Positions 1 to 64,000 of a DNA stretch of 64,000 nt are shown here, piece after piece. A model generated the notes under the pieces. It made no database searches, was not told the origin of the DNA, and saw only the letters and a program-made list of their open reading frames with translations. Position numbers and translations under genes: made by a program. The stretch is from assembly GCA_002700385.1 (NCBI GenBank), contig PADC01000002.1, forward strand, positions 1 through 64,000, read 5' to 3'. The stretch is from Cycloclasticus sp. Lineage in GTDB: Bacteria; Pseudomonadota; Gammaproteobacteria; Methylococcales; Cycloclasticaceae. Each line of letters starts with the position of its first letter. Within the stretch, counting starts at the first letter, position 1.

Positions 1-357
<357 letters not shown>

Positions 358-367
358 ATATTTTTTT

Positions 368-387
368 GATCTCTAAGAACAGAGATC
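368..387 (-). other. rrn leader hairpin
   Basis: Perfect 7-bp inverted repeat GATCTCT / AGAGATC with a 6-base loop, about 10 bases upstream of the mature 16S end. Such helices just outside 16S are usual in rrn leaders, but a processing role is inferred only from position. Confidence 0.5.
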
Positions 388-510
388 TAGATCTTGCTCA
401 ATATAGAATTAAACGTATTACTTAAATTCTTACTTTTAAGTGTGTTTAACCTGATATTGATTATTTCTTATTAACTTAAACAATCAACACAAGTACCCAC
501 ACAAATTACT

Positions 511-530
511 TGATAAATTTTTAAAGAGCT
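511..530 (-). promoter_or_regulatory. boxA antitermination element of the rrn leader
   Basis: The minus strand reads AGCTCTTTAAAAATTTATCA, which differs at only two positions from the E. coli rrn leader boxA region (TGCTCTTTAACAATTTATCA). It lies about 155 bases upstream of mature 16S, where NusB/NusE-dependent antitermination signals are expected. Confidence 0.8.
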
Positions 531-560
531 GATTCGGATTTGAAGCGAATCGGGCCAGCT

Positions 561-589
561 ATTATATTCATTTGCTTTTTATATGCAAA
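561..589 (-). promoter_or_regulatory. rrn promoter candidate, proximal
   Basis: On the minus strand TTTGCA and TATAAT are separated by 17 bases. They are followed by AGCTGGCCCGATT, a G+C-rich discriminator of the kind found at stringently controlled rRNA promoters. The element is closely repeated at 661-701, which suggests a duplicated promoter. Confidence 0.6.
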
Positions 590-672
590 CTATTTTTTAG
601 TTTTTTTGCCAAGAAATAGTTGATTATAATTTGCTAAGCTTTTCCTACGCTTCCCTCTAAATCGGGTCGGCT

Positions 673-701
673 ATTTTAATCATTTGCTTTAAAAAAGCAA
701 C
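673..701 (-). promoter_or_regulatory. rrn promoter candidate, middle
   Basis: On the minus strand GTTGCT and TAAAAT are separated by 17 bases, followed by AGCCGACCCGATT. The block matches the proximal candidate over about 30 bases, including the discriminator, so the two are probably paralogous copies. Confidence 0.5.
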
Positions 702-801
702 TTTTTTATTTAACTTTTATTTACTAAATAAATGATTATTCATCACCGTCTCTTTCAGCCTATCTGTCTTTTATTTGACTGCTTGGCCAGAAGAGATGCG
801 T

Positions 802-829
802 ATTATAGGGACGTTATTTTAATGGTCAA
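802..829 (-). promoter_or_regulatory. rrn promoter candidate, distal
   Basis: On the minus strand TTGACC and TATAAT are separated by 16 bases, the strongest sigma-70 match in the leader. It lies about 445 bases upstream of 16S and just after the tyrS stop. The gene-free stretch 358-860 therefore holds the whole rrn leader: three promoter candidates, boxA and a hairpin. Confidence 0.7.
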
Positions 830-860
830 CCATTATTTAATCTATTTGTAACATTATTTA

Positions 861-2063
861 CTAACTTATTGTTATTCTTGCAAACTTTCTTTTGCCAACC
901 TGAACCAAGTATTCATTACCTTGCTTTAGTGTTTGCTGCTTATCAACAACCTTATCACCACCAATTCTAACGGCCCCTTGCTTTATCATTCTGTATGATT
1001 CGGATGTACTCGAGGTTAACCCCGACTCTTTTAATGCATTTGCTATCATTAAACCCGCTTCGCTCCTTATAGTGACTTTTTTTATATTTTCTGGCAATTT
1101 GCCATGTTTAAACCTTGATTCAAATTCTTGATGTGCGGCTGTCGCCTTCTCTGCATTACTAAATCGCTCCACCAACTCTAATGCGAGCCTTATTTTTATA
1201 TTTTTTGGATTTTCTATACCTTTTTCGCAGGACTCTTGCCATGCGTTTATTTCACCCAGTTCTTTAAAACTTAATAATTCAAAATAACGCCACATTAAGT
1301 CATCTGATATAGACATGATTTTGCCAAACATTTCTGCAGGGTCTTCATTTATCCCTATATAGTTACCCAGTGACTTTGACATTTTCTGCACGCCATCCAA
1401 CCCTTCTAATATGGGCATCGTCATAACAACTTGTGGCGCTTGTCCATACGCCTCCTGTAATTGGCGCCCTACTAATAAATTGAATTTTTGATCTGTTCCA
1501 CCTAATTCCACATCCGACTTTAAGGCGACAGAATCATACCCCTGAATTAATGGGTAAAGAAATTCATGAATCGCTATTGATTGCCCACCAGTAAATCGCT
1601 TATTAAAGTCGTCTCTCTCAAGCATCCGCGCAACAGTGTGTTTTGCAGCCAGTTGTATCAAGTCTGCTGCATTAAATTTTGACATCCATTCTGAATTAAA
1701 AACGACTTCAGTTTTTTCAGGGTCCAGTATCTTGAAAACCTGTTCGGCATATGATTTTGCATTCTCTACGACATCTTCTTTTGTTAGCGGCGGACGTGTC
1801 GTCGATTTACCTGTTGGGTCGCCAATCATCCCTGTAAAATCACCAATTAAGAACAAAATATGATGACCGGCATCCTGAAACTGCTTTAGTTTATTAATGA
1901 GCACCGTATGGCCGAGGTGAAGATCAGGGGCGGTGGGATCAAAACCCGCTTTGATTCTTAGTTTTTTGCCTGAGGCTATTTTTTTTTCGAAATCTGACGC
2001 CACTAATATTTCGTCAGCTCCACGCTTTAAACGTTCTAACTGTTTTCTTGTTATTTCACTCAC
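861..2063 (-). CDS. tyrS: tyrosyl-tRNA synthetase
   Basis: Class I aminoacyl-tRNA synthetase that charges tRNA-Tyr in the cytoplasm. The HIGH signature appears as HLGH in the block [14 protein letters not shown] and the second signature as KMSKS. The C-terminus carries an S4-like RNA-binding domain. Sequence style is that of the TyrRS subclass found in Pseudomonas tyrZ and Bacillus tyrZ rather than E. coli tyrS. The open frame extends to 2114, but a GTG at 2063 with an AGGA ribosome site about ten bases before it gives the usual family start (VSEITRKQ..., 400 residues), so I chose that. It lies upstream of the rrn operon on the same strand. The adjacent M23 peptidase and anmK are its neighbours in Pseudomonas too. 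Confidence 0.95.
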
Positions 2064-2263
2064 TAAATTTTTTCCTATATTATAGTGTAGGCCGCGAAAG
2101 ATACTGCATATCACATATAAATCAACCCTTCATATGCCTGCTTTTCCCCAATCTCTACATTTTTTATGCTTTATACTTTTCAAGTTACTTGCTATACAAT
2201 GCCTAAGATGTGGCTTTATATAGCTTTTTTATTTTAAAACCAAACATCTTGCAATGAACCTTT

Positions 2264-3670
2264 ATGATGAAACACCATTTAGTAAATCGCGACTTCAAAA
2301 CCCCTTTGAATAGCCGACGCTACCAACCTAAGAATACACGCTTGACCGCTATGCTTCTTGGCACTGTGTTTCTATTGGGCATCATCGTTTATTTTAAATA
2401 CCTCTCTCAGCCTGATTCTTCCGCTCTCGCTTCTAAAAAACATATCATTTCAATTGATTTGCCTAATAATTCGTCTGATGAGCTTTCAGAAGCTGAGACC
2501 ACCTCTTTAAAAAGCACACTGGACGTTACCAACAAGACACACGAAATAGACACCAACACTGTACAAACCAGCAAAGTTACACCGAAACAATACACCATCA
2601 AACCTGGCGATAGTTTGGCAAAAATTTTCAAAACGTTAAATTATTCTCCCACAACACTCCACAACATCATTCAACTGGGCGAACCAACTCAAGCTTTGAA
2701 AAAAATCATGCCAGGACAAACACTTCGTTTCGCACAAAATGCCAACGGTCAATTCACGTCTCTTGAATACGATATAGACCCAATCAAGACGCTACAAATA
2801 CAAACGACTGAAAATGGCTTTTCTGCAATGATTCACGAAAAGCCGGTCATCATCTCGCACAAAACGGCTTCTGCACAGATTAATAATTCGCTTTTTTACG
2901 ATGCAAAACAAGCAGCGCTTTCTGACAAAACCATTATGGAACTTGCGAATATTTTTGGTTGGGATATCGATTTCTCTCAAGGCCTGCGCCCGGGTGATTC
3001 ATTCAGCTTGCTTTATGAAACCAGATCCGTTGATGGGAAACCTATTGAGAACGGCCACATCTTGGCTGCTGAATTTATTAATCAAGGAAACACATATCAA
3101 GCCGTTCGTTTTACTGATAAAAAGGGGCATTCGGAATATTTTTCTCCTGATGGAAAAAGTATGCGTAAAACGTTTTTACGCAACCCTATCGACTTTGCAA
3201 GAATCAGTTCACATTTTAATTTACGCAGAAAACATCCCGTTTTGAATCGCATTCGAGCTCATAAAGGGGTTGATTACGCTGCCTCAACAGGCACCCCCAT
3301 TAAATCAACCGGCGATGGGAAAGTTATTTTTCGCGGTATTAAGGGTGGTTATGGGCGTGTTGTCATTGTTCAACATGGCCAAAAATACAGTTCGCTGTAT
3401 GCACACATGTCCAAATATGGCCGCTATAAAAAAGGTGCCCGCATCAAGCAAGGCCAAATTGTTGGGTACGTCGGGCAATCTGGTTTGGCAACTGGCCCTC
3501 ATTTACATTATGAACTTCGGGTCAACGGCGTCCATCGCAACCCTTTGACAACTAAGTTTCCTGCTGCAAAACCCATCAGCAAAAACCTATTGGCCGACTT
3601 TAAACAACAAACCGCTCCTCTTTTAGCTCAATTACAGCTTGCTAAACAAACTCAGTTAGCCCTAAATTAA
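2264..3670 (+). CDS. M23 family murein DD-endopeptidase with OapA/LysM-like domain
   Basis: Envelope peptidase that would cut peptide cross-links in peptidoglycan. A short basic N-terminus is followed by one membrane anchor (about residues 28-46), a low-complexity linker, a LysM/OapA-like module near 105-155 (KQYTIKPGDSLAKI) and a C-terminal M23 domain. The zinc ligands are visible as HKGVD at about 333 and HLH at about 413. At 468 residues it has the size of the MepM/YebA group. The start codon is one of two adjacent ATGs. It is divergent from tyrS and lies seven bases before anmK, so the two genes link wall cleavage with recycling of muropeptides. Confidence 0.9.
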   Translation: MMKHHLVNRDFKTPLNSRRYQPKNTRLTAMLLGTVFLLGIIVYFKYLSQPDSSALASKKHIISIDLPNNSSDELSEAETTSLKSTLDVTNKTHEIDTNTVQTSKVTPKQYTIKPGDSLAKIFKTLNYSPTTLHNIIQLGEPTQALKKIMPGQTLRFAQNANGQFTSLEYDIDPIKTLQIQTTENGFSAMIHEKPVIISHKTASAQINNSLFYDAKQAALSDKTIMELANIFGWDIDFSQGLRPGDSFSLLYETRSVDGKPIENGHILAAEFINQGNTYQAVRFTDKKGHSEYFSPDGKSMRKTFLRNPIDFARISSHFNLRRKHPVLNRIRAHKGVDYAASTGTPIKSTGDGKVIFRGIKGGYGRVVIVQHGQKYSSLYAHMSKYGRYKKGARIKQGQIVGYVGQSGLATGPHLHYELRVNGVHRNPLTTKFPAAKPISKNLLADFKQQTAPLLAQLQLAKQTQLALN

Positions 3671-3676
3671 GGCCGC

Positions 3677-4777
3677 ATGAAAAAACTGTATATTGGCTTA
3701 ATGTCTGGTACCAGTTTGGATGGAGTCGATATTGCTATTGTTGAATTTAGCTCTAAAAAACCCGTTCTTATTTCTAGCCTGTATCAACCGTATCCCATTG
3801 AACTGCTAACTGACTTAAAGAAGGCCTGCCAACAAGCAAGATTTTCTTTTGAGGCTTTAGGTAAACTGGATGCGCGCCTAGGTGATTTTTACGGACAGTG
3901 TATCCAAGAGTCTATGCATAGCCAGCATATTAAACCCAAAGATATTGCAGCCATTGGCTCACATGGACAGACCATCCATCACAGTCCTGATAGCTTCCCC
4001 CCTTTCACCTTACAAATTGGCGATGCCCACCGCATAGCCGACAAAACAGGCATACCTGTGATTGCTGATTTTAGACGACGAGATATCGCCGCAGGCGGGC
4101 AAGGCGCCCCCTTAGTACCGGCTTTTCATCAATTTGTTTTTCAATCAAGCTCTGATAATACCGTTATTCTTAATATTGGTGGCATCTCCAATATAAGCGT
4201 GCTTCATAAAGCCCCATCTGAAACCGTTATCGGGTTTGATTGCGGACCGGGTAACACATTAATGGATCAGTGGTGTCAGCAGCACTTTGATAAACCCTAT
4301 GACTCATACGGGCAATTAGCTGAGGAAGGCACTATCGATGCGCAACTTCTCAATAGCATGCTAGGCGATCCTTACTTCAAACAAAAATACCCAAAAAGCA
4401 CAGGCCCAGAACGCTTTAATTTAAAATGGTTAGAGGCGCAACTTGGCCGAGATCAACGCTGTAAAAGAGACGTCTTAAGCACTTTATGTGAGCTAACCGC
4501 TCAATGCATTTCACAAAGCATTAGGCAACTATCAAACATTGACAAAGTGCTTGTTTGCGGTGGCGGCACTCATAATAAATATTTAATGGGCAGACTAAAC
4601 AATCTAATTGATCAACCCGTTGAAACAACCGAAAAATACGGCATCCACCCCGATTGGGTAGAAGCCATGGCGTTTGCTTGGCTTGCAAAACAAACCATGG
4701 AAGGCAAACCGGGCAATATGCCTTCCGTCACTGGTGCTAAAAAGGCAGTTATCCTGGGAAGTATCTACCCCGCTTAG
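3677..4777 (+). CDS. anmK: anhydro-N-acetylmuramic acid kinase
   Basis: Phosphorylates and opens 1,6-anhydroMurNAc released by lytic transglycosylases, giving MurNAc-6-phosphate for recycling. The N-terminal phosphate-binding motif SGTSLDGVD, the GFDCGPGNTLMD block and the C-terminal VCGGGTHN nucleotide site are all present. At 366 residues it is the normal length. It begins seven bases after the murein peptidase stop and is probably cotranscribed with it. A weak hairpin follows at 4776-4794. Confidence 0.96.
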   Translation: MKKLYIGLMSGTSLDGVDIAIVEFSSKKPVLISSLYQPYPIELLTDLKKACQQARFSFEALGKLDARLGDFYGQCIQESMHSQHIKPKDIAAIGSHGQTIHHSPDSFPPFTLQIGDAHRIADKTGIPVIADFRRRDIAAGGQGAPLVPAFHQFVFQSSSDNTVILNIGGISNISVLHKAPSETVIGFDCGPGNTLMDQWCQQHFDKPYDSYGQLAEEGTIDAQLLNSMLGDPYFKQKYPKSTGPERFNLKWLEAQLGRDQRCKRDVLSTLCELTAQCISQSIRQLSNIDKVLVCGGGTHNKYLMGRLNNLIDQPVETTEKYGIHPDWVEAMAFAWLAKQTMEGKPGNMPSVTGAKKAVILGSIYPA

Positions 4778-4794
4778 GTTTAACAACCTGTTTT
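4776..4794 (+). terminator. weak terminator-like hairpin after anmK
   Basis: AGGTT / AACCT stem of five pairs with a TAAC loop followed by GTTTT. It overlaps the anmK stop and sits between convergent anmK and erpA. The stem is short, so this is tentative. Confidence 0.35.
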
Positions 4795-4816
4795 AATGAA
4801 TAAAAACTCAATGTTG

Positions 4817-5164
4817 CTAAGCTGCAAATGACGAACCACAGCCACACGTCGTCGTTGCATTGGGGTTACGGATGACAAACTGAGAACCTTGCAAGTCTTC
4901 CTTGTAATCAACCTCGGCTTTTTCTAGGTATTGATAACTCATCGGATCTATCACGACAATCACGCCGTCTTTTTCCATGCCAAAGTCATCTTCAGCCGTT
5001 GTGTCATCAAATGTGAAGCCATATTGAAAACCTGAACAACCGCCACCCGAAATATATACACGAAGTTTCAGCTCAGCATTGCCTTCCTCTTCGATTAACT
5101 CAGCCACTTTTTTTGCCGCACTATCCGTAAAATTGATATCTGCTTCTGCAGTAAATGTTGTCAT
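4817..5164 (-). CDS. erpA: iron-sulfur cluster insertion protein ErpA
   Basis: A-type carrier that delivers Fe-S clusters to apoproteins such as those of isoprenoid synthesis. The three cluster cysteines are visible in [12 protein letters not shown] and the C-terminal [10 protein letters not shown]. The frame opens six codons earlier (MKEISN...), but the ATG at 5164 gives the standard start MTTFTAEAD and has AAGAG upstream, so it is preferred; the product is 115 residues. A second A-type protein lies at 10207-10596. The position between anmK and a bactofilin matches Pseudomonas. Confidence 0.95.
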
Positions 5165-5218
5165 ATTAGAAATCTCTTTCATTAAATTAAATATTACTCA
5201 CTCTTAGTACACTGTCTG

Positions 5219-5689
5219 TTAAGAAAGTTCGTCATGTGTTGATTCTTGCGTCTCGACATGAGGCACCTTTGATTGCTCATCGTGTTGTCGGACAAGCTGG
5301 CCATTCACTTCCGCACCTACTTCCATTTCTATTAAATTATATTGAACATTACCTGTTATGCGTGAATTTGCAATAAGCTGAACCCTTTCTGAGGCAACCA
5401 CATCGCCCTGAACCTCTCCATCAATAACCATAATAGGAACCTTCACACAACCTTGGATAGACCCCATTTTACTCAGCGTTAAAGTCGCACCCGAGTCTGC
5501 TTCTGCAGTGACATTACCAACAACGCGCCCATCTACATGCAACCCACCTTCATAAACAATATCGCCTTGAATAATTGTGCCTTCTCCAATAATTGTGGAT
5601 ACATTCGTGGTGTTAATATCTTTTAGTTTCTTTGTATCTGAAGAAAACATCTTTTTAGCCCTTCGTTTTATTTCCTGGTTGGACGCCAC
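5219..5689 (-). CDS. bactofilin family cytoskeletal protein
   Basis: Polymer-forming beta-helical protein (bactofilin/DUF583 family). The middle region shows the short-repeat pattern of a right-handed beta-helix: GEGTIIQGDIVYEGGLHVDGR, then glycine/valine turns through VQGDVVASERVQLIANS. Flexible polar tails lie at both ends, and the N-terminus is basic. The start is GTG with AGGAT ten bases upstream. Bactofilins scaffold wall-modifying enzymes; the nearby M23 peptidase and the DUF6776 gene just upstream on the same strand make such a role plausible, but this is inference. Confidence 0.88.
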   Translation of the reverse strand: MASNQEIKRRAKKMFSSDTKKLKDINTTNVSTIIGEGTIIQGDIVYEGGLHVDGRVVGNVTAEADSGATLTLSKMGSIQGCVKVPIMVIDGEVQGDVVASERVQLIANSRITGNVQYNLIEMEVGAEVNGQLVRQHDEQSKVPHVETQESTHDELS

Positions 5690-5727
5690 AGTTTATCCTA
5701 GATACACGCTAAATCCTAATCTCCTGC

Positions 5728-6450
5728 TCATTGAGTCAGCACGACCTCGTTCCAAGACCAAGACTGCTGAATCGTTTTATTCTCTTTATTTGATGGTTTT
5801 ATCATAATCGTGGCTTTCTTAGGCAAGAAGCCATCGGGAAGCCTGATTTCACCAACGAGTAATTCGTAATATCTAAAAGAATAGTTATCATTTGATACAT
5901 CGTCCATCGACAATTCCTCTAATGACAACGTCTTTTCCTCTCCTCGCAACTCACCGGTCACAGATAAGGCATACCGACCCTTCATGACCTTTTTTTGGCT
6001 TGCGCCTTGAGCTAAGACCAACTGATATTCATAGGCACTTGCCCTATCCAGCGCCTTTACCTCGAAACCATTAATATACAAGCCCTTAACCAGGGTTTCG
6101 GGAGCCACTACGCGTTGATAAAAAGCAAGTTGTTGCTTCAAATCGCTTATTTCATCGTGTAATTCAGTTAAGGCCCGTCGTGATTTGTTACGCGCCTGTT
6201 CATCAATGATTTTAGAACTTTCAACAATATCCATTTGCTTTAAAAGTTCTTTATTTTTCTGAGCCATCTCAACCAGTGATGCATCCAGCCTTTGATTCTC
6301 AGCCTGATATTCAGTGACGCTTCTTACCGAAAATCGCCCCAAGAAAAAAAATAACACCAGCAACACGAGAACGGCGGGCAAAATACTGTTTTCTATCGCT
6401 CGCCTACGCCTTGTTTGATGATAGGGGTGCGGACATTCGTGACGGATCAT
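5728..6450 (-). CDS. DUF6776-type membrane-anchored protein
   Basis: Protein of unknown function with a basic N-terminus, one transmembrane segment at about residues 24-44 (SILPAVLVLLVLFFFLG), a coiled coil around 50-110 rich in Lys, Glu and Gln, and a beta-rich C-terminal domain of about 120 residues. The layout suggests an inner-membrane anchor with a periplasmic coiled-coil stalk. The gene occupies the same place between argC and the bactofilin gene in Pseudomonas. It is 240 residues long and probably cotranscribed with the bactofilin. Confidence 0.75.
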   Translation of the reverse strand: MIRHECPHPYHQTRRRRAIENSILPAVLVLLVLFFFLGRFSVRSVTEYQAENQRLDASLVEMAQKNKELLKQMDIVESSKIIDEQARNKSRRALTELHDEISDLKQQLAFYQRVVAPETLVKGLYINGFEVKALDRASAYEYQLVLAQGASQKKVMKGRYALSVTGELRGEEKTLSLEELSMDDVSNDNYSFRYYELLVGEIRLPDGFLPKKATIMIKPSNKENKTIQQSWSWNEVVLTQ

Positions 6451-6471
6451 AAAAACCGTTTAATTTAAATA

Positions 6472-7503
6472 TTAAGGGTATAAACCAACTTGGTCCAAAC
6501 CTGCTTTTTCATCCAAGCCAAACATAATATTCATATTGTGGATAGCCTGACCTGATGCACCTTTCACCAGATTATCAATCACTGACAATACAGTAACCAC
6601 TCGCCCACCTTGTGGCTGATGAACTGCAAGTTGACAACGGTTGGTGCCACGAATATCACCGGTATCGGGATGCGCTCCAGCAGGTAACACATCTACAAAA
6701 GGTTCATTTGCATAAAATTCTTCAAACACGCGCTGCAAATCAACACCGGTCTTTTTCAAAGGCGCATATAACGTCGCATGGATGCCACGAATCATCGGCA
6801 CCAAATGAGGCGTAAAGGTGAGAGAAACGGGCGAAGAGGATTGAAGATTTAATTCCTGTGTAATTTCCGGCAGATGACGATGACCCGGCACACCATAGGC
6901 CTTAAAACTTTCTCCACTTTCGCTCATTAAACCCACAACACTGGCAGACCGACCTGCTCCACTCACCCCTGATTTGGCATCAGCAATCATCATTGATGTT
7001 TCAATCACATCAGCCGTTATCAAAGGCAAAAAACCCAGTTGGGTCGCCGTTGGATAACAACCGGGGTTGGCCACTAACAGAGCTGATTTGATCGCTTCGC
7101 GATGTATTTCAGGCAGACCGTACACCGTTTGTTCGAGCAATTCAGGACAAACATGTTTCGCTCCATACCACTCTTCCCAAATTTCAACGTCCTTTAACCT
7201 GAAATCTGCGGATAAATCGATCAGCTTTACCTCTGCTGCTAACAGTGTTTTTGCCATATGCATTGCCGTTGCATTGGGCGTCGCAAAGAACACGACATCA
7301 CAAGACATCAAGTTTTCAGCCACCGGCTCTACAAAAGATAACCCATTAAATCCACGCAAACTCGGATAAACAGCATCTACGCGCAATCCTTTCTCGGCAC
7401 GTGACGTAACGACCTCAACACTCACCTTAGGATGCAACGCAAGCAACCTGAGCAGCTCAACACCTGTATAGCCTGTTCCACCCACTATCCCAACCTTAAT
7501 CAC
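6472..7503 (-). CDS. argC: N-acetyl-gamma-glutamyl-phosphate reductase
   Basis: Third step of arginine synthesis: NADPH-dependent reduction of N-acetylglutamyl phosphate. The Rossmann motif [16 protein letters not shown] is at the N-terminus and the catalytic cysteine lies in [14 protein letters not shown]. The open frame extends to 7539, but a GTG at 7503 preceded by AAGAGG with a six-base spacer gives the family start VIKVGIVGG and a 343-residue product. It heads a leftward run with the DUF6776 and bactofilin genes. Confidence 0.95.
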
Positions 7504-7574
7504 AACAAACCTCTTAAAATTAATCCTCAGTATCGGCACATTTTACACGAGCAGGGTCTGATATACTTAATAGA

Positions 7575-8867
7575 ATGTTTAATGGCCGTGACCTATCAAT
7601 TTTTAAACTTTTATCCACTTGGAAAACTCACTTGGTTTTCTGGTTAGGGGCTATTTTTGTTGGTTTATCCTCCGTTGCCCTAACTGTTGGCAGTGAGCTT
7701 GTCAGCGAGTTATTTAGAAAACTTCATCAAGAGTATTTAGCGTATAGCTTTTTCTTTACCCCACTGATTCTTACGTTACTGGCTTGGATCACCTTTACTT
7801 TTTTTCCGGGATCAGAGCGCAGTGGCGTTCCTCAAGTAAAAGCCTCGCTCGAACCCTCAAAAGCCGGTAATGATAAACCGCTTCTTAGCTTTCGCATTCT
7901 TATTGGAAAATTAAGCCTTAGCATTGGTGGCATTTTTGCAGGAGCCTCTGTTGGCCTAGGCGGCCCTGCCATACATATCGGTGCTGCTTTGATGACTTAT
8001 TTTGGTCGGTTTGCACATTTTGGCCCCCATTATTTAGAACGCGGTCTTATTTTAGCGGGCAGTTCCGCCGGGTTCGCCGCAATTTTCAGTGCGCCTTTAG
8101 CAGGTATTGTTTTTGCTATCGAAGAAATGGGGCGATCACTTGAACAAAAAACAAGCGGCCTCATCATTACGGCCGTCATTTTTGCCGGTGCTACAGCTCT
8201 TATTCTCCACGGGCAATATGTCTTTCTTGAGGATCGATCCACCTTGTTCCCCTGGGGTAAGGCATGGCTCATTATTCCTGTGTGCGGTATTATAACGGGG
8301 TTTATGGGGGGGCTATTTAGCCTTATTTTGCTCAAAGGTGGGCACTTTCTAAACACCCTCACCTTCTTGACCCCACTGAGAATAGCTTTCATTTGTGGCC
8401 TGCTTATCGCTTTACTAAACTATTTGTCTGAGGGCGCAACAGCCGGTACAGGCTATCAAGAAACAAAAAACTATCTCGCCGATGCTCACAGCATGTCGGC
8501 TGAATATCCCTTAATGCGTATGCTTGCCAATATCGCGACTTTTTTTATTGGCATACCCGCCGGTATTTTTGTGCCGTCTTTGTCCGTGGGCGCTGGAATT
8601 GGCGCAAATCTAGCTGAATGGGTGCCTATTGCTCCTTTGTCTGTTGTCATCCTTCTTGGCATGACCGGTTATTTCGCTGGTATGATTCAAGCGCCTCTAA
8701 CCGCCTTTGTGATTATTATGGAAATGACAAATTCGCATGATTTATTACTCCCCATGATGGCCACAGCGTTTATAGCCAATGGAACTTCTAAATTAATTTG
8801 CCCTCTATCCCTCTATGAAGGCTTAACTCAACGTTATCTCAATACAAACGATCATGAACAAAAATAA
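7575..8867 (+). CDS. ClC family chloride channel/transporter lacking the gating glutamate
   Basis: Integral membrane protein of about ten hydrophobic helices belonging to the ClC family. The anion-site motifs are visible: SGVPQ (normally GSGIPE, with the key serine kept), GLGGPAIH (normally GREGP), AIEEM around the internal proton-pathway glutamate, GIFVPSLSVGAG and the late tyrosine in LYEGL. In the second motif the external gating glutamate of ClcA (E148) is a glycine. In known ClC proteins, loss of this residue uncouples Cl- from H+ exchange, so this may be a passive anion path. The product is 430 residues. It overlaps the next gene by 14 bases. Confidence 0.9.
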   Translation: MFNGRDLSIFKLLSTWKTHLVFWLGAIFVGLSSVALTVGSELVSELFRKLHQEYLAYSFFFTPLILTLLAWITFTFFPGSERSGVPQVKASLEPSKAGNDKPLLSFRILIGKLSLSIGGIFAGASVGLGGPAIHIGAALMTYFGRFAHFGPHYLERGLILAGSSAGFAAIFSAPLAGIVFAIEEMGRSLEQKTSGLIITAVIFAGATALILHGQYVFLEDRSTLFPWGKAWLIIPVCGIITGFMGGLFSLILLKGGHFLNTLTFLTPLRIAFICGLLIALLNYLSEGATAGTGYQETKNYLADAHSMSAEYPLMRMLANIATFFIGIPAGIFVPSLSVGAGIGANLAEWVPIAPLSVVILLGMTGYFAGMIQAPLTAFVIIMEMTNSHDLLLPMMATAFIANGTSKLICPLSLYEGLTQRYLNTNDHEQK

Positions 8868-9360
8868 AGCGCCCTACCTCGTCCTTATCTTACTCCTCGT
8901 CGGTCTCGTTGGCCTGTTTTACTTCAATGGTGGCGCCATAAATAAGGTGCCTGATATTACCGTTAGCACTATTCACGGGGAAAAAATTGCCTTGTCCACC
9001 CTTAACGGCAAACCTGCTTTAATCACCTTCTGGGCGACGGATTGCCCTGGTTGCATTAAAGAAATTCCTCATTTAAAAGCCATTCATGCAGACTATACAG
9101 CGAAGGGCGTTCCCATTATTGCTATTGCGATGAAGCACGACCGACCTGATCATGTTATTGCCATGGCAGATGCCAAAAAGCTTCCTTATAAAATTGCCTT
9201 GGACCCAATGGGTGAGGCAGCACAGGCTTTTGGAAATGTCAGACTAACGCCAACAACTTTCCTTATCGCCCCTGACTCAACGATTGTTATGCATAAATTA
9301 GGTGTTTTCAATGAAAAGAAAATGCGCCAACAACTCGATAGTTTATTGGCTGAAAGCTGA
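8854..9360 (+). CDS. TlpA-like membrane-anchored thioredoxin
   Basis: Redoxin of the TlpA/ResA type. An N-terminal membrane anchor (residues 7-26) is followed by a thioredoxin fold facing the periplasm, with the active site TDCPGC at about 66-71 and the cis-proline in RLTPTTFLI. Likely a thiol reductant for cytochrome maturation or another envelope process. It overlaps the ClC gene by 14 bases and hemJ by one base, so the three are translationally linked. The product is 168 residues. Confidence 0.9.
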   Translation: MNKNKAPYLVLILLLVGLVGLFYFNGGAINKVPDITVSTIHGEKIALSTLNGKPALITFWATDCPGCIKEIPHLKAIHADYTAKGVPIIAIAMKHDRPDHVIAMADAKKLPYKIALDPMGEAAQAFGNVRLTPTTFLIAPDSTIVMHKLGVFNEKKMRQQLDSLLAES

Positions 9361-9782
9361 TGTGGTATAAAGCATTACACATGATTTTCATGGTCACCTG
9401 GTTCGCCGGCCTGTTTTATTTACCGCGCTTATTTGTCTATCATGCCATGAGTGACGATAAGGCAAGTAATGAACGATTTAAGGTGATGGAGCGAAAATTA
9501 TACTTCGGCATCATGACACCCGGGTTGATTCTTACACTGCTTTTTGGCACCCTGATGCTCACCGATTATGCTTGGGCTGTTTATGGTCAATCAGCTTGGT
9601 TGTACATCAAGTTAACGTTGATTTTCATCTTAGGCATTTATCATGTTTTTTGTGGAAAATGGCTACTCGACTTTAAACACGACCGTAACCGACACAGCCA
9701 TGTTTATTATCGTTGGATAAACGAAATCCCCGTGCTATTTTTAGTGGGCATTATTCTGCTGGCGACCATAAAACCTTTTTAA
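9360..9782 (+). CDS. hemJ: protoporphyrinogen IX oxidase HemJ
   Basis: Membrane oxidase converting protoporphyrinogen IX to protoporphyrin IX in haem synthesis. Four hydrophobic helices fill the 140 residues. Family hallmarks are HMIFMVTWFAGLFYLPRLFVYH near the N-terminus (conserved His and Arg) and YIKL in the third helix (conserved Lys). The ATG overlaps the stop of the TlpA-like gene (TGATG). The neighbour with a CPGC thiol motif suggests a haem/cytochrome-related operon. Confidence 0.92.
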   Translation: MWYKALHMIFMVTWFAGLFYLPRLFVYHAMSDDKASNERFKVMERKLYFGIMTPGLILTLLFGTLMLTDYAWAVYGQSAWLYIKLTLIFILGIYHVFCGKWLLDFKHDRNRHSHVYYRWINEIPVLFLVGIILLATIKPF

Positions 9783-9872
9783 ATTCAATACCAAAGCCAT
9801 CTTACCGAAGATGGATGGCTTAAGCTGGCAAACCTTGTATAATCCATCATCCAATCAAAAATTGAGTTTATC

Positions 9873-10148
9873 ATGAGTAAAATGGTTCAATGTGTTGTCC
9901 TTAAAACTGAAGCCGAAGGCTTAGATGCTGCCCCTCACCCAGGAGAGCTTGGCGAAAGAATATTAGCTAATGTTTCAAAAGAAGGCTGGGGGAAATGGCT
10001 GGAGCGCTTGGCAATGATTATCAATGAAAACGGTTTAAACACGTCTGATGTCGAAAGCATCGAAATCATCGAAGAACACATGAAAGGTTTTTTCTTTGCA
10101 GAGGGCGACAAGGGGCAAGTACCCGCCGGTTTTCACGCCGCCTCCTGA
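9873..10148 (+). CDS. yggX: Fe(2+)-trafficking protein YggX
   Basis: Small cytosolic protein implicated in iron traffic and protection of Fe-S clusters from oxidation. The N-terminal VQCVVLKTEAEGLD with the conserved cysteine, HPGELGERI, and NVSKEGWGKWLE ... INENGLN follow the family consensus closely. It is 91 residues, slightly long, because of a C-terminal extension after FFFAEGDKG. It has its own spacing from hemJ, about 90 bases. Confidence 0.95.
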   Translation: MSKMVQCVVLKTEAEGLDAAPHPGELGERILANVSKEGWGKWLERLAMIINENGLNTSDVESIEIIEEHMKGFFFAEGDKGQVPAGFHAAS

Positions 10149-10206
10149 TCACTGGAGGGCAAGTAAAACAAACAATAGCCTCTAACAAATCGCCCCTTAA
10201 CGTCGT

Positions 10207-10596
10207 TTACCCGCAACCACCGCTTGCAGAGCCACAAGATCCACAACCGCCTGACCCACCGGTTGCTGCAAAAACATTATTAAAGACAAAACTTGCCTCA
10301 CCCATGCCTTTGTCTACAAAATCAATTTCAACGCCGCGCATATAATTTAGAGCCACTGCATCAACGTAAATTTTATACTCACCTGTATCCAATACACTAT
10401 CGTATGCCGTTCTATCATCCGAAAATGTCATGCCATACGACATGCCACTGCAACCACCGCCCGAAACAAAAATTCGAATAGCCTCCATTTCATCCCCGAC
10501 TTCGACAAATAACTCAGCTAGTTTTGCACTAGCCGCCGTGCTGATATTGATATCGGATGAAGTCAACTCAGTAGTAAATGATTGTGCTGCTCCCAT
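10207..10596 (-). CDS. A-type (IscA/ErpA-like) Fe-S carrier with Cys-rich tail
   Basis: Second A-type Fe-S assembly protein in the window. The first cluster cysteine lies in VSGGGCSGMSYGM. The C-terminal CGCG motif of the family is replaced by a longer glycine/cysteine tail, GGCGSCGSASGGCG, with three cysteines. The frame opens at a TTG at 10608, but the ATG at 10596 (MGAAQSF) has GGAG six bases upstream, and that GGAG would lie inside the longer reading. The product is 129 residues. It points away from the Fur-controlled region that starts at 10686. Confidence 0.85.
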   Translation of the reverse strand: MGAAQSFTTELTSSDINISTAASAKLAELFVEVGDEMEAIRIFVSGGGCSGMSYGMTFSDDRTAYDSVLDTGEYKIYVDAVALNYMRGVEIDFVDKGMGEASFVFNNVFAATGGSGGCGSCGSASGGCG

Positions 10597-10685
10597 ACTC
10601 TGCTCCAAAAAATGATGAGTCAGTATTATACGAAAAATTATTATAAAAAGCTGTTTTCAAAGAACGATTAAAAATATTAATTGCT

Positions 10686-10710
10686 AATGAGAATGATTTG
10701 CATTATCATT
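10686..10710. promoter_or_regulatory. Fur box 1
   Basis: TGAGAATGATTTGCA matches the 7-1-7 Fur consensus TGATAATNATTATCA with three mismatches and continues into a second half-site, TTATCATT. It lies 34-58 bases before the outer-membrane barrel gene at 10744 and overlaps its probable -35 region, so iron repression of the rightward operon is likely. Confidence 0.75.
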
Positions 10711-10743
10711 TATATTCGATAAATTATACATCCACTATACATT

Positions 10744-11688
10744 ATGAAAAAAATAAACCGCTTCTTACCCTCGACTTGTTTAATTCTACTAACGGTACTA
10801 ACCCTACCCTCAGTACATGCAGGCGAGAACCAGTGGCTATACGCAAAAGGGACTGATACAAGACCCAAAGGCAGTTTTGAATTTAAAATTAGCGATATTA
10901 TTAAAGTTGGCAAGGGATCTGGTGATTATGTCTCACATGATTTTCGTCCTGAAATAGAATACGGGATTACTGATAAGTTATCCGTTAACGCAGAACTAGT
11001 TTTCTTTGATCATAATTACTCAGTTGACGACGCAGAAAACGACCCCGTTTTTTCTACGCAAGGTGGGACTAACGAACGCTATAACAAAACACAATTTGCA
11101 GGCTATGAAATTGGCCTGAAGTACAACATCCTTAGCCCATATAAAGACATGTTCGGGCTCTCTGTAGGCCTAGCATTTGAGCATCGGGATCATTACCGCC
11201 TTGACGGCGCTGATATTGATCAAGACTCTATCACGACGAACCTTTTTTTCCAGAAAGATTTCCTTGACGATACTTTAATATTCGTTATTAACCCCAAAGC
11301 CGAATTTGAGCGAAGAAAAACACCCAATGTCTTAGAAGAGGAAATTTCATTAGAGCTGATGGCGGCTGTTTCCTATCGTTTCATCCCTAGATGGACAGTA
11401 GGCCTCGAGTATAGGTCACAGTCTGATTATCTAAGTGTCCAAGAAAATGGAAAATTTGAAGAAGGTGTTAGCCGTTCAAGTTTTGATTTGACCGACTTTC
11501 GTCTAGGCGATAGGTTTCAAAGCGGCCAATATATAGGCCCAACGATCCATTATGCAGAACAACGCTGGTGGGCCACAGCTGGAATTTTATTCCAATTTCA
11601 AGGTGGTGGAGGCTTTAGCAAAGACGGTAAAAATTATGATGAACATGAGCGGTACCATACTGGATTCTCCTTTGGTTATGAATTCTAG
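10744..11688 (+). CDS. Fur-controlled outer-membrane beta-barrel protein
   Basis: Signal peptide (MKKINRFLPSTCLILLTVLTLPSVHA, split expected after Ala-26) followed by alternating polar/hydrophobic strands and a C-terminal aromatic residue (FSFGYEF), the usual marks of an outer-membrane barrel. The 314-residue protein resembles DUF6662-type barrels, but that family assignment is from memory. It is the first gene of a five-gene rightward operon under Fur box 1. A role in passage of iron compounds or as a docking site for electron transfer is inference. Confidence 0.75.
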   Translation: MKKINRFLPSTCLILLTVLTLPSVHAGENQWLYAKGTDTRPKGSFEFKISDIIKVGKGSGDYVSHDFRPEIEYGITDKLSVNAELVFFDHNYSVDDAENDPVFSTQGGTNERYNKTQFAGYEIGLKYNILSPYKDMFGLSVGLAFEHRDHYRLDGADIDQDSITTNLFFQKDFLDDTLIFVINPKAEFERRKTPNVLEEEISLELMAAVSYRFIPRWTVGLEYRSQSDYLSVQENGKFEEGVSRSSFDLTDFRLGDRFQSGQYIGPTIHYAEQRWWATAGILFQFQGGGGFSKDGKNYDEHERYHTGFSFGYEF

Positions 11689-11689
11689 T

Positions 11690-12214
11690 ATGTTAAGGCA
11701 ATTTCTAATCATTCTTTGCCTGACATTAGGCTCAACCTACGAGGCAAATGCCGAGGTTTTTTTTACTTTGGACGAGGCAAGGCAAACCCTTTGGAAAGAC
11801 ACACCCATGCATTCAGTTCCAATCACACTGACAAAATCCCAAGTAGACGCTATTGAAAAGCATTCCAAAATTAGAGTGCTAACTAATAAAGTTAACGCTT
11901 GGAAGACCTCAACTGGAGGGTGGTTTATTGTTGATCAGGTCATTGGCAAACATGAAATGATTGACGTTGCGGTCGCTATTAATCGTACGGGTAAAATCAA
12001 AGGCCTGAAAATAATGACATACAACGAGAGTTACGGCTCCGAAGTCAGGAATCCAAAGTGGTTATCCCAATTCCACGGGCGTGATAACACCATACACTTA
12101 AAACTAGATGAGCAGATAGATAATATTACAGGTGCCACCCTTTCTTGTAGACATATAACTGACGGTGTAAACCGCTGGGCGCATACCTGGGATATCGTTT
12201 TACGTCATTTATAA
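11690..12214 (+). CDS. periplasmic FMN-binding (flavinylated) protein, cassette A
   Basis: Signal peptide at residues 1-21 and an FMN-binding domain of the NqrC/RnfG type. The covalent flavin attachment motif is seen as DNITGATLS near the C-terminus; in this family ApbE attaches FMN to a threonine of this motif. The frame is open from 11552, inside the previous gene, but the ATG at 11690, one base after that gene's stop, gives a clean signal peptide and translational coupling. The product is 174 residues. The paralogue at 16273 has the same layout. Likely an electron carrier facing the periplasm. Confidence 0.85.
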   Translation: MLRQFLIILCLTLGSTYEANAEVFFTLDEARQTLWKDTPMHSVPITLTKSQVDAIEKHSKIRVLTNKVNAWKTSTGGWFIVDQVIGKHEMIDVAVAINRTGKIKGLKIMTYNESYGSEVRNPKWLSQFHGRDNTIHLKLDEQIDNITGATLSCRHITDGVNRWAHTWDIVLRHL

Positions 12215-12248
12215 CAACCTCCTCTTCTAATTTAAAAAGAACAAACTT

Positions 12249-12677
12249 GTGATTAGGCTAAAAATTCCACCGCTATATCAGTCTTTCTTTTTATGCTTAT
12301 TTGTCAGCAGCTGGTGTAGCGGCCTTTTATTCTTTGTTTTAAGTAAATGGTTTCGCATAACAGGAGAATACGGCTTGCAGCAACACCCTTGGCAATTTCC
12401 TTCAATACAAATTCATGGCGGAACTGCATTTTTGGCCATGATTTGCTTTGGTATTTTACTTGGCACTCATATTCCCTCTGGTTGGAAAAACAAAAAAAAA
12501 CGAAAATCAGGCATCGCATTGATTGTCGTTGCATGTTTTTTAATCATCACGGCTTATTTACTGTATTACATCGCCCAAGACAACCTGAGGGAGTACATTG
12601 TGTACGCACACTTAACTCTTGGCTTAGCCTTTCCCTTTGTTTTGATAGTACATCTTATCAAAAAAAATACATTTTGA
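12249..12677 (+). CDS. four-helix membrane protein with paired histidines, possible b-type cytochrome
   Basis: 142 residues with four hydrophobic helices. Histidines lie at the faces expected for haem ligation: IHGG and GTH bracket helix 2 (18 residues apart) and AHLT and IVH bracket helix 4. Similar small membrane cytochrome-like proteins accompany FMN-binding proteins in other bacteria. Haem binding is inferred from histidine placement, not shown. The start is GTG with only a weak purine stretch upstream. It lies between the flavoprotein and the PepSY protein in cassette A, so it may pass electrons from the membrane to FMN. Confidence 0.6.
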   Translation: MIRLKIPPLYQSFFLCLFVSSWCSGLLFFVLSKWFRITGEYGLQQHPWQFPSIQIHGGTAFLAMICFGILLGTHIPSGWKNKKKRKSGIALIVVACFLIITAYLLYYIAQDNLREYIVYAHLTLGLAFPFVLIVHLIKKNTF

Positions 12678-12693
12678 ACTAACAGACACTGAC

Positions 12694-13227
12694 ATGAAAG
12701 TAAATTGGAAAAAATTCAACCGAAAAGTACATTACTGGGGCTCCATCATTTGTGCAATCCCTATTGGCATCATCATTATTACTGGCACGATACTTATACT
12801 AAAAAAGCAAATCGAATGGGTTCAGCCACCCACTATAAAAGGAAAAGGAATCACACCCTTGGTAAGTTTTGCTGAAATATTTGACGCATCCAGAAAAGTC
12901 CAGCAGGCTAACATACAATCATGGGAAGACATTGACCGCTTGGATATCAGACCCAGCAAGGGTGTGATTAAAGTTCGCGGGAAAAATCAGTGGGAAATTC
13001 AAATTGATCATCAGTCACTAAAGATTTTGAACATTGCTTATCGGCGATCGGACTTCATTGAATCCATCCATGACGGAAGCTATTTTCACGATAATGTAAA
13101 ACTGTTCGTTTTTTTTCCATCCGCTATTTTGTTGTTAATTTTATGGGGAACAGGCCTTTACCTCTTTTTTAAAACCTATTTCTCTAAAAGAAATGTAAAG
13201 ATAAAGCGGGCCTCCCTTGAAACCTAA
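12694..13227 (+). CDS. PepSY-associated TM protein, cassette A
   Basis: 177 residues with an N-terminal helix (about 20-40), a soluble PepSY-like segment facing the periplasm, and a C-terminal helix (about 140-162). The N-terminal RKVHYWGS and the later IHDGSYFHD correspond to the paired histidine motifs of PepSY_TM reductase-like proteins. Members near FMN-binding proteins are thought to act in transmembrane electron transfer, including ferric reduction. The last 11 bases overlap the next gene. Confidence 0.8.
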   Translation: MKVNWKKFNRKVHYWGSIICAIPIGIIIITGTILILKKQIEWVQPPTIKGKGITPLVSFAEIFDASRKVQQANIQSWEDIDRLDIRPSKGVIKVRGKNQWEIQIDHQSLKILNIAYRRSDFIESIHDGSYFHDNVKLFVFFPSAILLLILWGTGLYLFFKTYFSKRNVKIKRASLET

Positions 13228-13861
13228 CGCATATCTTTTTTGTGTTAGCATTCTTTTATCAAATTTAAGCCTAGCAGCAAATCAGGAACTAAAAATTAGC
13301 TATAAGCAACCTTTTAAACAGCTTGACTTATTAACTTCAGCGAGCTTTAAACAACAAGGCAGCCATTTAAATTACCGACATTTTGATATCGGAATTCGCA
13401 AGCCATTCCCCTATTTAGGAGACGGCTGGTCTTATGATCTTCATTTTCGACAAACACACACTCATAAAAAACCGGGGAAGAGATCCGTTGAAAAAAGAAC
13501 TTACCTTCAACTCAAGAAAAAATTCTCCAGCAAAAAAATATCATTTCTTCCTTCTTTAGATTGGCAGATTAGAGGCCGCCAGGAACTCAGATTTCGTCAA
13601 CAAATAGGCCGTTCCTGGCGAAGCCGTCTTAAATTATCGGCAAAAAAAAAGCATGCTTTATTTAACTCACACCCTTTTATAAGTTATGAATACTACTATG
13701 ATTATTTAAATCATGATATTACAAAAAAGAGCGCCGAAGCAGGTCTCCAATTCTCTAAATATCGAGCACTAACACCAAGTATTTATTTGAAGCACTCTTC
13801 TTCTTACAAAAAACAAAAATGGCACTCTTATTCAGGAGTGGTATTTAAACTAGCATTTTAA
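13217..13861 (+). CDS. predicted outer-membrane protein, basic beta-rich
   Basis: Not recognised. A signal peptide-like start (MKPNAYLFCVSILLSNLSLAA) is followed by about 190 residues of alternating strands rich in Lys, Arg, Ser and Tyr, ending in a hydrophobic/aromatic tail VVFKLAF, as in outer-membrane barrels. The start is a TTG that overlaps the PepSY gene by 11 bases; no clear ribosome site is seen, so translation is probably coupled. It is the last gene of cassette A. Perhaps the outer-membrane partner of the electron-transfer proteins. Confidence 0.55.
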   Translation: MKPNAYLFCVSILLSNLSLAANQELKISYKQPFKQLDLLTSASFKQQGSHLNYRHFDIGIRKPFPYLGDGWSYDLHFRQTHTHKKPGKRSVEKRTYLQLKKKFSSKKISFLPSLDWQIRGRQELRFRQQIGRSWRSRLKLSAKKKHALFNSHPFISYEYYYDYLNHDITKKSAEAGLQFSKYRALTPSIYLKHSSSYKKQKWHSYSGVVFKLAF

Positions 13862-13866
13862 AGTAA

Positions 13867-14292
13867 TTAACCAATAAACACATAGATATTATTTTCATCT
13901 GTGCGTATCGAGAATTTTTGCAAATTCAAGATGGCTGGGCCTTGTAGTACACGACCATTAGCTTCAAACTTAGCTCCGTGACAAGGGCACACAATATAAC
14001 CTTCCTTAGCCTCAGTTGTGCATTGTTGATGAGTACACCTCATTAATAAAGCCTCAAAATTATTACCAACTATCTTAGCTAAATATATAGGGTAATCTTC
14101 AACAGGGTGATCAAGTAAAACGTAGTTATGGTACTCAAATAATGAGCGACTAACAACCAGTTCATTCTCAGCATTAACAGCCAATTTTCTGTATTTTTTT
14201 TTTGCTACTTGGCAGGCAGATAATGAAGTAACAACACTAGTAACTCCTAACGATAAGGCGCCAAACTTTTGTAAAAACACCCTTCTTTTCAT
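13867..14292 (-). CDS. Tat-exported Rieske [2Fe-2S] lipoprotein
   Basis: 141 residues. The N-terminus has a twin-arginine signal (KRRVFLQKFG) and a lipobox-like LSAC at about residues 24-27, so a folded protein would be exported and lipid-anchored. The Rieske ligands are visible as CTHQQC and, 11 residues on, CPCHG. No catalytic domain is attached, so it should be a simple electron carrier. It is convergent with cassette A (5-base gap). Its start lies 85 bases from the perfect Fur box 2, which it may share with the rightward gene at 14420. Confidence 0.88.
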   Translation of the reverse strand: MKRRVFLQKFGALSLGVTSVVTSLSACQVAKKKYRKLAVNAENELVVSRSLFEYHNYVLLDHPVEDYPIYLAKIVGNNFEALLMRCTHQQCTTEAKEGYIVCPCHGAKFEANGRVLQGPAILNLQKFSIRTDENNIYVFIG

Positions 14293-14350
14293 GTCAGCCC
14301 CCTAGGATTCTTAACTGTTTAAAATTTATAGCACATTCAGTGTGCTCGCG

Positions 14351-14401
14351 TTGACAAAATATTGATTAATTGTCTTAATGATAATGATTATCATTATCAT
14401 T
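14351..14401. promoter_or_regulatory. promoter with Fur box 2, perfect palindrome
   Basis: A rightward TTGACA at 14351 is followed by a 25-base perfect palindrome (12-1-12) at 14377-14401. Its core GATAATGATTATCATTATC is the Fur consensus apart from the central base, and it covers the probable -10 and start site. This is the strongest Fur site in the window and sits between the divergent Rieske gene and the gene at 14420. Confidence 0.92.
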
Positions 14402-14419
14402 AAGAAAAGGGCAAAAAAC

Positions 14420-14782
14420 ATGCAATGTAAACTAAATAAAAACTCCTTGAATCAAACCCAATCGAATCAAGTAAAAAAAAATTCCCACACTCCTGCCGAA
14501 CAGCAAAAAAATAATTTTCCTGATAATGGGCTGGAAGCTGAATCTCCTTCTATAGAAGACCTTAAAACCACCATTCTGTATTTGATGACTAAATTTGCAG
14601 CAACCCAGCACAAAAATTATGCTTTAGCAGCCTATAAGCACCTTTGCATGATATCAGACCGGCATAACAAAGATTCTGAATTACATTTTCTTAATCACTC
14701 CTTAGCTATTGAATGGCATAGTATTTATCACGGCGTAGCTTACCCTTCGCAAAAAGCTACCAAGGACAGCACTATGAACTGA
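14420..14782 (+). CDS. unknown iron-regulated protein, 120 aa
   Basis: Not recognised. The frame is open from inside Fur box 2, but the ATG at 14420 follows AAAAGGG and gives MQCKLNKNS..., 120 residues. The first 45 residues are Asn/Gln/Lys-rich and look disordered. The rest is helical, with a run of His, Tyr and Trp residues (HFLNHSLAIEWHSIYHG). There is no signal peptide and no membrane segment, so it is presumably cytosolic. It lies directly under the strongest Fur box and should be strongly induced in iron starvation. Confidence 0.6.
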   Translation: MQCKLNKNSLNQTQSNQVKKNSHTPAEQQKNNFPDNGLEAESPSIEDLKTTILYLMTKFAATQHKNYALAAYKHLCMISDRHNKDSELHFLNHSLAIEWHSIYHGVAYPSQKATKDSTMN

Positions 14783-14906
14783 CTCTCTCTAAAAACATGT
14801 TTGGTTTATCGTTCTTTTTGAAAATTAATCTTCCAACGAAATTATCAACGTTTCATCGAAAGACATTTCCCCTTTTATTTTTTAGATAAATACAGGCAAA
14901 TGCAAT

Positions 14907-14929
14907 TTATTGTATTAAAAATACAATAA
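14907..14929. promoter_or_regulatory. perfect inverted repeat upstream of Fur box 3
   Basis: TTATTGTATT / AATACAATAA, a perfect 10-base inverted repeat with a 3-base centre, 80-100 bases before the porin start. It is too A+T-rich for a terminator and more likely an operator for an unknown regulator. Confidence 0.4.
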
Positions 14930-14941
14930 TATTATTGCAAA

Positions 14942-14956
14942 TGAGAATGATTTACA
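14942..14956. promoter_or_regulatory. Fur box 3
   Basis: TGAGAATGATTTACA matches the 7-1-7 Fur consensus with three mismatches and is nearly identical to Fur box 1 (TGAGAATGATTTGCA). It lies about 50 bases before the porin gene at 15008. Confidence 0.7.
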
Positions 14957-15007
14957 TTAAGATTTGGATTGCTATTTATTGTTTACATTAACAGGAGAAA
15001 AATTTAA

Positions 15008-16255
15008 ATGAGCATTCCAGTCTTTCGTAAAAAAACAAGCGTCGCTTTGTTGCTAAGCTTAGCCATAGCACCCCATGCATCGGCCTTAACACTTGAGGAT
15101 TTAGCCAAAAGGCTGGATGCTCTGGAAAAACAGAACACACAACTGATTCAAGAAAATTCCAAACTTCGCGAAGCCGTGGCTCAAACCAACGATAAGGTGG
15201 AAGCAGCGGTTATCGCCACAGAATCAATCGCCGACAGTAGCAGCGGTATTCAAAAATTAGCGAATTTTGCTGATAAAACAACCATTGGCGGTTACGGCGA
15301 AGTGCATTACAACAATTTATCTGGCAAAGGCGGTGCAAGCGATAAAGACGAAATAGATTTTCACCGATTCGTCTTATTCTTTGGACACGAATTTACGGAC
15401 AGCATCCGTTTCTTCTCCGAGTTAGAGCTGGAACATAGTTTAGCGGGAGAAGGCAAAGAAGGGGAAGTTGAGCTTGAGCAAGCCTATATTGATTTTGATC
15501 TAAACGATCATCACACAGCTCGGGCAGGTTTGTTCATGCTACCTATTGGTATTATCAATGAAACACACGAACCACCGACTTTTTACGGCACCGAACGTAA
15601 CCCAATAGAAAAGAATATTATTCCAGCCACTTGGTGGGAAGCCGGCGCCGGTTTGCATGGCCAGCTAGGCCATGGGCTAAGTTATGATGTTTATGTTCAT
15701 TCCGGCCTTGCGGTCCCCAATAGCTTTAAAATCCGCAGCGGACGCCAAAAAGTCAGTGAAGCAAAGGCCAATGACCCTGCCGCAACTGCTCGCCTTAAAT
15801 ACACGGGTATCCCTGGTCTAGAAGTCGCTTTAACAGCTCAACACCAGCAAGATATGGGGCAAGGCTTAGTCGATGGACTCGATAGCGGTAACCTAATAGA
15901 AACACACGCGGTTTGGTCTACTGGTCCATTCACTTTAAAAGCCTTATATGCGGCTTGGGATATTGACGGGTCAGCTGTTGAAGCAGCAGGCGCTGATAAG
16001 CAGAAAGGTTTTTACTTAGAGCCTTCTTACCAATTATCTGAAAAATTTGGCGTATTCGCACGCTTTAACCAATGGGATAACAAGGCTGGAAGCAACTCAG
16101 GGTCTGCTAAAGATTCCGAAAAAGAGCAATGGGATCTTGGTGTAAACTACTGGCCACATGAAGATGTTGTTATCAAAGCCGACTACCAATACCAGAATAA
16201 CGATGATGGTAAAGATCAAAACGGGCTTAACATCGGTGTAGGGTATCAATTCTAA
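15008..16255 (+). CDS. Fur-controlled porin with N-terminal coiled coil
   Basis: Signal peptide to about residue 26 (ASA), then a short coiled coil (LAKRLDALEKQNTQLIQENS) of the kind that trimerises porins or spans to peptidoglycan, then a 16-18-strand-like barrel ending GVGYQF. The conserved pattern GGYGEVHYNN ... FHRFVLFFGHEFTD is typical of phosphate-selective-type/OprO-like porins. The product is 415 residues with AGGAG about nine bases before the ATG. First gene of cassette B; together with Fur box 3 it suggests uptake of an iron-linked solute, with specificity unknown. Confidence 0.85.
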   Translation: MSIPVFRKKTSVALLLSLAIAPHASALTLEDLAKRLDALEKQNTQLIQENSKLREAVAQTNDKVEAAVIATESIADSSSGIQKLANFADKTTIGGYGEVHYNNLSGKGGASDKDEIDFHRFVLFFGHEFTDSIRFFSELELEHSLAGEGKEGEVELEQAYIDFDLNDHHTARAGLFMLPIGIINETHEPPTFYGTERNPIEKNIIPATWWEAGAGLHGQLGHGLSYDVYVHSGLAVPNSFKIRSGRQKVSEAKANDPAATARLKYTGIPGLEVALTAQHQQDMGQGLVDGLDSGNLIETHAVWSTGPFTLKALYAAWDIDGSAVEAAGADKQKGFYLEPSYQLSEKFGVFARFNQWDNKAGSNSGSAKDSEKEQWDLGVNYWPHEDVVIKADYQYQNNDDGKDQNGLNIGVGYQF

Positions 16256-16272
16256 TCAGCCCGAATAAATAG

Positions 16273-16773
16273 ATGAAACGGATATTACTTATTATTGCTG
16301 TGTTTTTCTTTCAAGCAGCCTCTGCCAAAGGGGTCTATCAGACCCCTGAGGCTTTTTTGAACCATGCATTTAACGGTAATATTCCGCCCCTATCATCGGT
16401 CTGGCTAACTAAGGAAAAAAAACAAGCCATTACAGATATTCTTCAACACAACCCCTCATTTATCCGTGTTAAATATTGGCAAAATGGATCAAAAACCGCC
16501 TGGATACTGGATGAAATAGGCAAGGAAAAACCGATCACCGTCGGTGTTATTGTTGAAACTGGAAAAATACAGCAGCTCAAAGTTCTCAGTTTCAGAGAGT
16601 CTAGAGGTTGGGAAGTAAAGCACGCCTTTTTTACGCGCCAATTTGACAATATTGGCATCAATGACAAACAACAGCTCGACAAACCCATTGACGGTATTTC
16701 AGGCGCGACCTTATCCGTCCGAGCGCTTAAAAAAATTGCCCGAATTGCACTTTATCTTGAACAACAGCTTTAA
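16273..16773 (+). CDS. periplasmic FMN-binding (flavinylated) protein, cassette B
   Basis: 166 residues with a signal peptide (residues 1-18, ASA) and an FMN-binding domain. The flavinylation motif DGISGATLSVRAL is near residue 145. The central IVETGKIQQLKVLSFRESRGWEV parallels the cassette A paralogue (MTYNESYGSEV). The gene starts 18 bases after the porin and ends four bases before the PepSY gene. No ApbE transferase gene is present in the window, so flavin attachment would depend on a gene elsewhere. Confidence 0.87.
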   Translation: MKRILLIIAVFFFQAASAKGVYQTPEAFLNHAFNGNIPPLSSVWLTKEKKQAITDILQHNPSFIRVKYWQNGSKTAWILDEIGKEKPITVGVIVETGKIQQLKVLSFRESRGWEVKHAFFTRQFDNIGINDKQQLDKPIDGISGATLSVRALKKIARIALYLEQQL

Positions 16774-16776
16774 ACA

Positions 16777-17520
16777 ATGAATAACAAACGACGCCGTAAA
16801 CTCACCCCTTTGTATATCTGGCATCGATACACAGGGCTTTTAGCTGCCTTGTTTGTTATTTTTATCAGTCTCAGCGGCCTTGCATTAAATCACACCGACG
16901 ACTTAGCGCTAAAAAACCAATACCTTAGCAGCAACTTTCTATTGGAGAGATATAAAGTTCAGCCCCCCACTACAATCAAACAATTCAGAGCAGAGCAACA
17001 CGTTATCACTCAAGCCGACGACTTATTATTCATCAACAACAGTCGACCCATTGCTACCGAGGCCCTTTTAACCGGTGCTGTGAAACTTGAAAACTTTCTG
17101 CTCGTTGCACTAAGCGATGCCTTGCTCCTTGTCGACGACAACGATCAAGTCGTAGAAACGTTAAGCAGCCTTGATGGCGTCCCCAGTCAAATAAACCGCA
17201 TCGGACTCAATGATCAGCAGCAGCTCTATCTTTTTTCAAATCACCAGATGTATCATTTAAGTACAGACCTCTATCTTCATAAGGTGAATGAAACGGTGCC
17301 TGTTCAATGGATACAGGAAGAGCCTCTATCAAAAAACACTCAGCGTTCTATGGTTCAACGCTATAAATCTAACATCATATCGCTGGAAACATTCTTGTTA
17401 GACATTCATAGTGGCCGTTTCTTTGGCTCATACGGTGTGTTATTTTTTGATGTTGTCGGCATCATTCTTTTGTTTTTAGCCTTCTCCGGCCTTATTATCT
17501 GGGTACGCCAACGACGATAA
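16777..17520 (+). CDS. PepSY-associated TM protein, cassette B
   Basis: 247 residues: a basic N-terminus, helix 1 (about 18-38) with WHRYTG before it and LNH after it, a periplasmic domain of about 160 residues, then IHSGRFFGSYG and a final helix ending in WVRQRR. These paired histidine motifs are those of the PepSY_TM family, which includes reductase-like membrane proteins. It follows the FMN protein by four bases. With that protein it forms the likely inner-membrane-to-periplasm electron path of cassette B. Confidence 0.82.
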   Translation: MNNKRRRKLTPLYIWHRYTGLLAALFVIFISLSGLALNHTDDLALKNQYLSSNFLLERYKVQPPTTIKQFRAEQHVITQADDLLFINNSRPIATEALLTGAVKLENFLLVALSDALLLVDDNDQVVETLSSLDGVPSQINRIGLNDQQQLYLFSNHQMYHLSTDLYLHKVNETVPVQWIQEEPLSKNTQRSMVQRYKSNIISLETFLLDIHSGRFFGSYGVLFFDVVGIILLFLAFSGLIIWVRQRR

Positions 17521-17529
17521 CAACCCGTA

Positions 17530-18072
17530 ATGAAAGAAGAACTTGCTTTTTATTATCAACTTTTACGACAACATGCTTTAAATGATTCTCACAGCGGCAA
17601 TGGATCTGTACGGATAGGAAATTCATTTGTCATAACTAAAACGGGCGCCTGTGCCGACACCGTAAAAACCGACGAATTGATTCATTGCAAATTGAACGAA
17701 GCGCCACCACAAAACGCTTCATTAGATGCCACTATCCACCAACATATCTACCAGTCAAACAAACAACATCAGGCCATTTTACATGCCCATAATCCATACA
17801 CCATCGCGCTAACATTACAAAGCTTGTTGTTTAGTCCCATTGATTTTGAAGGAAAACTCTATTTTGGTGAACTGCCGGTGATCGAATGCGAAACGGAGCA
17901 TTACCTTCAGGTCATGCCTCAACGAATTAACGATTGTTTAAAACAACACCCCATTGCTATTGTTCAATCTCATGGCGTGTATTCTGCTGCTGAAAATTTA
18001 GAATTAGCCTATAAATGGCTGTGCTCTATTGAGCAATCTGCAAAAATAAAGTGGTTAGCTCAACAAGCCTAA
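17530..18072 (+). CDS. class II aldolase/adducin family protein
   Basis: 180 residues of the zinc-dependent class II aldolase fold. The metal ligands are visible as HAHNP (about residue 83) and the later SHGVY (about 141), with GNGSVRIG near the N-terminus. The usual acidic residue of the family's SSE motif appears as SLDATIH (Asp rather than Glu). The family holds fuculose-phosphate aldolases and methylthioribulose-phosphate dehydratases; the substrate here cannot be told. It lies ten bases after the PepSY gene in the Fur-controlled operon, an unusual place for it. Convergent with the next gene, overlapping by four bases. Confidence 0.8.
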   Translation: MKEELAFYYQLLRQHALNDSHSGNGSVRIGNSFVITKTGACADTVKTDELIHCKLNEAPPQNASLDATIHQHIYQSNKQHQAILHAHNPYTIALTLQSLLFSPIDFEGKLYFGELPVIECETEHYLQVMPQRINDCLKQHPIAIVQSHGVYSAAENLELAYKWLCSIEQSAKIKWLAQQA

Positions 18073-18572
18073 ATTCGATGATGAAGGCGCAAATCGTATA
18101 AATGTTTTTCAGCATTGATCAGATGCTTTCCCCAATGCAGAAAAAAACCATCACGCCATAAACTCAACGCCAATGGCAAATTATCTTGTCCAGAATGGAT
18201 CAAGTCTAAACCTCGTTTAATTTCAAAATAAAGATCAGCCAAATCACCCGACAAACTGCCATACAATTCATTTGTTATCAGCTCTTCACCTAACTCATAC
18301 GCATCTCTTTCGCCCAATGTTTTTTTAAGCCTGCAAAAAAGCTCGAAACGCTCATCAATATCTGACAGTGCAAAAAAACATTCATCCCGTTTATTATTCT
18401 GGTCTATCACCCCCATCACGGCGTGAATTCTTGGCAAAATCAGGCTGATGTTTGCCAACCACTCTTGTGCCTCAAACTCATGAATATTTTCAATTAAAAA
18501 ACAAAAACGCTTTGCATTCCCCTGCAACTCAACAATTTGCTTTAATATGATTTTTCTGTTTTCTTTAAGCAC
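18069..18572 (-). CDS. DUF5063-like protein
   Basis: Helical cytosolic protein of 167 residues. The C-terminal LWRDGFFLHWGKHLINAEKHLYDL, with conserved Trp and His residues, is reminiscent of DUF5063. Function unknown. No signal peptide. It stands alone between the Fur region and the J-domain gene. Confidence 0.55.
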   Translation of the reverse strand: MLKENRKIILKQIVELQGNAKRFCFLIENIHEFEAQEWLANISLILPRIHAVMGVIDQNNKRDECFFALSDIDERFELFCRLKKTLGERDAYELGEELITNELYGSLSGDLADLYFEIKRGLDLIHSGQDNLPLALSLWRDGFFLHWGKHLINAEKHLYDLRLHHRI

Positions 18573-18799
18573 ACGATAAGCTTAGTCAAAACTTTAAAAA
18601 ATATTGTGAATTACTAGACAAATGTCTAAATTAAATACACCCCATTTACTTTTTCTTCGAATCAAGAAAATGGGCTTCTTTACGGGAACCTTTATAAGCT
18701 GACAAAACTATCATTGCTTGGTAAAAACGTGGATATAAAACTAAATAAAAAAAGCAACTTTGGCGCATTGGTTAACGACAGATTCAGGAGCTCCTTTTA

Positions 18800-19288
18800 A
18801 TGATCCGTCTTTTAATTTTACTTGCCATTGTCTTTGGTGCCATCTACCTTGTACGTTGGTTTCTCACCACACCCGCAGAAACAGTTGCCGCCAATATCCG
18901 TAAATCACTTTGGCTGCTTTTAGGGCTTGGACTGATTGTTCTTGCCATTACCGGCAAACTTAATATCATTTTTGCTTTCATTGGCTCCGCTATTCCCTTT
19001 ATTGCGCGGCATTTACCCAATGTATTACGGCTACTGGGTCTAGCTAAATCAATTCACGCTAACGGCAAAAAAACGAAGCACAATAACGCCGCCGCTCCAA
19101 CACAGGCGATGAATCGGCAAAATGCACTGCGCCTTCTTGGGTTACAGGATGGCGCTTCAAAAGAAGAGATCATTGAAGCACATAAGCGCTTAATGCAAAA
19201 AGTACACCCCGACAAAGGGGGTTCTGAAGAACTTGCTACTCAAATCAACCACGCCAAAGAACTCCTTCTGAAAGAACATGAACACTGA
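18800..19288 (+). CDS. membrane-anchored J-domain protein
   Basis: 162 residues: two or three hydrophobic segments in the first 85 residues, then a C-terminal J-domain (about 105-160) with the HPDKGG loop that stimulates DnaK ATPase. There is no zinc-finger or substrate domain, so it is a type III J-protein that recruits DnaK to the membrane. AGGAG lies eight bases before the ATG. It overlaps the SLC13 gene by 11 bases. Confidence 0.88.
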   Translation: MIRLLILLAIVFGAIYLVRWFLTTPAETVAANIRKSLWLLLGLGLIVLAITGKLNIIFAFIGSAIPFIARHLPNVLRLLGLAKSIHANGKKTKHNNAAAPTQAMNRQNALRLLGLQDGASKEEIIEAHKRLMQKVHPDKGGSEELATQINHAKELLLKEHEH

Positions 19289-21056
19289 TCAAACCCTAAT
19301 ATTTTCCATTTTATCCGTCACCTTAGTCTTGTTTGCTTGGGGGAAATGGCGGTACGACGTTATCGCATTAGCCGCTATGACAGCCGTTCTTTTATTTGGC
19401 CTCGTCACACCTCACGAAGCATTTGCCGGTTTTGGCCATACTGCCGTGATTACCGTTGCCGCCGTATTGATTATCAGTCAGGCGCTAAAAAATGCCGGTG
19501 TGGTCGATGTGGTTGCCGCCTATCTATTGCCCCATACTGGCAATGCGCTTATTCATATTGCCTTATTAACTGGCCTTGTGACGTTTTTTTCAGCTTTCAT
19601 GAACAATGTTGGCGCACTTGCCCTCTTGTTGCCGGTTGCCATCGCCACTGCTAAAGAGCATGGTCGATCACCGGCGATGGTCTTAATGCCACTAGCTTTT
19701 GGGAGTATTTTAGGGGGCATGAGCACCATGATTGGAACACCACCCAACATCATTATTGCTAATTATCGTGCAGACATCAGTGGCGCGGCTTTTAGCATGT
19801 TCGATTTTTCACCGATCGGTTCTATTATTGCCGTTGTTGGTGTCATTTTTATCAGCCTCATCGGTTGGCGCTTAATACCCAAGAAACGTTTTGACGAAAA
19901 TACACCCGAGCAATTATTTGAGGTCAGCGGTTATCTAACAGAAGTTAAAGTCATGGCCGACAGCCCGTTAATTGATACGGCGGTTAATCAAATAGAAGAC
20001 TTGCAAAGTAATGACGTTGGCATTGTTGGCGTTGCCCGAGGGCACCGGTATGCGCTTAATACTAACCCTAATTATGTACTGAAAGAAAATGATATCTTAA
20101 TCCTGCGTGGCGACCCAATCGCCTTACAAAGTAAATTTGCCGAAGCCAATCTGGAGTTCCAAACCGCCAGTGGAAAAACATTTAATGACTTAACCGAAGG
20201 TGACCTCGCACTAACGGAATGTATTATCACCTCCACCTCACCACTTGTTGGTCGAGACGTCTCTTATTTACGCAGGCGCACGGCTAATTCAGTGGCGGTT
20301 ATAGGGCTTGCTCACGAAGGACGATTAATCAAAAAGCGGTTACGCAACCATACTTTCAAAGCCGGCGATGTGCTTCTGTTGCAATGTGAAAAAACCTTCA
20401 TCAACGATATGCTCATCAGCCTAAACTTACTGCCTTTAGCTGAACGGGGTATTCAAATTGGCCAGCAGCGGCGTGTGGTTATCGCTCTGGCAATTTTCAT
20501 TGGTGCTATTGTTCTCGGTGCGATGAATGTTTTACCCATGGCTGGCGCCTTTATTCTGGCCATTCTTATTTATTCCCTGTTGGGTTTTTTGCCGGGTAAA
20601 GACGTCTATCGAGATGTCGATTGGCCTATTATTATTTTACTTGGCGGCTTGATCCCGGTCGGTCGAGCTTTAGAAAGCACTGGCGCCACTGAACTGGTGG
20701 CGAACAGCATTGTCAATTTAACCGATGGCCTACCCACCTACATGATCATTGCGCTTATCCTGGTCACAACGATGTTTTTATCCGATATTATTAACAATGC
20801 GGCCACTGCTTTAGTGATGGCCCCCATTTCTGTCGGTATTGCTAACCAACTAGGCGTCAATATAGACCCTTTTTTAATGGCGGTCGCAATTGGCGCCTCT
20901 TGCGCCTTCTTAACACCGATCGGGCATCAATCAAACACTCTCGTGATGGGGCCTGGCGGTTATCAATTTGGAGATTATTGGCGAATGGGGTTACCCTTGG
21001 AAATGATCATCACAATAATCTCCGTTCCACTGATTCTTATTGTCTGGCCCCTTTAA
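19278..21056 (+). CDS. SLC13-family permease with two TrkA-C domains
   Basis: 592-residue inner-membrane anion transporter. Two halves of the permease (about 1-200 and 400-592) flank a cytosolic insert with two TrkA-C (RCK_C) domains, seen as NYVLKENDILILRGDP and HTFKAGDVLLLQCE. Helical hairpin motifs SAFMNNVGALALLLPV, GTPPNIIIAN and SDIINNAATALVMAP are the substrate-site repeats of the family. Sulfate or dicarboxylate are usual substrates. The stop codon lies in the loop of a strong hairpin at 21041-21069. Confidence 0.92.
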   Translation: MNTDQTLIFSILSVTLVLFAWGKWRYDVIALAAMTAVLLFGLVTPHEAFAGFGHTAVITVAAVLIISQALKNAGVVDVVAAYLLPHTGNALIHIALLTGLVTFFSAFMNNVGALALLLPVAIATAKEHGRSPAMVLMPLAFGSILGGMSTMIGTPPNIIIANYRADISGAAFSMFDFSPIGSIIAVVGVIFISLIGWRLIPKKRFDENTPEQLFEVSGYLTEVKVMADSPLIDTAVNQIEDLQSNDVGIVGVARGHRYALNTNPNYVLKENDILILRGDPIALQSKFAEANLEFQTASGKTFNDLTEGDLALTECIITSTSPLVGRDVSYLRRRTANSVAVIGLAHEGRLIKKRLRNHTFKAGDVLLLQCEKTFINDMLISLNLLPLAERGIQIGQQRRVVIALAIFIGAIVLGAMNVLPMAGAFILAILIYSLLGFLPGKDVYRDVDWPIIILLGGLIPVGRALESTGATELVANSIVNLTDGLPTYMIIALILVTTMFLSDIINNAATALVMAPISVGIANQLGVNIDPFLMAVAIGASCAFLTPIGHQSNTLVMGPGGYQFGDYWRMGLPLEMIITIISVPLILIVWPL

Positions 21057-21069
21057 ACAGGGCCAGACA
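21041..21069. other. hairpin across the SLC13 stop codon
   Basis: TGTCTGGCCC / GGGCCAGACA, a perfect 10-base stem with a 9-base loop that contains the stop codon TAA (21054-21056). It sits between convergent genes. No T-run follows, so it is not a typical intrinsic terminator; it may stabilise the 3' end. Confidence 0.6.
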
Positions 21070-21087
21070 CTTAAATCGCACTGAAGA

Positions 21088-21690
21088 TTAACGAAGGATA
21101 ATATCAGCAAGATCGATGACATCGATGACGGTGCCGTTACCTTCTAACACTCGCACCACTTTATCACCCACACGACGAACCACCTCGCCCTCGTATTGAT
21201 GAGGCAACCGTCTTGCGAGCTCATCTGGAATCCGCTCAGAATGCCTTAACACCTCAGCCTCTAACACTTCTCCACGCGCTACTTTTGTTTGCCAGCCAGG
21301 TGGAAGCTGACCACCACGATCTAGCTTTTTCTGCAAGCCGGGCGGTAATTTTTTCGCCTTACCTTGATGTCCCTTTTTGCCCTTCTTATCGTGATGAGTA
21401 TGGCCCCGACGATAATATTCTATGATGCTGGAACGTTCTGATTCAGTAAAATAACGCCCTTGTTTTTGCTCTCGTTCTTGTTTCTTTTGTGTCTCTTTTT
21501 TTGCCTCAACTTTCTTCGGCTCTTTTATTTCTTCAACCCTCTCAGTACGACCAAACCATCGTTCCCAAAATGATTCACTGTGCTCCGCTTTTCCAGCAAA
21601 TTGTCCGTCTGGTTTAGCCGCTTGAGCCGCGCTAAACGACAGCAATATCAGCATTGCTAAAACAACTACCATGGGTTTCTTTTCTAACAT
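21088..21690 (-). CDS. secreted basic protein with LPPG repeats
   Basis: 200 residues: signal peptide to about residue 25 (SAAQAA), a charged Lys/Glu-rich region, then two copies of a LPPG-type repeat (KKLPPGLQKKLDRGGQLPPGWQTK) and a C-terminal segment RVGDKVVRVLEGNGTVIDVIDL. These repeats occur in RcnB/CigR-like envelope proteins. Function is not known. Its own promoter region is 21691-21748. Confidence 0.65.
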   Translation of the reverse strand: MLEKKPMVVVLAMLILLSFSAAQAAKPDGQFAGKAEHSESFWERWFGRTERVEEIKEPKKVEAKKETQKKQEREQKQGRYFTESERSSIIEYYRRGHTHHDKKGKKGHQGKAKKLPPGLQKKLDRGGQLPPGWQTKVARGEVLEAEVLRHSERIPDELARRLPHQYEGEVVRRVGDKVVRVLEGNGTVIDVIDLADIILR

Positions 21691-21748
21691 AACACTCTCC
21701 CTTTATAAGCGATCTATCAACGATAGACGCAGCAATCTGAACACTGCC

Positions 21749-22255
21749 TTAATCCGTCGTTGATATCTCTTTTATATACTGAAATATTTTTCGTGCCGAA
21801 ACCGGTGGTTTTTGTTTTTCCAATTCCAGCTTTGCTTTGCGTTGAAGTTGCCGTAAATGCTGCCGGTCTGCCGTTGGAAAAACCTCCAAAAACTCACCTA
21901 ACGCTTTATCTCCTTGCTCAACCAATTGATCTCTCCATTGCTCCATCATATGCAAACGAGCGGTGGCGGCTCTATCCTTATCAAGCTGCCGCTCAATGGC
22001 CTGTGTAATCGGTTCAACATCCATGCCTCGCAATAATTTCCCAATGTATTTGAACTGCCGTTTGATCGCACCACCTTTATTCAATTTTCTTGCAACCACA
22101 AGCGCTTCTCTTAAAGTCTCACTCAATGGCATGGCATCGAACTGGTCTTGTGACAAATCCGCAATTTTCTTTCCCAGTAAGACCAAATCGTCTGCTTCAC
22201 GTTTAATTTGCGTTTTACTCAGTAACTCAACATCAATGTCATCTTCTTCATTCAT
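21749..22255 (-). CDS. darP: ribosome biogenesis protein DarP (YjgA/DUF615)
   Basis: Acts in late assembly of the 50S subunit. The family pattern is clear: SKTQIKREADDLVLLGKKIADLS at the N-terminus, the basic KGGAIKRQFKYIGKLLR in the middle and RQLQRKAKLELEKQKPPVSARKIFQYI at the end. The 168 residues are strongly helical and charged. Monocistronic or read with the small genes upstream on the same strand. Confidence 0.93.
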   Translation of the reverse strand: MNEEDDIDVELLSKTQIKREADDLVLLGKKIADLSQDQFDAMPLSETLREALVVARKLNKGGAIKRQFKYIGKLLRGMDVEPITQAIERQLDKDRAATARLHMMEQWRDQLVEQGDKALGEFLEVFPTADRQHLRQLQRKAKLELEKQKPPVSARKIFQYIKEISTTD

Positions 22256-22372
22256 TTATCTTTTTCCAAATTCCCTTCATCGCCCGTCAATAAGGCAGAC
22301 TGATTCAGAGTTCCATAAAACTCTACTCGATGCCTGATGACTCAGGTTCTTCACAACTTATCCGACCGTTGT

Positions 22373-22561
22373 TTAGCCCGTCATCAATAAGAACATCACA
22401 AATAAAATAACCGCTGCTATCGGTAATAAAATTCCTGCCCAATCTTTTTCCGCTTGCTCACTTTGTTTAAGCGCTGCTTTGATACCGGGCCTAAACCAAA
22501 AAATAACCAATAAGGCCACTGCGCCCAGCGCTATTTGTTCCCAAAGTGCCATACTTGCCAT
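22373..22561 (-). CDS. small membrane protein, 62 aa
   Basis: Two hydrophobic segments (about 9-24 and 43-60) separated by a charged loop, FRPGIKAALKQSEQAEKDW. Function unknown. Its ATG directly follows the stop of the DUF2007-type gene, so the two are a translationally coupled pair; similar pairs occur beside rnd in related bacteria. Confidence 0.7.
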   Translation of the reverse strand: MASMALWEQIALGAVALLVIFWFRPGIKAALKQSEQAEKDWAGILLPIAAVILFVMFLLMTG

Positions 22562-22891
22562 TTACGTCTCCTTCATCGTTTCATTCAATCTTTCTTGCTC
22601 ACAATACCAACAATGCGAAAATTGGCCATCGCTTTCCTCTCCGCAATACGAACATGTCCAAGCAGGTAGGTTTTGTTCGCCAAGGGGATCGCTGGCTAAA
22701 TATTTTTTCGCTAACGCTTCATCCCGGTCATCTTCAATCCAAAGTTCTGGCCAACAGTCAATCGGGGGCAGTTCGCCTGCCGCGCTGGCCGAAAATTCAT
22801 TTTTAATAAAGCAACAGAGACCCTGTTGTTCTAAATAGTTCCGCCAAAAGGCCACTTCAATAAAATTTTGCGCTGAAAAAACCTTAATCAT
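22562..22891 (-). CDS. DUF2007-type protein with zinc ribbon
   Basis: 109 residues. The N-terminal part (MIKVFSAQNFIEVAFWRNYLEQQG) has the DUF2007 ferredoxin-like pattern of PII-like small proteins. The C-terminus has two CxxC pairs, CSYCGEE and CWYCEQ, forming a zinc ribbon. Role unknown, perhaps binding or regulatory. Divergent from rnd with a 38-base gap. Confidence 0.75.
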   Translation of the reverse strand: MIKVFSAQNFIEVAFWRNYLEQQGLCCFIKNEFSASAAGELPPIDCWPELWIEDDRDEALAKKYLASDPLGEQNLPAWTCSYCGEESDGQFSHCWYCEQERLNETMKET

Positions 22892-22929
22892 CGTTTACAC
22901 TGCCTCAACTTCTCACAAGCTTTGCTGTT

Positions 22930-24075
22930 ATGACTCATCCCCAATACATCGATACGCCCGAACACCTGTCTGCACTTTGCAACTCTTTAAAGAATGTGCC
23001 TTGGCTGGCTATCGATACCGAATTTCAGCGCGAAAAAACGTATCGCTCAATACTGGCGTTAATACAAATTGCAACGCCGGATACAGTCGCTATCATCGAC
23101 CCCATTGCTTGTGACATCAACCCTTTATTAGATATTTTATACGACAAAAATATCTTAAAAATATTTCATGCTGCACGCCAAGACCAAGAAATTTTTTATG
23201 ATTTACGCGGTGAACCACTCGCCCCAGTTTTTGATACACAAATCGCCGCACCCATTTTAGGCTACCCTGAACAAGCCGGATACGCCCGTTTGGTTAATGA
23301 CGTGTTAGGCGTGCAATTAACCAAAGCTCATTCACGAACTGATTGGCTACGTCGGCCTTTAAGTGAAGAACAAATCACCTATGCCGCGGATGATGTGATT
23401 TATTTAGCTAAACTCTATCCTCTGTTAGCAAATCAACTAAAAGAGAAAAATCGTCTCGACTGGCTGACGCCTGCCTTTACCGATTTGTGCAAACCCTCAC
23501 TTTATGCCAACCCACCTGAACTTGCCTGGAAAAGAATTCGCGCAGCAAAACGGCTAAAAGGCGCCTCACTGTCTATTCTACAAAAAACAGCCGAATGGCG
23601 AGAAACACTGGCTCAACAAAAAAACATTCCACGTGGTTGGTTAATTAAAGACGACCTGTTGATTGAACTTGCAAAACTCAAACCCACTACGGTCGATTCT
23701 TTATCCAATATCCGAGGCATACCGGACAAGTTTACCGAGAAATTTGGCCTTGCCATCATTGATATTATTGCTGCCGCCTTAGAGAACAAACCTGCTCCCA
23801 AAGACATACAAAAGAAACCCAACAAAGTCAGCGAAAAAGAAGAAGCTTTAGCCGATTTGCTCATGGCTCAAGTTAGATTGAAAGCCGCTGATGCAAACGT
23901 AAACCCAAGCTCAATCACCAGTCGCAAAGAACTCCTTCAACTGATACAAGGTCAACGCGATCTGGAATTACTTAGCGATTGGCGTAACGAAATGATTGGC
24001 CAGGACCTTATGGCGACGCTTAATGGCCTTCATACTTTTCAAGTTGTCTCCGGCGAATTGAATATTTCCACTTAA
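22930..24075 (+). CDS. rnd: ribonuclease D
   Basis: 3'-5' exoribonuclease that trims tRNA and other stable RNA precursors. The DEDD exonuclease motifs are seen as AIDTEFQREKTY (motif I), FHAARQDQEIF (II) and TYAADDVIYLAKLY (III, DEDDy type). An HRDC domain follows at about 205-290 (AWKRIRAAKRLKG). The product is 381 residues, the normal length. Convergent with the transglycosylase gene. Confidence 0.96.
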   Translation: MTHPQYIDTPEHLSALCNSLKNVPWLAIDTEFQREKTYRSILALIQIATPDTVAIIDPIACDINPLLDILYDKNILKIFHAARQDQEIFYDLRGEPLAPVFDTQIAAPILGYPEQAGYARLVNDVLGVQLTKAHSRTDWLRRPLSEEQITYAADDVIYLAKLYPLLANQLKEKNRLDWLTPAFTDLCKPSLYANPPELAWKRIRAAKRLKGASLSILQKTAEWRETLAQQKNIPRGWLIKDDLLIELAKLKPTTVDSLSNIRGIPDKFTEKFGLAIIDIIAAALENKPAPKDIQKKPNKVSEKEEALADLLMAQVRLKAADANVNPSSITSRKELLQLIQGQRDLELLSDWRNEMIGQDLMATLNGLHTFQVVSGELNIST

Positions 24076-24088
24076 TTCACCAAAAAAA

Positions 24089-26113
24089 TCAATTTGGCTG
24101 TTTTTTAACCTGGGGAACCGTCAACGTCGTACCGGTGCCGACGAGATTAAAATTAAGGGTCGAGTTATATTGCCTCAATAACCACATGGGCACACGGTAA
24201 CGCTGAGCCAATAACCAAGCAGAATCGCCTTCTTTCAGTGTCAAGGTTTCAGTTTTAACAACGTGAAATTGTTTAAAAAAACGATCTTGCACATTTTTAT
24301 GGTACGCCAACCTTTTTTCTTCGAACTCACGCCTGCCTACTCGAGAAAAATCAAGCTTCAACCGCTGACCAACGTCAAGCTGCGACTTAGCACTCAAGTT
24401 GTTCAACTGCCTCAACGCCATTGTTTTTAACGATAACCAATCAGAAAGATGGCCCAGTGTTTCATCACTCTGCACTTCGATTGAACCATCACGGTCCACT
24501 CGATAATTACTCGGATCTGCCCTTAAAATATTTTCTTTAACCGCTTCTTTGGGATTAAGCACTTTTGCATTAGCGGCTACCGACAGTACATCCGGATCAG
24601 GCCGCAAGCGTAATGTCTGCCCTACATATAAATAATTTTTATTTTTTAGTTTATTTAAAGACAACATATTCGCCTCAGACACCCCTGCTTTTTTTGCGAT
24701 AGCCGACAATCGATCACCTTTTTTAACGGTATAAAAAACGGCTTCAGGCTCCACAGGGTGCGCTCCCTTTAATTGCTTTTTAGCCACGTTTGGCAATTTC
24801 AACACTTGGCCAATGCGAATTTTATGCTGGCTTCTTAAGCCATTAAGCGCGACTAATTCATGGGTTTTTACTTTAAAACGCCGAGCTATCTTTGATAACG
24901 AGTCGCCTCGTTTTACTTTATAAGACACATCTGGTTTTTGCTCTAATGACCATTCATCTTTCGGAATACTGGCGATAAGCTGTTTTGTGTTAGCCGGCTG
25001 AACATTCTTCGGTACACGAAGCTTGTAGCCTTTTGGAACATATTTATCATTTGACCAAATCGTCGGCTGCAGCGCGGGGTTCAATGACTTAAACAGATTA
25101 TTCTTGACACCAAAAGCCGTCATTAGGCCCTGCGCCGTGTAATATGATGGTAGCTGAACTTCCTGAATCACCATCGGTTTCTCACGTTGCAGCTGGCCAA
25201 AGTATTTAGCAGGTTGCTGGTCAATATCATGTGCAGCAACAAAGGCATTGTAGAAGTTCCGCGAGGCGAAGCCAAACGTACGCCCCTTATATTCACGCAC
25301 TATTTTCGCAATATCGGTTCCACCTGTTGCTTTTATCGCTCGCCTCATGCCAGCTGCACCGTGGTTATATGCCGTTAAAGCAAGCGGCCATGTCCCTGTG
25401 ATTTTATGGTTATTTTTTAACAATAACCCAGCCGCTCTTGTGGCCAGGAAGGGATCTAATCGCTCATCCACGACATGATCAATTCGCATAAACCGGCGCC
25501 CTGTCGATCGTGTAAACTGCCACAGACCTGCAGCGCCTGCATGCGATCTGGCATCTGAAATAAACGACGACTCAACATGGGGCAAGGCGGCTAATTCATC
25601 AGGGAGGTCTAACCTCTTAAATTCTTCTCGAATAAAGGGCAGCCAACGCCCAGACCGGATTATTCCTTGTTTGAAACGATCCGCCTGCCCTAACTGAAAC
25701 CGTAATCTTTCCGCTGCAGATTTAAACTCCGAACCTGTCGTTCCTTCCGGCCACAAAGCCTTTACATGTCGATGATGTGCTTTTTCAAGCCTTTTCCGTG
25801 GATTTGCAGCCAAATACTCCAAAGCCGTGCTGTAATATTTTTTCTTTTGCTTAATCACCTTTTGACGCGTTTTATAGCTGGTTCCAGGCTTAAACGACAC
25901 CCGTTCATAGATAATATTTAAGTGCTGATTATCGTGAATAAAGCCTTCTGTTGTTGTTACCTCTGTATAAACTTTTAACCAAAAATTTACATCGGGCTTC
26001 AACGTATCGGGCAACGGAAACGCTTGGGGATCACGCGCTAACGAAAGGTTAGATATCAGTCCCAACATAAAAGTGGCTAGTAAAACACGAGACTTTCCTT
26101 GAATTTTCTTCAT
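24089..26113 (-). CDS. mltD: lytic transglycosylase with LysM repeats (MltD type)
   Basis: Cleaves peptidoglycan strands to anhydroMurNAc ends, feeding AnmK. Signal peptide (MKKIQGKSRVLLATFMLG...), an N-terminal helical region, an SLT domain at about 165-310 with the catalytic glutamate in LPHVESSF and AGLWQFTRSTG, then two clear LysM modules (YKVKRGDSLSKIA and YTVKKGDRLSAIA) and two degenerate ones. The frame begins at 26158, but the ATG at 26113, just after the stop of the preceding gene, gives the signal peptide and a 674-residue product. Coupled to another transglycosylase-like gene. Confidence 0.92.
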   Translation of the reverse strand: MKKIQGKSRVLLATFMLGLISNLSLARDPQAFPLPDTLKPDVNFWLKVYTEVTTTEGFIHDNQHLNIIYERVSFKPGTSYKTRQKVIKQKKKYYSTALEYLAANPRKRLEKAHHRHVKALWPEGTTGSEFKSAAERLRFQLGQADRFKQGIIRSGRWLPFIREEFKRLDLPDELAALPHVESSFISDARSHAGAAGLWQFTRSTGRRFMRIDHVVDERLDPFLATRAAGLLLKNNHKITGTWPLALTAYNHGAAGMRRAIKATGGTDIAKIVREYKGRTFGFASRNFYNAFVAAHDIDQQPAKYFGQLQREKPMVIQEVQLPSYYTAQGLMTAFGVKNNLFKSLNPALQPTIWSNDKYVPKGYKLRVPKNVQPANTKQLIASIPKDEWSLEQKPDVSYKVKRGDSLSKIARRFKVKTHELVALNGLRSQHKIRIGQVLKLPNVAKKQLKGAHPVEPEAVFYTVKKGDRLSAIAKKAGVSEANMLSLNKLKNKNYLYVGQTLRLRPDPDVLSVAANAKVLNPKEAVKENILRADPSNYRVDRDGSIEVQSDETLGHLSDWLSLKTMALRQLNNLSAKSQLDVGQRLKLDFSRVGRREFEEKRLAYHKNVQDRFFKQFHVVKTETLTLKEGDSAWLLAQRYRVPMWLLRQYNSTLNFNLVGTGTTLTVPQVKKQPN

Positions 26114-26114
26114 A

Positions 26115-26720
26115 TTAAAACGGCCAAATAGACCAACCAGAATCAAGCGTCGACTCACAGCTTTTTAGCTGCGCCCCATACCGTTTAGCATTCGCTGCCA
26201 CTTTTTTTGCCACACGTTGTAACCAGGATTTTGCCAAATAAGTCCCTCGACTATAACCTCCATGGCCTTCATGATAGGCAAGGTATTGTTTTTCAGCATC
26301 CCATTTAGAAATACCCAGTTTTCGTTGCGACACATTCGTATACCAGCCGATAAAATCGGCAACATCTGCAAAATCATCCCGGTCCGCACCATCGCTGTCC
26401 GTCGATTTCATGTACCAATCCCAGGTCGAATCCTGTGCCTGACCATAACCATATGCAGAGGATGATCTTGGCAGAGGAACAAACCCTAAAAACCAATCCC
26501 TTGGCGGCCTGACATTTGATTGAAAACGTGATTCTTGGTGAATAATGGCCATTTGTACCGCTATTGGCGTACCCCATTTCTTTTGTGCCGCTAACGTTGC
26601 ACCATACCAATCGTCCTTTTCATAAAAAATAGAACACAGATTATCCTGGTTTTTAGGCGGCGTTGAGGCACAAGCCAGCAACAGTAACGACAACAGGACA
26701 ACAATGAGCCGTTTAGTCAT
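26115..26720 (-). CDS. SLT-fold lipoprotein transglycosylase-like
   Basis: 201 residues with a lipoprotein signal (LLSLLLLACAS, lipid cysteine about residue 17). The catalytic glutamate region is IIHQESRFQ, followed by YGYGQAQDSTWDWY and a helical C-terminus. Similar transglycosylase SLT domain lipoproteins occur next to mltD in gammaproteobacteria. The ATG at 26720 overlaps the stop of the upstream gene (TAATG) and was chosen over an earlier in-frame ATG. Probably acts on murein at the inner leaflet of the outer membrane. Confidence 0.82.
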   Translation of the reverse strand: MTKRLIVVLLSLLLLACASTPPKNQDNLCSIFYEKDDWYGATLAAQKKWGTPIAVQMAIIHQESRFQSNVRPPRDWFLGFVPLPRSSSAYGYGQAQDSTWDWYMKSTDSDGADRDDFADVADFIGWYTNVSQRKLGISKWDAEKQYLAYHEGHGGYSRGTYLAKSWLQRVAKKVAANAKRYGAQLKSCESTLDSGWSIWPF

Positions 26721-27202
26721 TATCTCGATTTTTCCCAACGATCAAGAGCGATCACAAATTTTTTCGCTGCTTGCTCTAGCAACGCTAAAAATTGTTCATG
26801 CTGACTCACTTTTAACGCTTCCCAAGCACGTTGCATATCAACTTCTGCTTCTTTCATGATCTGCGCATCACTGACCAGTTGATAAGCCCGATTAAGTGAA
26901 TGAATCATCGAATTCAATTCAGCCTTAGCAACATTACCCTCTGTTAACACCATCATGCAGGCTGCCTCGGGCGCTTTTTGCAATGACGTCTCACTCGACA
27001 TCGCATTCAACACAGCCCATTCATCGACATAGTAATCCCTTAAGTGACTCACCAAATACATCAAACATAACATACTAGGTAAATCCTTAAACAGGGTTGG
27101 ATCACCTCTACTGGCTGCTAATTCTGCAGCCACTTTCAAAGACGGGCCTATAATCATTTGGTATTCTTCCGGGCTCAGCCAATCGGGTTGATGTTCAGTC
27201 AT
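26720..27202 (-). CDS. conserved hypothetical helical protein
   Basis: Not recognised. 160 residues, wholly helical and cytosolic, with no signal or metal motif. ATG at 27202 was chosen over a GTG three codons earlier. It overlaps the transglycosylase-like gene by one base (TAATG), so the three genes 27202-24089 form an operon. Confidence 0.65.
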   Translation of the reverse strand: MTEHQPDWLSPEEYQMIIGPSLKVAAELAASRGDPTLFKDLPSMLCLMYLVSHLRDYYVDEWAVLNAMSSETSLQKAPEAACMMVLTEGNVAKAELNSMIHSLNRAYQLVSDAQIMKEAEVDMQRAWEALKVSQHEQFLALLEQAAKKFVIALDRWEKSR

Positions 27203-27344
27203 ATCACTCACATGTTAAGAATTAAATTTATTAATTAAAAAGCTATTCAGTTTATATTCAGCAAAGTAGTTTTTAATGTGGTAGTCTAAAGATTCTAAAA
27301 TTTAGCGTAACTCATTCAGTCATTAAATCAATTTAGGGAAAACA

Positions 27345-27767
27345 ATGAAATACTCAACCTCATTTATCGCCGTTCTTCTATCAAGCTTTTTATTCTTAAC
27401 CGGCTGTGAAGAAGCTGACAAAGCTGCGACCAGCGCTAAAGAAGCCGCTACTGACGCAATGCCATCAACAGACTCTATTGTAGAATCAGCAAATGACGCA
27501 AGCGCTTCAGTTGATGAAGCAGCTTCGGATGCCGTTGACACCACGGAACAAGTTGCTTCAGATGTTATCGACTCGACTAAAGAAATGAGCAATGACATCC
27601 TTGATGCAGTGAAAGAAAAAACGTCTGACGCGTTAGAAACAGCTAAAGAAATGACAGATGACGCGATTTCCAGCGTGACAGAAACGGAAGCTGAAGCAGC
27701 TGCAGAAAAGGAATCTAACGATCTTTTAGAAGGCGCTAAAGAGTCTTTAGAAAGTTTAAAGCAATAA
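27345..27767 (+). CDS. acidic Ala-rich coiled lipoprotein
   Basis: 140 residues. Lipoprotein signal with LTGC at residues 18-21, then a mature part made almost only of Ala, Asp, Glu, Ser, Thr, Val and Lys with an 11-residue periodicity (ASDAVDTTEQVASDVIDSTK ... SDALETAKEMTDDAISSV). Such amphipathic repeats resemble stress-type (LEA-like) or apolipophorin-like helices. Function unknown. A strong terminator follows. Confidence 0.7.
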   Translation: MKYSTSFIAVLLSSFLFLTGCEEADKAATSAKEAATDAMPSTDSIVESANDASASVDEAASDAVDTTEQVASDVIDSTKEMSNDILDAVKEKTSDALETAKEMTDDAISSVTETEAEAAAEKESNDLLEGAKESLESLKQ

Positions 27768-27789
27768 GCTCCTCACGATAAGAACTAAA

Positions 27790-27826
27790 AACCCCCTTAA
27801 CGGCTCAACCTTAAGGGGGTTTTTTA
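27790..27826. terminator. bidirectional intrinsic terminator
   Basis: AACCCCCTTAA / TTAAGGGGGTT stem of 11 pairs with a 10-base loop and T-rich flanks on both strands. It ends the lipoprotein gene and would also stop leftward transcription of ssb. Confidence 0.9.
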
Positions 27827-27864
27827 ATGCGGGCTGATAGTGAAATCAACCTCTAAGGTGTTTT

Positions 27865-28317
27865 TTAAAATGGGATGTCATCATCAAAATCATCCATCGG
27901 CGCTGTAGGCTGTGCTGGTGCAGAGGAGAAATTACTGGGCTTTGACTGCGAGCTCGAGGGTGAAAATTCAGCAGAACTTCCTCCACGGCTATCTAACATT
28001 TGCAACGTACTCCCTTTTATTTCTGTGCTATAGCGATCCTGCCCGCTTTGGTCTTGCCATTTGCGGGTATGAATTGAGCCTTCAACATATACTTTTGAGC
28101 CCTTTTTAAGATACTCGCCCGCTACCTCGGCTAATCGATTAAAAAACGCCACTCGATGCCACTCTGTTTGTTCTTTTTTCTCACCTGTGTTCTTATCTTT
28201 CCACGTTTCCGATGTGGCGACGGTGATATTGGTTACCGCACTACCGCTCGGCATATAACGCGTTTCAGGGTCTTTACCCAAATTTCCTACTAAAATTACT
28301 TTGTTCACACCAGCCAT
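27865..28317 (-). CDS. ssb: single-stranded DNA-binding protein
   Basis: OB-fold protein coating ssDNA in replication and repair. N-terminus [23 protein letters not shown] and the [23 protein letters not shown] block are canonical. A Ser/Pro-rich linker leads to the DDFDDDIPF tail that binds partner proteins. The product is 150 residues. The ssb, MFS and uvrA grouping is ancestral in gammaproteobacteria. Confidence 0.97.
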
Positions 28318-28363
28318 AATTCACTCCAATTATTGACGCTCATTTAAAGCGCTTGCTCATATT

Positions 28364-29743
28364 TTAAGAGATGATCGCGTCTAGCGCCGCTTCATCTAAT
28401 AACTCATTATCTACTTTTAAATAGGCCGTAGAATCGTCAACCGATATCCCCACATCTAACACGCCTTTGACAGCTAATAGCTTATCAGTTATTTGTTTTG
28501 CTTGCTCATCGGTTTCAACGTCTACGTTTTTTAACAAACTACTCATGTGCCGAGGTGATTTCATGCTTAAGGCGACTAAAAACCAAACAAATAAAATAAC
28601 GGCGCATACCAAAAAAACGTCCAGCAAACCATACTGGCTCCAAACCAAGCCCCCTATCAAACCGCCACAAAACGCACCAAAAAACTGAGCACTGGAGTAC
28701 ACGCCCATCGCTGTTCCTTTACCTCCGGCAAAGGCAATCTTAGAAATTAAAGAAGGCAAACTCGCTTCTAATAAATTAAATGCGGTAAAGAAAACAAATA
28801 AAGAGGCCACCATTCCCCACAGAGAGCCACTGAACAAGTACAGCCCTAAACTGGCAAGCGATAAAGTCGCTATGGCACTCACAAAAACAAGCTTCATTTT
28901 CCGTTTTTTTTCGGCAATGATGATAAACGGCACCATCGCAACAACTGACAATCCCAGCACAGGCAAATAAACCATCCAATGGTTTTCAGCTGCAAGACCT
29001 AACTTACCTCTCATCAATAAGGGCAAGACAACAAACATCGCTGTCATCACTAAATGTAAACAAAAAATACCAAAATCAAGACGAAGAAGCTGGGTATCCT
29101 TTAGCACTTTTCCCATTAAGGCAGGAATTGGCTCTGCATCCCTATGCACGGCTATATTTTTTGCTTCGGGTACCACGTTATACAAAAGAAAAATGCCTGC
29201 CGCCGCTAACAGCGCGGTAAACCAGAAAATTCCTTGTAAACCGATAAACGACGCTAAAACAGGCCCCAATACCATCGCCACACCAAACGAAACACCAATG
29301 CTAATGCCAATCGTTGCCATTATCTTCGTCCGGTTTTGTTCCAGTGTTAAATCCGCTGCAAGGGCCATAATCGCCGCAGCGACGGCCCCGCTGCCTTGCA
29401 AGGCTCGACCCATAATAATGCCGTATATGGTCGTCGACATGGCGGCCACAACACTGCCGATTAAAAATAACAGCAAACCGATCGTAATGATTTTTTTCCG
29501 GCCAAACCGGTCAGACATCAAACCAAAGGGAATTTGCAATAACGCTTGCGTTAAACCATAAATACTAATCGACAAACCCAGTAGCACCGGCGTTATTCCA
29601 TCCAGATGCTCGGTGTACAAAGCCATCACCGGCAAAATCATAAACAAGCCGAGCATGCGCATTGAAAAGATACCCGCTAAACCTAAGCTTGCTCTTTTCT
29701 CTTGTTCGCTCATTATTGATGTTTGGCCCGAAGATTCAGCCAT
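28364..29743 (-). CDS. yajR: MFS transporter, YajR type
   Basis: Inner-membrane exporter with twelve helices and a C-terminal cytosolic domain (VDVETDEQAKQITDKLLAVK...) that has the ferredoxin-like YAM fold of E. coli YajR. The A motif GLMSDRFGRKKIITIG is intact. The substrate is unknown. The start at 29743 (MAESSGQ) is plausible; an inner ATG gives a product ten residues shorter. Divergent from uvrA with a 68-base gap. Confidence 0.85.
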   Translation of the reverse strand: MAESSGQTSIMSEQEKRASLGLAGIFSMRMLGLFMILPVMALYTEHLDGITPVLLGLSISIYGLTQALLQIPFGLMSDRFGRKKIITIGLLLFLIGSVVAAMSTTIYGIIMGRALQGSGAVAAAIMALAADLTLEQNRTKIMATIGISIGVSFGVAMVLGPVLASFIGLQGIFWFTALLAAAGIFLLYNVVPEAKNIAVHRDAEPIPALMGKVLKDTQLLRLDFGIFCLHLVMTAMFVVLPLLMRGKLGLAAENHWMVYLPVLGLSVVAMVPFIIIAEKKRKMKLVFVSAIATLSLASLGLYLFSGSLWGMVASLFVFFTAFNLLEASLPSLISKIAFAGGKGTAMGVYSSAQFFGAFCGGLIGGLVWSQYGLLDVFLVCAVILFVWFLVALSMKSPRHMSSLLKNVDVETDEQAKQITDKLLAVKGVLDVGISVDDSTAYLKVDNELLDEAALDAIIS

Positions 29744-29811
29744 AATTACTTTGCCTAGCCTTTAAAAAGAGGGGTATATTAACAGGTTTGGCGACTTAAT
29801 TAGATACGTAA

Positions 29812-32652
29812 ATGGACACCATTCAAATTCGTGGCGCAAGAACCCACAACTTAAAAGACATTGACTTGGATCTTCCAAGAGATAAGCTCATCGTCATCAC
29901 GGGGTTATCCGGTTCAGGCAAGTCTTCTTTAGCTTTTGACACGATTTATGCGGAAGGCCAACGCCGTTATGTTGAGTCATTATCTGCCTATGCTCGGCAA
30001 TTTTTATCTGTGATGGAAAAGCCCGATGTTGATCATATCGAAGGGCTTTCGCCAGCTATTTCTATCGAACAAAAGTCGACCTCACACAACCCTCGATCAA
30101 CGGTGGGTACCATTACAGAAATATATGATTATTTGCGCCTGTTATTTGCCAGAACGGGCATTCCTCAATGCCCAGATCACGGCACCTCGCTCGAAGCACA
30201 AACCACCACTCAAATGGTGGATGCGGTGCTTGAATTAAACCCCGATAAACGCTGGATGTTATTAGCCCCTGTTATTCAAGCGCGCAAAGGTGAGCACTTT
30301 AATGTATTGAACGATCTGCGCAATCAAGGGTTTATTCGCGCACGGATTGATGGAGAAGTCGTCGAACTGGACAATGCACCACCGTTAGAGTTAAAAAAGA
30401 AACATACCATTGAAGTTGTTGTTGATCGCTTTAAAATTCATGACGACTTAGCTGTTAGGCTCGCCGAATCTTTTGAAACAGCATTAAAACTCACTGAAGG
30501 CATTGCCGTTATCAGCAGCATGCATGACGATGAGGAGATTCTATTTTCCTCTCGTTTCGCTTGCCCCGTCTGTGGTTACAGCATCAGCGAACTGGAGCCA
30601 CGCAGTTTTTCTTTTAACAGCCCTAAAGGCGCCTGCGTCAGCTGCGATGGGTTAGGCATCAAACAATACATCGATCCGGCACAAGTGCTCCACAGCCCAG
30701 ACATTAGCTTAGCCGGTGGGGCTATTCGCGGTTGGGATAAACGCAATATGTATTACTATCAAATGATTATGTCGCTGTCTAAGCATTATCATTTTGATCC
30801 AGAACAACCCTTTAATTCGTACCCGAAACACATCCAAGATGCCATCTTATTTGGCAGCGGTGACGAACCGATTGTTTTTAAAACGCTTAATAGCCGAGGA
30901 GAAGCAATCCAACGCACACACCCGTTCGAAGGCATTATTCACAGCATGGAACGGCGTTATCGCGAAACAGATTCGAACACTGTTCGCGATGAACTCGCAA
31001 AATACCTCTCAAGTAAAGCCTGTCCAGATTGTCATGGGCAACGCCTTAACAAAGCGGCGCGGCATGTTTTTGTTGATGCACATAGTCTGCCTGAAATAAC
31101 AAACCTGTCCATTCGAAAATCCAGCGATTTATTTGCGTCGCTGAAACTCCCCGGCCACCGCGGTGAAATTGCCAAGAAAATTATTAAAGAAATTAAAGCA
31201 CGGTTCGATTTTCTTATTAATGTCGGCCTCGATTATCTATCCTTAGATCGAAGTGCCGATACGCTGTCCGGTGGCGAAGCCCAACGTATTCGACTCGCCA
31301 GCCAAATTGGCGCAGGACTCGTGGGTGTTATGTATGTCTTGGACGAACCGTCTATTGGCTTACATCAACGCGACAATCAACGCTTAATCAACACCCTTTT
31401 TCATCTCCGCAACCTCGGTAATACCGTTATTGTTGTCGAACATGATGAAGATGCAATTTTAGCCGCGGACCATGTCGTTGATATAGGCCCACAGGCCGGC
31501 ATTCATGGTGGCGAAATTATTGCTCAAGGCTCGCCTCAAGACATCACACAAAACCCCAAATCAACCACCGGGCAATACCTGTCTGGCCGGCAGTTTATTG
31601 CCATTCCCAAACAACGCCACCCTGTTGATGAGAACAAAAAATTACGCATTAATAATGCTCGCGCCAACAATTTAAAAAACGTCAGTGTAGCGTTACCCAT
31701 TGGATTATTAACGTGCATTACCGGCGTGTCGGGTTCTGGAAAATCAACATTAATAAATGAAACGTTGTATCCAACTGTTGCCAAAATATTAAACAAATCT
31801 TCTTTGCCTATCGCGGCTAATGATGGTGTCGATGGTTTGGAACATATAGACAAAGTCGTTGATATTGATCAAAGCCCAATAGGGCGCACGCCACGTTCTA
31901 ACCCCGCCACGTATACGGGGCTCTTTACACCTATTCGAGAACTCTTTGCCGCCACCCCTGAAGCCCGATCACGGGGTTACACACCGGGACGTTTTAGTTT
32001 TAACGTCAAAGGTGGCCGCTGTGAAACATGCAAAGGCGACGGCGTGATTAAAGTAGAAATGCACTTCCTTGCCGATGTGTATGTCAATTGCGAAAGCTGT
32101 AAAGGCCAACGCTACGGGCGCGAAACATTAGAAATTCGCTACAAAGGTAAAACCATCCACGAAGTGTTATCCATGACGGTTGAAGATGCTTGTGATTTTT
32201 TTGAGTCCATTCCCGTTGTCTCTAAAAAGTTGCGCACCTTAATGGATGTTGGACTCGGCTATATCACCCTCGGGCAAAATGCCGTGACTTTATCAGGCGG
32301 TGAAGCACAACGTGTCAAATTATCACGTGAGCTTTCTAAACGCGATACAGGCAAAACACTCTACATACTGGATGAACCAACCACTGGCCTACACTTTGCG
32401 GATATTCAACAACTTCTCAGCGTTCTGCATACCTTACGCGATCATGGCAATACCCTTGTGGTTATCGAACACAACTTGGATGTAATAAAAACCGCTGATT
32501 GGATTATTGACATGGGCCCTGAAGGGGGCGATGGCGGAGGCGAAGTGATTGCGCAAGGAACGCCCGAACACGTTGCTGAAAGCAACGTCTCTCATACTGG
32601 CCTGTACCTAAAAGAACTGCTTAACAAAACCACAACGACCCAAACCGGATAA
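29812..32652 (+). CDS. uvrA: excinuclease ABC subunit A
   Basis: Damage-recognising ATPase of nucleotide excision repair. Two ABC domains are seen, with Walker [14 protein letters not shown] near residue 30 and [10 protein letters not shown] in the second half. ABC signatures [12 protein letters not shown] and [12 protein letters not shown] are both present. Two zinc modules have CPVC...CVSC and CETC...CESC. The product is 946 residues, standard length. Confidence 0.98.
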
Positions 32653-32663
32653 CGAGGACACTT

Positions 32664-33569
32664 TTGATCAATTCAGCCACTAAACTGTTTCCTCTCTGGG
32701 CCATCTTATTGTCCACTCTTGCCTATCTAGCACCCACCCTTTTTACGCCACTTAAACCGAGTTTATTTTTCTTGCTCGGTTTGGTGATGTTCGGCATGGG
32801 CATGAGCTTAAAAGCAAATGACTTCTTGCTCATTTTTAAATCACCCAAACCGATCCTTTTAGGCCTTTTGCTACAGTTCCTTTGCATGCCTTTTTTTGCC
32901 TGGGGGCTGTCTACCTGGTTACAGTTACCCTTGGCCTTGGCCAGCGGCATGGTGCTTGTTGGTGCAAGCCCCGGTGGCACCGCTTCTAACGTAATTTGCT
33001 ATTTAGCCAAAGGTAACGTGGCTTTATCTATCGCCATCACGACGTTTTCAACTGTATTAGCTGTTATTGCTACGCCGGCATTAAGTCTGCTCTATTTAGG
33101 AAAACAGGTTGATGTACCCGCCATGAAAATGCTGATGGATATCGTAAAAATTATTATTTTACCGGTCACAGCCGGCATCATCGTGAATCAACTCTTTGGG
33201 CGGTTGTTAGGCGCTGCAAGGCAAATCTTTCCATTAATATCTGTCTTTGCCATCGTATTGATTATTGCGATTATCGTTGCACTGAATCATTCTCGCCTCG
33301 ACTCCATTGGCATCCTGTTGGTCTCCGCGGTTGCGCTTCATAACGCCCTTGGGCTGTTGGCCGGCTATTGGCTACCGCGTGCTTTTGGCATGGATCAACG
33401 TACCTGTAAAACCTTAGCGATTGAGGTCGGTATGCAAAACTCCGGTTTAGCCGTTGCATTGGCGGTTAAATATTTCTCACCGGCCGCCGCCTTACCCGGC
33501 GCCCTATTTTCTCTTTGGCACAACCTGACAGGCTCACTGCTCGCTTCGTTTTGGTCTCGCGGTAAATGA
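32664..33569 (+). CDS. bile acid:sodium symporter family transporter
   Basis: 301-residue membrane protein of the SLC10/ASBT family with about ten helices. The crossing-helix motifs ASPGGTASNVICYLAKGN and EVGMQNSGLAVALA contain the sodium-site residues. The start is TTG with GAGG upstream. It follows uvrA by 11 bases and may be cotranscribed with it. The substrate is likely an organic anion such as a keto acid. Confidence 0.88.
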   Translation: MINSATKLFPLWAILLSTLAYLAPTLFTPLKPSLFFLLGLVMFGMGMSLKANDFLLIFKSPKPILLGLLLQFLCMPFFAWGLSTWLQLPLALASGMVLVGASPGGTASNVICYLAKGNVALSIAITTFSTVLAVIATPALSLLYLGKQVDVPAMKMLMDIVKIIILPVTAGIIVNQLFGRLLGAARQIFPLISVFAIVLIIAIIVALNHSRLDSIGILLVSAVALHNALGLLAGYWLPRAFGMDQRTCKTLAIEVGMQNSGLAVALAVKYFSPAAALPGALFSLWHNLTGSLLASFWSRGK

Positions 33570-33633
33570 TCAGGCCTGACAAGCGCCTCCTATTTTTATA
33601 GAGGACGTTTATCAAAACCTTAACCGTCATTAC

Positions 33634-34446
33634 TTACTCAGCGTCTGGGTAAAATAACTGCTGCCCACCTTTACGAAAGCCTGCGATAATCTCTTGGCCT
33701 TTTTTACTCGTAACAAACCGAATATATTTCATCGCTAAGTCATACCTTGAGCCTGGATGCTTACTTGGATTAACCGCCATCACGTGATATGGGTTAAATA
33801 AACCAACATCGCCTTCAAATAACACCTTGAGGGAGGTTTTGTCAGCGAAGGCAATTTGCGTACCTCGGTCTGTCAAAGCGTAAGCGAGTTTTTCATTCGC
33901 TATATTAAGCACAGCGCCCATGCCTTGCCCGACATCGACATACCAGTCCCCACTGGGTGTAACACCGGCTTTCCTCCACAACTGTTTTTCTTTCTTATGC
34001 GTGCCAGAGTCATCGCCTCTGGAAATAAAGGTAGCTTCTACTTGAGCAATACTTTGCAAGGCTTCTTCAATTGTTTTAGAAGCTGCTATATTTGCAGGGT
34101 CACTGGTTGGCCCGACTATAACAAAATCATTATGCATAACTGCCGAGCGATCAATGAAATCGCCCGCCTTAACGTACTTCAGTTCTGCCACTGGGGCATG
34201 AACAAACACGACATCAACATCACCTTGCGCACCCATTGCCAATGCTCTACCAGTCCCTACAGCAATCACTTCAAGCTTAACATTGTACTGGTTTTCAAAG
34301 ACAGGGTTGAGCACGGCTAAAAGCCCAGAGTTTTCCGTACTGGTTGTGGTCGACATTCTAAGAATATCCAATGCCGAACTGCTTGACGCAAACATCATCA
34401 ACGCGCCAACACTCAACCACCAAAGTATTTTTACAATTTTTTTCAT
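33634..34446 (-). CDS. TupA-type oxyanion (tungstate) binding protein, orphan
   Basis: Periplasmic binding protein of the TupA family. Signal peptide to about residue 25, then the ligand motifs TTTSTENSGLL near the N-terminus, IAVGTGRALAMGAQGDVDVVFVHAP, NDFVIVGP and SRGDDSGTHKKE, typical of tungstate-binding members. The TupB permease and TupC ATPase genes that normally follow are absent; the downstream neighbour is a convergent symporter. It lies after a porin and its terminator. It could serve a permease elsewhere or act as a sensor. Confidence 0.85.
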   Translation of the reverse strand: MKKIVKILWWLSVGALMMFASSSSALDILRMSTTTSTENSGLLAVLNPVFENQYNVKLEVIAVGTGRALAMGAQGDVDVVFVHAPVAELKYVKAGDFIDRSAVMHNDFVIVGPTSDPANIAASKTIEEALQSIAQVEATFISRGDDSGTHKKEKQLWRKAGVTPSGDWYVDVGQGMGAVLNIANEKLAYALTDRGTQIAFADKTSLKVLFEGDVGLFNPYHVMAVNPSKHPGSRYDLAMKYIRFVTSKKGQEIIAGFRKGGQQLFYPDAE

Positions 34447-34473
34447 CCTATCCCTCGTTACTTATCTCGTTAT

Positions 34474-34504
34474 AAAAAACAAGGGGCGACAAACGCACCC
34501 CTTT
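34474..34504 (-). terminator. intrinsic terminator between porin and TupA gene
   Basis: On the minus strand AAGGGGTGCG / CGCCCCTT forms a stem with one bulge and a short loop, followed by GTTTTTT. It lies 15 bases after the porin stop and about 28 bases before the TupA start. Some read-through would make it an attenuator. Confidence 0.8.
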
Positions 34505-34518
34505 ATTAGCCGACCGTG

Positions 34519-35877
34519 TTAAAACGCCCATTGGCCACGAAGCTGCATAATATCTGCTTCTTCATTATCATGCGCACCACCATCTACCTCTAGTACTTTG
34601 ATATAGTTAGCAGAAAAACGTAAGCCCGCTACTGGGAACCAATTAAGGCCCAGAGTCATATTGTCCATTTCACCACCGTTTATAGCGCCATCCATTAAAT
34701 CAATGGTGCTGTATCGTAGCGCTAACTCCCATGCACCTATACCACCACTACCAAACGGGCTATTAGGCTTAACTGCTTTAAATTTTGCACCTTTATGTGT
34801 GTATGGTCGCGTATCTTGTGTAAGGAACCAGCCGGTTTGTGCATACCAGCCATCAAATGTTAAGTCGCTGGTTGTATCGCGTTCTAGCTGAGTACGAATG
34901 TATTCAGCTTGGCCAGAAAACCTGTCTTTAACAACAGCAGCCTCGGCGCCTAATGTTAAATAGCTATCTACATCCAGCAATTTACCCGTATCCACAAAGT
35001 TCACTCCTGAGATATTGGTTTCAGGCTGTTGTTTGAACTGAACCTCGCCACCACGTGATCTGCGGTAATTTGCGGCCAAACCTAAATGGACCAACGAGCC
35101 TTTTTCATTAACCGGCATCCACGTAGAGCGCCCGCCTAAACCCCACCCTTCATCGTCTGAGCCACCATTTGTATTGGCTTTATCACCAAACACACCAAAC
35201 GCAGTTGTCCAATGTTTACGATCAATACTCCCCATAACGCCAATGTGTCTGCTCGCTGTAAAGGCATCAATCGAGGCTCTTTCAGTAAACTGCGTATTAT
35301 TGTCGCTGATTTGATCTTGCAACATAAACGGGTCTCTAAAGTGGCCAGCCTTAACGCTGAGCCCTTCAAAATCAAATCCATTGTAACCCACCCAAATATC
35401 TGTAATCCCTTTCCGTGTATCGCCTGTACCCGCAAAGTCATACTCAAACTTATAGAACCAATCTTTATTTACGATACCTTTGATATACAGCCTTGCACGA
35501 CGCACTTTTGTGCCATCACCTAATGTACTACCCGCTGCCGAATCATCCTCCCCATACCAAGCGGCGTCTAACTGCATGCGACCACCAATTTGCGTGGTGA
35601 AATTACCGTCACGTGATTTAACAGCTAAGCCACCTTTATTAACATTCACTTCAACATTGGTTGCCTTATCGAGCCTTTCTTGAATGTCCTCAGTTTGTGC
35701 GATGTTTTTTTGCTCTGTTGCTTTCGCCTCAGCCAATACGCGCTGATATTGCGCATCGGATATCGTGCCATTTTCATGCAGCAACATAAGTAACGTTGTC
35801 AGTTCAGAGCCTGCATGAGCCGATACCGCCCCTCCTACAAAAACAGCGGTGGCTAACACTAATTTATTTATTTTCAT
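34519..35877 (-). CDS. OprP/OprO-type porin, sigma-54 controlled
   Basis: 452-residue outer-membrane porin of the phosphate-selective type. Signal peptide to about residue 22 (VSAHA), an N-terminal helical segment (LLMLLHENGTISDAQYQRVL) shared by this family, then a barrel with conserved GGRMQLDAAWY, DWFYKFEYDFAG and KAGHFRDPF, ending QLRGQWAF. The frame is open from 35955, but the ATG at 35877 with AAGGA upstream gives a normal signal peptide. A sigma-54 promoter lies 44-61 bases upstream. Confidence 0.9.
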   Translation of the reverse strand: MKINKLVLATAVFVGGAVSAHAGSELTTLLMLLHENGTISDAQYQRVLAEAKATEQKNIAQTEDIQERLDKATNVEVNVNKGGLAVKSRDGNFTTQIGGRMQLDAAWYGEDDSAAGSTLGDGTKVRRARLYIKGIVNKDWFYKFEYDFAGTGDTRKGITDIWVGYNGFDFEGLSVKAGHFRDPFMLQDQISDNNTQFTERASIDAFTASRHIGVMGSIDRKHWTTAFGVFGDKANTNGGSDDEGWGLGGRSTWMPVNEKGSLVHLGLAANYRRSRGGEVQFKQQPETNISGVNFVDTGKLLDVDSYLTLGAEAAVVKDRFSGQAEYIRTQLERDTTSDLTFDGWYAQTGWFLTQDTRPYTHKGAKFKAVKPNSPFGSGGIGAWELALRYSTIDLMDGAINGGEMDNMTLGLNWFPVAGLRFSANYIKVLEVDGGAHDNEEADIMQLRGQWAF

Positions 35878-35920
35878 TAATTTTTCCTTATTGTTGATGA
35901 TCAAAATACCTGCTGGCATA

Positions 35921-35938
35921 GAGCAAAACCAATGCCAA
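35921..35938 (-). promoter_or_regulatory. sigma-54 promoter of the porin gene
   Basis: The minus strand reads TTGGCATTGGTTTTGCTC: the invariant GG and GC of the -24/-12 elements are exactly ten bases apart, and the flanks match TTGGCA and TTTGC. The predicted start is near 35911, leaving a leader of about 34 bases before the porin ATG. Confidence 0.85.
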
Positions 35939-36026
35939 TGGGCTTTGCATAACATTAACTCGTTGATTAATAATAAATTTTAGTCATCATCACCGAAACA
36001 AGCCTAACAACGCACTAGACTTATGC

Positions 36027-36037
36027 GACATTTTGTC
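36027..36037. promoter_or_regulatory. activator-binding palindrome, proximal
   Basis: GACATTTTGTC, an inverted repeat with GACA/TGTC arms, followed by TCA exactly as in the second site. It lies about 120 bases upstream of the predicted porin start, a usual distance for sigma-54 activator sites. Confidence 0.6.
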
Positions 36038-36056
36038 TCAATATAAAGAAACTTTT

Positions 36057-36067
36057 GACAATATGTC
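36057..36067. promoter_or_regulatory. activator-binding palindrome, distal
   Basis: GACAATATGTC, followed by TCA. Its centre is 30 bases, about three helical turns, from that of the proximal site, so both face the same side of the DNA. It lies 15 bases before the ATG of the divergent activator gene, so it may also control that gene. Confidence 0.6.
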
Positions 36068-36082
36068 TCACCCCTGCTTTTT

Positions 36083-37033
36083 ATGAATACCCACAAATCA
36101 ACTGCACGTCGTAAAGCTATTCGTGACCGCCACTCGTTTTTTGGTAATAACCCACTTGTTGTTAAACTGCTGAATGATATTGATCGTGTCGCCACTAAAA
36201 ACACCCCCATTTTATTAGACGGCGAAACAGGGACTGGCAAAAGCCTATTGGCTAGAAAAATTCATGACCTTAGCCAACGCAAAGGCCCTTTTGTATCTAT
36301 TAACTGCGCAACCTTTAGCCAACACTTACTAGAAGCCGAGCTCTTTGGTCACGCGAAAGGCGCATTTACAGGGGCGAAAGACGCACGAAAAGGGTTGGTC
36401 GCCACAGCACAAAACGGCACTTTATTTTTAGATGAAATTGGTGAGCTACCACTCGATTCGCAGCCCAAGCTGTTACACCTTTTAGAAGAAAAAACCATCC
36501 GGCCCGTTGGCTCAGACAAAGAATATAACACCTCTGTCCGTATTGTCGCCGCCACGAATAAACGCCTCAAAAACCTGGTCAAACAGGGTTTATTTAGGAC
36601 TGACCTGTATTATCGTTTAAATGTTGTTCCTTTTACTACCCCGCCACTTCGCGACCGTCCAGATGATATAGAGGCGCTTACCAACTCCTTTGTCTGTCAA
36701 TTGTGTGAGGAACACGAATTAGCGACCCCGTCCATCTCTACCGAGTCCATCAAGGCATTAAAAACCTATCATTGGCCCGGCAACATTCGCGAGTTACGTA
36801 ATCATATTGAACGCTCATTGCTTCTAAACATTCCATTACATGAGAGACTACCGGTGGATGACACTCACTCGGCGGCTACAAACAACTCTTGTCTAAAATC
36901 ACACGAAAAGGCCCAAATTCTTAAAGCGATCAGCGAAAGCAACGGGAACAAATCCCAAGCAGCCTTAGCGCTGGGTATTTCTCGTCGCACGCTAGATAGA
37001 AAACTAAAACGATGGCGTGAAGCAGCTGCCTGA
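36083..37033 (+). CDS. PspF-like sigma-54 activator without sensor domain
   Basis: 316-residue AAA+ bacterial enhancer-binding protein. Walker A GETGTGKS at 47-54, the sigma-54 contact loop GAFTGA at 93-98, Walker B TLFLDEIGELP, and an arginine finger region PPLRDRPDD are intact. A Fis-type HTH is at the C-terminus (NKSQAALALGISRRTLDRKL). No receiver, GAF or PAS domain precedes the AAA+ core, as in PspF, so control must come from a partner or from expression. Divergent from the porin, whose promoter it most likely activates. Confidence 0.9.
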   Translation: MNTHKSTARRKAIRDRHSFFGNNPLVVKLLNDIDRVATKNTPILLDGETGTGKSLLARKIHDLSQRKGPFVSINCATFSQHLLEAELFGHAKGAFTGAKDARKGLVATAQNGTLFLDEIGELPLDSQPKLLHLLEEKTIRPVGSDKEYNTSVRIVAATNKRLKNLVKQGLFRTDLYYRLNVVPFTTPPLRDRPDDIEALTNSFVCQLCEEHELATPSISTESIKALKTYHWPGNIRELRNHIERSLLLNIPLHERLPVDDTHSAATNNSCLKSHEKAQILKAISESNGNKSQAALALGISRRTLDRKLKRWREAAA

Positions 37034-37126
37034 ACGTATCTTTTTATCAACGCCTCTAGGTTGGCGGCACTTTTCAGCGTAAACTATCGCTCGTCCAACA
37101 ACCTGAATTTAAGCAACTCAATCACT

Positions 37127-38851
37127 ATGCGTACCAGCGATTTTCCACTCAATACTGTAAAAGAAACCCCTGCTGATGCTGAGATCATTAGCCACCAGTT
37201 AATGATTCGTGCGGGACTGGTTCGCAAACTTGCAGCCGGTTTATACAATTGGCTGCCACTGGGCGTTCGAGTTTTGCAAAAAGTGCAAAACATTGTGCGT
37301 GAAGAAATGGACAAAGCCGGCGCGTTAGAAGTCTTAATGCCCGTCGTACAACCTGCTGAACTATGGCAAGAATCGGGCCGATGGGAACAATACGGGCCCG
37401 AATTAGCACGTTTGAATGATCGACATGGGCGGGAATTTTGCCTCGGCCCAACGCATGAGGAAATAATTACCGAACTGGCCCGCAACGAAATAAAAAGCTA
37501 CAAGCAACTACCCCTTAATTATTATCAAATTCAAACCAAATTCCGCGACGAAATTCGGCCGCGTTTCGGCCTCATGCGCTCACGCGAGTTTTTGATGAAA
37601 GATGCCTATTCTTTTCATATGAATGAAGCCTCACTCCAAGAAACGTATGACCGTATGTTTCAGGCATACAATAATATTTTCAATCGACTCGGACTTAATT
37701 TTCGCCCAGTGTTAGCAGATACCGGCTCAATTGGCGGAAATGCATCACACGAGTTTCATGTATTGGCAGAATCGGGTGAAGATGAAATTGCCTTTTCAAC
37801 CGACAGCCAATATGCCGCGAACGTCGAAAAAGCCGAAGCCGTTGCGCCTTCGCAAACACGAGCCGAACCTGACCAAGCACTTGAAAAAGTTGCCACCCCT
37901 CAACAAAAAACAATTGAAGAGATCAGTCAATTTTTAAACATTCCTGCTTCTCAGTGCCTTAAAACCTTGCTGGTTAAATCAGAAGACGATGGGCTTATTG
38001 CGTTGCTTCTTCGTGGCGATCATCAGCTTAATGAGATAAAAGCTGAAAAACTTCCCGGCGTACAAAACCCTCTGACCCTGGCGACCGATGAAGACATTCA
38101 ACAAGCCATTCACTGTGAAACAGGGTACATTGGCCCTATCAATTTAAACATCCCCTTAATTGTTGATCGCAGCGCAGCCCATATGGCTAATTTTGCTTGT
38201 GGTGCCAACGAAAACGGCCAGCATTACTTGGGGGTTAATTGGCAACGTGACGTCCCCTTACCTGAGCGCATTGAAGATATTCGCCAAGTGGTCGAAGGCG
38301 ATGAAAGCCCTGATGGCCAAGGCACGCTAACTATTGCTCGCGGCATTGAAGTGGGCCATATCTTCCAACTTGGCACGAAATACAGCGAGGCGATGAATGC
38401 CTGTGTGCTGGATGAAAACGGCAAAAATACCGTCATGACGATGGGGTGTTATGGCATTGGCGTAACCCGTGTTATTGCAGCCGCTATTGAGCAAAATCAC
38501 GATGATAAAGGCATTACCTGGCCCGCTGCTCTCGCCCCTTTTGAAGTCGCTTTATTGCCCATGAATATGCATAAATCCGAGCGCCTGAAAGCAGCCTCAG
38601 AAAAGCTTTATCTGGCGTTGAAAACTGCTGGCGTTGACGTGTTATTTGATGATCGCAAGGTACGCCCCGGCTTTATGTTCTCCGACATGGAGCTGATCGG
38701 CATTCCTCACCGAATCGTCTTAGGAGATAAGGGGCTCGATAACGGCATGGTGGAATATCGTGCTAGAACAGAATCGGATAATCAGGATATCCCGCTAGAC
38801 AATATTGTGGACTTTATCAGCCAGGCAATTAAGAACACAAAGAGCACTTAA
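37127..38851 (+). CDS. proS: prolyl-tRNA synthetase
   Basis: Class II synthetase of the bacterial type. N-terminal [19 protein letters not shown], motif 2 [28 protein letters not shown] and motif 3 [13 protein letters not shown] are clear. The editing domain (INS) lies between about 225 and 405, and the anticodon-binding domain is at the end. The open frame starts at 37061, but the ATG at 37127 gives the family N-terminus and a 574-residue product. Confidence 0.97.
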
Positions 38852-38853
38852 CC

Positions 38854-39510
38854 ATGGAACCTGAATTTTGGCATGAACGTTGGGCGAAAAATGAAATTGG
38901 CTTTCACTTAAAAGACGTTAACCCATTTCTACTCAAACACTGGTCAGCCCTTCAATCATCATCAAGCGACTCTGTTTTTGTTCCTTTATGCGGCAAATCT
39001 GTGGATTTAATCTGGTTATCTAAACAATGCGCCAGCGTGGTCGGCATTGAATTAAACCAACAAGCTGTTGAAGCGTTCTTTTCTGAGCATCACCTCAACC
39101 CGGAGATCACTCAATCAGAGCACTTAACCTTGTACCAGGCAGGCAATATAACACTGTATTGCGGCGATATATTTAAATTGGAAAAAAGGGCTGTAGAGAA
39201 CTGTTCGTTAATCTACGATCGCGCCTCATTGGTCGCCTTTCCAAGTGAAATGCGGCGTTTATACAGCGCTAAACTGGATGAACTCTTTAACACCCCGCAT
39301 AAACGCCTGCTGATCGCTTTTGACTACGATCAACAACTCATGAACGGCCCACCTTTTGCCGTGTCGCCAGAGGAAGTGGATACGTTGTTTGGTCAAGATA
39401 AACAAATCACTCACTTGGAAACAGCTTCTGTTCTTGAACAAAACAAGCGCTTTAAAGAACGAGGCATTACCGCCTTACTAGAACATGTCTTTATTGTAGA
39501 AAAGCGTTAA
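38854..39510 (+). CDS. tpm: thiopurine S-methyltransferase
   Basis: SAM-dependent methyltransferase of the TPMT family, which in bacteria includes proteins linked to tellurite and selenium methylation. The block FWHERWAKNEIGFHLKDVNPFL and the SAM-site VPLCGKSVDLIWLSKQ are diagnostic. The product is 218 residues. It begins two bases after proS and overlaps the convergent Bfd-like gene by four bases. Confidence 0.95.
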   Translation: MEPEFWHERWAKNEIGFHLKDVNPFLLKHWSALQSSSSDSVFVPLCGKSVDLIWLSKQCASVVGIELNQQAVEAFFSEHHLNPEITQSEHLTLYQAGNITLYCGDIFKLEKRAVENCSLIYDRASLVAFPSEMRRLYSAKLDELFNTPHKRLLIAFDYDQQLMNGPPFAVSPEEVDTLFGQDKQITHLETASVLEQNKRFKERGITALLEHVFIVEKR

Positions 39511-39695
39511 AGCCGGTTTTTAAGCAACAAATCTTCAACCACAACGATACACATCCCGCAGGCCACATTCACCCCTGTTTTCTCTCGCACAGCATCAAGG
39601 TGATTTAACCGGTGCTCGTTAAGTAAGCTAACAAATTGCTTCTTTGTTACCCCCTTACATGTGCAAATAACATCGTCATCTTGAAACTGATACAC
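39507..39695 (-). CDS. Bfd-like [2Fe-2S] ferredoxin
   Basis: 62 residues with the BFD pattern: CTCKGV at 11-16 and CGMC near 47-50, with about 32 residues between the pairs. Such small proteins reduce iron in bacterioferritin or serve as Fe-S domains of other enzymes. No bacterioferritin gene is nearby. It lies nine bases after the MBL hydrolase gene and is probably cotranscribed with it. Confidence 0.82.
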   Translation of the reverse strand: MYQFQDDDVICTCKGVTKKQFVSLLNEHRLNHLDAVREKTGVNVACGMCIVVVEDLLLKNRL

Positions 39696-39703
39696 TCAGG
39701 CCT

Positions 39704-40411
39704 CTAATGATCGTGACCACAACCTATAGACGGCTCTGCTTCATAAGGGGTTTTTCTTTTTGGAGTATTCATTCGATACTGCACGAAGTCTTGCACATTA
39801 TGGTGTTGTAAAAAGGGGTTGCCCTTAATTTGCTCTTCCAAGGTTGATGTTTTTTTAACCGCGTAATTATGCCCCGGTAAAATAGTTGTCGAAGCCGGCA
39901 ACTCGGTACGAATTTTGTTCAGCGTTTTAAACATCACTTCCGGGTCACCCCCTGTAAAATCACAGCGACCACAACCGAACACAAACATCGTATCGCCGGT
40001 TAATAAATCATTGTTGACATGGTAGCAAGCCGACCCCGGTGTATGACCTGGCGTATGCAACATTTTAATGGGCGTTTTACCCAACATCAATTCATCACCA
40101 CCATGATGCAACGTTGGAGTGCCGTCGTGCTCACCCCAAAAGTCTGCTTCTTCTTTTAGCAAATGAAGCTCTGCATCAAAAACATCCAGCACATCTGATA
40201 TACCATTAATATGATCCGGGTGACTGTGGGTTAATAAAATATCTGTAATTTTATAGCCGCGTTCGTTCACCAGTTCTATCGCCTTTGGCACATCCCAGGC
40301 AGGATCAACAATCGCTGCTCTTTTTGTTGCATGATCCTGAATCAGATAGACAAAATTTTCCATTGGCCCCAATTCCAGCGCATCAATTGTATATTGCTTA
40401 TCACTCATCAC
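39704..40411 (-). CDS. MBL-fold hydrolase, glyoxalase II-like, with CGHDH tail
   Basis: 235-residue metallo-beta-lactamase-fold enzyme. The metal motif HSHPDH, the later TPGHTPGS, LTGDTMF and LPGHNY are present, as in glyoxalase II and persulfide dioxygenases. The protein ends in SIGCGHDH, a possible extra metal site. GGAG six bases before the first ATG supports this start. Starts six bases after the prfC stop, between prfC and the Bfd-like gene. Exact substrate unknown. Confidence 0.85.
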   Translation of the reverse strand: MMSDKQYTIDALELGPMENFVYLIQDHATKRAAIVDPAWDVPKAIELVNERGYKITDILLTHSHPDHINGISDVLDVFDAELHLLKEEADFWGEHDGTPTLHHGGDELMLGKTPIKMLHTPGHTPGSACYHVNNDLLTGDTMFVFGCGRCDFTGGDPEVMFKTLNKIRTELPASTTILPGHNYAVKKTSTLEEQIKGNPFLQHHNVQDFVQYRMNTPKRKTPYEAEPSIGCGHDH

Positions 40412-40417
40412 TTGCTC

Positions 40418-42007
40418 CTATAGTTCGCGTGTTTCACTAAAGATAATATCTGGCCACCGCTCTTGTGTTAACGATAAATTGACTCGGCTTTTTGCTAAAT
40501 ATACCAGATAACCGCCCCCATCTTCTGCCAGGCTATCGTGCGCCTTCTTTTTGAATTCTTCAAATTTCTTCGGATCGTCGCAACTGACCCAACGTGCCGT
40601 GGTAATGGGGGCATTGTCATAAACGCACTCCACGTTATACTCACTTTTAAGTCGCTGTGCCGTCACCTCAAATTGAAGAACGCCTACAGCGCCTAAAATC
40701 AGGTCATTATTTCTTAACGGTTTAAACAGCTGAGTCGCCCCTTCTTCAGTTAATTGAGTCAACCCTTTTTGCAACGCCTTCATACGTAAGGGGTCTTTCA
40801 AAACAGCACGACGAAATAATTCAGGGGCAAAATAAGGAATACCACCAAATTTGAGTTTTTCGCCCTGCGTAAAGGTGTCGCCCACTTGAATCGTTCCATG
40901 ATTGTGCAACCCTATAATGTCGCCCGCAAACGCTTGCTCTACATTTTTGCGGCTATCCGCCTGAAAGGTAATGGCATTACCCACTTGAATATTTTTACCA
41001 ATCCGCACATGGCTCATTTTCATCCCTTGTGAGTAGCCGCCTGAACAAATACGCATAAAAGCTATACGATCACGATGCGCGGGGTCCATATTCGCCTGAA
41101 CTTTAAAAACAAAACCAGAAAATGCCGGCTCTTCCGGTTGCACTTCGCGCTCGACTGCCTGACGTGACTGAGGAGCGGGCGCATATTCAGCAAACGCATC
41201 AAGTAATTCACCCACACCAAAATTATTCACTGCCGAGCCAAAAAATACCGGCGTTTGCTTGCCTGCCAGATAAGCCGCCATATCAAAGGGGGTACTGGCT
41301 TCTCGGACAAGCTCCAACTCTTCCAGAAAGTTATCAATTTCCACACCCACCAGTTCTTTCAACCTGGGGTCGTCCAACCCTTTAAAAATCTCGCCGGTTG
41401 CGATTTTCCCACCGTGCGTTGGACTAAAGACATGCACCTCATCTTTATAAATATGATAGACACCTTTAAACCCTTTACCCATCCCAATAGGCCATGTCAT
41501 CGGGGCGCACTCAATTTTTAGAACCGACTCCACCTCATCAATCAATTCCAGCGGATCGCGACCTTCGCGATCCAGCTTATTAATAAACGTAATAATCGGC
41601 GTATCGCGCAAGCGACAGACTTCCATTAACTTAATCGTTCTTGCTTCTACACCCTTCGCACAGTCAATCACCATTAAAGCAGAATCAACCGCCGTGAGCG
41701 TCCGATAGGTGTCTTCGGAGAAATCCTCATGGCCCGGCGTATCCAGCAAGTTCAACAACTTATCATTATGTTCAAATTGCATCACCGAAGTGGTAATAGA
41801 AATGCCCCGCTCCTGCTCCATCTCCATCCAGTCTGAGGTTGCATGACGAGAGGCTTTACGGCCTTTAACAGAACCGGCTACTTGAATCGCACCCCCAAAT
41901 AATAGTAATTTTTCGGTCAGCGTTGTTTTACCTGCATCAGGGTGAGAGATGATGGCAAACGTGCGCCTCTTGTTAATTTCATTTGATAATTTACTAATTT
42001 CTGACAC
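40418..42007 (-). CDS. prfC: peptide chain release factor 3
   Basis: GTPase that recycles RF1/RF2 after termination. G1 [16 protein letters not shown]2-region [12 protein letters not shown]3 DTPGHEDF and G4 NKLDREG are intact, followed by the RF3 C-terminal domain. The product is 529 residues, usual length. The start is GTG at 42007 with AAGGA eight bases upstream. Only 15 bases separate it from the hipA stop, so prfC appears to depend on transcription from or through the hipBA operon, or on a promoter inside hipA. Confidence 0.96.
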
Positions 42008-42022
42008 CTTAGAGTCCTTTTT

Positions 42023-43243
42023 TTACTTTTTTTTAGCCATCGGAATATCTTCCAGATGCTTGTCAATTGCTTCAATCACGTCGCTATTAAGCGCCAAATT
42101 GGTCTTTTCGCTCTGCCATTTTTCATGGAAAAGCTCTACCGTTTCACTTGCCGTATCCAAAACCAGTTTTTCTGGCAACCGTGCCTTTGCCGCCAAATGA
42201 GACAGTTCATCCATGGTGAAGTCAGCAAACTTCTTGCTCCTGCTAACTTTCAACGCGGCTTCCTTATCCGTGATATAAGGAATTGTTGAAACGAAATCAT
42301 AAGCTGGTGCAATCGAGGCTGATCGCTTATCGTTATAGATGAGCGACCAGTTCTTTAAATGCATATCGGCATTGCCGATCAGCGTGTTAAACACCAGCCT
42401 GCGGATAAACTCGGCGATATCCTCTTCTTGTCCTTCTATACCGATAACCTGCGCGATATTGCTCATACTGGCTTTCTTGTACTTGTCATGTGGATAGACA
42501 CCAAACACTTGCGCAAAGTCTTCAATATGAATGGCCTGCCCATCGGCGCGATCAAAGCGTTTAATCGCAACGGCGCTATTGCCAAACTTGCCAATGCCTT
42601 CTGGGATATTGGCAATCTGATCAATCGGCAGTAGCTGAGTTTCAGGTACGTCCATACCCAACATCCGCGCCAATTCCATCATTGAATATTCATTTTCTGG
42701 CACCGCCTCAAAGCGAGATGATGGCAATTTCACAATCCATGAACCGCCAGTACCAGAGGCGGGAATGGTTAAACCGCCACTGGCAGGCTGCACGGCTGAA
42801 AATTTCAGCTGCACACCCGCCAACGAAAAGCGCATGGGGGCTTCGCGCTTGATCTCTTCTTCAATATCTTCATATTCGTCGCTCGGCAATGCCTCACCAT
42901 CAGCAGGCATAACCGTAATGGCTCCGGCTAAATCCTGCCCTAACACCCACAGCAAGAAAAATTCCCGTGCAGGGTTTACACCCGCGCGCTCTGCCAGATA
43001 GTTACGCATGGTTTCTTCTGGCAACAGATTGGAAAAATACGGCGTTAACTTGGTTTGGGTGGGTTTGAAATTAGTGATCAAGCCACCTAGTGCATCCTTG
43101 AAACCCAATCCTAAGACAGGCCGCGCTTCATCGTTGGCATAGGCATCCGTAAAAGCAAAAAGCGTTCGGTCATTGCCAACATTGGTAACCGTTGCGATAG
43201 GTTCGCCATAGAGCAGCACATTGAGTGTAGAAACGTTACTCAT
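42023..43243 (-). CDS. hipA: HipA-family toxin kinase
   Basis: Serine/threonine kinase of HipBA-type toxin-antitoxin modules. The N-terminal HipA domain (VLLYGEPIATVTNVGNDRTL) is followed by the kinase core, with GGSWIVKLPSS for ATP binding, catalytic loop NADMHLKNWSL and the metal aspartate in APAYDF. All catalytic residues appear intact. The ATG at 43243 overlaps the end of hipB by eight bases and is preferred to earlier in-frame starts. The product is 406 residues. Family members phosphorylate GltX or other tRNA synthetases; the target here is unknown. Confidence 0.9.
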   Translation of the reverse strand: MSNVSTLNVLLYGEPIATVTNVGNDRTLFAFTDAYANDEARPVLGLGFKDALGGLITNFKPTQTKLTPYFSNLLPEETMRNYLAERAGVNPAREFFLLWVLGQDLAGAITVMPADGEALPSDEYEDIEEEIKREAPMRFSLAGVQLKFSAVQPASGGLTIPASGTGGSWIVKLPSSRFEAVPENEYSMMELARMLGMDVPETQLLPIDQIANIPEGIGKFGNSAVAIKRFDRADGQAIHIEDFAQVFGVYPHDKYKKASMSNIAQVIGIEGQEEDIAEFIRRLVFNTLIGNADMHLKNWSLIYNDKRSASIAPAYDFVSTIPYITDKEAALKVSRSKKFADFTMDELSHLAAKARLPEKLVLDTASETVELFHEKWQSEKTNLALNSDVIEAIDKHLEDIPMAKKK

Positions 43244-43547
43244 CTGCATCTCCATCCAAGCTATAGGCTGGCGCGGATTGCTCCCCATCTTCATCATGCC
43301 CTTGCGCACTACGAATAATAGACTTGATGGCTGGCACTGACTTTTTAGGCGCGACAAACAGCTCTAAATCAAGCACACGCGCCAAAGCGATCAAACTGGA
43401 TATGCGCAGGTCAACGCCGCCAGACTCAATTTTAGAGATATGGCTTTGCGGCACGCCAGAACGGGCGCTTAGCTCTCGTTGGCTAAAACCCTTACGCGCA
43501 CGCGCTTCTCGCAAGCTTTCCAATATTTGATCGGTTATATAACTCAT
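43236..43547 (-). CDS. hipB: HipB-like XRE antitoxin
   Basis: 103-residue helix-turn-helix protein. The HTH is at about 12-68 (KGFSQRELSARSGVPQSHISKIESG). The C-terminal tail is flexible and acidic, as expected of a part that is degraded. Its last bases overlap hipA. The operator region upstream (43636-43664) has inverted repeats suited to self-repression. Confidence 0.9.
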   Translation of the reverse strand: MSYITDQILESLREARARKGFSQRELSARSGVPQSHISKIESGGVDLRISSLIALARVLDLELFVAPKKSVPAIKSIIRSAQGHDEDGEQSAPAYSLDGDADE

Positions 43548-43635
43548 GTTTGATACATTATTCTATATCAACTAAATACTAATATCTATAAAACTATATC
43601 AAACCTAACCAAAAGACTCAAGAATGATATATTTT

Positions 43636-43664
43636 AACATATCAAAATAACATATTGATATGTT
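43636..43664. promoter_or_regulatory. inverted repeats upstream of hipB, likely operators
   Basis: AACATATCA at 43636-43644 pairs with TGATATGTT at 43656-43664, and AACATATTGATATGTT (43649-43664) is a palindrome by itself. More ATATCA-type half-sites occur between here and hipB. Such repeats are typical of HipB-type autoregulation. Confidence 0.6.
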
Positions 43665-43710
43665 TTAACAGATAAACCGAGCATCAGATTCAGGTTTAGC
43701 TACCTCGCGT

Positions 43711-43796
43711 TTTACGGCGCTCACCGCCGTAAACAACATTCTTAAACCAGCATTGTTTAAAACAAGGGCGCTATCGGTACTGTAAGTACCAATAGC
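43711..43796. other. two strong hairpins between the hsd operon and hipBA
   Basis: TTTACGGCG / CGCCGTAAA, a perfect 9-base stem with a CTCAC loop, at 43711-43733. A second stem with one mismatch, GCTATCGGTAC / GTACCAATAGC, is at 43770-43796. The second could end the leftward hsd operon, since TTGTTTT follows a few bases later on the minus strand. The gap 43548-43880 otherwise holds only the hipB operators. Confidence 0.55.
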
Positions 43797-43880
43797 CAAC
43801 ATTATTTAAACTTTTGAGGTTTTGGTTTGGCAGTCTCCTTAATCCCAGATATAACTGCTGACTTCTCCAAAACCATTACC

Positions 43881-44909
43881 TTAACTATTTGCAGTTGAGG
43901 AATACTTCAGACCAGAGAATTTCGCTTCCATCTTTTCAATAAATTTTGGTGTATTACTAACTCCCCAGTTACGAGCTATATAGTAGCCTTTCCCGTCAAC
44001 AGTCAACTCTGGGTCTCGGTTAAACCTATATTTGGAGTAGCGTCTCTCAGTTTCAGTCATTTCCTCGGGTCGTTTCAGTAATTTAAAGCTGCAAGAGGTA
44101 TCTTCTCGCAACATATTAAACACCTCATCATTTATAAGACCTTTGGATTCCAAAAGCATGACAGTATGAAACCCAATATCTGATTTTTTAAAATCATGCT
44201 CAAAGACTTCATCTTCATAAGAAACTGTAAACAATGACCTGTCTTTCTTAGACACTCTAGAAACACGTTCTTCTCTTCGTTTCTGCTTCACTTCAATTTG
44301 ATAGCTTTCTGCTTCAGGAAGGGGAATAATTTGATCTGCACTGAGAACCAACTTGTCATCGATCTTATGAAGCGTCAGGCGAACGCAGCTAATATCTAAG
44401 TCACGATCATTAAGCCACAAAACTGATGTAGTTATTTCTTTAGAAAAATTGGCTGAGGCAAGTACAATACGGACATTCTGTGCAAAATCATCCTCTCTTG
44501 GGGACTCCCATCCCAGAAACTCGCACATTTTTGATTCAGCATCTAGATCCATAGAATTGCTAGTTAGGTATTTCTGGAATGCCATCTTAGCTTGATCCCA
44601 AGTCATATTGGCAACCATCGCGGCATATCGAATAGCTTGCAGCTCCATATGCCCACCATCATCGGTGCGCTTTAGCTCAATAACGATAAGATTGGCATCT
44701 CTATCGATTGCCAAAAGACCAATTCTTCTTCCGCTTTCAGACCATTCGCCAAACTCTTCGGCTATAACCAATATATCATCAGCAATAACTTTAATGTTTG
44801 CTCTAAGCAACCGTTGGAGATCGCGCCTTTCCCAAAGGTTTTCCTCCTGAAAGCTAGTAGATACTAGCGGAGTTAGTTCATCATCGGTAACTTGGTAGAG
44901 TGGCATCAC
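43881..44909 (-). CDS. PD-(D/E)XK nuclease-like protein of the hsd operon
   Basis: 342 residues. The first 110 have the RecB/NucS-type nuclease pattern, with ILVIAEEFGEW, then AIDRDANLIVIELKR giving D69, E78 and K80 as the likely PD-(D/E)XK triad, and a helix with QAIRYAAMV. The middle and C-terminal parts (190-342) are not recognised and include a charged stretch KQKRREERVSRVSKKDRS. It starts 16 bases after the ATPase gene, so the two probably act together. The nuclease could be an effector that the ATPase regulates. Confidence 0.75.
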   Translation of the reverse strand: MMPLYQVTDDELTPLVSTSFQEENLWERRDLQRLLRANIKVIADDILVIAEEFGEWSESGRRIGLLAIDRDANLIVIELKRTDDGGHMELQAIRYAAMVANMTWDQAKMAFQKYLTSNSMDLDAESKMCEFLGWESPREDDFAQNVRIVLASANFSKEITTSVLWLNDRDLDISCVRLTLHKIDDKLVLSADQIIPLPEAESYQIEVKQKRREERVSRVSKKDRSLFTVSYEDEVFEHDFKKSDIGFHTVMLLESKGLINDEVFNMLREDTSCSFKLLKRPEEMTETERRYSKYRFNRDPELTVDGKGYYIARNWGVSNTPKFIEKMEAKFSGLKYSSTANS

Positions 44910-44924
44910 TATTCTCCATTTATA

Positions 44925-47525
44925 CTATTTTTTATTCCTACGCTTACGAATAGTTGATACCCAATTGTCTAGTTCTTCAATATCCGCTTTTAAAACATCC
45001 GGTTCCGGTAATTCCGCTCTAGCTGCGGCTGCCTGATCGTGGCCGGGTAACCATTTAGAGCATTTAGTCATAGCTGCGTTAAGGATATTGCAATCATCTT
45101 CCGATATATCCGAAACCTGTATTACTTGTTGCGTCTGAACATTAGGACGATACCTTTCCACTACGCCACCTAACAGAACTTCTTCAAGTGCACGTTCCCA
45201 CGCCTCTCGAAGCAACCCATAAATGTAACTAGATTCCTTTTCGTAAGCTGCTTGATGTCCTTCTCGATGTAGTTTTTCTGCTCCCTGATATTGATTTCTC
45301 AGATAACCAATCTTTTTCTTAATTGGTAATGCAACCCATGGCAATTCCTCTGCACAAACACCAGCGCCAATTGACAGTTGTCTTACGTGTTGATCCAATT
45401 GATCTACACCCAAATCATCTGAAAACTGCTTAAGCAAGAGTAAAAACACAACATCGTGTGTGAAGACAATAACTTGCCGTTTCTGTGACTCTATAACAAG
45501 ACGTCTAGCCACACCTTCGCGCCATTTATAATCTAGTGATGAAACTGGATCATCAAAGACGATACCTGACGGATCATCGGCTGTACTAAGTTCTGCGAAA
45601 AATGCTGCGATGGATAAGCATCGTTGTTCACCCTCACTTACTACGCGAGGCAATTCAATGCCTGGTGCACGAGTAAGAATGAGCTTGTGATATAAGACGC
45701 CTTCAGCACCACCGGCCTCTTTCAATTCAACCTCAACATGCCGAAAAGCTAAATTTCTTAGTTCATCACTAAAACTGTTCTTAAGCTTACTGGTTACATA
45801 TGTTTTTGTGATGGATGTGCTTTTCTGTGTAATTGATTGCGTTTTTGTGTCGTTGAGGCATAGCTCATACGCAGCCAACTTCTTCTTTCTCTCAATCTCA
45901 TCCAGTACAAGTTTCTCATGCTCGGCTAGTATTTTACGACCACGGAATTCTTGCACCTCAGCAATCATGCTCTTCTTTTCTTCTTCGTTGTCGGTGTTGC
46001 TCAAAGTCTTGATACGCTCTTCAAGCTGAATAGCTAATGCTTCCACCTCACTAGATATCAACGCTAATTCTGGGAAATCAGAAGAGAATTCCTGTTTTTC
46101 ATCCAAAACAGTTACAACCTTTTCTCGTCGGACTTCATTATTATCCAATGCAGTGGAAACTGTTTTCGCAAATCCCTCATCCTCGATACGAATTTCTTTG
46201 ATCGTCTCTTGAATTGTTTCATTTTGAATCTGAAACTCGACAAAAACCTTTTTTGAGTTGGCGTATTTCTCGCGCAATTCACGAAGTTCACGTTCAGTTG
46301 TAGACGTTACAAAGGCCTGAAACTGTTTGAGTCGGAAGGCTGCTTCATGATCTAAACCTTGCTGACATAAAACGCACTGCGCATCATCTTCGACAACCGG
46401 AAACTCTTGCCCTTTATAGGACAGTTCTTCAGAGAACCGTTGTGCTGCCTCCCATAATTGCGACCAGACTTCCGAACCAGTACCTTCAAGCATACCTTCT
46501 GGGAATGTCGCTTCTCGAAGCCTTTTAGCTTCTTCGCTCTTACGGCTCCCCTCCATTTTGGTATCAAAAATCTTCGATACTGCCTTATCGGAAAGTGTTG
46601 CTTCAACTATTTGAAGATGTTTAGCAAGGTTTCTTATGCGACCTGCACGAAGTGTCATTTGCCGAGCCAATTTCTCTGGATTATTGACCTGTAAATCCTG
46701 TAAAGATTTTTCCAACAAGGAAAAACGAGATTCTTCATCAGATGAGAATTGAGCAAGGGACTGAACTGTTTCTGGCTTCGTCAGTGATGAAATACCTGAC
46801 AATAGTTTCGAAACGCGCGTTCCATCTGGAATTTCACTCTGTAATGTAAATATTTCATTTGTGCTAAGCGCACGTTGTTCTCTTTCTAAATTTAACCGGG
46901 TGGCCTTACATGCTTTTACAAGATTGTCGAAGAGATCAAGACCAAATGGACGGAATGCAACATCGGTTTTCTCTGTCAGATAGACGACGGCAGACTGGGT
47001 ATCGAAAACGCTTACACGCGAGATAAAATCATCTTCTCCTTCTCCAGCCCATTCCTGTAATTTAGATTCGTCTCCGACCTTGTATTTTATTGATACGGTT
47101 GGGGTATGAGGAGTGCTGCCAAATACGACGTTACCTAGTATGTTTTCTTGGCCTCTAGCACGGCATGCACTTTTCAGAATTCTTATATACCCTGTTTTAC
47201 CGGCTGCATTATCACCGTAGACAACTGTAAGAGCAGGAGAAAAACTCAAAGTTTGGCCTTCAGCCAATGCATTGACTCCGCGGTGATGAAAGATTGAGTG
47301 AAGGATAACTTGTGATGATGTTGTGTCGAGTGAGGGGATATGATCTTTCGTCAGAGGCAAAACTTCCTGTTGTTCGCTCAGTCCATGAGCACTTTTACAG
47401 ACTTCGCCTAACTCTCGTATGTCGTCCTCAGAAAGTTCATCGTTGATAACAAGACGGCGCAAGGCATCTCGTTGCCACATTGGAAGATCCTTAGACCAGT
47501 CAAGTATTTCTTTTAGGACAGACAC
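44925..47525 (-). CDS. zinc-hook ABC/SMC-like ATPase, RloC/PrrC-like candidate
   Basis: 866 residues. Walker A YGDNAAGKTG (K110), a long coiled coil with a Rad50-style CVLC hook at C384/C387, ABC signature SEGEQRCLSIAAF, Walker B GIVFDDPVSSLD and a switch histidine in VIVFTHD. After the ATPase comes a separate C-terminal domain with LLREAWER (R773, E777) and PGHD (H829), an R-x3-E ... H layout like the anticodon-nuclease triad of PrrC and RloC. Both of these also accompany type I restriction systems. Starts 13 bases inside the end of hsdR. Nuclease activity is inference. Confidence 0.72.
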   Translation of the reverse strand: MSVLKEILDWSKDLPMWQRDALRRLVINDELSEDDIRELGEVCKSAHGLSEQQEVLPLTKDHIPSLDTTSSQVILHSIFHHRGVNALAEGQTLSFSPALTVVYGDNAAGKTGYIRILKSACRARGQENILGNVVFGSTPHTPTVSIKYKVGDESKLQEWAGEGEDDFISRVSVFDTQSAVVYLTEKTDVAFRPFGLDLFDNLVKACKATRLNLEREQRALSTNEIFTLQSEIPDGTRVSKLLSGISSLTKPETVQSLAQFSSDEESRFSLLEKSLQDLQVNNPEKLARQMTLRAGRIRNLAKHLQIVEATLSDKAVSKIFDTKMEGSRKSEEAKRLREATFPEGMLEGTGSEVWSQLWEAAQRFSEELSYKGQEFPVVEDDAQCVLCQQGLDHEAAFRLKQFQAFVTSTTERELRELREKYANSKKVFVEFQIQNETIQETIKEIRIEDEGFAKTVSTALDNNEVRREKVVTVLDEKQEFSSDFPELALISSEVEALAIQLEERIKTLSNTDNEEEKKSMIAEVQEFRGRKILAEHEKLVLDEIERKKKLAAYELCLNDTKTQSITQKSTSITKTYVTSKLKNSFSDELRNLAFRHVEVELKEAGGAEGVLYHKLILTRAPGIELPRVVSEGEQRCLSIAAFFAELSTADDPSGIVFDDPVSSLDYKWREGVARRLVIESQKRQVIVFTHDVVFLLLLKQFSDDLGVDQLDQHVRQLSIGAGVCAEELPWVALPIKKKIGYLRNQYQGAEKLHREGHQAAYEKESSYIYGLLREAWERALEEVLLGGVVERYRPNVQTQQVIQVSDISEDDCNILNAAMTKCSKWLPGHDQAAAARAELPEPDVLKADIEELDNWVSTIRKRRNKK

Positions 47526-50500
47526 AATTCCCTCCTTGCAGAGACCATTAAGTACCTGAACACAGCATCAGTTTTCTCGTCCACCTCATCTGGCGCAAAA
47601 CTCTCCGGCAATCCGGTTTTGTCATCCCATAGAAAATCTTTTATCCTCACCTTAATCTCATCTCGTGTGCTCTGCTTAGCAGAAAAGTTCTGAATACGGC
47701 CAAGTTCTTCCTTAATCGTCTTGTATAGACCTTCAGCCACTTTTTTAATACGATCAATTTCCTTTTTGGAAAGATCGGGTTTTAACAGCAGGTCAAACAG
47801 AGCTAAAGACTCTTCGCTTAGTCCTTCTTTAACTGCTCGCTGCTCTTCTTCGCTCAGTTCATCTACCAGTTTGAGCAAGGCTTCAAACGTAGCTTCTATA
47901 GTTACGCGATCCTTCTCGTTGTTGTAGTCATTGACGATTTCTTCGTAGTGCTTCTGGAAATCCGTTCTCGTCGGATTTTGCATGAGCATTTTGAGAAGCT
48001 TTTTCTCGATGATCTCTTTTAGACTTTGCACGGTTGTGTTTTTGGCAGGTGAGCGTTCAAACTCTTTTCTAAGCCTCTCAAAATCGATCTTGCTGATATC
48101 GTAAAGCTTGCTTGGCTCTTTTACGCCACTTGTTGGTTCGATGCTCTCTTCGATTACGGCGTGAAGCTCACGCATGATGTCAGAGATATCCGCTCTCTCA
48201 ACATCCTCTTGCAGGCTCTTGTAGATGATATTGATTGCATCGTAGGCCGAGCGGTAATTGTTTATGGCTTTGATCGTTAAGCAAGCCTTGAACTTTTTGA
48301 AGACCTCGCGGCAGATGATTTCAAAGCGCTTGCGGGTTTCATCATTTTGGTTAACAACTTCTTTTGCATCAATGATGGCTTTATTGCGCTCAAAGCCTGT
48401 CTTCTCCAACACATCTTCCAGTCTGAATTCTTTTGCTGCCAGGAAGGCTCTTACGGCCTCGATTGTTTCTTCGAGGTCTGCCAGCAATTCTTCTTCCGGT
48501 CTTACCGGATCAAGCTCTGGTGGTGGCTGATCATCTCCACCTTCACCCCCTGTATGGCCTGCAAAGGTCGCAAGGGCTTTGCGGAGGTTTTTCAGAATAC
48601 CGCAGTAATCAACAATAAGGCCGTTATTCTTACCTTCGGCCACGCGGTTAGCGCGAGCAATGGCCTGCATCAAGGTATGTGCTTTAAGCGGCTTATCAAG
48701 ATAAAGGGTAGACATAGTTGGTACATCAAAGCCAGTGAGCCACATGGCGCATACGATAGCGACGCGGAAAGGATGCTCTTCTTTCTTGAAAGCGCTCTCC
48801 ATATCAATGCGCTTGCCATCCGGTGTCTCAAAGCCTTCCTTGATCAGCTTACGGTGCGGCGTGATGTCCAGTTCCCACTTGCGGAATTTATCGATCTCGC
48901 CTTGCTCCTCAGAGACCACCACGGCCATGATGGTTTCACGCATCCAGGCAAGTTTGCGCTCCATATCCATGATGGCCTGTTCGTCAGCCAGCTTGGTCAG
49001 CTCCTTTTCAAGCTCTGTAATTTTGGCCTGCCACTTCTCAAGGATAATATGTTGCATCCGAACACATGTGATCTTATCGATACAGACCATCATCGCCTTA
49101 CCGTTTTGACCACCGACACTGTAGTGATCAACAAAGTCTTCGGCGATCTGCTCCAAGCGGCTTTGTGCGGTAATGATGTGGTAATCACGCTTTAGCTCCC
49201 GCTCCAGTCTCTCGGAAACATCCTGATCTTCGATCTCGATTTCTTCCAGCTTGGCGGCGATCTTTTCATTAAGATCATTCGTAGCCAGCCCAAGCTTTTC
49301 TCCTCTGGCATCGTAGTAAAGCGGCACGGTGGCCTTATCTTCAACGGCACGTTGGAAGTCATAGGTGGAGATATAATCCCCGAATACGCGGCGGGTGATT
49401 TCATCATCCTTAAAAAGCGGCGTTCCGGTAAAACCGATATAGCTGGCATTCGGCAGTGCATTGCGCAGATTCAATGACAAACGACCATATTGGGTGCGGT
49501 GTGCTTCGTCGGTAATAACGATTATGTCGTTTCGATCTGAATAAGGATTATTAGGATCAACATCCTTATTAAATTTCTGAACCAACGTGAAGACATAGGC
49601 TTTGTGCTGGTTCAAGAGTTGCTGCAAATGGTCGCCGGACGCGGCGCGGCATGGGTCTTGATCGTTGTCAACAAGGCCGCACCCTGCAAAGGTGTTATAG
49701 ATTTGTCCATCCAAATCTTCGCGGTCGGTACATATCAGGAAGGTAAAATTGCCGCCCAGCTTGCGATGAATCTTGCGGGCGAAGAAAACGATGGAATAGG
49801 ACTTACCCGATCCTTGTGTGTGCCAGAACACGCCAAGCTTGCCTTTGCGCTCCTCACGGTTTTGCACGGCTTCAATGGCGCGGTTAACGCCTAAGAACTG
49901 GTGGTTACGGGCAACGATCTTAACCCGCTTGCCTTTGCTCTCATCAAAGAGGGTGTAGTTTTCAAAGAGATCGAGGAAATCGCGTTTATTGCAGATACCT
50001 TTGAGCAAGGTCTCCATATCCACTACGCCCGGATCATCCTCAGCGAGGCGCTTCCAGTCATTAAAGTGTTCGAACTTGCTGGAGATCGAGCCTATTTTCG
50101 CATCCACGCCGTTCCCCAATATCACAAAAGCGTTGTGATGGAACAGGTGGGGAACGGTGTCTTTGTAATCGGAAAGGTTTTGCTCGTAAGCATGGCGGAT
50201 GTCTTTGTGAATAGTCTTGCACTCGATAAACATCAAGGGAAGGCCATTTACAAAACCAACGATGTCGGCGCGGCGGCGGTATATATCACCGCGCACCCAT
50301 AGCTCACGCACACACAGGAAGTGATTGTTTTCAGGATTGTCAAAATCAAAGACTTTTAGGCGCTTAAGCTCAAGCTCTCCATCTTTATTGCGATACTGAA
50401 CCTTTACACCGCTTTTAATCAGCTCATATTGCTCAAAATTGATTTGCAGGGTGTTTTCAGTAACAGGGGCTTCAGTAATCTGGCGCAGCGCATCTTGATA

Positions 50501-50710
50501 AGCTGCATTCGGCAAGCCAGGGTTAAACTTCACCAAGGCTTCACCCAGATAGCGGGTTAAAACAACCTCTTTATCAGACTCCCTGCCAATCGTGCCTTCT
50601 TTGCCAAAGGTCTCGTTGTTATAGGCAAAGACACTCTCCCAACCTAGCTGCTCTTGCAGATAATCAGCAGTCGTTGCTTGTACAAGGGTATCTTCGTTAA
50701 GCGGCGTCAT
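47513..50710 (-). CDS. hsdR: type I restriction enzyme subunit R
   Basis: 1065-residue motor and nuclease subunit. The N-terminal PD-(D/E)XK site is seen as ADIVGFVNGLPLMFIECKT, the helicase Walker A as HTQGSGKSYS, the DEAD-like motif as ITDEAHRTQYG and motif III as GFTGTPL. A long C-terminal helical domain binds the methylase complex. The gene looks intact. Its start overlaps the RhuM–Fic stop by one base (TAATG). A diverged copy of its first 16 codons lies upstream at 51702-51803. Confidence 0.95.
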   Translation of the reverse strand: MTPLNEDTLVQATTADYLQEQLGWESVFAYNNETFGKEGTIGRESDKEVVLTRYLGEALVKFNPGLPNAAYQDALRQITEAPVTENTLQINFEQYELIKSGVKVQYRNKDGELELKRLKVFDFDNPENNHFLCVRELWVRGDIYRRRADIVGFVNGLPLMFIECKTIHKDIRHAYEQNLSDYKDTVPHLFHHNAFVILGNGVDAKIGSISSKFEHFNDWKRLAEDDPGVVDMETLLKGICNKRDFLDLFENYTLFDESKGKRVKIVARNHQFLGVNRAIEAVQNREERKGKLGVFWHTQGSGKSYSIVFFARKIHRKLGGNFTFLICTDREDLDGQIYNTFAGCGLVDNDQDPCRAASGDHLQQLLNQHKAYVFTLVQKFNKDVDPNNPYSDRNDIIVITDEAHRTQYGRLSLNLRNALPNASYIGFTGTPLFKDDEITRRVFGDYISTYDFQRAVEDKATVPLYYDARGEKLGLATNDLNEKIAAKLEEIEIEDQDVSERLERELKRDYHIITAQSRLEQIAEDFVDHYSVGGQNGKAMMVCIDKITCVRMQHIILEKWQAKITELEKELTKLADEQAIMDMERKLAWMRETIMAVVVSEEQGEIDKFRKWELDITPHRKLIKEGFETPDGKRIDMESAFKKEEHPFRVAIVCAMWLTGFDVPTMSTLYLDKPLKAHTLMQAIARANRVAEGKNNGLIVDYCGILKNLRKALATFAGHTGGEGGDDQPPPELDPVRPEEELLADLEETIEAVRAFLAAKEFRLEDVLEKTGFERNKAIIDAKEVVNQNDETRKRFEIICREVFKKFKACLTIKAINNYRSAYDAINIIYKSLQEDVERADISDIMRELHAVIEESIEPTSGVKEPSKLYDISKIDFERLRKEFERSPAKNTTVQSLKEIIEKKLLKMLMQNPTRTDFQKHYEEIVNDYNNEKDRVTIEATFEALLKLVDELSEEEQRAVKEGLSEESLALFDLLLKPDLSKKEIDRIKKVAEGLYKTIKEELGRIQNFSAKQSTRDEIKVRIKDFLWDDKTGLPESFAPDEVDEKTDAVFRYLMVSARRELCLS

Positions 50711-51699
50711 TAGCCTGAATCCTTAAGCAAAATAAAATGTTCAACCAAACGAATCATCAGCTCTTTTTGGTCGGGCTTGCTTTCCGCCATCAGCAAAGCT
50801 AATGCAACCAGGGTGTTATCGTTAATTAGCTTTTCCACAGGTTTGGCCAACAAATGTTGATGAATGCGCAAATACCACAAAAACAAAAACGAGCCCGTTC
50901 GTTTATTGCCATCCGCCAGCGGGTGATTCTTAATGACTAAATACAATAAATTTGCAGCACGACTGGCCACATTGGGGTAAAACAGTTCATCGCCAAAACC
51001 CTGTTCAATGGTCGCGATGGCAGAGGCCAAACCATCCCCGCGTAGCTGGCCGAATAATGCCGTGGCCTCGCCTTTGGTCATCAATTCTTGTTTTAGCTCG
51101 CTCACGGCAGCCAAAACAGTCTCGAACACCAAAGGCTGCATATCGGCCTGTTTAGCCGCCAGTTCACTGAGCGATTGTTCGTCATAGGCTTGCAATAAGC
51201 TCCAACTGCGGGCGTAATCACTGATTACCGCCAACACTGCCTCACCCGATTCACTGATCATCTGCTGGTTTTGCAAGGTGGACGACAACAGGCTCAGTGC
51301 CTGTTCCATTTCGATACCGCGTTGCATGAGCCGCTGTTGGTTTAGTGTATAGCCCTCGACCAAGTGCTGCCTGAGTGTACGGGTCGCCCATTGGCGAAAC
51401 TTGACGCCTTGGCTTGACTTTACCCGATAGCCTACCGAGATAATCACATCAAGATTGTAATGGTCGGTTTGATAGGTTTTACCGTCTGCGGCAGTTGTCG
51501 CAAAATTTGCGACAACTGCCGCTTTCTCTAATTCACCTTCACGAAATACATTATTCACATGCTTACCGATCGTTTTCACATCACGGTCAAATAGCTCGGC
51601 TAACTGCTGACGATTTAGCCAGACGGTATCCTCCTGAAATCGTACATCAATATGGCTTGCACCATCATCGGTTTGGTAAATTTCAATTTGATTATTCAT
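50710..51699 (-). CDS. RhuM–Fic fusion protein
   Basis: 329 residues. The N-terminal 1-145 is a RhuM (virulence-associated) domain with the DNA-binding pattern VWLNRQQLAELFDRDVKTIGKHVNNVF and the block NLDVIISVGYRVKSSQGVKFRQWA. The C-terminal part is a Fic/Doc domain with the motif HPLADGNKR (H259), the AMP-transfer signature, here with Leu-Ala for Phe-x. ATG at 51699 has AAGGA upstream. It sits between hsdS and hsdR in a single operon. It may be a toxin or a regulator of restriction. Confidence 0.88.
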   Translation of the reverse strand: MNNQIEIYQTDDGASHIDVRFQEDTVWLNRQQLAELFDRDVKTIGKHVNNVFREGELEKAAVVANFATTAADGKTYQTDHYNLDVIISVGYRVKSSQGVKFRQWATRTLRQHLVEGYTLNQQRLMQRGIEMEQALSLLSSTLQNQQMISESGEAVLAVISDYARSWSLLQAYDEQSLSELAAKQADMQPLVFETVLAAVSELKQELMTKGEATALFGQLRGDGLASAIATIEQGFGDELFYPNVASRAANLLYLVIKNHPLADGNKRTGSFLFLWYLRIHQHLLAKPVEKLINDNTLVALALLMAESKPDQKELMIRLVEHFILLKDSG

Positions 51700-51701
51700 G
51701 G

Positions 51702-51803
51702 TTAACATTCCTTGTTAAAAAGTGTACGTGACAGTACGAATAACTCTTCCCAACAATCGGCAGTCGTTGCCTGAACCAGCGTATCTTCATTGAGCGGAGC
51801 CAT
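51702..51803 (-). pseudogene. relic of an hsdR 5' end
   Basis: A 33-codon reading frame starts at 51803, overlapping the hsdS stop (TGATG). Its first residues, MAPLNEDTLVQATTAD, match residues 1-16 of the intact hsdR (MTPLNEDTLVQATTAD), then it runs on as CWEELFVLSRT to a stop beside the RhuM–Fic start. The DNA differs at many third positions, so it is not a recent duplicate. It marks where hsdR once began and where the RhuM–Fic gene entered. Confidence 0.85.
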
Positions 51804-53038
51804 CATACGGCAATCTCCCCATTCATGAGTTTGGGAAGAAGGAGATCACGGGCTTGGGTCAAGTACGCCATTTCTCTCTGTAAGTTTTTTATCTGATCAT
51901 AAACAGGTAACAACGTATCGATAAAAGTCTCCATTAAACTTTTCGGAGCAAAATTAATTTTGAGGCCACGAATCATTTGTTGATTTATGTTTGTTTGTGC
52001 AGCCCCTTGGGAGACTGCTATCAATTCATTCCTCTTAAAGTAGAAAAAAAGACTTGCATAGATATAGTGTGATCGTTCGTCTTCAGGAAATAGTGCGCAA
52101 CACGCCTGATTACTTGCTGCCGGAGAAGCTAAAATCCCGGTTCTACCAATATTAGTACCACCATACATTGAAACCAGAAGGGTGTTTTCAGGAAATAGTT
52201 TAGCTGATGACTTTGATAGCGCCTCATCAGTGATTTTTTCTTCAGTCGAAAATATAAAGCCTTCATCAAGCTCTTGTGTTTTAACCCAGTTGATATCGCC
52301 CGTATAGAAATCCGGAACTTTTCTGCTAGGTGTCCCACCAGAGGTAGTATCAAAAAAGTCTGATATCACGCCTCGATCCCACCCCTCCGGTACGCCATCA
52401 ATGATTTTGACATGCTCATGGCCGGGGAAGCGGAAACGAACAAACCATTCTTTGTAAAGCTGCCGCGCAGATTCCTCCAGCAACTCAATCCGCCGCTTGT
52501 TGTTTTCGATAAGGTCGTCGTAGGCCGACAATGCGCTGACTATTCTTTTCTGAGAGTTTAAGTCAGGGAAGTTGATATTCACCGACCTCATAATGGAGGT
52601 GTTTAAATTAAGCATTGTCGAGCCAATAGCGCGACCTTCAAGCCATTTCACAACATGGTCTTGGTCAAGGTAGTAAAAAAGGTATTTGTTAAGCACTTCA
52701 TTATCCGGCATATGGATTTTCAAACATCCAGTGCCACAGAAATACTTTCCTCCTTCTTTGATATAACCGCGCTTGCTTATTTCACCTCTTCTAGGGAAAA
52801 CAATATCCCCTGCATCCAGCATATGCCTGCCTAAAGCACTCGCCTTACTTTCAGAGATTCTTGCAATTTCAGCTTCATCAATCGTGCCTTCCTTTATGTC
52901 TTTAGGCATGACCACGGGAACACCAGAGATGTCATCGACATATTCCGCTTGTTTCAGCTGAGAGCCAAACGGTCCAGTTTGTACGATACCTTCCGATTGA
53001 TCGCATAATTCTCCAATGGTTTTTGCAGCCCAACTCAT
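51803..53038 (-). CDS. hsdS: type I restriction specificity subunit
   Basis: 411 residues that choose the recognition sequence. Two target-recognition domains, each followed by a conserved helix, are visible: the first ends in LIENNKRRIELLEESARQLYKEWFVRF and the second in the terminal MAYLTQARDLLLPKLMNGEI. The first TRD begins with IGELCDQSEGIVQTGPFGSQL. It overlaps hsdM by four bases. The recognition sequence cannot be predicted from here. Confidence 0.93.
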   Translation of the reverse strand: MSWAAKTIGELCDQSEGIVQTGPFGSQLKQAEYVDDISGVPVVMPKDIKEGTIDEAEIARISESKASALGRHMLDAGDIVFPRRGEISKRGYIKEGGKYFCGTGCLKIHMPDNEVLNKYLFYYLDQDHVVKWLEGRAIGSTMLNLNTSIMRSVNINFPDLNSQKRIVSALSAYDDLIENNKRRIELLEESARQLYKEWFVRFRFPGHEHVKIIDGVPEGWDRGVISDFFDTTSGGTPSRKVPDFYTGDINWVKTQELDEGFIFSTEEKITDEALSKSSAKLFPENTLLVSMYGGTNIGRTGILASPAASNQACCALFPEDERSHYIYASLFFYFKRNELIAVSQGAAQTNINQQMIRGLKINFAPKSLMETFIDTLLPVYDQIKNLQREMAYLTQARDLLLPKLMNGEIAV

Positions 53039-55044
53039 ATTCCCAACTCCTCAAAATTCTTTTGGATTTGGGCGGCGAGCGTGGCGGCTCCTTCATTTAA
53101 GCCTTTCAGCTCAATATGAATATCTCGGAGCGTTTCTTCAAAATCGAAATCTTCATCCTCTTCTTCCGGCGCTACGCCGACATAGCGCCCAGGCGTTAAG
53201 CTCCAATCATTGGCTTCGATCTCTTCTATATCCACCAGCTTGACTAAGCCTTCCACATCAGCAAGCTGCGCATCAGGAAAACGCTCTTGCAGCCAGTGGG
53301 CTTGCTTGAAGAAATAGCGGATAAGCTTTAACTGTTCAACGGCCTCTTTTCGTTGCTCATCCAATTCTTTGATGAGTTTGTTCGAACCCTTTTCACCGCT
53401 TTCCTTGGCTTGTTTCTCAACAAACTTATAGAGCTGGTCAATCTGCTTGATCAGGTCGCGACTGGTTTCTGCCAATGGTTCTAGTTTTTCAGCAGAGGCT
53501 TTTAACCCTGCATTGTCTTTCGAGGATTTCTCCCAAGATTTGCTCTCGGTATCGATGCTGGCTTCAAATGCGTTGATATCTTTACCCAGCAGTTCGAAGG
53601 CGTTTTTCGTTTCTTCATCGACTTCAGGGAGTTTGCCGATGAGTTCGTCCAGTCCGGCAACAAAGCCATCCATTTGCTCTTTACTGGTTTTCGCTTCGGC
53701 AAGCGTGCGATCAAGGTAGCTTTCAACCAGTTCGAGGAAACGTTCATTTTCGCCACGGTATAGCCAGACGATAGAGGTTAGGTTCGCCAATTGCTCGGGT
53801 GAGAAGTCGTAAATCTTGCGTGTTACCTTGCGGTAAACATTCCGTGCATCAAGCATCAGCACCTTGTCTTTCATCTGCTCGGCCTTGTTCTTGTTAAAGA
53901 ACCACAGCTCACACGGCACTGAGCGGGTATAGAAGAAGTTGGAGCGGATGGCGACCATTGCGCCGACATGGCCACTTTCCACCAGCTTGCGACGCACTTC
54001 CGCTTCCTGTCCTCCGGCACTGGAAGCCTGCGAGGACATAACAAAGCCTGCGCGGCCTGCATCATTTAGGTAGCTGTAGAAGTAGGAAATCCAGAGATAG
54101 TTACCGTTGGAAACTGCGCCTTTTTTGTTCACCCCTGGCAGACCAAAGGGCAAGCGCGGATCGTTTTTGATTTTCTCCGCGTCTACGTCATCCACGTTGA
54201 ACGGCGGATTCGCCATCACGAAGTTGGCTTTTCCAAGAAAATCGTGCGGGTCTTCGTAATAGGAAATGGCTTTCTGGATTTTCCCCTCAAGGCCATGCAC
54301 TGCCAAGTTCATCTTGGCTAGGCGTATGGTGGTCGGGTTTTTCTCCGCGCCGTAAAAGGTAGCCACATCTTGCGGGTTTTTGTGCATCTTTTCTATGAAG
54401 TGAGCGCTTTGCACGAACATGCCGCCAGAACCGCAAGCAGGATCGATGACCGAGCCATGATCGGGTTCGATAAAGTTCACGATCATCTGTACCAGCGAAA
54501 CAGGCGTAAAGAATTCACCGCCATCATGAGCGCTCTGGTTGGCAAATTGCGTTAGGAAGTATTCATAGATACGCCCGAAGATGTCGCCAGTCGCCTTTTT
54601 AAGGGCCGGATCGTTAAAGGTGCGTAGCAGATTGCCAAGCACGTCGTTGTCTAGCTCTTGGTATTCGCTTTTGGGCAATACGCCTTTGAGGGTTTCGTAG
54701 TCTTCTTCAATGGCCTCCATTGCGTCGATCATGGCCTGGGCGCGATCATCGCCCTCGGTCAGATTGACCAGAGTGTCGAACTGGGCAATATCGCGAAGGA
54801 AGATAGCGCCCTTACTGGAGAAGTCTTCTTTGGTGAGCGGTCTGGTTACGCCGCCACGGGATGGCAGTGAAGCCTCGATTTCCGGCTTTACCACCAGATA
54901 ACGACTGTAAGCATGGCGAAGGAAGATAAGCCCCATCACGGGCATGAAGTATTCGTTGCTGGCGTAGTTGCTGTTGGCGCGAAGGTTATCGGCGCTGCCC
55001 CAAAGTCGGTTTTCTATTGCTTCTATATTTTCTAGCTGAGCCAT
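53035..55044 (-). CDS. hsdM: type I restriction methylase subunit
   Basis: 669-residue N6-adenine methyltransferase. The SAM motif DPACGSGGMFVQSAHF and the catalytic NPPFNVDD are intact. The open frame extends to 55236, but the family start is MAQLENIEAIENRLWGSADNLRAN at 55044, with GGAG upstream. A long C-terminal charged coil (KQAKESGEKGSNKLIKELD) is present. First gene of the six-gene leftward operon. Confidence 0.94.
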   Translation of the reverse strand: MAQLENIEAIENRLWGSADNLRANSNYASNEYFMPVMGLIFLRHAYSRYLVVKPEIEASLPSRGGVTRPLTKEDFSSKGAIFLRDIAQFDTLVNLTEGDDRAQAMIDAMEAIEEDYETLKGVLPKSEYQELDNDVLGNLLRTFNDPALKKATGDIFGRIYEYFLTQFANQSAHDGGEFFTPVSLVQMIVNFIEPDHGSVIDPACGSGGMFVQSAHFIEKMHKNPQDVATFYGAEKNPTTIRLAKMNLAVHGLEGKIQKAISYYEDPHDFLGKANFVMANPPFNVDDVDAEKIKNDPRLPFGLPGVNKKGAVSNGNYLWISYFYSYLNDAGRAGFVMSSQASSAGGQEAEVRRKLVESGHVGAMVAIRSNFFYTRSVPCELWFFNKNKAEQMKDKVLMLDARNVYRKVTRKIYDFSPEQLANLTSIVWLYRGENERFLELVESYLDRTLAEAKTSKEQMDGFVAGLDELIGKLPEVDEETKNAFELLGKDINAFEASIDTESKSWEKSSKDNAGLKASAEKLEPLAETSRDLIKQIDQLYKFVEKQAKESGEKGSNKLIKELDEQRKEAVEQLKLIRYFFKQAHWLQERFPDAQLADVEGLVKLVDIEEIEANDWSLTPGRYVGVAPEEEDEDFDFEETLRDIHIELKGLNEGAATLAAQIQKNFEELGI

Positions 55045-55104
55045 TCGGCTTTTACTCCGTTTCTTTCTTCTTCTGTTATTCAATCCGGCGGTCGATATCC
55101 TCCC

Positions 55105-55228
55105 TTTTAAACCGGCAACTACCGCCCACTTTAAACCGAAAACCCCTTCCAAAGTCAACATTTGATCCGTCAGAATTTTTACCCTCCAAAGCATACGAAG
55201 AGAATAGTGGAATTTTAAACCGGCAACA
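55105..55228. repeat. TTTTAAACCGGCAAC direct repeats before hsdM
   Basis: Two identical 15-base repeats lie at 55105-55119 and 55214-55228, 109 bases apart. A partial copy, CTTTAAACCGAAAAC, is at 55129-55143. They bracket the likely hsdM promoter, so they may be sites for a regulator. Confidence 0.6.
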
Positions 55229-55236
55229 ATGATCAA

Positions 55237-55528
55237 TAGATTTTACAGTCCAGTTTTTAATTTGATTGTTTTAAGGAAAATATAACGTTGTGGTAACGAT
55301 TAGAAAGCAGGATGCCTGATACTTCACTCTGTGCGATGCTGCTGTCTCGCGTGTTGTACCTGCTTGGGATGGCAATATTTGCTCGTTTTGCTCTAGGCTG
55401 TCAACTACCGATTCCAATACATTCGCGTGACGTTAATTCGCTATAGCTGAAAGTTTCTCTACTCTTTAAAGATTCTATGGGGAGAGGGTTAATCTGAGCG
55501 GTTGGCCTTAAACAAGACCACTGGTTTA
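55237..55528. other. gene-free stretch between hsdM and phoU
   Basis: From the hsdM upstream repeats to the phoU stop I see no gene, tRNA, insertion sequence or clear attachment site. It probably holds the edge of the defence island, but no flanking direct repeat was seen. Confidence 0.5.
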
Positions 55529-56233
55529 TTATTTATCTCCGGAACGCCTTTCATCGCGAACATTAACACCGTAAACAAGGTAGATGACATATTCTGCAAT
55601 GTTGCCAGCATGGGCACCCAGGCGCTCCAGGGATTTAAGCATTAACGTTATGTTGATGGTGTGCCCGAGGTTACGTGCATCTTCAAGTACGAACGTTGTT
55701 AGATGCCGTAAGGAGGATTGAAACTCCATATCCAGGTCTTGATCTGTATTTAATAAGGTTTCTGCCAGTTGTGCGTCTAATTCACTTAATGACTTCATCG
55801 CCGTATCCAGCATACCAAGCGCTAACTTACCCATATTGCTAATATCTCGCATTTGGTTTTTAGCGGGCTTTGGCTGATTTTCATCCGACAGAGACTCTAC
55901 TATATGAGCAATTTTTGCCGCTTCATCACCTATTCGTTCGAGGTCTACAACGATCTTAGAAAAGGCGATGGTAATTCTTAAATCTCTTGAAACAGGGCCT
56001 CTTTTAGTCATTAAATCGACAATACTGTTATCAATACGATCTTCCATCGAATCAACAGTTGGTTCGCGGTCTAATACTTTTTGGGCTAAGTCTTTATTAA
56101 GCCCCATTAAGGCTTGCAGCGCCACACGACTCTGATCCAGTGCGAGGCTACCCATTTCTAAAACATTGAGATGAAGGGCATGTAACTCACCATCAAAACG
56201 CTGATCTGCATGCCCTTCCAGTGTCTTTGTCAT
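55529..56233 (-). CDS. phoU: phosphate transport regulator PhoU
   Basis: Adaptor between the PstSCAB transporter and PhoR. 234 residues form two three-helix bundles with the metal-binding patterns DSMEDRID and IVVDLERIGDEAAKIA, and the repeat half ARNLGHTINITLMLKSLERLGAHAGNIAE. Last gene of the pst operon; its start is 17 bases after pstB. Confidence 0.97.
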   Translation of the reverse strand: MTKTLEGHADQRFDGELHALHLNVLEMGSLALDQSRVALQALMGLNKDLAQKVLDREPTVDSMEDRIDNSIVDLMTKRGPVSRDLRITIAFSKIVVDLERIGDEAAKIAHIVESLSDENQPKPAKNQMRDISNMGKLALGMLDTAMKSLSELDAQLAETLLNTDQDLDMEFQSSLRHLTTFVLEDARNLGHTINITLMLKSLERLGAHAGNIAEYVIYLVYGVNVRDERRSGDK

Positions 56234-56250
56234 CTTAACTGCCCGTTGTT

Positions 56251-57144
56251 TTAGCCAAATCGGCCAGTAATATAGTCTTCTGTTAATTGATGTAGCGGGG
56301 CATTAAAAACTTGATCGGTTGTCCCTACTTCTATCAGATCACCTAAGTGAAAATAGGCGGTTCTGTTAGAAACACGTGCCGCTTGCTGCATGGAATGGGT
56401 GACGATACAAATGGAGTAACTCTCACTTAATTCAAGCATCAGCTCTTCGATGGCGGCTGTTGAAATAGGATCTAGTGCAGAGCAGGGCTCATCCATTAGA
56501 ATAATTTCTGGCTCAACCGCTATGGTTCTGGCGATACAAAGGCGTTGCTGCTGTCCACCCGATAAACCTGTTCCTGGCTGATCAAGACGATCTTTTACCT
56601 CGTCCCATAAGCCTGCTTTTTTTAAACTATTAACAACAATTTCTTCTAAATCATCTTTATCCGTTGCCAGCCCATGAATTCTGGGCCCAAAGAGAATATT
56701 TTCACGAATTGACTTTGGGAATGGGTTTGGCTTTTGAAACACCATGCCAACTGAAGCCCTTAAAGGAACCACATCAATCGACTTGCCGTTTATATCAACA
56801 CCATCCATTTCAATCGTGCCGGTCACACGGCAACTATCAATCGTGTCGTTCATTCTATTTAAACAACGTAAAAAGGTTGATTTGCCACAACCCGATGGCC
56901 CAATCATCGAGAGGATTTCTTTTTTTCCTACATCTAAATTTAGCCCTTTAATCGCATGCTTGTCACCATAGTGAACATTAATATCCGTGCATCGCATACG
57001 TGGATCGTCGACGCGCACATCACCCACCGTTTCACGGTTTTCTCGATCAACTTTCGGTGTTTTAGACTGAAGGTCCATCGCTTCTTTTGTTTGCGCTGGA
57101 TTTAATTCCATCTCTTTTTGCCCAGTTTCTTGTTCAACGTTCAT
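56251..57144 (-). CDS. pstB: phosphate ABC transporter ATPase
   Basis: 297 residues. Walker [10 protein letters not shown], signature [12 protein letters not shown] and Walker [13 protein letters not shown]. The first 50 or so residues before [17 protein letters not shown] are an acidic extension not seen in E. coli PstB but common in related gammaproteobacteria. The ATPase powers uptake by PstA and PstC. Confidence 0.97.
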
Positions 57145-57195
57145 TGTTAACCTCTAATTATATTAGGTTTCTTAACGTCGCTGTTAGGTCCAAAC

Positions 57196-58482
57196 CTACC
57201 AGCGTCGTTCAAATTGTTTTCTTAAAATAACCGCCACCATGTTCATTAGAACAAGGAAACCAAGTAACACCATGATGGCACCTGATGTGCGTTCCAAAAA
57301 AGCTCGCTCGGGGCTATCGGCCCATAAAAATATCTGCACAGGCAAGACCGTCGACGGATCGAAAATACCGGCGGGGATATCCACTATAAAAGCCACCATG
57401 CCAATCATTAGCAAGGGGGCTGATTCGCCCAAGGCCTGAGCCATTCCAAGAATCGTTCCAGTTAAAATACCCGGCATTGCTAACGGCAGAACGTGGTAAA
57501 AAATAGCTTGCATTGGCGATGCGCCAACGCCTAGGGCTGCTTGTTTTATTGATGGCGGCACCGATTTTAACGCCGCGCGGCTTGAGATAATAATGGTCGG
57601 CAGTGTCATGAGGGTCAGCACCAAACCGCCCACAAAAGATGCCGAACGCGGTAGCCCGAAAAAGTTGATAAAAATCGCCAAACCCAATAAGCCGAAGATA
57701 ATCGACGGCACAGCCGCTAAGTTATTAATGTTCACTTCGATGAAATCAATAAACTTATTTTTCGGCGCAAACTCTTCAAGATAAATGGCCGATGCAACAC
57801 CCACTGGGAATGATAAAAGTAGCGTTACCAGCAAGGTATAAAATGACCCTACAACCGCTCCCCAAATACCGGCTGATTCAGGATTACGTGAATCACCTGC
57901 GTTAAAGAATGTTGTGTTAAAACGCTTTTCAATCCGATTTTGCTCAATGAAGTGATCAATCCAGCGAATCTGGTTATCTTTTATGCGTCGATCTTCTTCT
58001 GCTATATCACGGTTGATATGGCCTTTGAAGAACACATCAACTTCATCATCTGCCGGCACCCAAATTGATATGGCTTGTCCAATTAAGCCGGGCTCTTCAA
58101 TTACTTTGGCCTGTAGCTGATAAGCGGCACTTTGGCTAACTAAACTGTATAATTTACGTTTTTCCCGGCGCCCGCTAACATCAGGAAACATATTTCTTAA
58201 ACCTTCTTTAATGACCCCGGAATAATTCCCTTTGTTTAGATTTTCCGCATCAATCTTGGCGGCATCAAGGTGCACATCCAGTTTGACATAGGTCTGCTGA
58301 AAAGCACCGTATCCTTTGCTGACGATGCTACCAAGTAACATCGCTAAAAAGCCAATGGCTAGCGCAATGGACAACTTGCCCAATAACTGAAACCGCTTTT
58401 CAGACCTTTTTCGACGGTCCATGCCTGCATTAATAACATCTATCGCTCGGCGTGGGGCTGTGTCTGCTTGTTGGTTATTCAT
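57196..58482 (-). CDS. pstA: phosphate ABC transporter permease PstA
   Basis: 428-residue membrane permease with the ABC coupling loop ALKSVPPSIKQAALGVGASPMQAIFYHVLP. A cytosolic N-terminus and a periplasmic domain of about 120 residues (DUF3333-like) lie before the permease core. Starts 18 bases after the pstC stop. Confidence 0.95.
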   Translation of the reverse strand: MNNQQADTAPRRAIDVINAGMDRRKRSEKRFQLLGKLSIALAIGFLAMLLGSIVSKGYGAFQQTYVKLDVHLDAAKIDAENLNKGNYSGVIKEGLRNMFPDVSGRREKRKLYSLVSQSAAYQLQAKVIEEPGLIGQAISIWVPADDEVDVFFKGHINRDIAEEDRRIKDNQIRWIDHFIEQNRIEKRFNTTFFNAGDSRNPESAGIWGAVVGSFYTLLVTLLLSFPVGVASAIYLEEFAPKNKFIDFIEVNINNLAAVPSIIFGLLGLAIFINFFGLPRSASFVGGLVLTLMTLPTIIISSRAALKSVPPSIKQAALGVGASPMQAIFYHVLPLAMPGILTGTILGMAQALGESAPLLMIGMVAFIVDIPAGIFDPSTVLPVQIFLWADSPERAFLERTSGAIMVLLGFLVLMNMVAVILRKQFERRW

Positions 58483-58500
58483 CGTTGTTTCTCGCTGTGT

Positions 58501-59883
58501 TTATTCATATTGCTCTCTGTACTTGCGTACAACCCTTAGCGCGATAACGTTTAGAAGAAGCGTAATCACAAAAAGCACCAAGCCAAGTGCAAAAGCAGCT
58601 AAGGTCTTAGCGCTATCAAACTCTTGGTCACCTGTTAGCAAGGTAACAATCTGAACGGTTACGGTGGTTACCGCATCCAGAGGGTTGGCCGTTAAATTTG
58701 CGGCAAGCCCTGCCGCCATGACCACAATCATTGTTTCGCCCAGCGCTCGGGAAACCGCTAACAAAATTCCCCCTACAATACCGGGCAAGGCCGCAGGAAA
58801 AATAACTTTACGTATTGTTTCTGACTTTGTAGCGCCTAATCCATAGGCACCATCTCGCATTGCCTGCGGCACCGCGTTGATCACATCATCCGATAAGGAT
58901 GAAACAAGCGGAATAATCATAATGCCCATTACCAAGCCTGCTGCTAACGCACTTTCTGATGCGATATCCAAGCCCAAACTGATGCCTGCCCCTCTAAGCA
59001 ACGGCGCGACAGTTAAGGCCGCGAAAAACCCGTAAACAACCGTTGGAATGCCGGCAAGCACTTCTAGAAGCGGCTTGGCAATGCCACGCACTTTTGTAGA
59101 GGCATATTCAGATAGATATATCGCAGACATTAAACCAACCGGAACCGCGACCATCATCGCAATAAAGGAAATGAGCAAGGTGCCCGTAAATAAAGGGATT
59201 GCACCAAAAGCGCCACTTGAACCGACTTGATCTTCTCGCATGGCCGTTTGCGGACTCCACGTAAGGCCAAAAAGGAAATCATCAATCGGTATCATTTTGA
59301 AAAAACGAATCGATTCAAAAAGGACAGACATCACAATGCCAAGTGTTGACAAGATGGCGATACAGGCACAAAGAAAAAGAAACACTTTTATTACCTGCTC
59401 CACAACATTTCGAGCGCGTAGTTGTGGGTGTATTTTTCTGACCGAGACTAAACCAAAACCAAACACCAATAACAAGGAAAAAATCGTTAGCAACATATGG
59501 CTTGTTGCTTGCAGACTTTTGTATTGATCAGCCGCCGCTATTATCTCAGCACTTGGTTCAGTTGCCGTCAAATTACCCAGGGTCAAATTATGAATATCAT
59601 TAACCACAAGATTAACGTGGCTTTGGCCTAGGCTTGTTATGTGTTCAGGTAAATTGGCAATCACGATATTCGTGATGATGGCTGGCTCAAACACCACCCA
59701 TGCAGCCAGTAACAAAATCGCTGGTAACCCACTCCAAATGGCCGCAAAAAAACCATAAAACGACGGTAAAGAATGTAAGCTCTGTATTTGCCCCTGGACT
59801 ATTTTAGAGGCTCGTTGTCGGCCAATAAAAAAGGCGGCGGAGCTGAGCAACATTAAGGTAATAAAAAGAATGTCAATTTGCAT
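58501..59883 (-). CDS. pstC: phosphate ABC transporter permease PstC
   Basis: 460-residue permease. The coupling loop is NAVPQAMRDGAYGLGATKSETIRKVIFP, and the core carries YLSEYASTKVRG. The N-terminal third holds two extra helices and a periplasmic insert, the long form typical of marine gammaproteobacteria. Encoded between pstS and pstA. Confidence 0.95.
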   Translation of the reverse strand: MQIDILFITLMLLSSAAFFIGRQRASKIVQGQIQSLHSLPSFYGFFAAIWSGLPAILLLAAWVVFEPAIITNIVIANLPEHITSLGQSHVNLVVNDIHNLTLGNLTATEPSAEIIAAADQYKSLQATSHMLLTIFSLLLVFGFGLVSVRKIHPQLRARNVVEQVIKVFLFLCACIAILSTLGIVMSVLFESIRFFKMIPIDDFLFGLTWSPQTAMREDQVGSSGAFGAIPLFTGTLLISFIAMMVAVPVGLMSAIYLSEYASTKVRGIAKPLLEVLAGIPTVVYGFFAALTVAPLLRGAGISLGLDIASESALAAGLVMGIMIIPLVSSLSDDVINAVPQAMRDGAYGLGATKSETIRKVIFPAALPGIVGGILLAVSRALGETMIVVMAAGLAANLTANPLDAVTTVTVQIVTLLTGDQEFDSAKTLAAFALGLVLFVITLLLNVIALRVVRKYREQYE

Positions 59884-59955
59884 CCTATGACTCCTGTACG
59901 GCTTTTTGCGAACGACGTCATTAACGCCTTATATTGGTCTAACATTTAAATAATA

Positions 59956-59988
59956 AAGCGGAGTAAAGTTAATTAACTCACCCCGCTT
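59956..59988 (-). terminator. attenuator-like hairpin between pstS and pstC
   Basis: AAGCGG and CCGCTT arms flank an inner AGTTAATTAACT, making an imperfect long stem, followed on the minus strand by TATTATTT. It lies 60 bases after pstS. Partial termination would give more PstS than permease. Confidence 0.65.
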
Positions 59989-60047
59989 CATCATCAGCTT
60001 AATTTAATAGAGGCATCCTTGCCCATTTTGCTCCTTAACACATCATT

Positions 60048-61142
60048 TTACAAAGATGAAAGAGGAATTAATTCTTTCGCAGCTTTAGTAAATGCCGCAC
60101 GCTCTTCCTTAGGCATTGGAATTAAGCCACGCTCAGATAGGTAACCATCATCACCATATGTAGAATCGCTAGTGAAAGATTCAACAAACTCATGAACACC
60201 TGGAACCACTTTCACGTGTGCTTTTTTTACATAGAAGTAAAGAGGACGAGAGATTGGGTATGAACCGTCAGAAATCGTTTCAAATTTTGGGTTTACACCG
60301 TTGATCGTTGAACCTTGAACTTTATCTAGGTTTTCATCAAGGAAGCTAAAGCCAAAAACACCCACCGCATTTGGATTTGCATCCAGTTTTTGTACAATCA
60401 GGTTGTCATTTTCGCCTGCTTCAATATAAGCACCGTCTTCACGTACGGTGTGACAAATACCTTTGTATTTAGATTTCAACTGCTTTGATAGCGCTTTATC
60501 GCCAGCTTTCTTTGCTTTTTTTGAATCTTTCTTGATTTGCTTAATCCATGGGAAGCTTTTACAACCCCCTTCCATTGCTAGTTCAGCAAACGCATCACGT
60601 GTACCTGATGTTGGTGGAGGACCTAACACTTCAATTGCTGTTGCGGGTAAAGAAGAGTTAACGTCTTTCCATGTTTTATATGGGTTAGCAATAAGTTTTT
60701 CACCGCCTTTAGGGTCTGGCACTTCCTTCGCTAAAGCTAAAAACACGTCTCTTGTTGTTAATGACAACTCAGGACCTTTTTTAGAATTTGCAATTGCAAT
60801 TCCGTCGTAGCCAATTTTAATTTCTATTACATCAGCAACGCCGTTTTTCTTACACATTTCAAGCTCTGTTTTTTTCATACGACGAGACGCATTCGTAATA
60901 TCAGGATGTTCCACACCCACGCCAGCACAGAATAATTTAAAACCACCACCAGATCCTGTTGATTCTACTTTTGGTGTTTTGAACTCAGTGCTTTTACCAA
61001 ATTGTTCTGCAACAACTGTTGCAAACGGATACACTGTTGAAGATCCGACAATGCTGACATAATCACGAGATGCTGCTAAAGCACTACCCGCCACGAATGT
61101 CGCTGCGATTGTCGCTGTTAATAAAATTTTTCGTTTAGACAT
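60048..61142 (-). CDS. pstS: phosphate-binding protein PstS
   Basis: 364-residue periplasmic binding protein. Signal peptide to about residue 23 (ALA), then the phosphate-loop SIVGSSTVYPFATVVAEQF and STGSGGGFKLF, and PPTSGTRDAFAELAM. Encoded first in the pst operon, under a Pho box at 61287-61306. Confidence 0.95.
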   Translation of the reverse strand: MSKRKILLTATIAATFVAGSALAASRDYVSIVGSSTVYPFATVVAEQFGKSTEFKTPKVESTGSGGGFKLFCAGVGVEHPDITNASRRMKKTELEMCKKNGVADVIEIKIGYDGIAIANSKKGPELSLTTRDVFLALAKEVPDPKGGEKLIANPYKTWKDVNSSLPATAIEVLGPPPTSGTRDAFAELAMEGGCKSFPWIKQIKKDSKKAKKAGDKALSKQLKSKYKGICHTVREDGAYIEAGENDNLIVQKLDANPNAVGVFGFSFLDENLDKVQGSTINGVNPKFETISDGSYPISRPLYFYVKKAHVKVVPGVHEFVESFTSDSTYGDDGYLSERGLIPMPKEERAAFTKAAKELIPLSSL

Positions 61143-61286
61143 CTTATACCCCTGGTTGTTATATAAAGTAAATTTCTATTGTTACCTCTGATAGAGCCAA
61201 CAATACTTCTCTAGAGTCAGAAATAAAGTCGCCCCCTAATCTTGTGAGCAATATCACACAGCAATGTGTCAAGATTATTGAAGTTA

Positions 61287-61306
61287 TATGACAACTTTAT
61301 GACAAG
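61287..61306 (-). promoter_or_regulatory. Pho box before pstS
   Basis: The minus strand reads CTTGTCATAAAGTTGTCATA: two TGTCATA direct repeats 11 bases apart, the classic PhoB site. It lies about 145 bases before the pstS start, so the operon should be induced by phosphate starvation. Confidence 0.9.
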
Positions 61307-61330
61307 CAGACACGTCAAATAGTCTTTTAT

Positions 61331-61701
61331 AAAGCGCCACAATTTTTGTAAAAGGATAAATATGAATCGATGCCATGCAAAAAAATTGATACAAACACGC
61401 CTGATGCCAATTTAGAATTTATCCCATCGCATGGAACCCTGTCTCTTAGTAGACGCCATCAACGTAGATCTTTCTAGTCTCGGGAGGCACCATCAAGGCC
61501 TCTCCATGCCAATTTCCTTAATCATTGTTATTTGATGCGCTGGTATTCGCTTCTTTTCTGCACACAGCTGCGAATGGATAGGCTGGATGTTTTTAATACG
61601 TTTTACTTGTGTGAAAAACATTCATCTTGTTTTTTATGCCCGTGACCGGCTAAACTCGGTTAAAATCTACAGACGTACAGTAAAAATATAGAAGTACTAG
61701 T
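61331..61701. other. gene-free stretch between the Pho box and the Anbu gene
   Basis: About 370 bases. A 17-codon frame with AAAAGGA before it (61362-61415) is seen but is too short to judge. No strong promoter, terminator or RNA gene was found. Confidence 0.4.
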
Positions 61702-62517
61702 ATGACCTATTGTGTTGCCATTTCTACCGATTCAGGACTCGTGTTCTGTTCCGATTCCCGCACTAATGCGGGCGCTGACATGCTGTTTTCTCACAGTAAG
61801 ATGCACATATTTAACCCAGATCCAGATCGTATGTTTGTGATTTTGAGTGCCGGCAATCTGGCTACCACTCAGGCCATTATTAGTCGCATTGAACATGAGC
61901 TGGAAGATCCAAATGCCAAAGTCAATTTGCGTTCGTGCCCTAGAATGCTGGATGCGGCCAAGTATGTCAGCCAAATCAGCCGCGAAGAACAAGCATCCGC
62001 ACAAAAAAATACCGCATCCGCTGGGGTTGAAACATCCGTTTCGCTGATTTTGGGTGGCCAAATTCAGGGAGACGAACCCACCCTGTATTTGATGTATTCG
62101 GCCGGTAATTTTATTTCCGATTCAGACGAAACACCATTTTTGCAAATTGGTGAAAGCAAATACGGCAAACCCATTCTGGATCGCATCATTACTCGCCAAA
62201 CTTCTTTAGAAGATGCCGCGCGCTGTGCGATTGTGTCCATGGATTCCACCATGAAGTCGAATGCGACGGTCGGGGCGCCTATAGAAATATTGGTTTATGA
62301 AAATAATTCATTTACCAGTAATCACTATGTTCGCATGGATGAAGATGACCATTATTTGCATAATATTCGCCAAGCTTGGAGCGATACGTTGAGGAGCGGT
62401 TTTGCTTCTCTGCCGCAATTCGAATGGGAGCACCGCGGGCAGTCAAATGAATTAGACAATAATGCACACACTAACGTCCTACCCATTAACCAAAACAATG
62501 GAAACAATTCTCTCTAG
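61702..62517 (+). CDS. Anbu proteasome-type peptidase
   Basis: 271-residue protein of the ancestral-beta-subunit family, related to HslV. The N-terminal MTYCVAISTDSGLVFCSDSRTNAG would expose Thr-2 as the catalytic nucleophile; the later Ser/Asp signatures and the lysine in HSKMHIF are those of the family. No HslU-like unfoldase is near. It precedes a transglutaminase/DUF2126 gene, the usual Anbu neighbour. Confidence 0.9.
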   Translation: MTYCVAISTDSGLVFCSDSRTNAGADMLFSHSKMHIFNPDPDRMFVILSAGNLATTQAIISRIEHELEDPNAKVNLRSCPRMLDAAKYVSQISREEQASAQKNTASAGVETSVSLILGGQIQGDEPTLYLMYSAGNFISDSDETPFLQIGESKYGKPILDRIITRQTSLEDAARCAIVSMDSTMKSNATVGAPIEILVYENNSFTSNHYVRMDEDDHYLHNIRQAWSDTLRSGFASLPQFEWEHRGQSNELDNNAHTNVLPINQNNGNNSL

Positions 62518-62547
62518 TATTTTTTAACTGGCTTTCGGAGGTTTTAC

Positions 62548-64000
62548 ATGTCGATTCATGTCGCCATTCATCATAAAACGGTTTATAGCTATGATCGACC
62601 AGTAAAACTTTCCCCGCACCTTGTTCGGTTGCGCCCGGCTGCTCACAGCCGCACCCCCATACTCAGCTATAGCCTTAATGTTTCCCCTGAAAAGCATTTC
62701 GTCAACTGGCAACAAGACCCTTTCGGTAATTTTGTTGCCCGTTATGTTTTTCCAGAAGCCATTCGCCAATTCAGCATTGAGGTAGAGTTGGTGGCCGAAA
62801 TGACGGTGATCAATCCCTTTGACTTTTTTGTCGAGGAATACGCCGACAAATGGCCTTTTAATTATGACGCTGAACTAAAGCAGCAACTTCGGCCTTACCT
62901 TCAGATTCGCGAAGAGGGCCCATTAATTAAGGAGTGGGTGAAACCCGTCGATCGAAAACCTACTCAAATTGTCAACTTTCTGGTCAACCTTAACCAGCGC
63001 TTACAACAGGAAATTGCTTACCTGATTCGAATGGAATCGGGGGTACAAAGCTGTGAAGAAACCCTCACGAAAGCAACCGGCTCCTGCCGCGACAGCGCCT
63101 GGCTGCTGGTACAAATTTTACGTCACCTCGGTTTGGCAGCACGTTTTGTTTCAGGCTATCTGGTCCAGCTAACAGCCGATGTTAAAGCTCTGGACGGCCC
63201 CTCTGGTACTAAGGAAGATTTTACCGACTTACACGCCTGGACTGAGGTTTACGTGCCCGGTGCAGGTTGGCTTGGGCTTGACCCCACCTCCGGCTTGTTT
63301 GCAGGCGAGGGGCACATCCCTCTTTCTTGCACGCCGGACCCAGGGGCAGCAGCACCCGTGACAGGGCAGGTAGACCCTTGTGAAACTACTTTTCATTTTG
63401 AAAATAAAGTCACCCGCATTCATGAAGACCCACGCGTAACCAAACCCTATACGGAAAACCAATGGCAAGCCGTTATGGCGCTCGGCAACGCAGTAGACAA
63501 GCAGTTAGTCAAGCAAGATGTTCGTCTTACTCAGGGTGGCGAACCGACCTTTGTTTCTATTGACGATATGGATGGAGCGCAATGGAATACCACTGCGTTA
63601 GGATCGCATAAAGAAAGTTTGGCGCGGGAACTGCTTCAACGACTGAGCAAACAATTTGCCAACAAGGGACTGCTACACCTCGGCCAAGGTAAATGGTACC
63701 CCGGTGAAGAGCTGCCTCGCTGGGCGTATAACTGCTTCTTTCGACACGACAACGAACCTTTGTGGCAACACCCTGATTTACTGTCGCCACTTGAGCCTAA
63801 AGACTACGAAATAGCGGATGCACGACGCTTTGTGCAGACACTTGCTCAAAAACTCGATTTAGGTACGCGCAGTATTGCGGCGGCTTACGAAGATGCAGCG
63901 CATTACCTCCGTCAGGAAGCAAGCCTTCCGGCTGATATTGACCCTCGCGAAAGCAATCTGAAAGACCCGCTGGAGCGCCGCCGATTAGCTAAAGTGCTTA
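62548..64000 (+). CDS. transglutaminase-like/DUF2126 protein (partial)
   Basis: Frame open to the window end; 484 codons are visible. The N-terminal 1-290 has a bacterial transglutaminase fold with the triad C180 ([10 protein letters not shown]), H229 (DLHAWTEVY) and D245 (LGLDPTSG). The following part, with [16 protein letters not shown], is the DUF2126 domain. Perfect GGAGG precedes the ATG. These proteins are usual partners of Anbu, together with alpha-E and ATP-grasp proteins that may lie beyond the edge. Confidence 0.9.

Follow-up and report, generated by a model that had tools for sequence, protein, structure and literature searches.

What does a porin do at the head of an operon for an FMN_bind flavoprotein and a membrane protein of the PepSY type, behind a Fur-type box? 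The question is raised by a locus, designated here as cassette B, of Cycloclasticus, an oil-degrading marine bacterium. It lies in a 64-kb stretch of DNA (64,000 nucleotides; hereafter the window), which also carries a second cassette, A, with genes of partly the same kinds. We propose, with a probability of roughly 0.6, that cassette B is an operon, repressed by iron, through which iron is assimilated reductively in concert with the Feo system. To place this proposal in context, the layout of the locus, its control signals and its three core proteins are considered in turn.

Gene order and limits of the operon

On the + strand, the Fur-type box is followed by genes for the porin (porin B), the flavoprotein (FMN-B), the PepSY_TM protein (PepSY-B) and a class II aldolase (Table 1). 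An earlier note on this DNA had described cassette B as an FMN plus PepSY core with its own porin, and this description is upheld, with all three genes in place and above their Pfam cut-offs. The interval assigned to the cassette in that note began within the Fur-type box (14942) and ended at the stop of the aldolase gene (18072), which was not named there. The aldolase gene, uninterrupted in 10 of 14 syntenic relatives, is an accessory at the 3' end of the operon, outside the core. Cassette B is old within Cycloclasticus, and its locus is syntenic there. No iron-transport gene is present in the operon, which counts against an iron-uptake reading.

Table 1. Genes and Fur-type boxes of cassettes A and B, by position in the window
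Feature	Position	Strand	Basis
Fur-type box, cassette A	10686..10705	+	0 mismatches
Outer-membrane protein, DUF6662, cassette A	10744..11688	+	PF20367
FMN_bind protein, cassette A	11687..12214	+	PF04205; TGATLS motif; start codon uncertain
4-TM His-containing protein, cassette A	12249..12677	+	weakly cytochrome b561/DUF4405-like; Pfam matches below cut-off
PepSY_TM protein, cassette A	12694..13227	+	PF03929 positions 2-160
Overlapping Fur-type boxes before small gene 14378/14420-14782	14376..14402	.	pattern match
Fur-type box, cassette B	14940..14959	+	0 mismatches to AATGANAATNATTNNCATTA; kept before orthologous porins
Porin B	15008..16255	+	Porin_O_P PF07396, 46.1 bits (cut-off 20.9)
FMN_bind flavoprotein FMN-B	16273..16773	+	PF04205, 41.3 bits (cut-off 22)
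PepSY_TM protein PepSY-B	16777..17520	+	PF03929/PF16357, 51.1 bits (cut-off 28.8)
Class II aldolase-family protein	17530..18072	+	PF00596, 102 bits

Fur-type boxes

The earlier note had also given both cassettes Fur boxes. This was borne out by zero-mismatch boxes at 10686 and 14940, by conservation of the B box across genera and by a box of the same type before feoABC, 15 bp upstream of feoA. With up to two mismatches, AATGANAATNATTNNCATTA was matched 10 times in the window, several of the matches overlapping, against 0.13 expected from shuffles. With up to one mismatch, matches occurred at four places genome-wide, namely cassette A, the small gene between A and B, cassette B and feoA, and the reversed control gave 0. 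The start of a matching box lies 57-70 bp ahead of the porin both in the window and in a further 12 Cycloclasticus genomes, a count from which one locus (L037) was left out because its contig ends there; another Cycloclasticus locus (L045) has a weak box, 14/21.

Outside the genus, the motif learned from Cycloclasticus exceeded the 99th shuffle percentile upstream of the porin in 61 of 74 loci (the 99.9th in 53), with upstream measured from the start of homology rather than the true start codon and the better strand taken. The 13 loci at or below the 99th percentile count against iron repression. A generic 19-bp Fur consensus, which reached 13/19 in 39 of 77 porin upstreams of named loci and in 6.4% of shuffles, was set aside for the cleaner learned motif. 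The conserved box suggests that Fur may bind the cassette B promoter.

Kinship of cassettes A and B

The two cassettes had been described as paralogous, lying side by side. The FMN proteins are indeed related (36% identity over 119 residues), but duplication did not hold up. In the FMN phylogeny suggested as a check in the earlier note, A and B fall in separate, long-branched clades. Between the two PepSY_TM proteins the alignment is weak and strongest over the last helix (hhalign probability 78), and each corresponds to a different half of the Pfam model. The outer-membrane proteins come from separate Pfam families. Cassette A was found in two other Cycloclasticus genomes, both times away from B, and the adjacency of A and B is therefore local. 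As judged by sequence comparison, clear kinship is confined to the FMN proteins, and the cassettes are not a local duplication. The FMN tree had 65 rows (40 named-locus, 15 Cycloclasticus-type, 3 A-type, 6 methanotroph-family and 1 other FMN_bind protein of this genome), without the genome's own L002 and most of L021-L035. Its outgroup branch was very long, and only the separation of A and B from each other and from the methanotroph clade was read from it.

The further idea that the cassettes are versions of one device gained support from a single gene cluster of another genome (L211). There, a DUF6662 outer-membrane protein of the A type and a porin of the B type stand ahead of a single FMN protein, an ApbE and a 4-TM protein. 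At another locus (L060), a protein similar to the 4-TM protein of cassette A occupies the PepSY place. Besides its 4-TM protein, the extra parts of cassette A are another outer-membrane protein and a Rieske protein encoded convergently.

The three core proteins

Sequence searches with porin B gave weak matches to solved structures, and fold comparison was the useful approach. The AlphaFold model (pLDDT 78.4) predicts a long N-terminal helix, coiled-coil-like at low confidence, and a 16-strand barrel like those of OprP and OprO, with a Z of 27.4 against OprP. As to the arginine ladder in the pore of the OprP/OprO phosphate porins, the conserved charged positions of porin B, counted along the sequence, lean acidic (18) rather than basic (10). 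The nearest solved relatives of porin B, OprP and OprO, transport phosphate or polyphosphate and not iron, which counts against the iron reading.

FMN-B begins with a hydrophobic segment (residues 4-22), an export segment by hydropathy alone. Its flavinylation motif, SGATLS, with T146 as the motif threonine, fits [S/T]GA[S/T], and all 22 rows of the alignment share GATLS unchanged. The genome has one ApbE gene, away from the cassette B operon, and the motif suggests that this ApbE would flavinylate FMN-B covalently. ApbE was not found in one cassette-B carrier (G013, 87% complete), which counts against this route.

The hydropathy of PepSY-B indicates two hydrophobic segments, that is, two membrane helices. 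In its model (pLDDT 80.6), PepSY-type helices flank a propeller-like periplasmic insert, and no PepSY domain is modelled. The propeller likeness derives from VIA-align matches with Z up to 9.7; Foldseek coverage was low (best E 0.0008, TM 0.30 of query), and thus the propeller reading is limited to the insert. No PepSY proteins were among the best 50 VIA-align matches, which is not evidence against kinship because FoxB was matched by sequence. The PepSY-B profile matched FoxB (7abw) over the whole chain with an E of 0.00016, the signal coming from the LHSGR helix (i-E 0.0021), while the HRxxG helix alone was weak (i-E 1.6). Three histidines, H16, H39 and H211, are invariant in a 33-row alignment, and we infer from the likeness to FoxB that they would hold heme. 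Since a single chain supplies only two helices, PepSY-B is probably a dimer.

Distribution and genomic context

The survey of porin/FMN/PepSY triplets proposed in the earlier note was carried out, and the triad, which many other aquatic bacteria share, was present in 74 of 80 named porin-selected loci. In the PepSY-first direction, 81 of the 370 Gammaproteobacteria genomes sampled gave matches to PepSY-B; among the 50 loci examined of the 81 genomes found, an FMN gene lay within 300 bp in 48 and a porin gene within 1 kb in 43. When the neighbours at 76 loci were clustered by single linkage, a DUF3581 gene on the opposite strand recurred at 13 and other same-strand clusters spanned at most 11 loci; the two larger clusters are antisense frames, with none on the + strand. 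Shewanella SO_0797-0799 was considered as the same operon, but this did not hold up, because SO_0798 is described as a TonB-dependent receptor and SO_0797 as a member of the thioredoxin family.

FeoA, FeoB and FeoC of this genome all score above their Pfam cut-offs. In favour of the iron reading, the porin and FMN genes at a distant locus (L123) are followed directly by one for a Cation_efflux (CDF) protein. Among the 18 genomes of the genus, one cassette-B carrier about 99% complete (G008) gave no FeoB_C, which counts against the link to Feo. TonB receptors are present in all 18, and therefore the route proposed for cassette B is not the sole one.

Proposed pathway and its alternatives

From computed features, namely gene order, conservation, Fur-box conservation, the motif, the predicted folds and the presence of feoABC and ApbE, we infer Fur binding, flavinylation, heme, a direction of electron flow, iron as the substrate, dimerisation and co-operation with Feo, in the following scheme. 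Upon iron shortage, Fur would leave the cassette B promoter. Porin B, acting as a diffusion channel through its 16-strand barrel, which is rich in acidic residues, would then admit iron or small iron complexes to the periplasm without TonB. FMN-B, bearing covalent FMN attached by the single ApbE, would pass electrons to Fe(III), drawing them from the membrane via PepSY-B and its heme, and the resulting Fe(II) would be imported by FeoABC, which has a box of the same type at its promoter.

A broader proposal, offered tentatively, is that the triad constitutes a widespread form of TonB-independent iron uptake. It would combine a dedicated, cation-leaning porin, a periplasmic flavoprotein reductase and a new type of membrane cytochrome with two PepSY-type helices and three propeller blades, the homodimer of which would bring four helices together as a heme bundle beneath a propeller of six blades. 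If the proposed pathway is right, many Gammaproteobacteria, including Shewanella, Methylophaga, Porticoccus and Cycloclasticus, would possess a reductive iron route that dispenses with a TonB receptor. In aerobic marine bacteria it would supply Feo with Fe(II), and three protein families would gain a function together.

Use of siderophores or other organic iron is the best of the alternatives, albeit an unlikely one. Here the porin would bind and admit one particular ferric complex as its receptor, independently of TonB and in an LbtU-like role, and the flavoprotein/PepSY pair would free the iron from its ligand. Known PepSY_TM proteins reduce ferri-siderophores, and the conservation of a porin dedicated to the system points to a particular cargo, porin B being the best-conserved member of the triad (mean pairwise identity within the genus of 79%, against 66% for FMN and 51% for PepSY). 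However, its predicted barrel is like those of ordinary 16-strand diffusion porins, and the PepSY-B model lacks the PepSY domains that lie as a cap over FoxB and shape the substrate cavity of such proteins. The LbtU model NF033652 had no match in this genome, although the control genomes likewise gave none.

We consider it improbable that another metal is handled and that Fur control reflects indirect physiology. Copper would be an example, as has been proposed for the PepSY_TM protein CrpH in Bordetella pertussis (PMC13038864), and the Cation_efflux protein after FMN at L123 would also fit another metal. Against this, the boxes are of the Fur type and common to the cassettes, feoABC and a TonB receptor, and copper genes are absent from the five annotated recurrent neighbour clusters (6-phosphogluconate dehydrogenase, an MMR_HSR1-type GTPase, a CvfB-type S1 protein, DUF3581 and a nucleotidyltransferase below cut-off). 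Still less credible is an iron-sparing role, in which the flavoprotein would substitute for scarce heme and Fe-S proteins in periplasmic electron transfer; the Fur-type box and the use of flavin fit, but the proposed electron donor itself resembles a heme protein and a dedicated porin would be unneeded. Outward electron flow, with porin and flavoprotein as an outer-membrane conduit reducing iron minerals at the surface, has a formal analogy to porin-cytochrome conduits in its flavoprotein, porin and membrane redox protein, but is highly implausible, as the predicted 16-strand barrel is probably too narrow for a protein the size of FMN-B, and porin B, FMN-B and PepSY-B have zero cysteines and therefore no c-type heme.

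Comparison with known systems

This absence of c-type heme sets cassette B apart from the porin-cytochrome conduits. The proposed iron-assimilation operon is closer to the PepSY-like flavinylation-associated systems (Meheust et al. 2021, PMC8238504), in which a PepSY_TM protein gene lies beside that of an exported ApbE substrate; some members are repressed by Fur and have been given a role in reducing iron. The PepSY_TM protein (PF03929/PF16357) of cassette B is encoded no more than five genes from an ApbE substrate, the signal peptide of which is assigned by hydropathy only. DUF2271 is found in 2833 of 3220 of the published clusters and ApbE is frequent, whereas cassette B has an FMN_bind substrate, ApbE elsewhere and a porin first in the operon; the word "porin" is absent from the main text of PMC8238504. 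Among the works listed from the full text of open papers, none paired "phosphate-selective porin" with FMN-binding or PepSY.

Porin B resembles OprP and OprO in its Porin_O_P family and predicted barrel (Z about 27) and differs from them in its Fur-type box, the acidic lean of its conserved charges and its 15-19% identity in fold alignments. PepSY-B shares helix-end histidines and an iron context with the FoxB/HiuB-type ferri-siderophore reductases. FoxB has a four-helix bundle under two PepSY domains, and its gene lies by that of a TonB-dependent receptor; PepSY-B, in contrast to the FoxB/PiuB type, has two helices and a propeller-like insert and is accompanied by a diffusion porin.

According to PMC13001220, hiuABC of Caulobacter crescentus comprises, like cassette B, a Fur-regulated outer-membrane transporter with a PepSY protein, HiuB, and FeoAB is proposed to act downstream. 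The transporter there is a TonB-dependent receptor rather than a porin, a small membrane protein, HiuC, is included, and no FMN protein is named in the operon. A porin and Feo have themselves been joined in E. coli, where OmpC and FeoB are placed within one ferrous pathway (PMC7315122).

Cassette B in its own genome and in the genus

Cassette B, in which a porin, an FMN_bind flavoprotein (FMN-B) and a PepSY_TM protein (PepSY-B) follow a Fur-type box, lies on contig C8 of a 2.52 Mb genome. The intergenic gaps from porin to aldolase are 17, 3 and 9 bases, and such short spacing suggests that the four genes are read as a single transcript.

Features of the cassette B locus (window coordinates)
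Feature	Position	Strand	Remark
Fur-type box	14940-14959		cassette B
Porin B	15008-16255		
FMN_bind protein FMN-B	16273-16773		
PepSY_TM protein PepSY-B	16777-17520		
Class II aldolase-family protein	17530-18072	+	operon end

Orthologues of FMN-B, at 53-83% identity, were found in 13 of the 17 other genomes of the genus and in one genome of another family (G029); the four genus genomes without one (G002, G006, G009, G010) are 73-83% complete. All 14 syntenic loci retrieved (L036-L049) have the order porin-FMN-PepSY, the porin of L037 being cut by a contig end, and 12 have an ErpA-like gene upstream, as 12 have a DUF5063 gene downstream. The aldolase is accessory to cassette B: 10 of the 14 loci keep it intact, L037 has a split copy, L042 retains a fragment, and no copy was detected at L036 or L045.

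The triad across other bacteria

Surveyed in both directions, from the porin and from PepSY, the three genes are a unit, apart from the exceptions listed here. A porin alignment scan of named genomes returned at least 513 relatives; the survey used the best 80, a choice that biases it toward close porins, and four of these loci belong to the genus. In 79 of the best 80 the gene after the porin is FMN (the exception is L064), and 74 have PepSY no more than 3.5 kb downstream, the others being L060, L061, L064, L078 (contig ends), L123 and L127. The triad occurs in, among others, Shewanella, Methylophaga, Porticoccus, Thiohalobacter, Aliikangiella and Aliiglaciecola.

In the other direction, PepSY-B matched 81 of the 370 genomes sampled from the class at E <= 1e-10, including its own and one other Cycloclasticus. 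Fifty of these loci were surveyed: the 30 with the best matches, and 20 from the 22 weakest genomes, leaving aside the partial matches G324 and G079. In 48 of the fifty, FMN is no more than 300 bp upstream of PepSY; L187 has it at a distance of about 1.1 kb, and at L189 none was found. In 43 the porin is within 1 kb; it lies farther off in L187 (1.9 kb) and L196 (2.7 kb), the contig stops short of it in L161 and L206, and none was found at L189, L190 and L194. Beyond the triad, no cluster of same-strand neighbours extends over more than 11 of the 76 loci.

L189, from genome G135, holds a lone weak PepSY-B homologue with no Pfam match at E 0.01, which adjoins a HemJ homologue; neither porin nor FMN_bind was found nearby.

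Fur-type boxes

Thirteen Cycloclasticus sites were used to train a Fur motif, which was then applied to the upstream regions of 74 other porins, two of the 76 having been dropped because their sequence was too short. The motif scored above the 99th percentile of dinucleotide shuffles in 61 of them, and above the 99.9th in 53; the remaining 13 did not exceed the 99th. In the own genome, the box pattern with at most one mismatch occurs at four places, namely before cassette A, a small gene between A and B, cassette B, and at C12:198259, where 15 bp separate the end of the box from feoA, with feoB and feoC next in line; the reversed control gave 0. With two mismatches there were nine places versus three control hits. 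One of these, C8:29302, falls inside an ORF of the window and is probably a chance match.

A second version of the motif, built from 12 sites and scored without shuffles, gave 21.7 bits upstream of feoA, 21.8 and 18.0 bits upstream of the porin-FMN pairs of two methanotroph-family loci (L052 and L054), and 21.5 and 14.1 bits upstream of the A-like loci L213 and L212; it was weak upstream of L211 (0.3 bits) and of the small-gene homologue in G007 (2.9 bits).

Near the start of contig C3 (L149, ~4835), a two-mismatch site precedes a TonB-dependent receptor gene by 70 bp. The small gene (14378/14420-14782, plus strand) has no Pfam match and is preceded by overlapping perfect Fur-type boxes at 14376-14402; L050 and L051 have homologues of it next to cassette A, and G007 has one next to cassette B without A (L040:8106-8513).

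Protein features

FMN-B has one N-terminal hydrophobic segment and carries an SGATLS motif, of which GATLS is invariant in 22 of 22 aligned rows. The own genome has four FMN_bind genes and one ApbE; ApbE was found in 15 of 18 genus genomes, the others being G009 and G010, where B was not found either, and G013, which has B.

The porin B model (pLDDT 78.4) begins with a long N-terminal helix, less confidently predicted, and has 16 strands, with OprP (Z 27.4, rmsd 3.5) and OprO (Z 27.1, rmsd 2.9) as the closest solved folds. In a set of 35 diverse homologues, the positions conserved above 90% comprise 18 acidic, 10 basic and 4 histidine residues; the window porin barrel has 48 acidic versus 25 basic residues. 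The conserved run E138-x-E140-x-E142-H143 lies within one strand, and strand alternation would place the three glutamates on the pore side.

Two segments of PepSY-B are hydrophobic, and the periplasmic part (roughly residues 63-178) forms 12 strands in the model, mostly at pLDDT 88-94, which can be read as about three propeller-like blades. The best VIA-align rows were BT4663-type sensor domains, at a moderate Z of 9.7 (rmsd 2.7 over 106 residues); other top rows were further propeller proteins (NHL, WD40, cytochrome cd1). H16, H39 and H211 are invariant across 33 diverse rows. The PepSY-B profile matches FoxB (7abw) at E 0.00016, chiefly through the LHSGR helix, the first helix being weak alone. 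In FoxB, conserved histidines hold two hemes (PMC10979944). With two helices in one PepSY-B chain a partner would be needed, and we infer that the protein acts as a dimer of half-units.

Cassettes A and B compared

FMN-B is 36% identical over 119 residues to FMN-A of the neighbouring cassette A, and the two fall in separate clades of a tree with long branches. PepSY-A matches positions 2-160 of the PepSY_TM model, and the best stretch of PepSY-B matches model positions 174-294; hhalign aligned the two proteins with probability 78, the last helix being the clear part. The outer-membrane proteins of A and B belong to different Pfam families. An A-type FMN was found, searching with FMN-B, in 3 of 18 genus genomes, own included; in G014 (L050) and G001 (L051) cassette A stands at another site, with 4-TM, PepSY, second outer-membrane and Rieske genes.

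A Rieske-domain protein (13867-14292, minus strand), with a twin-arginine-like start by eye, is convergent at the end of cassette A, likewise in L050 and L051.

At E <= 1e-8, the cassette A DUF6662 protein has relatives in 4 of the 370 class genomes, own included. In the three other loci (L211-L213), an A-type FMN and ApbE come next, followed by a protein similar to the 4-TM protein of A in L211 and L212 (tblastn), and resembling it by eye only in L213; in L211 a B-type porin (36%) sits between DUF6662 and FMN (cluster L211:5589-9797, with ApbE and the 4-TM protein). At L060, a relative of the 4-TM protein (29% over 90 residues) occupies the usual place of PepSY-B. L052 and L054 have a different His-containing membrane protein after porin and FMN, that of L054 (6399-6941) being 180 residues long, in PepSY's place and without a Pfam match. 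In a Kiritimatiellae MAG (L123:2186-3732), a Cation_efflux (CDF) transporter gene follows porin and FMN_bind instead of PepSY, a further metal link. With partners so varied, the device looks modular: an outer-membrane channel, a putatively flavinylated carrier of the FMN_bind family, and a membrane partner that can be exchanged.

Relation to known systems

Since TonB receptor plugs are present in 18 of 18 genus genomes, cassette B would supplement TonB-dependent uptake. FeoB_C turned up in 17 of the 18, the exception being G008, which has B. As precedents, two papers describe ferri-siderophore reduction by PepSY_TM reductases, with FeoAB proposed downstream of HiuB (PMC13001220), and E. coli OmpC acting with FeoB on ferrous iron (PMC7315122). 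No description of the triad was found among the papers listed by full-text searches of the open-access literature; it may stand uncommented in the supplementary tables of the PMC8238504 study. Cassette B is a variant of the PepSY-like flavinylated systems described by Meheust et al. (PMC8238504), from which it differs in having a dedicated porin, FMN_bind rather than DUF2271, and a propeller-like insert.
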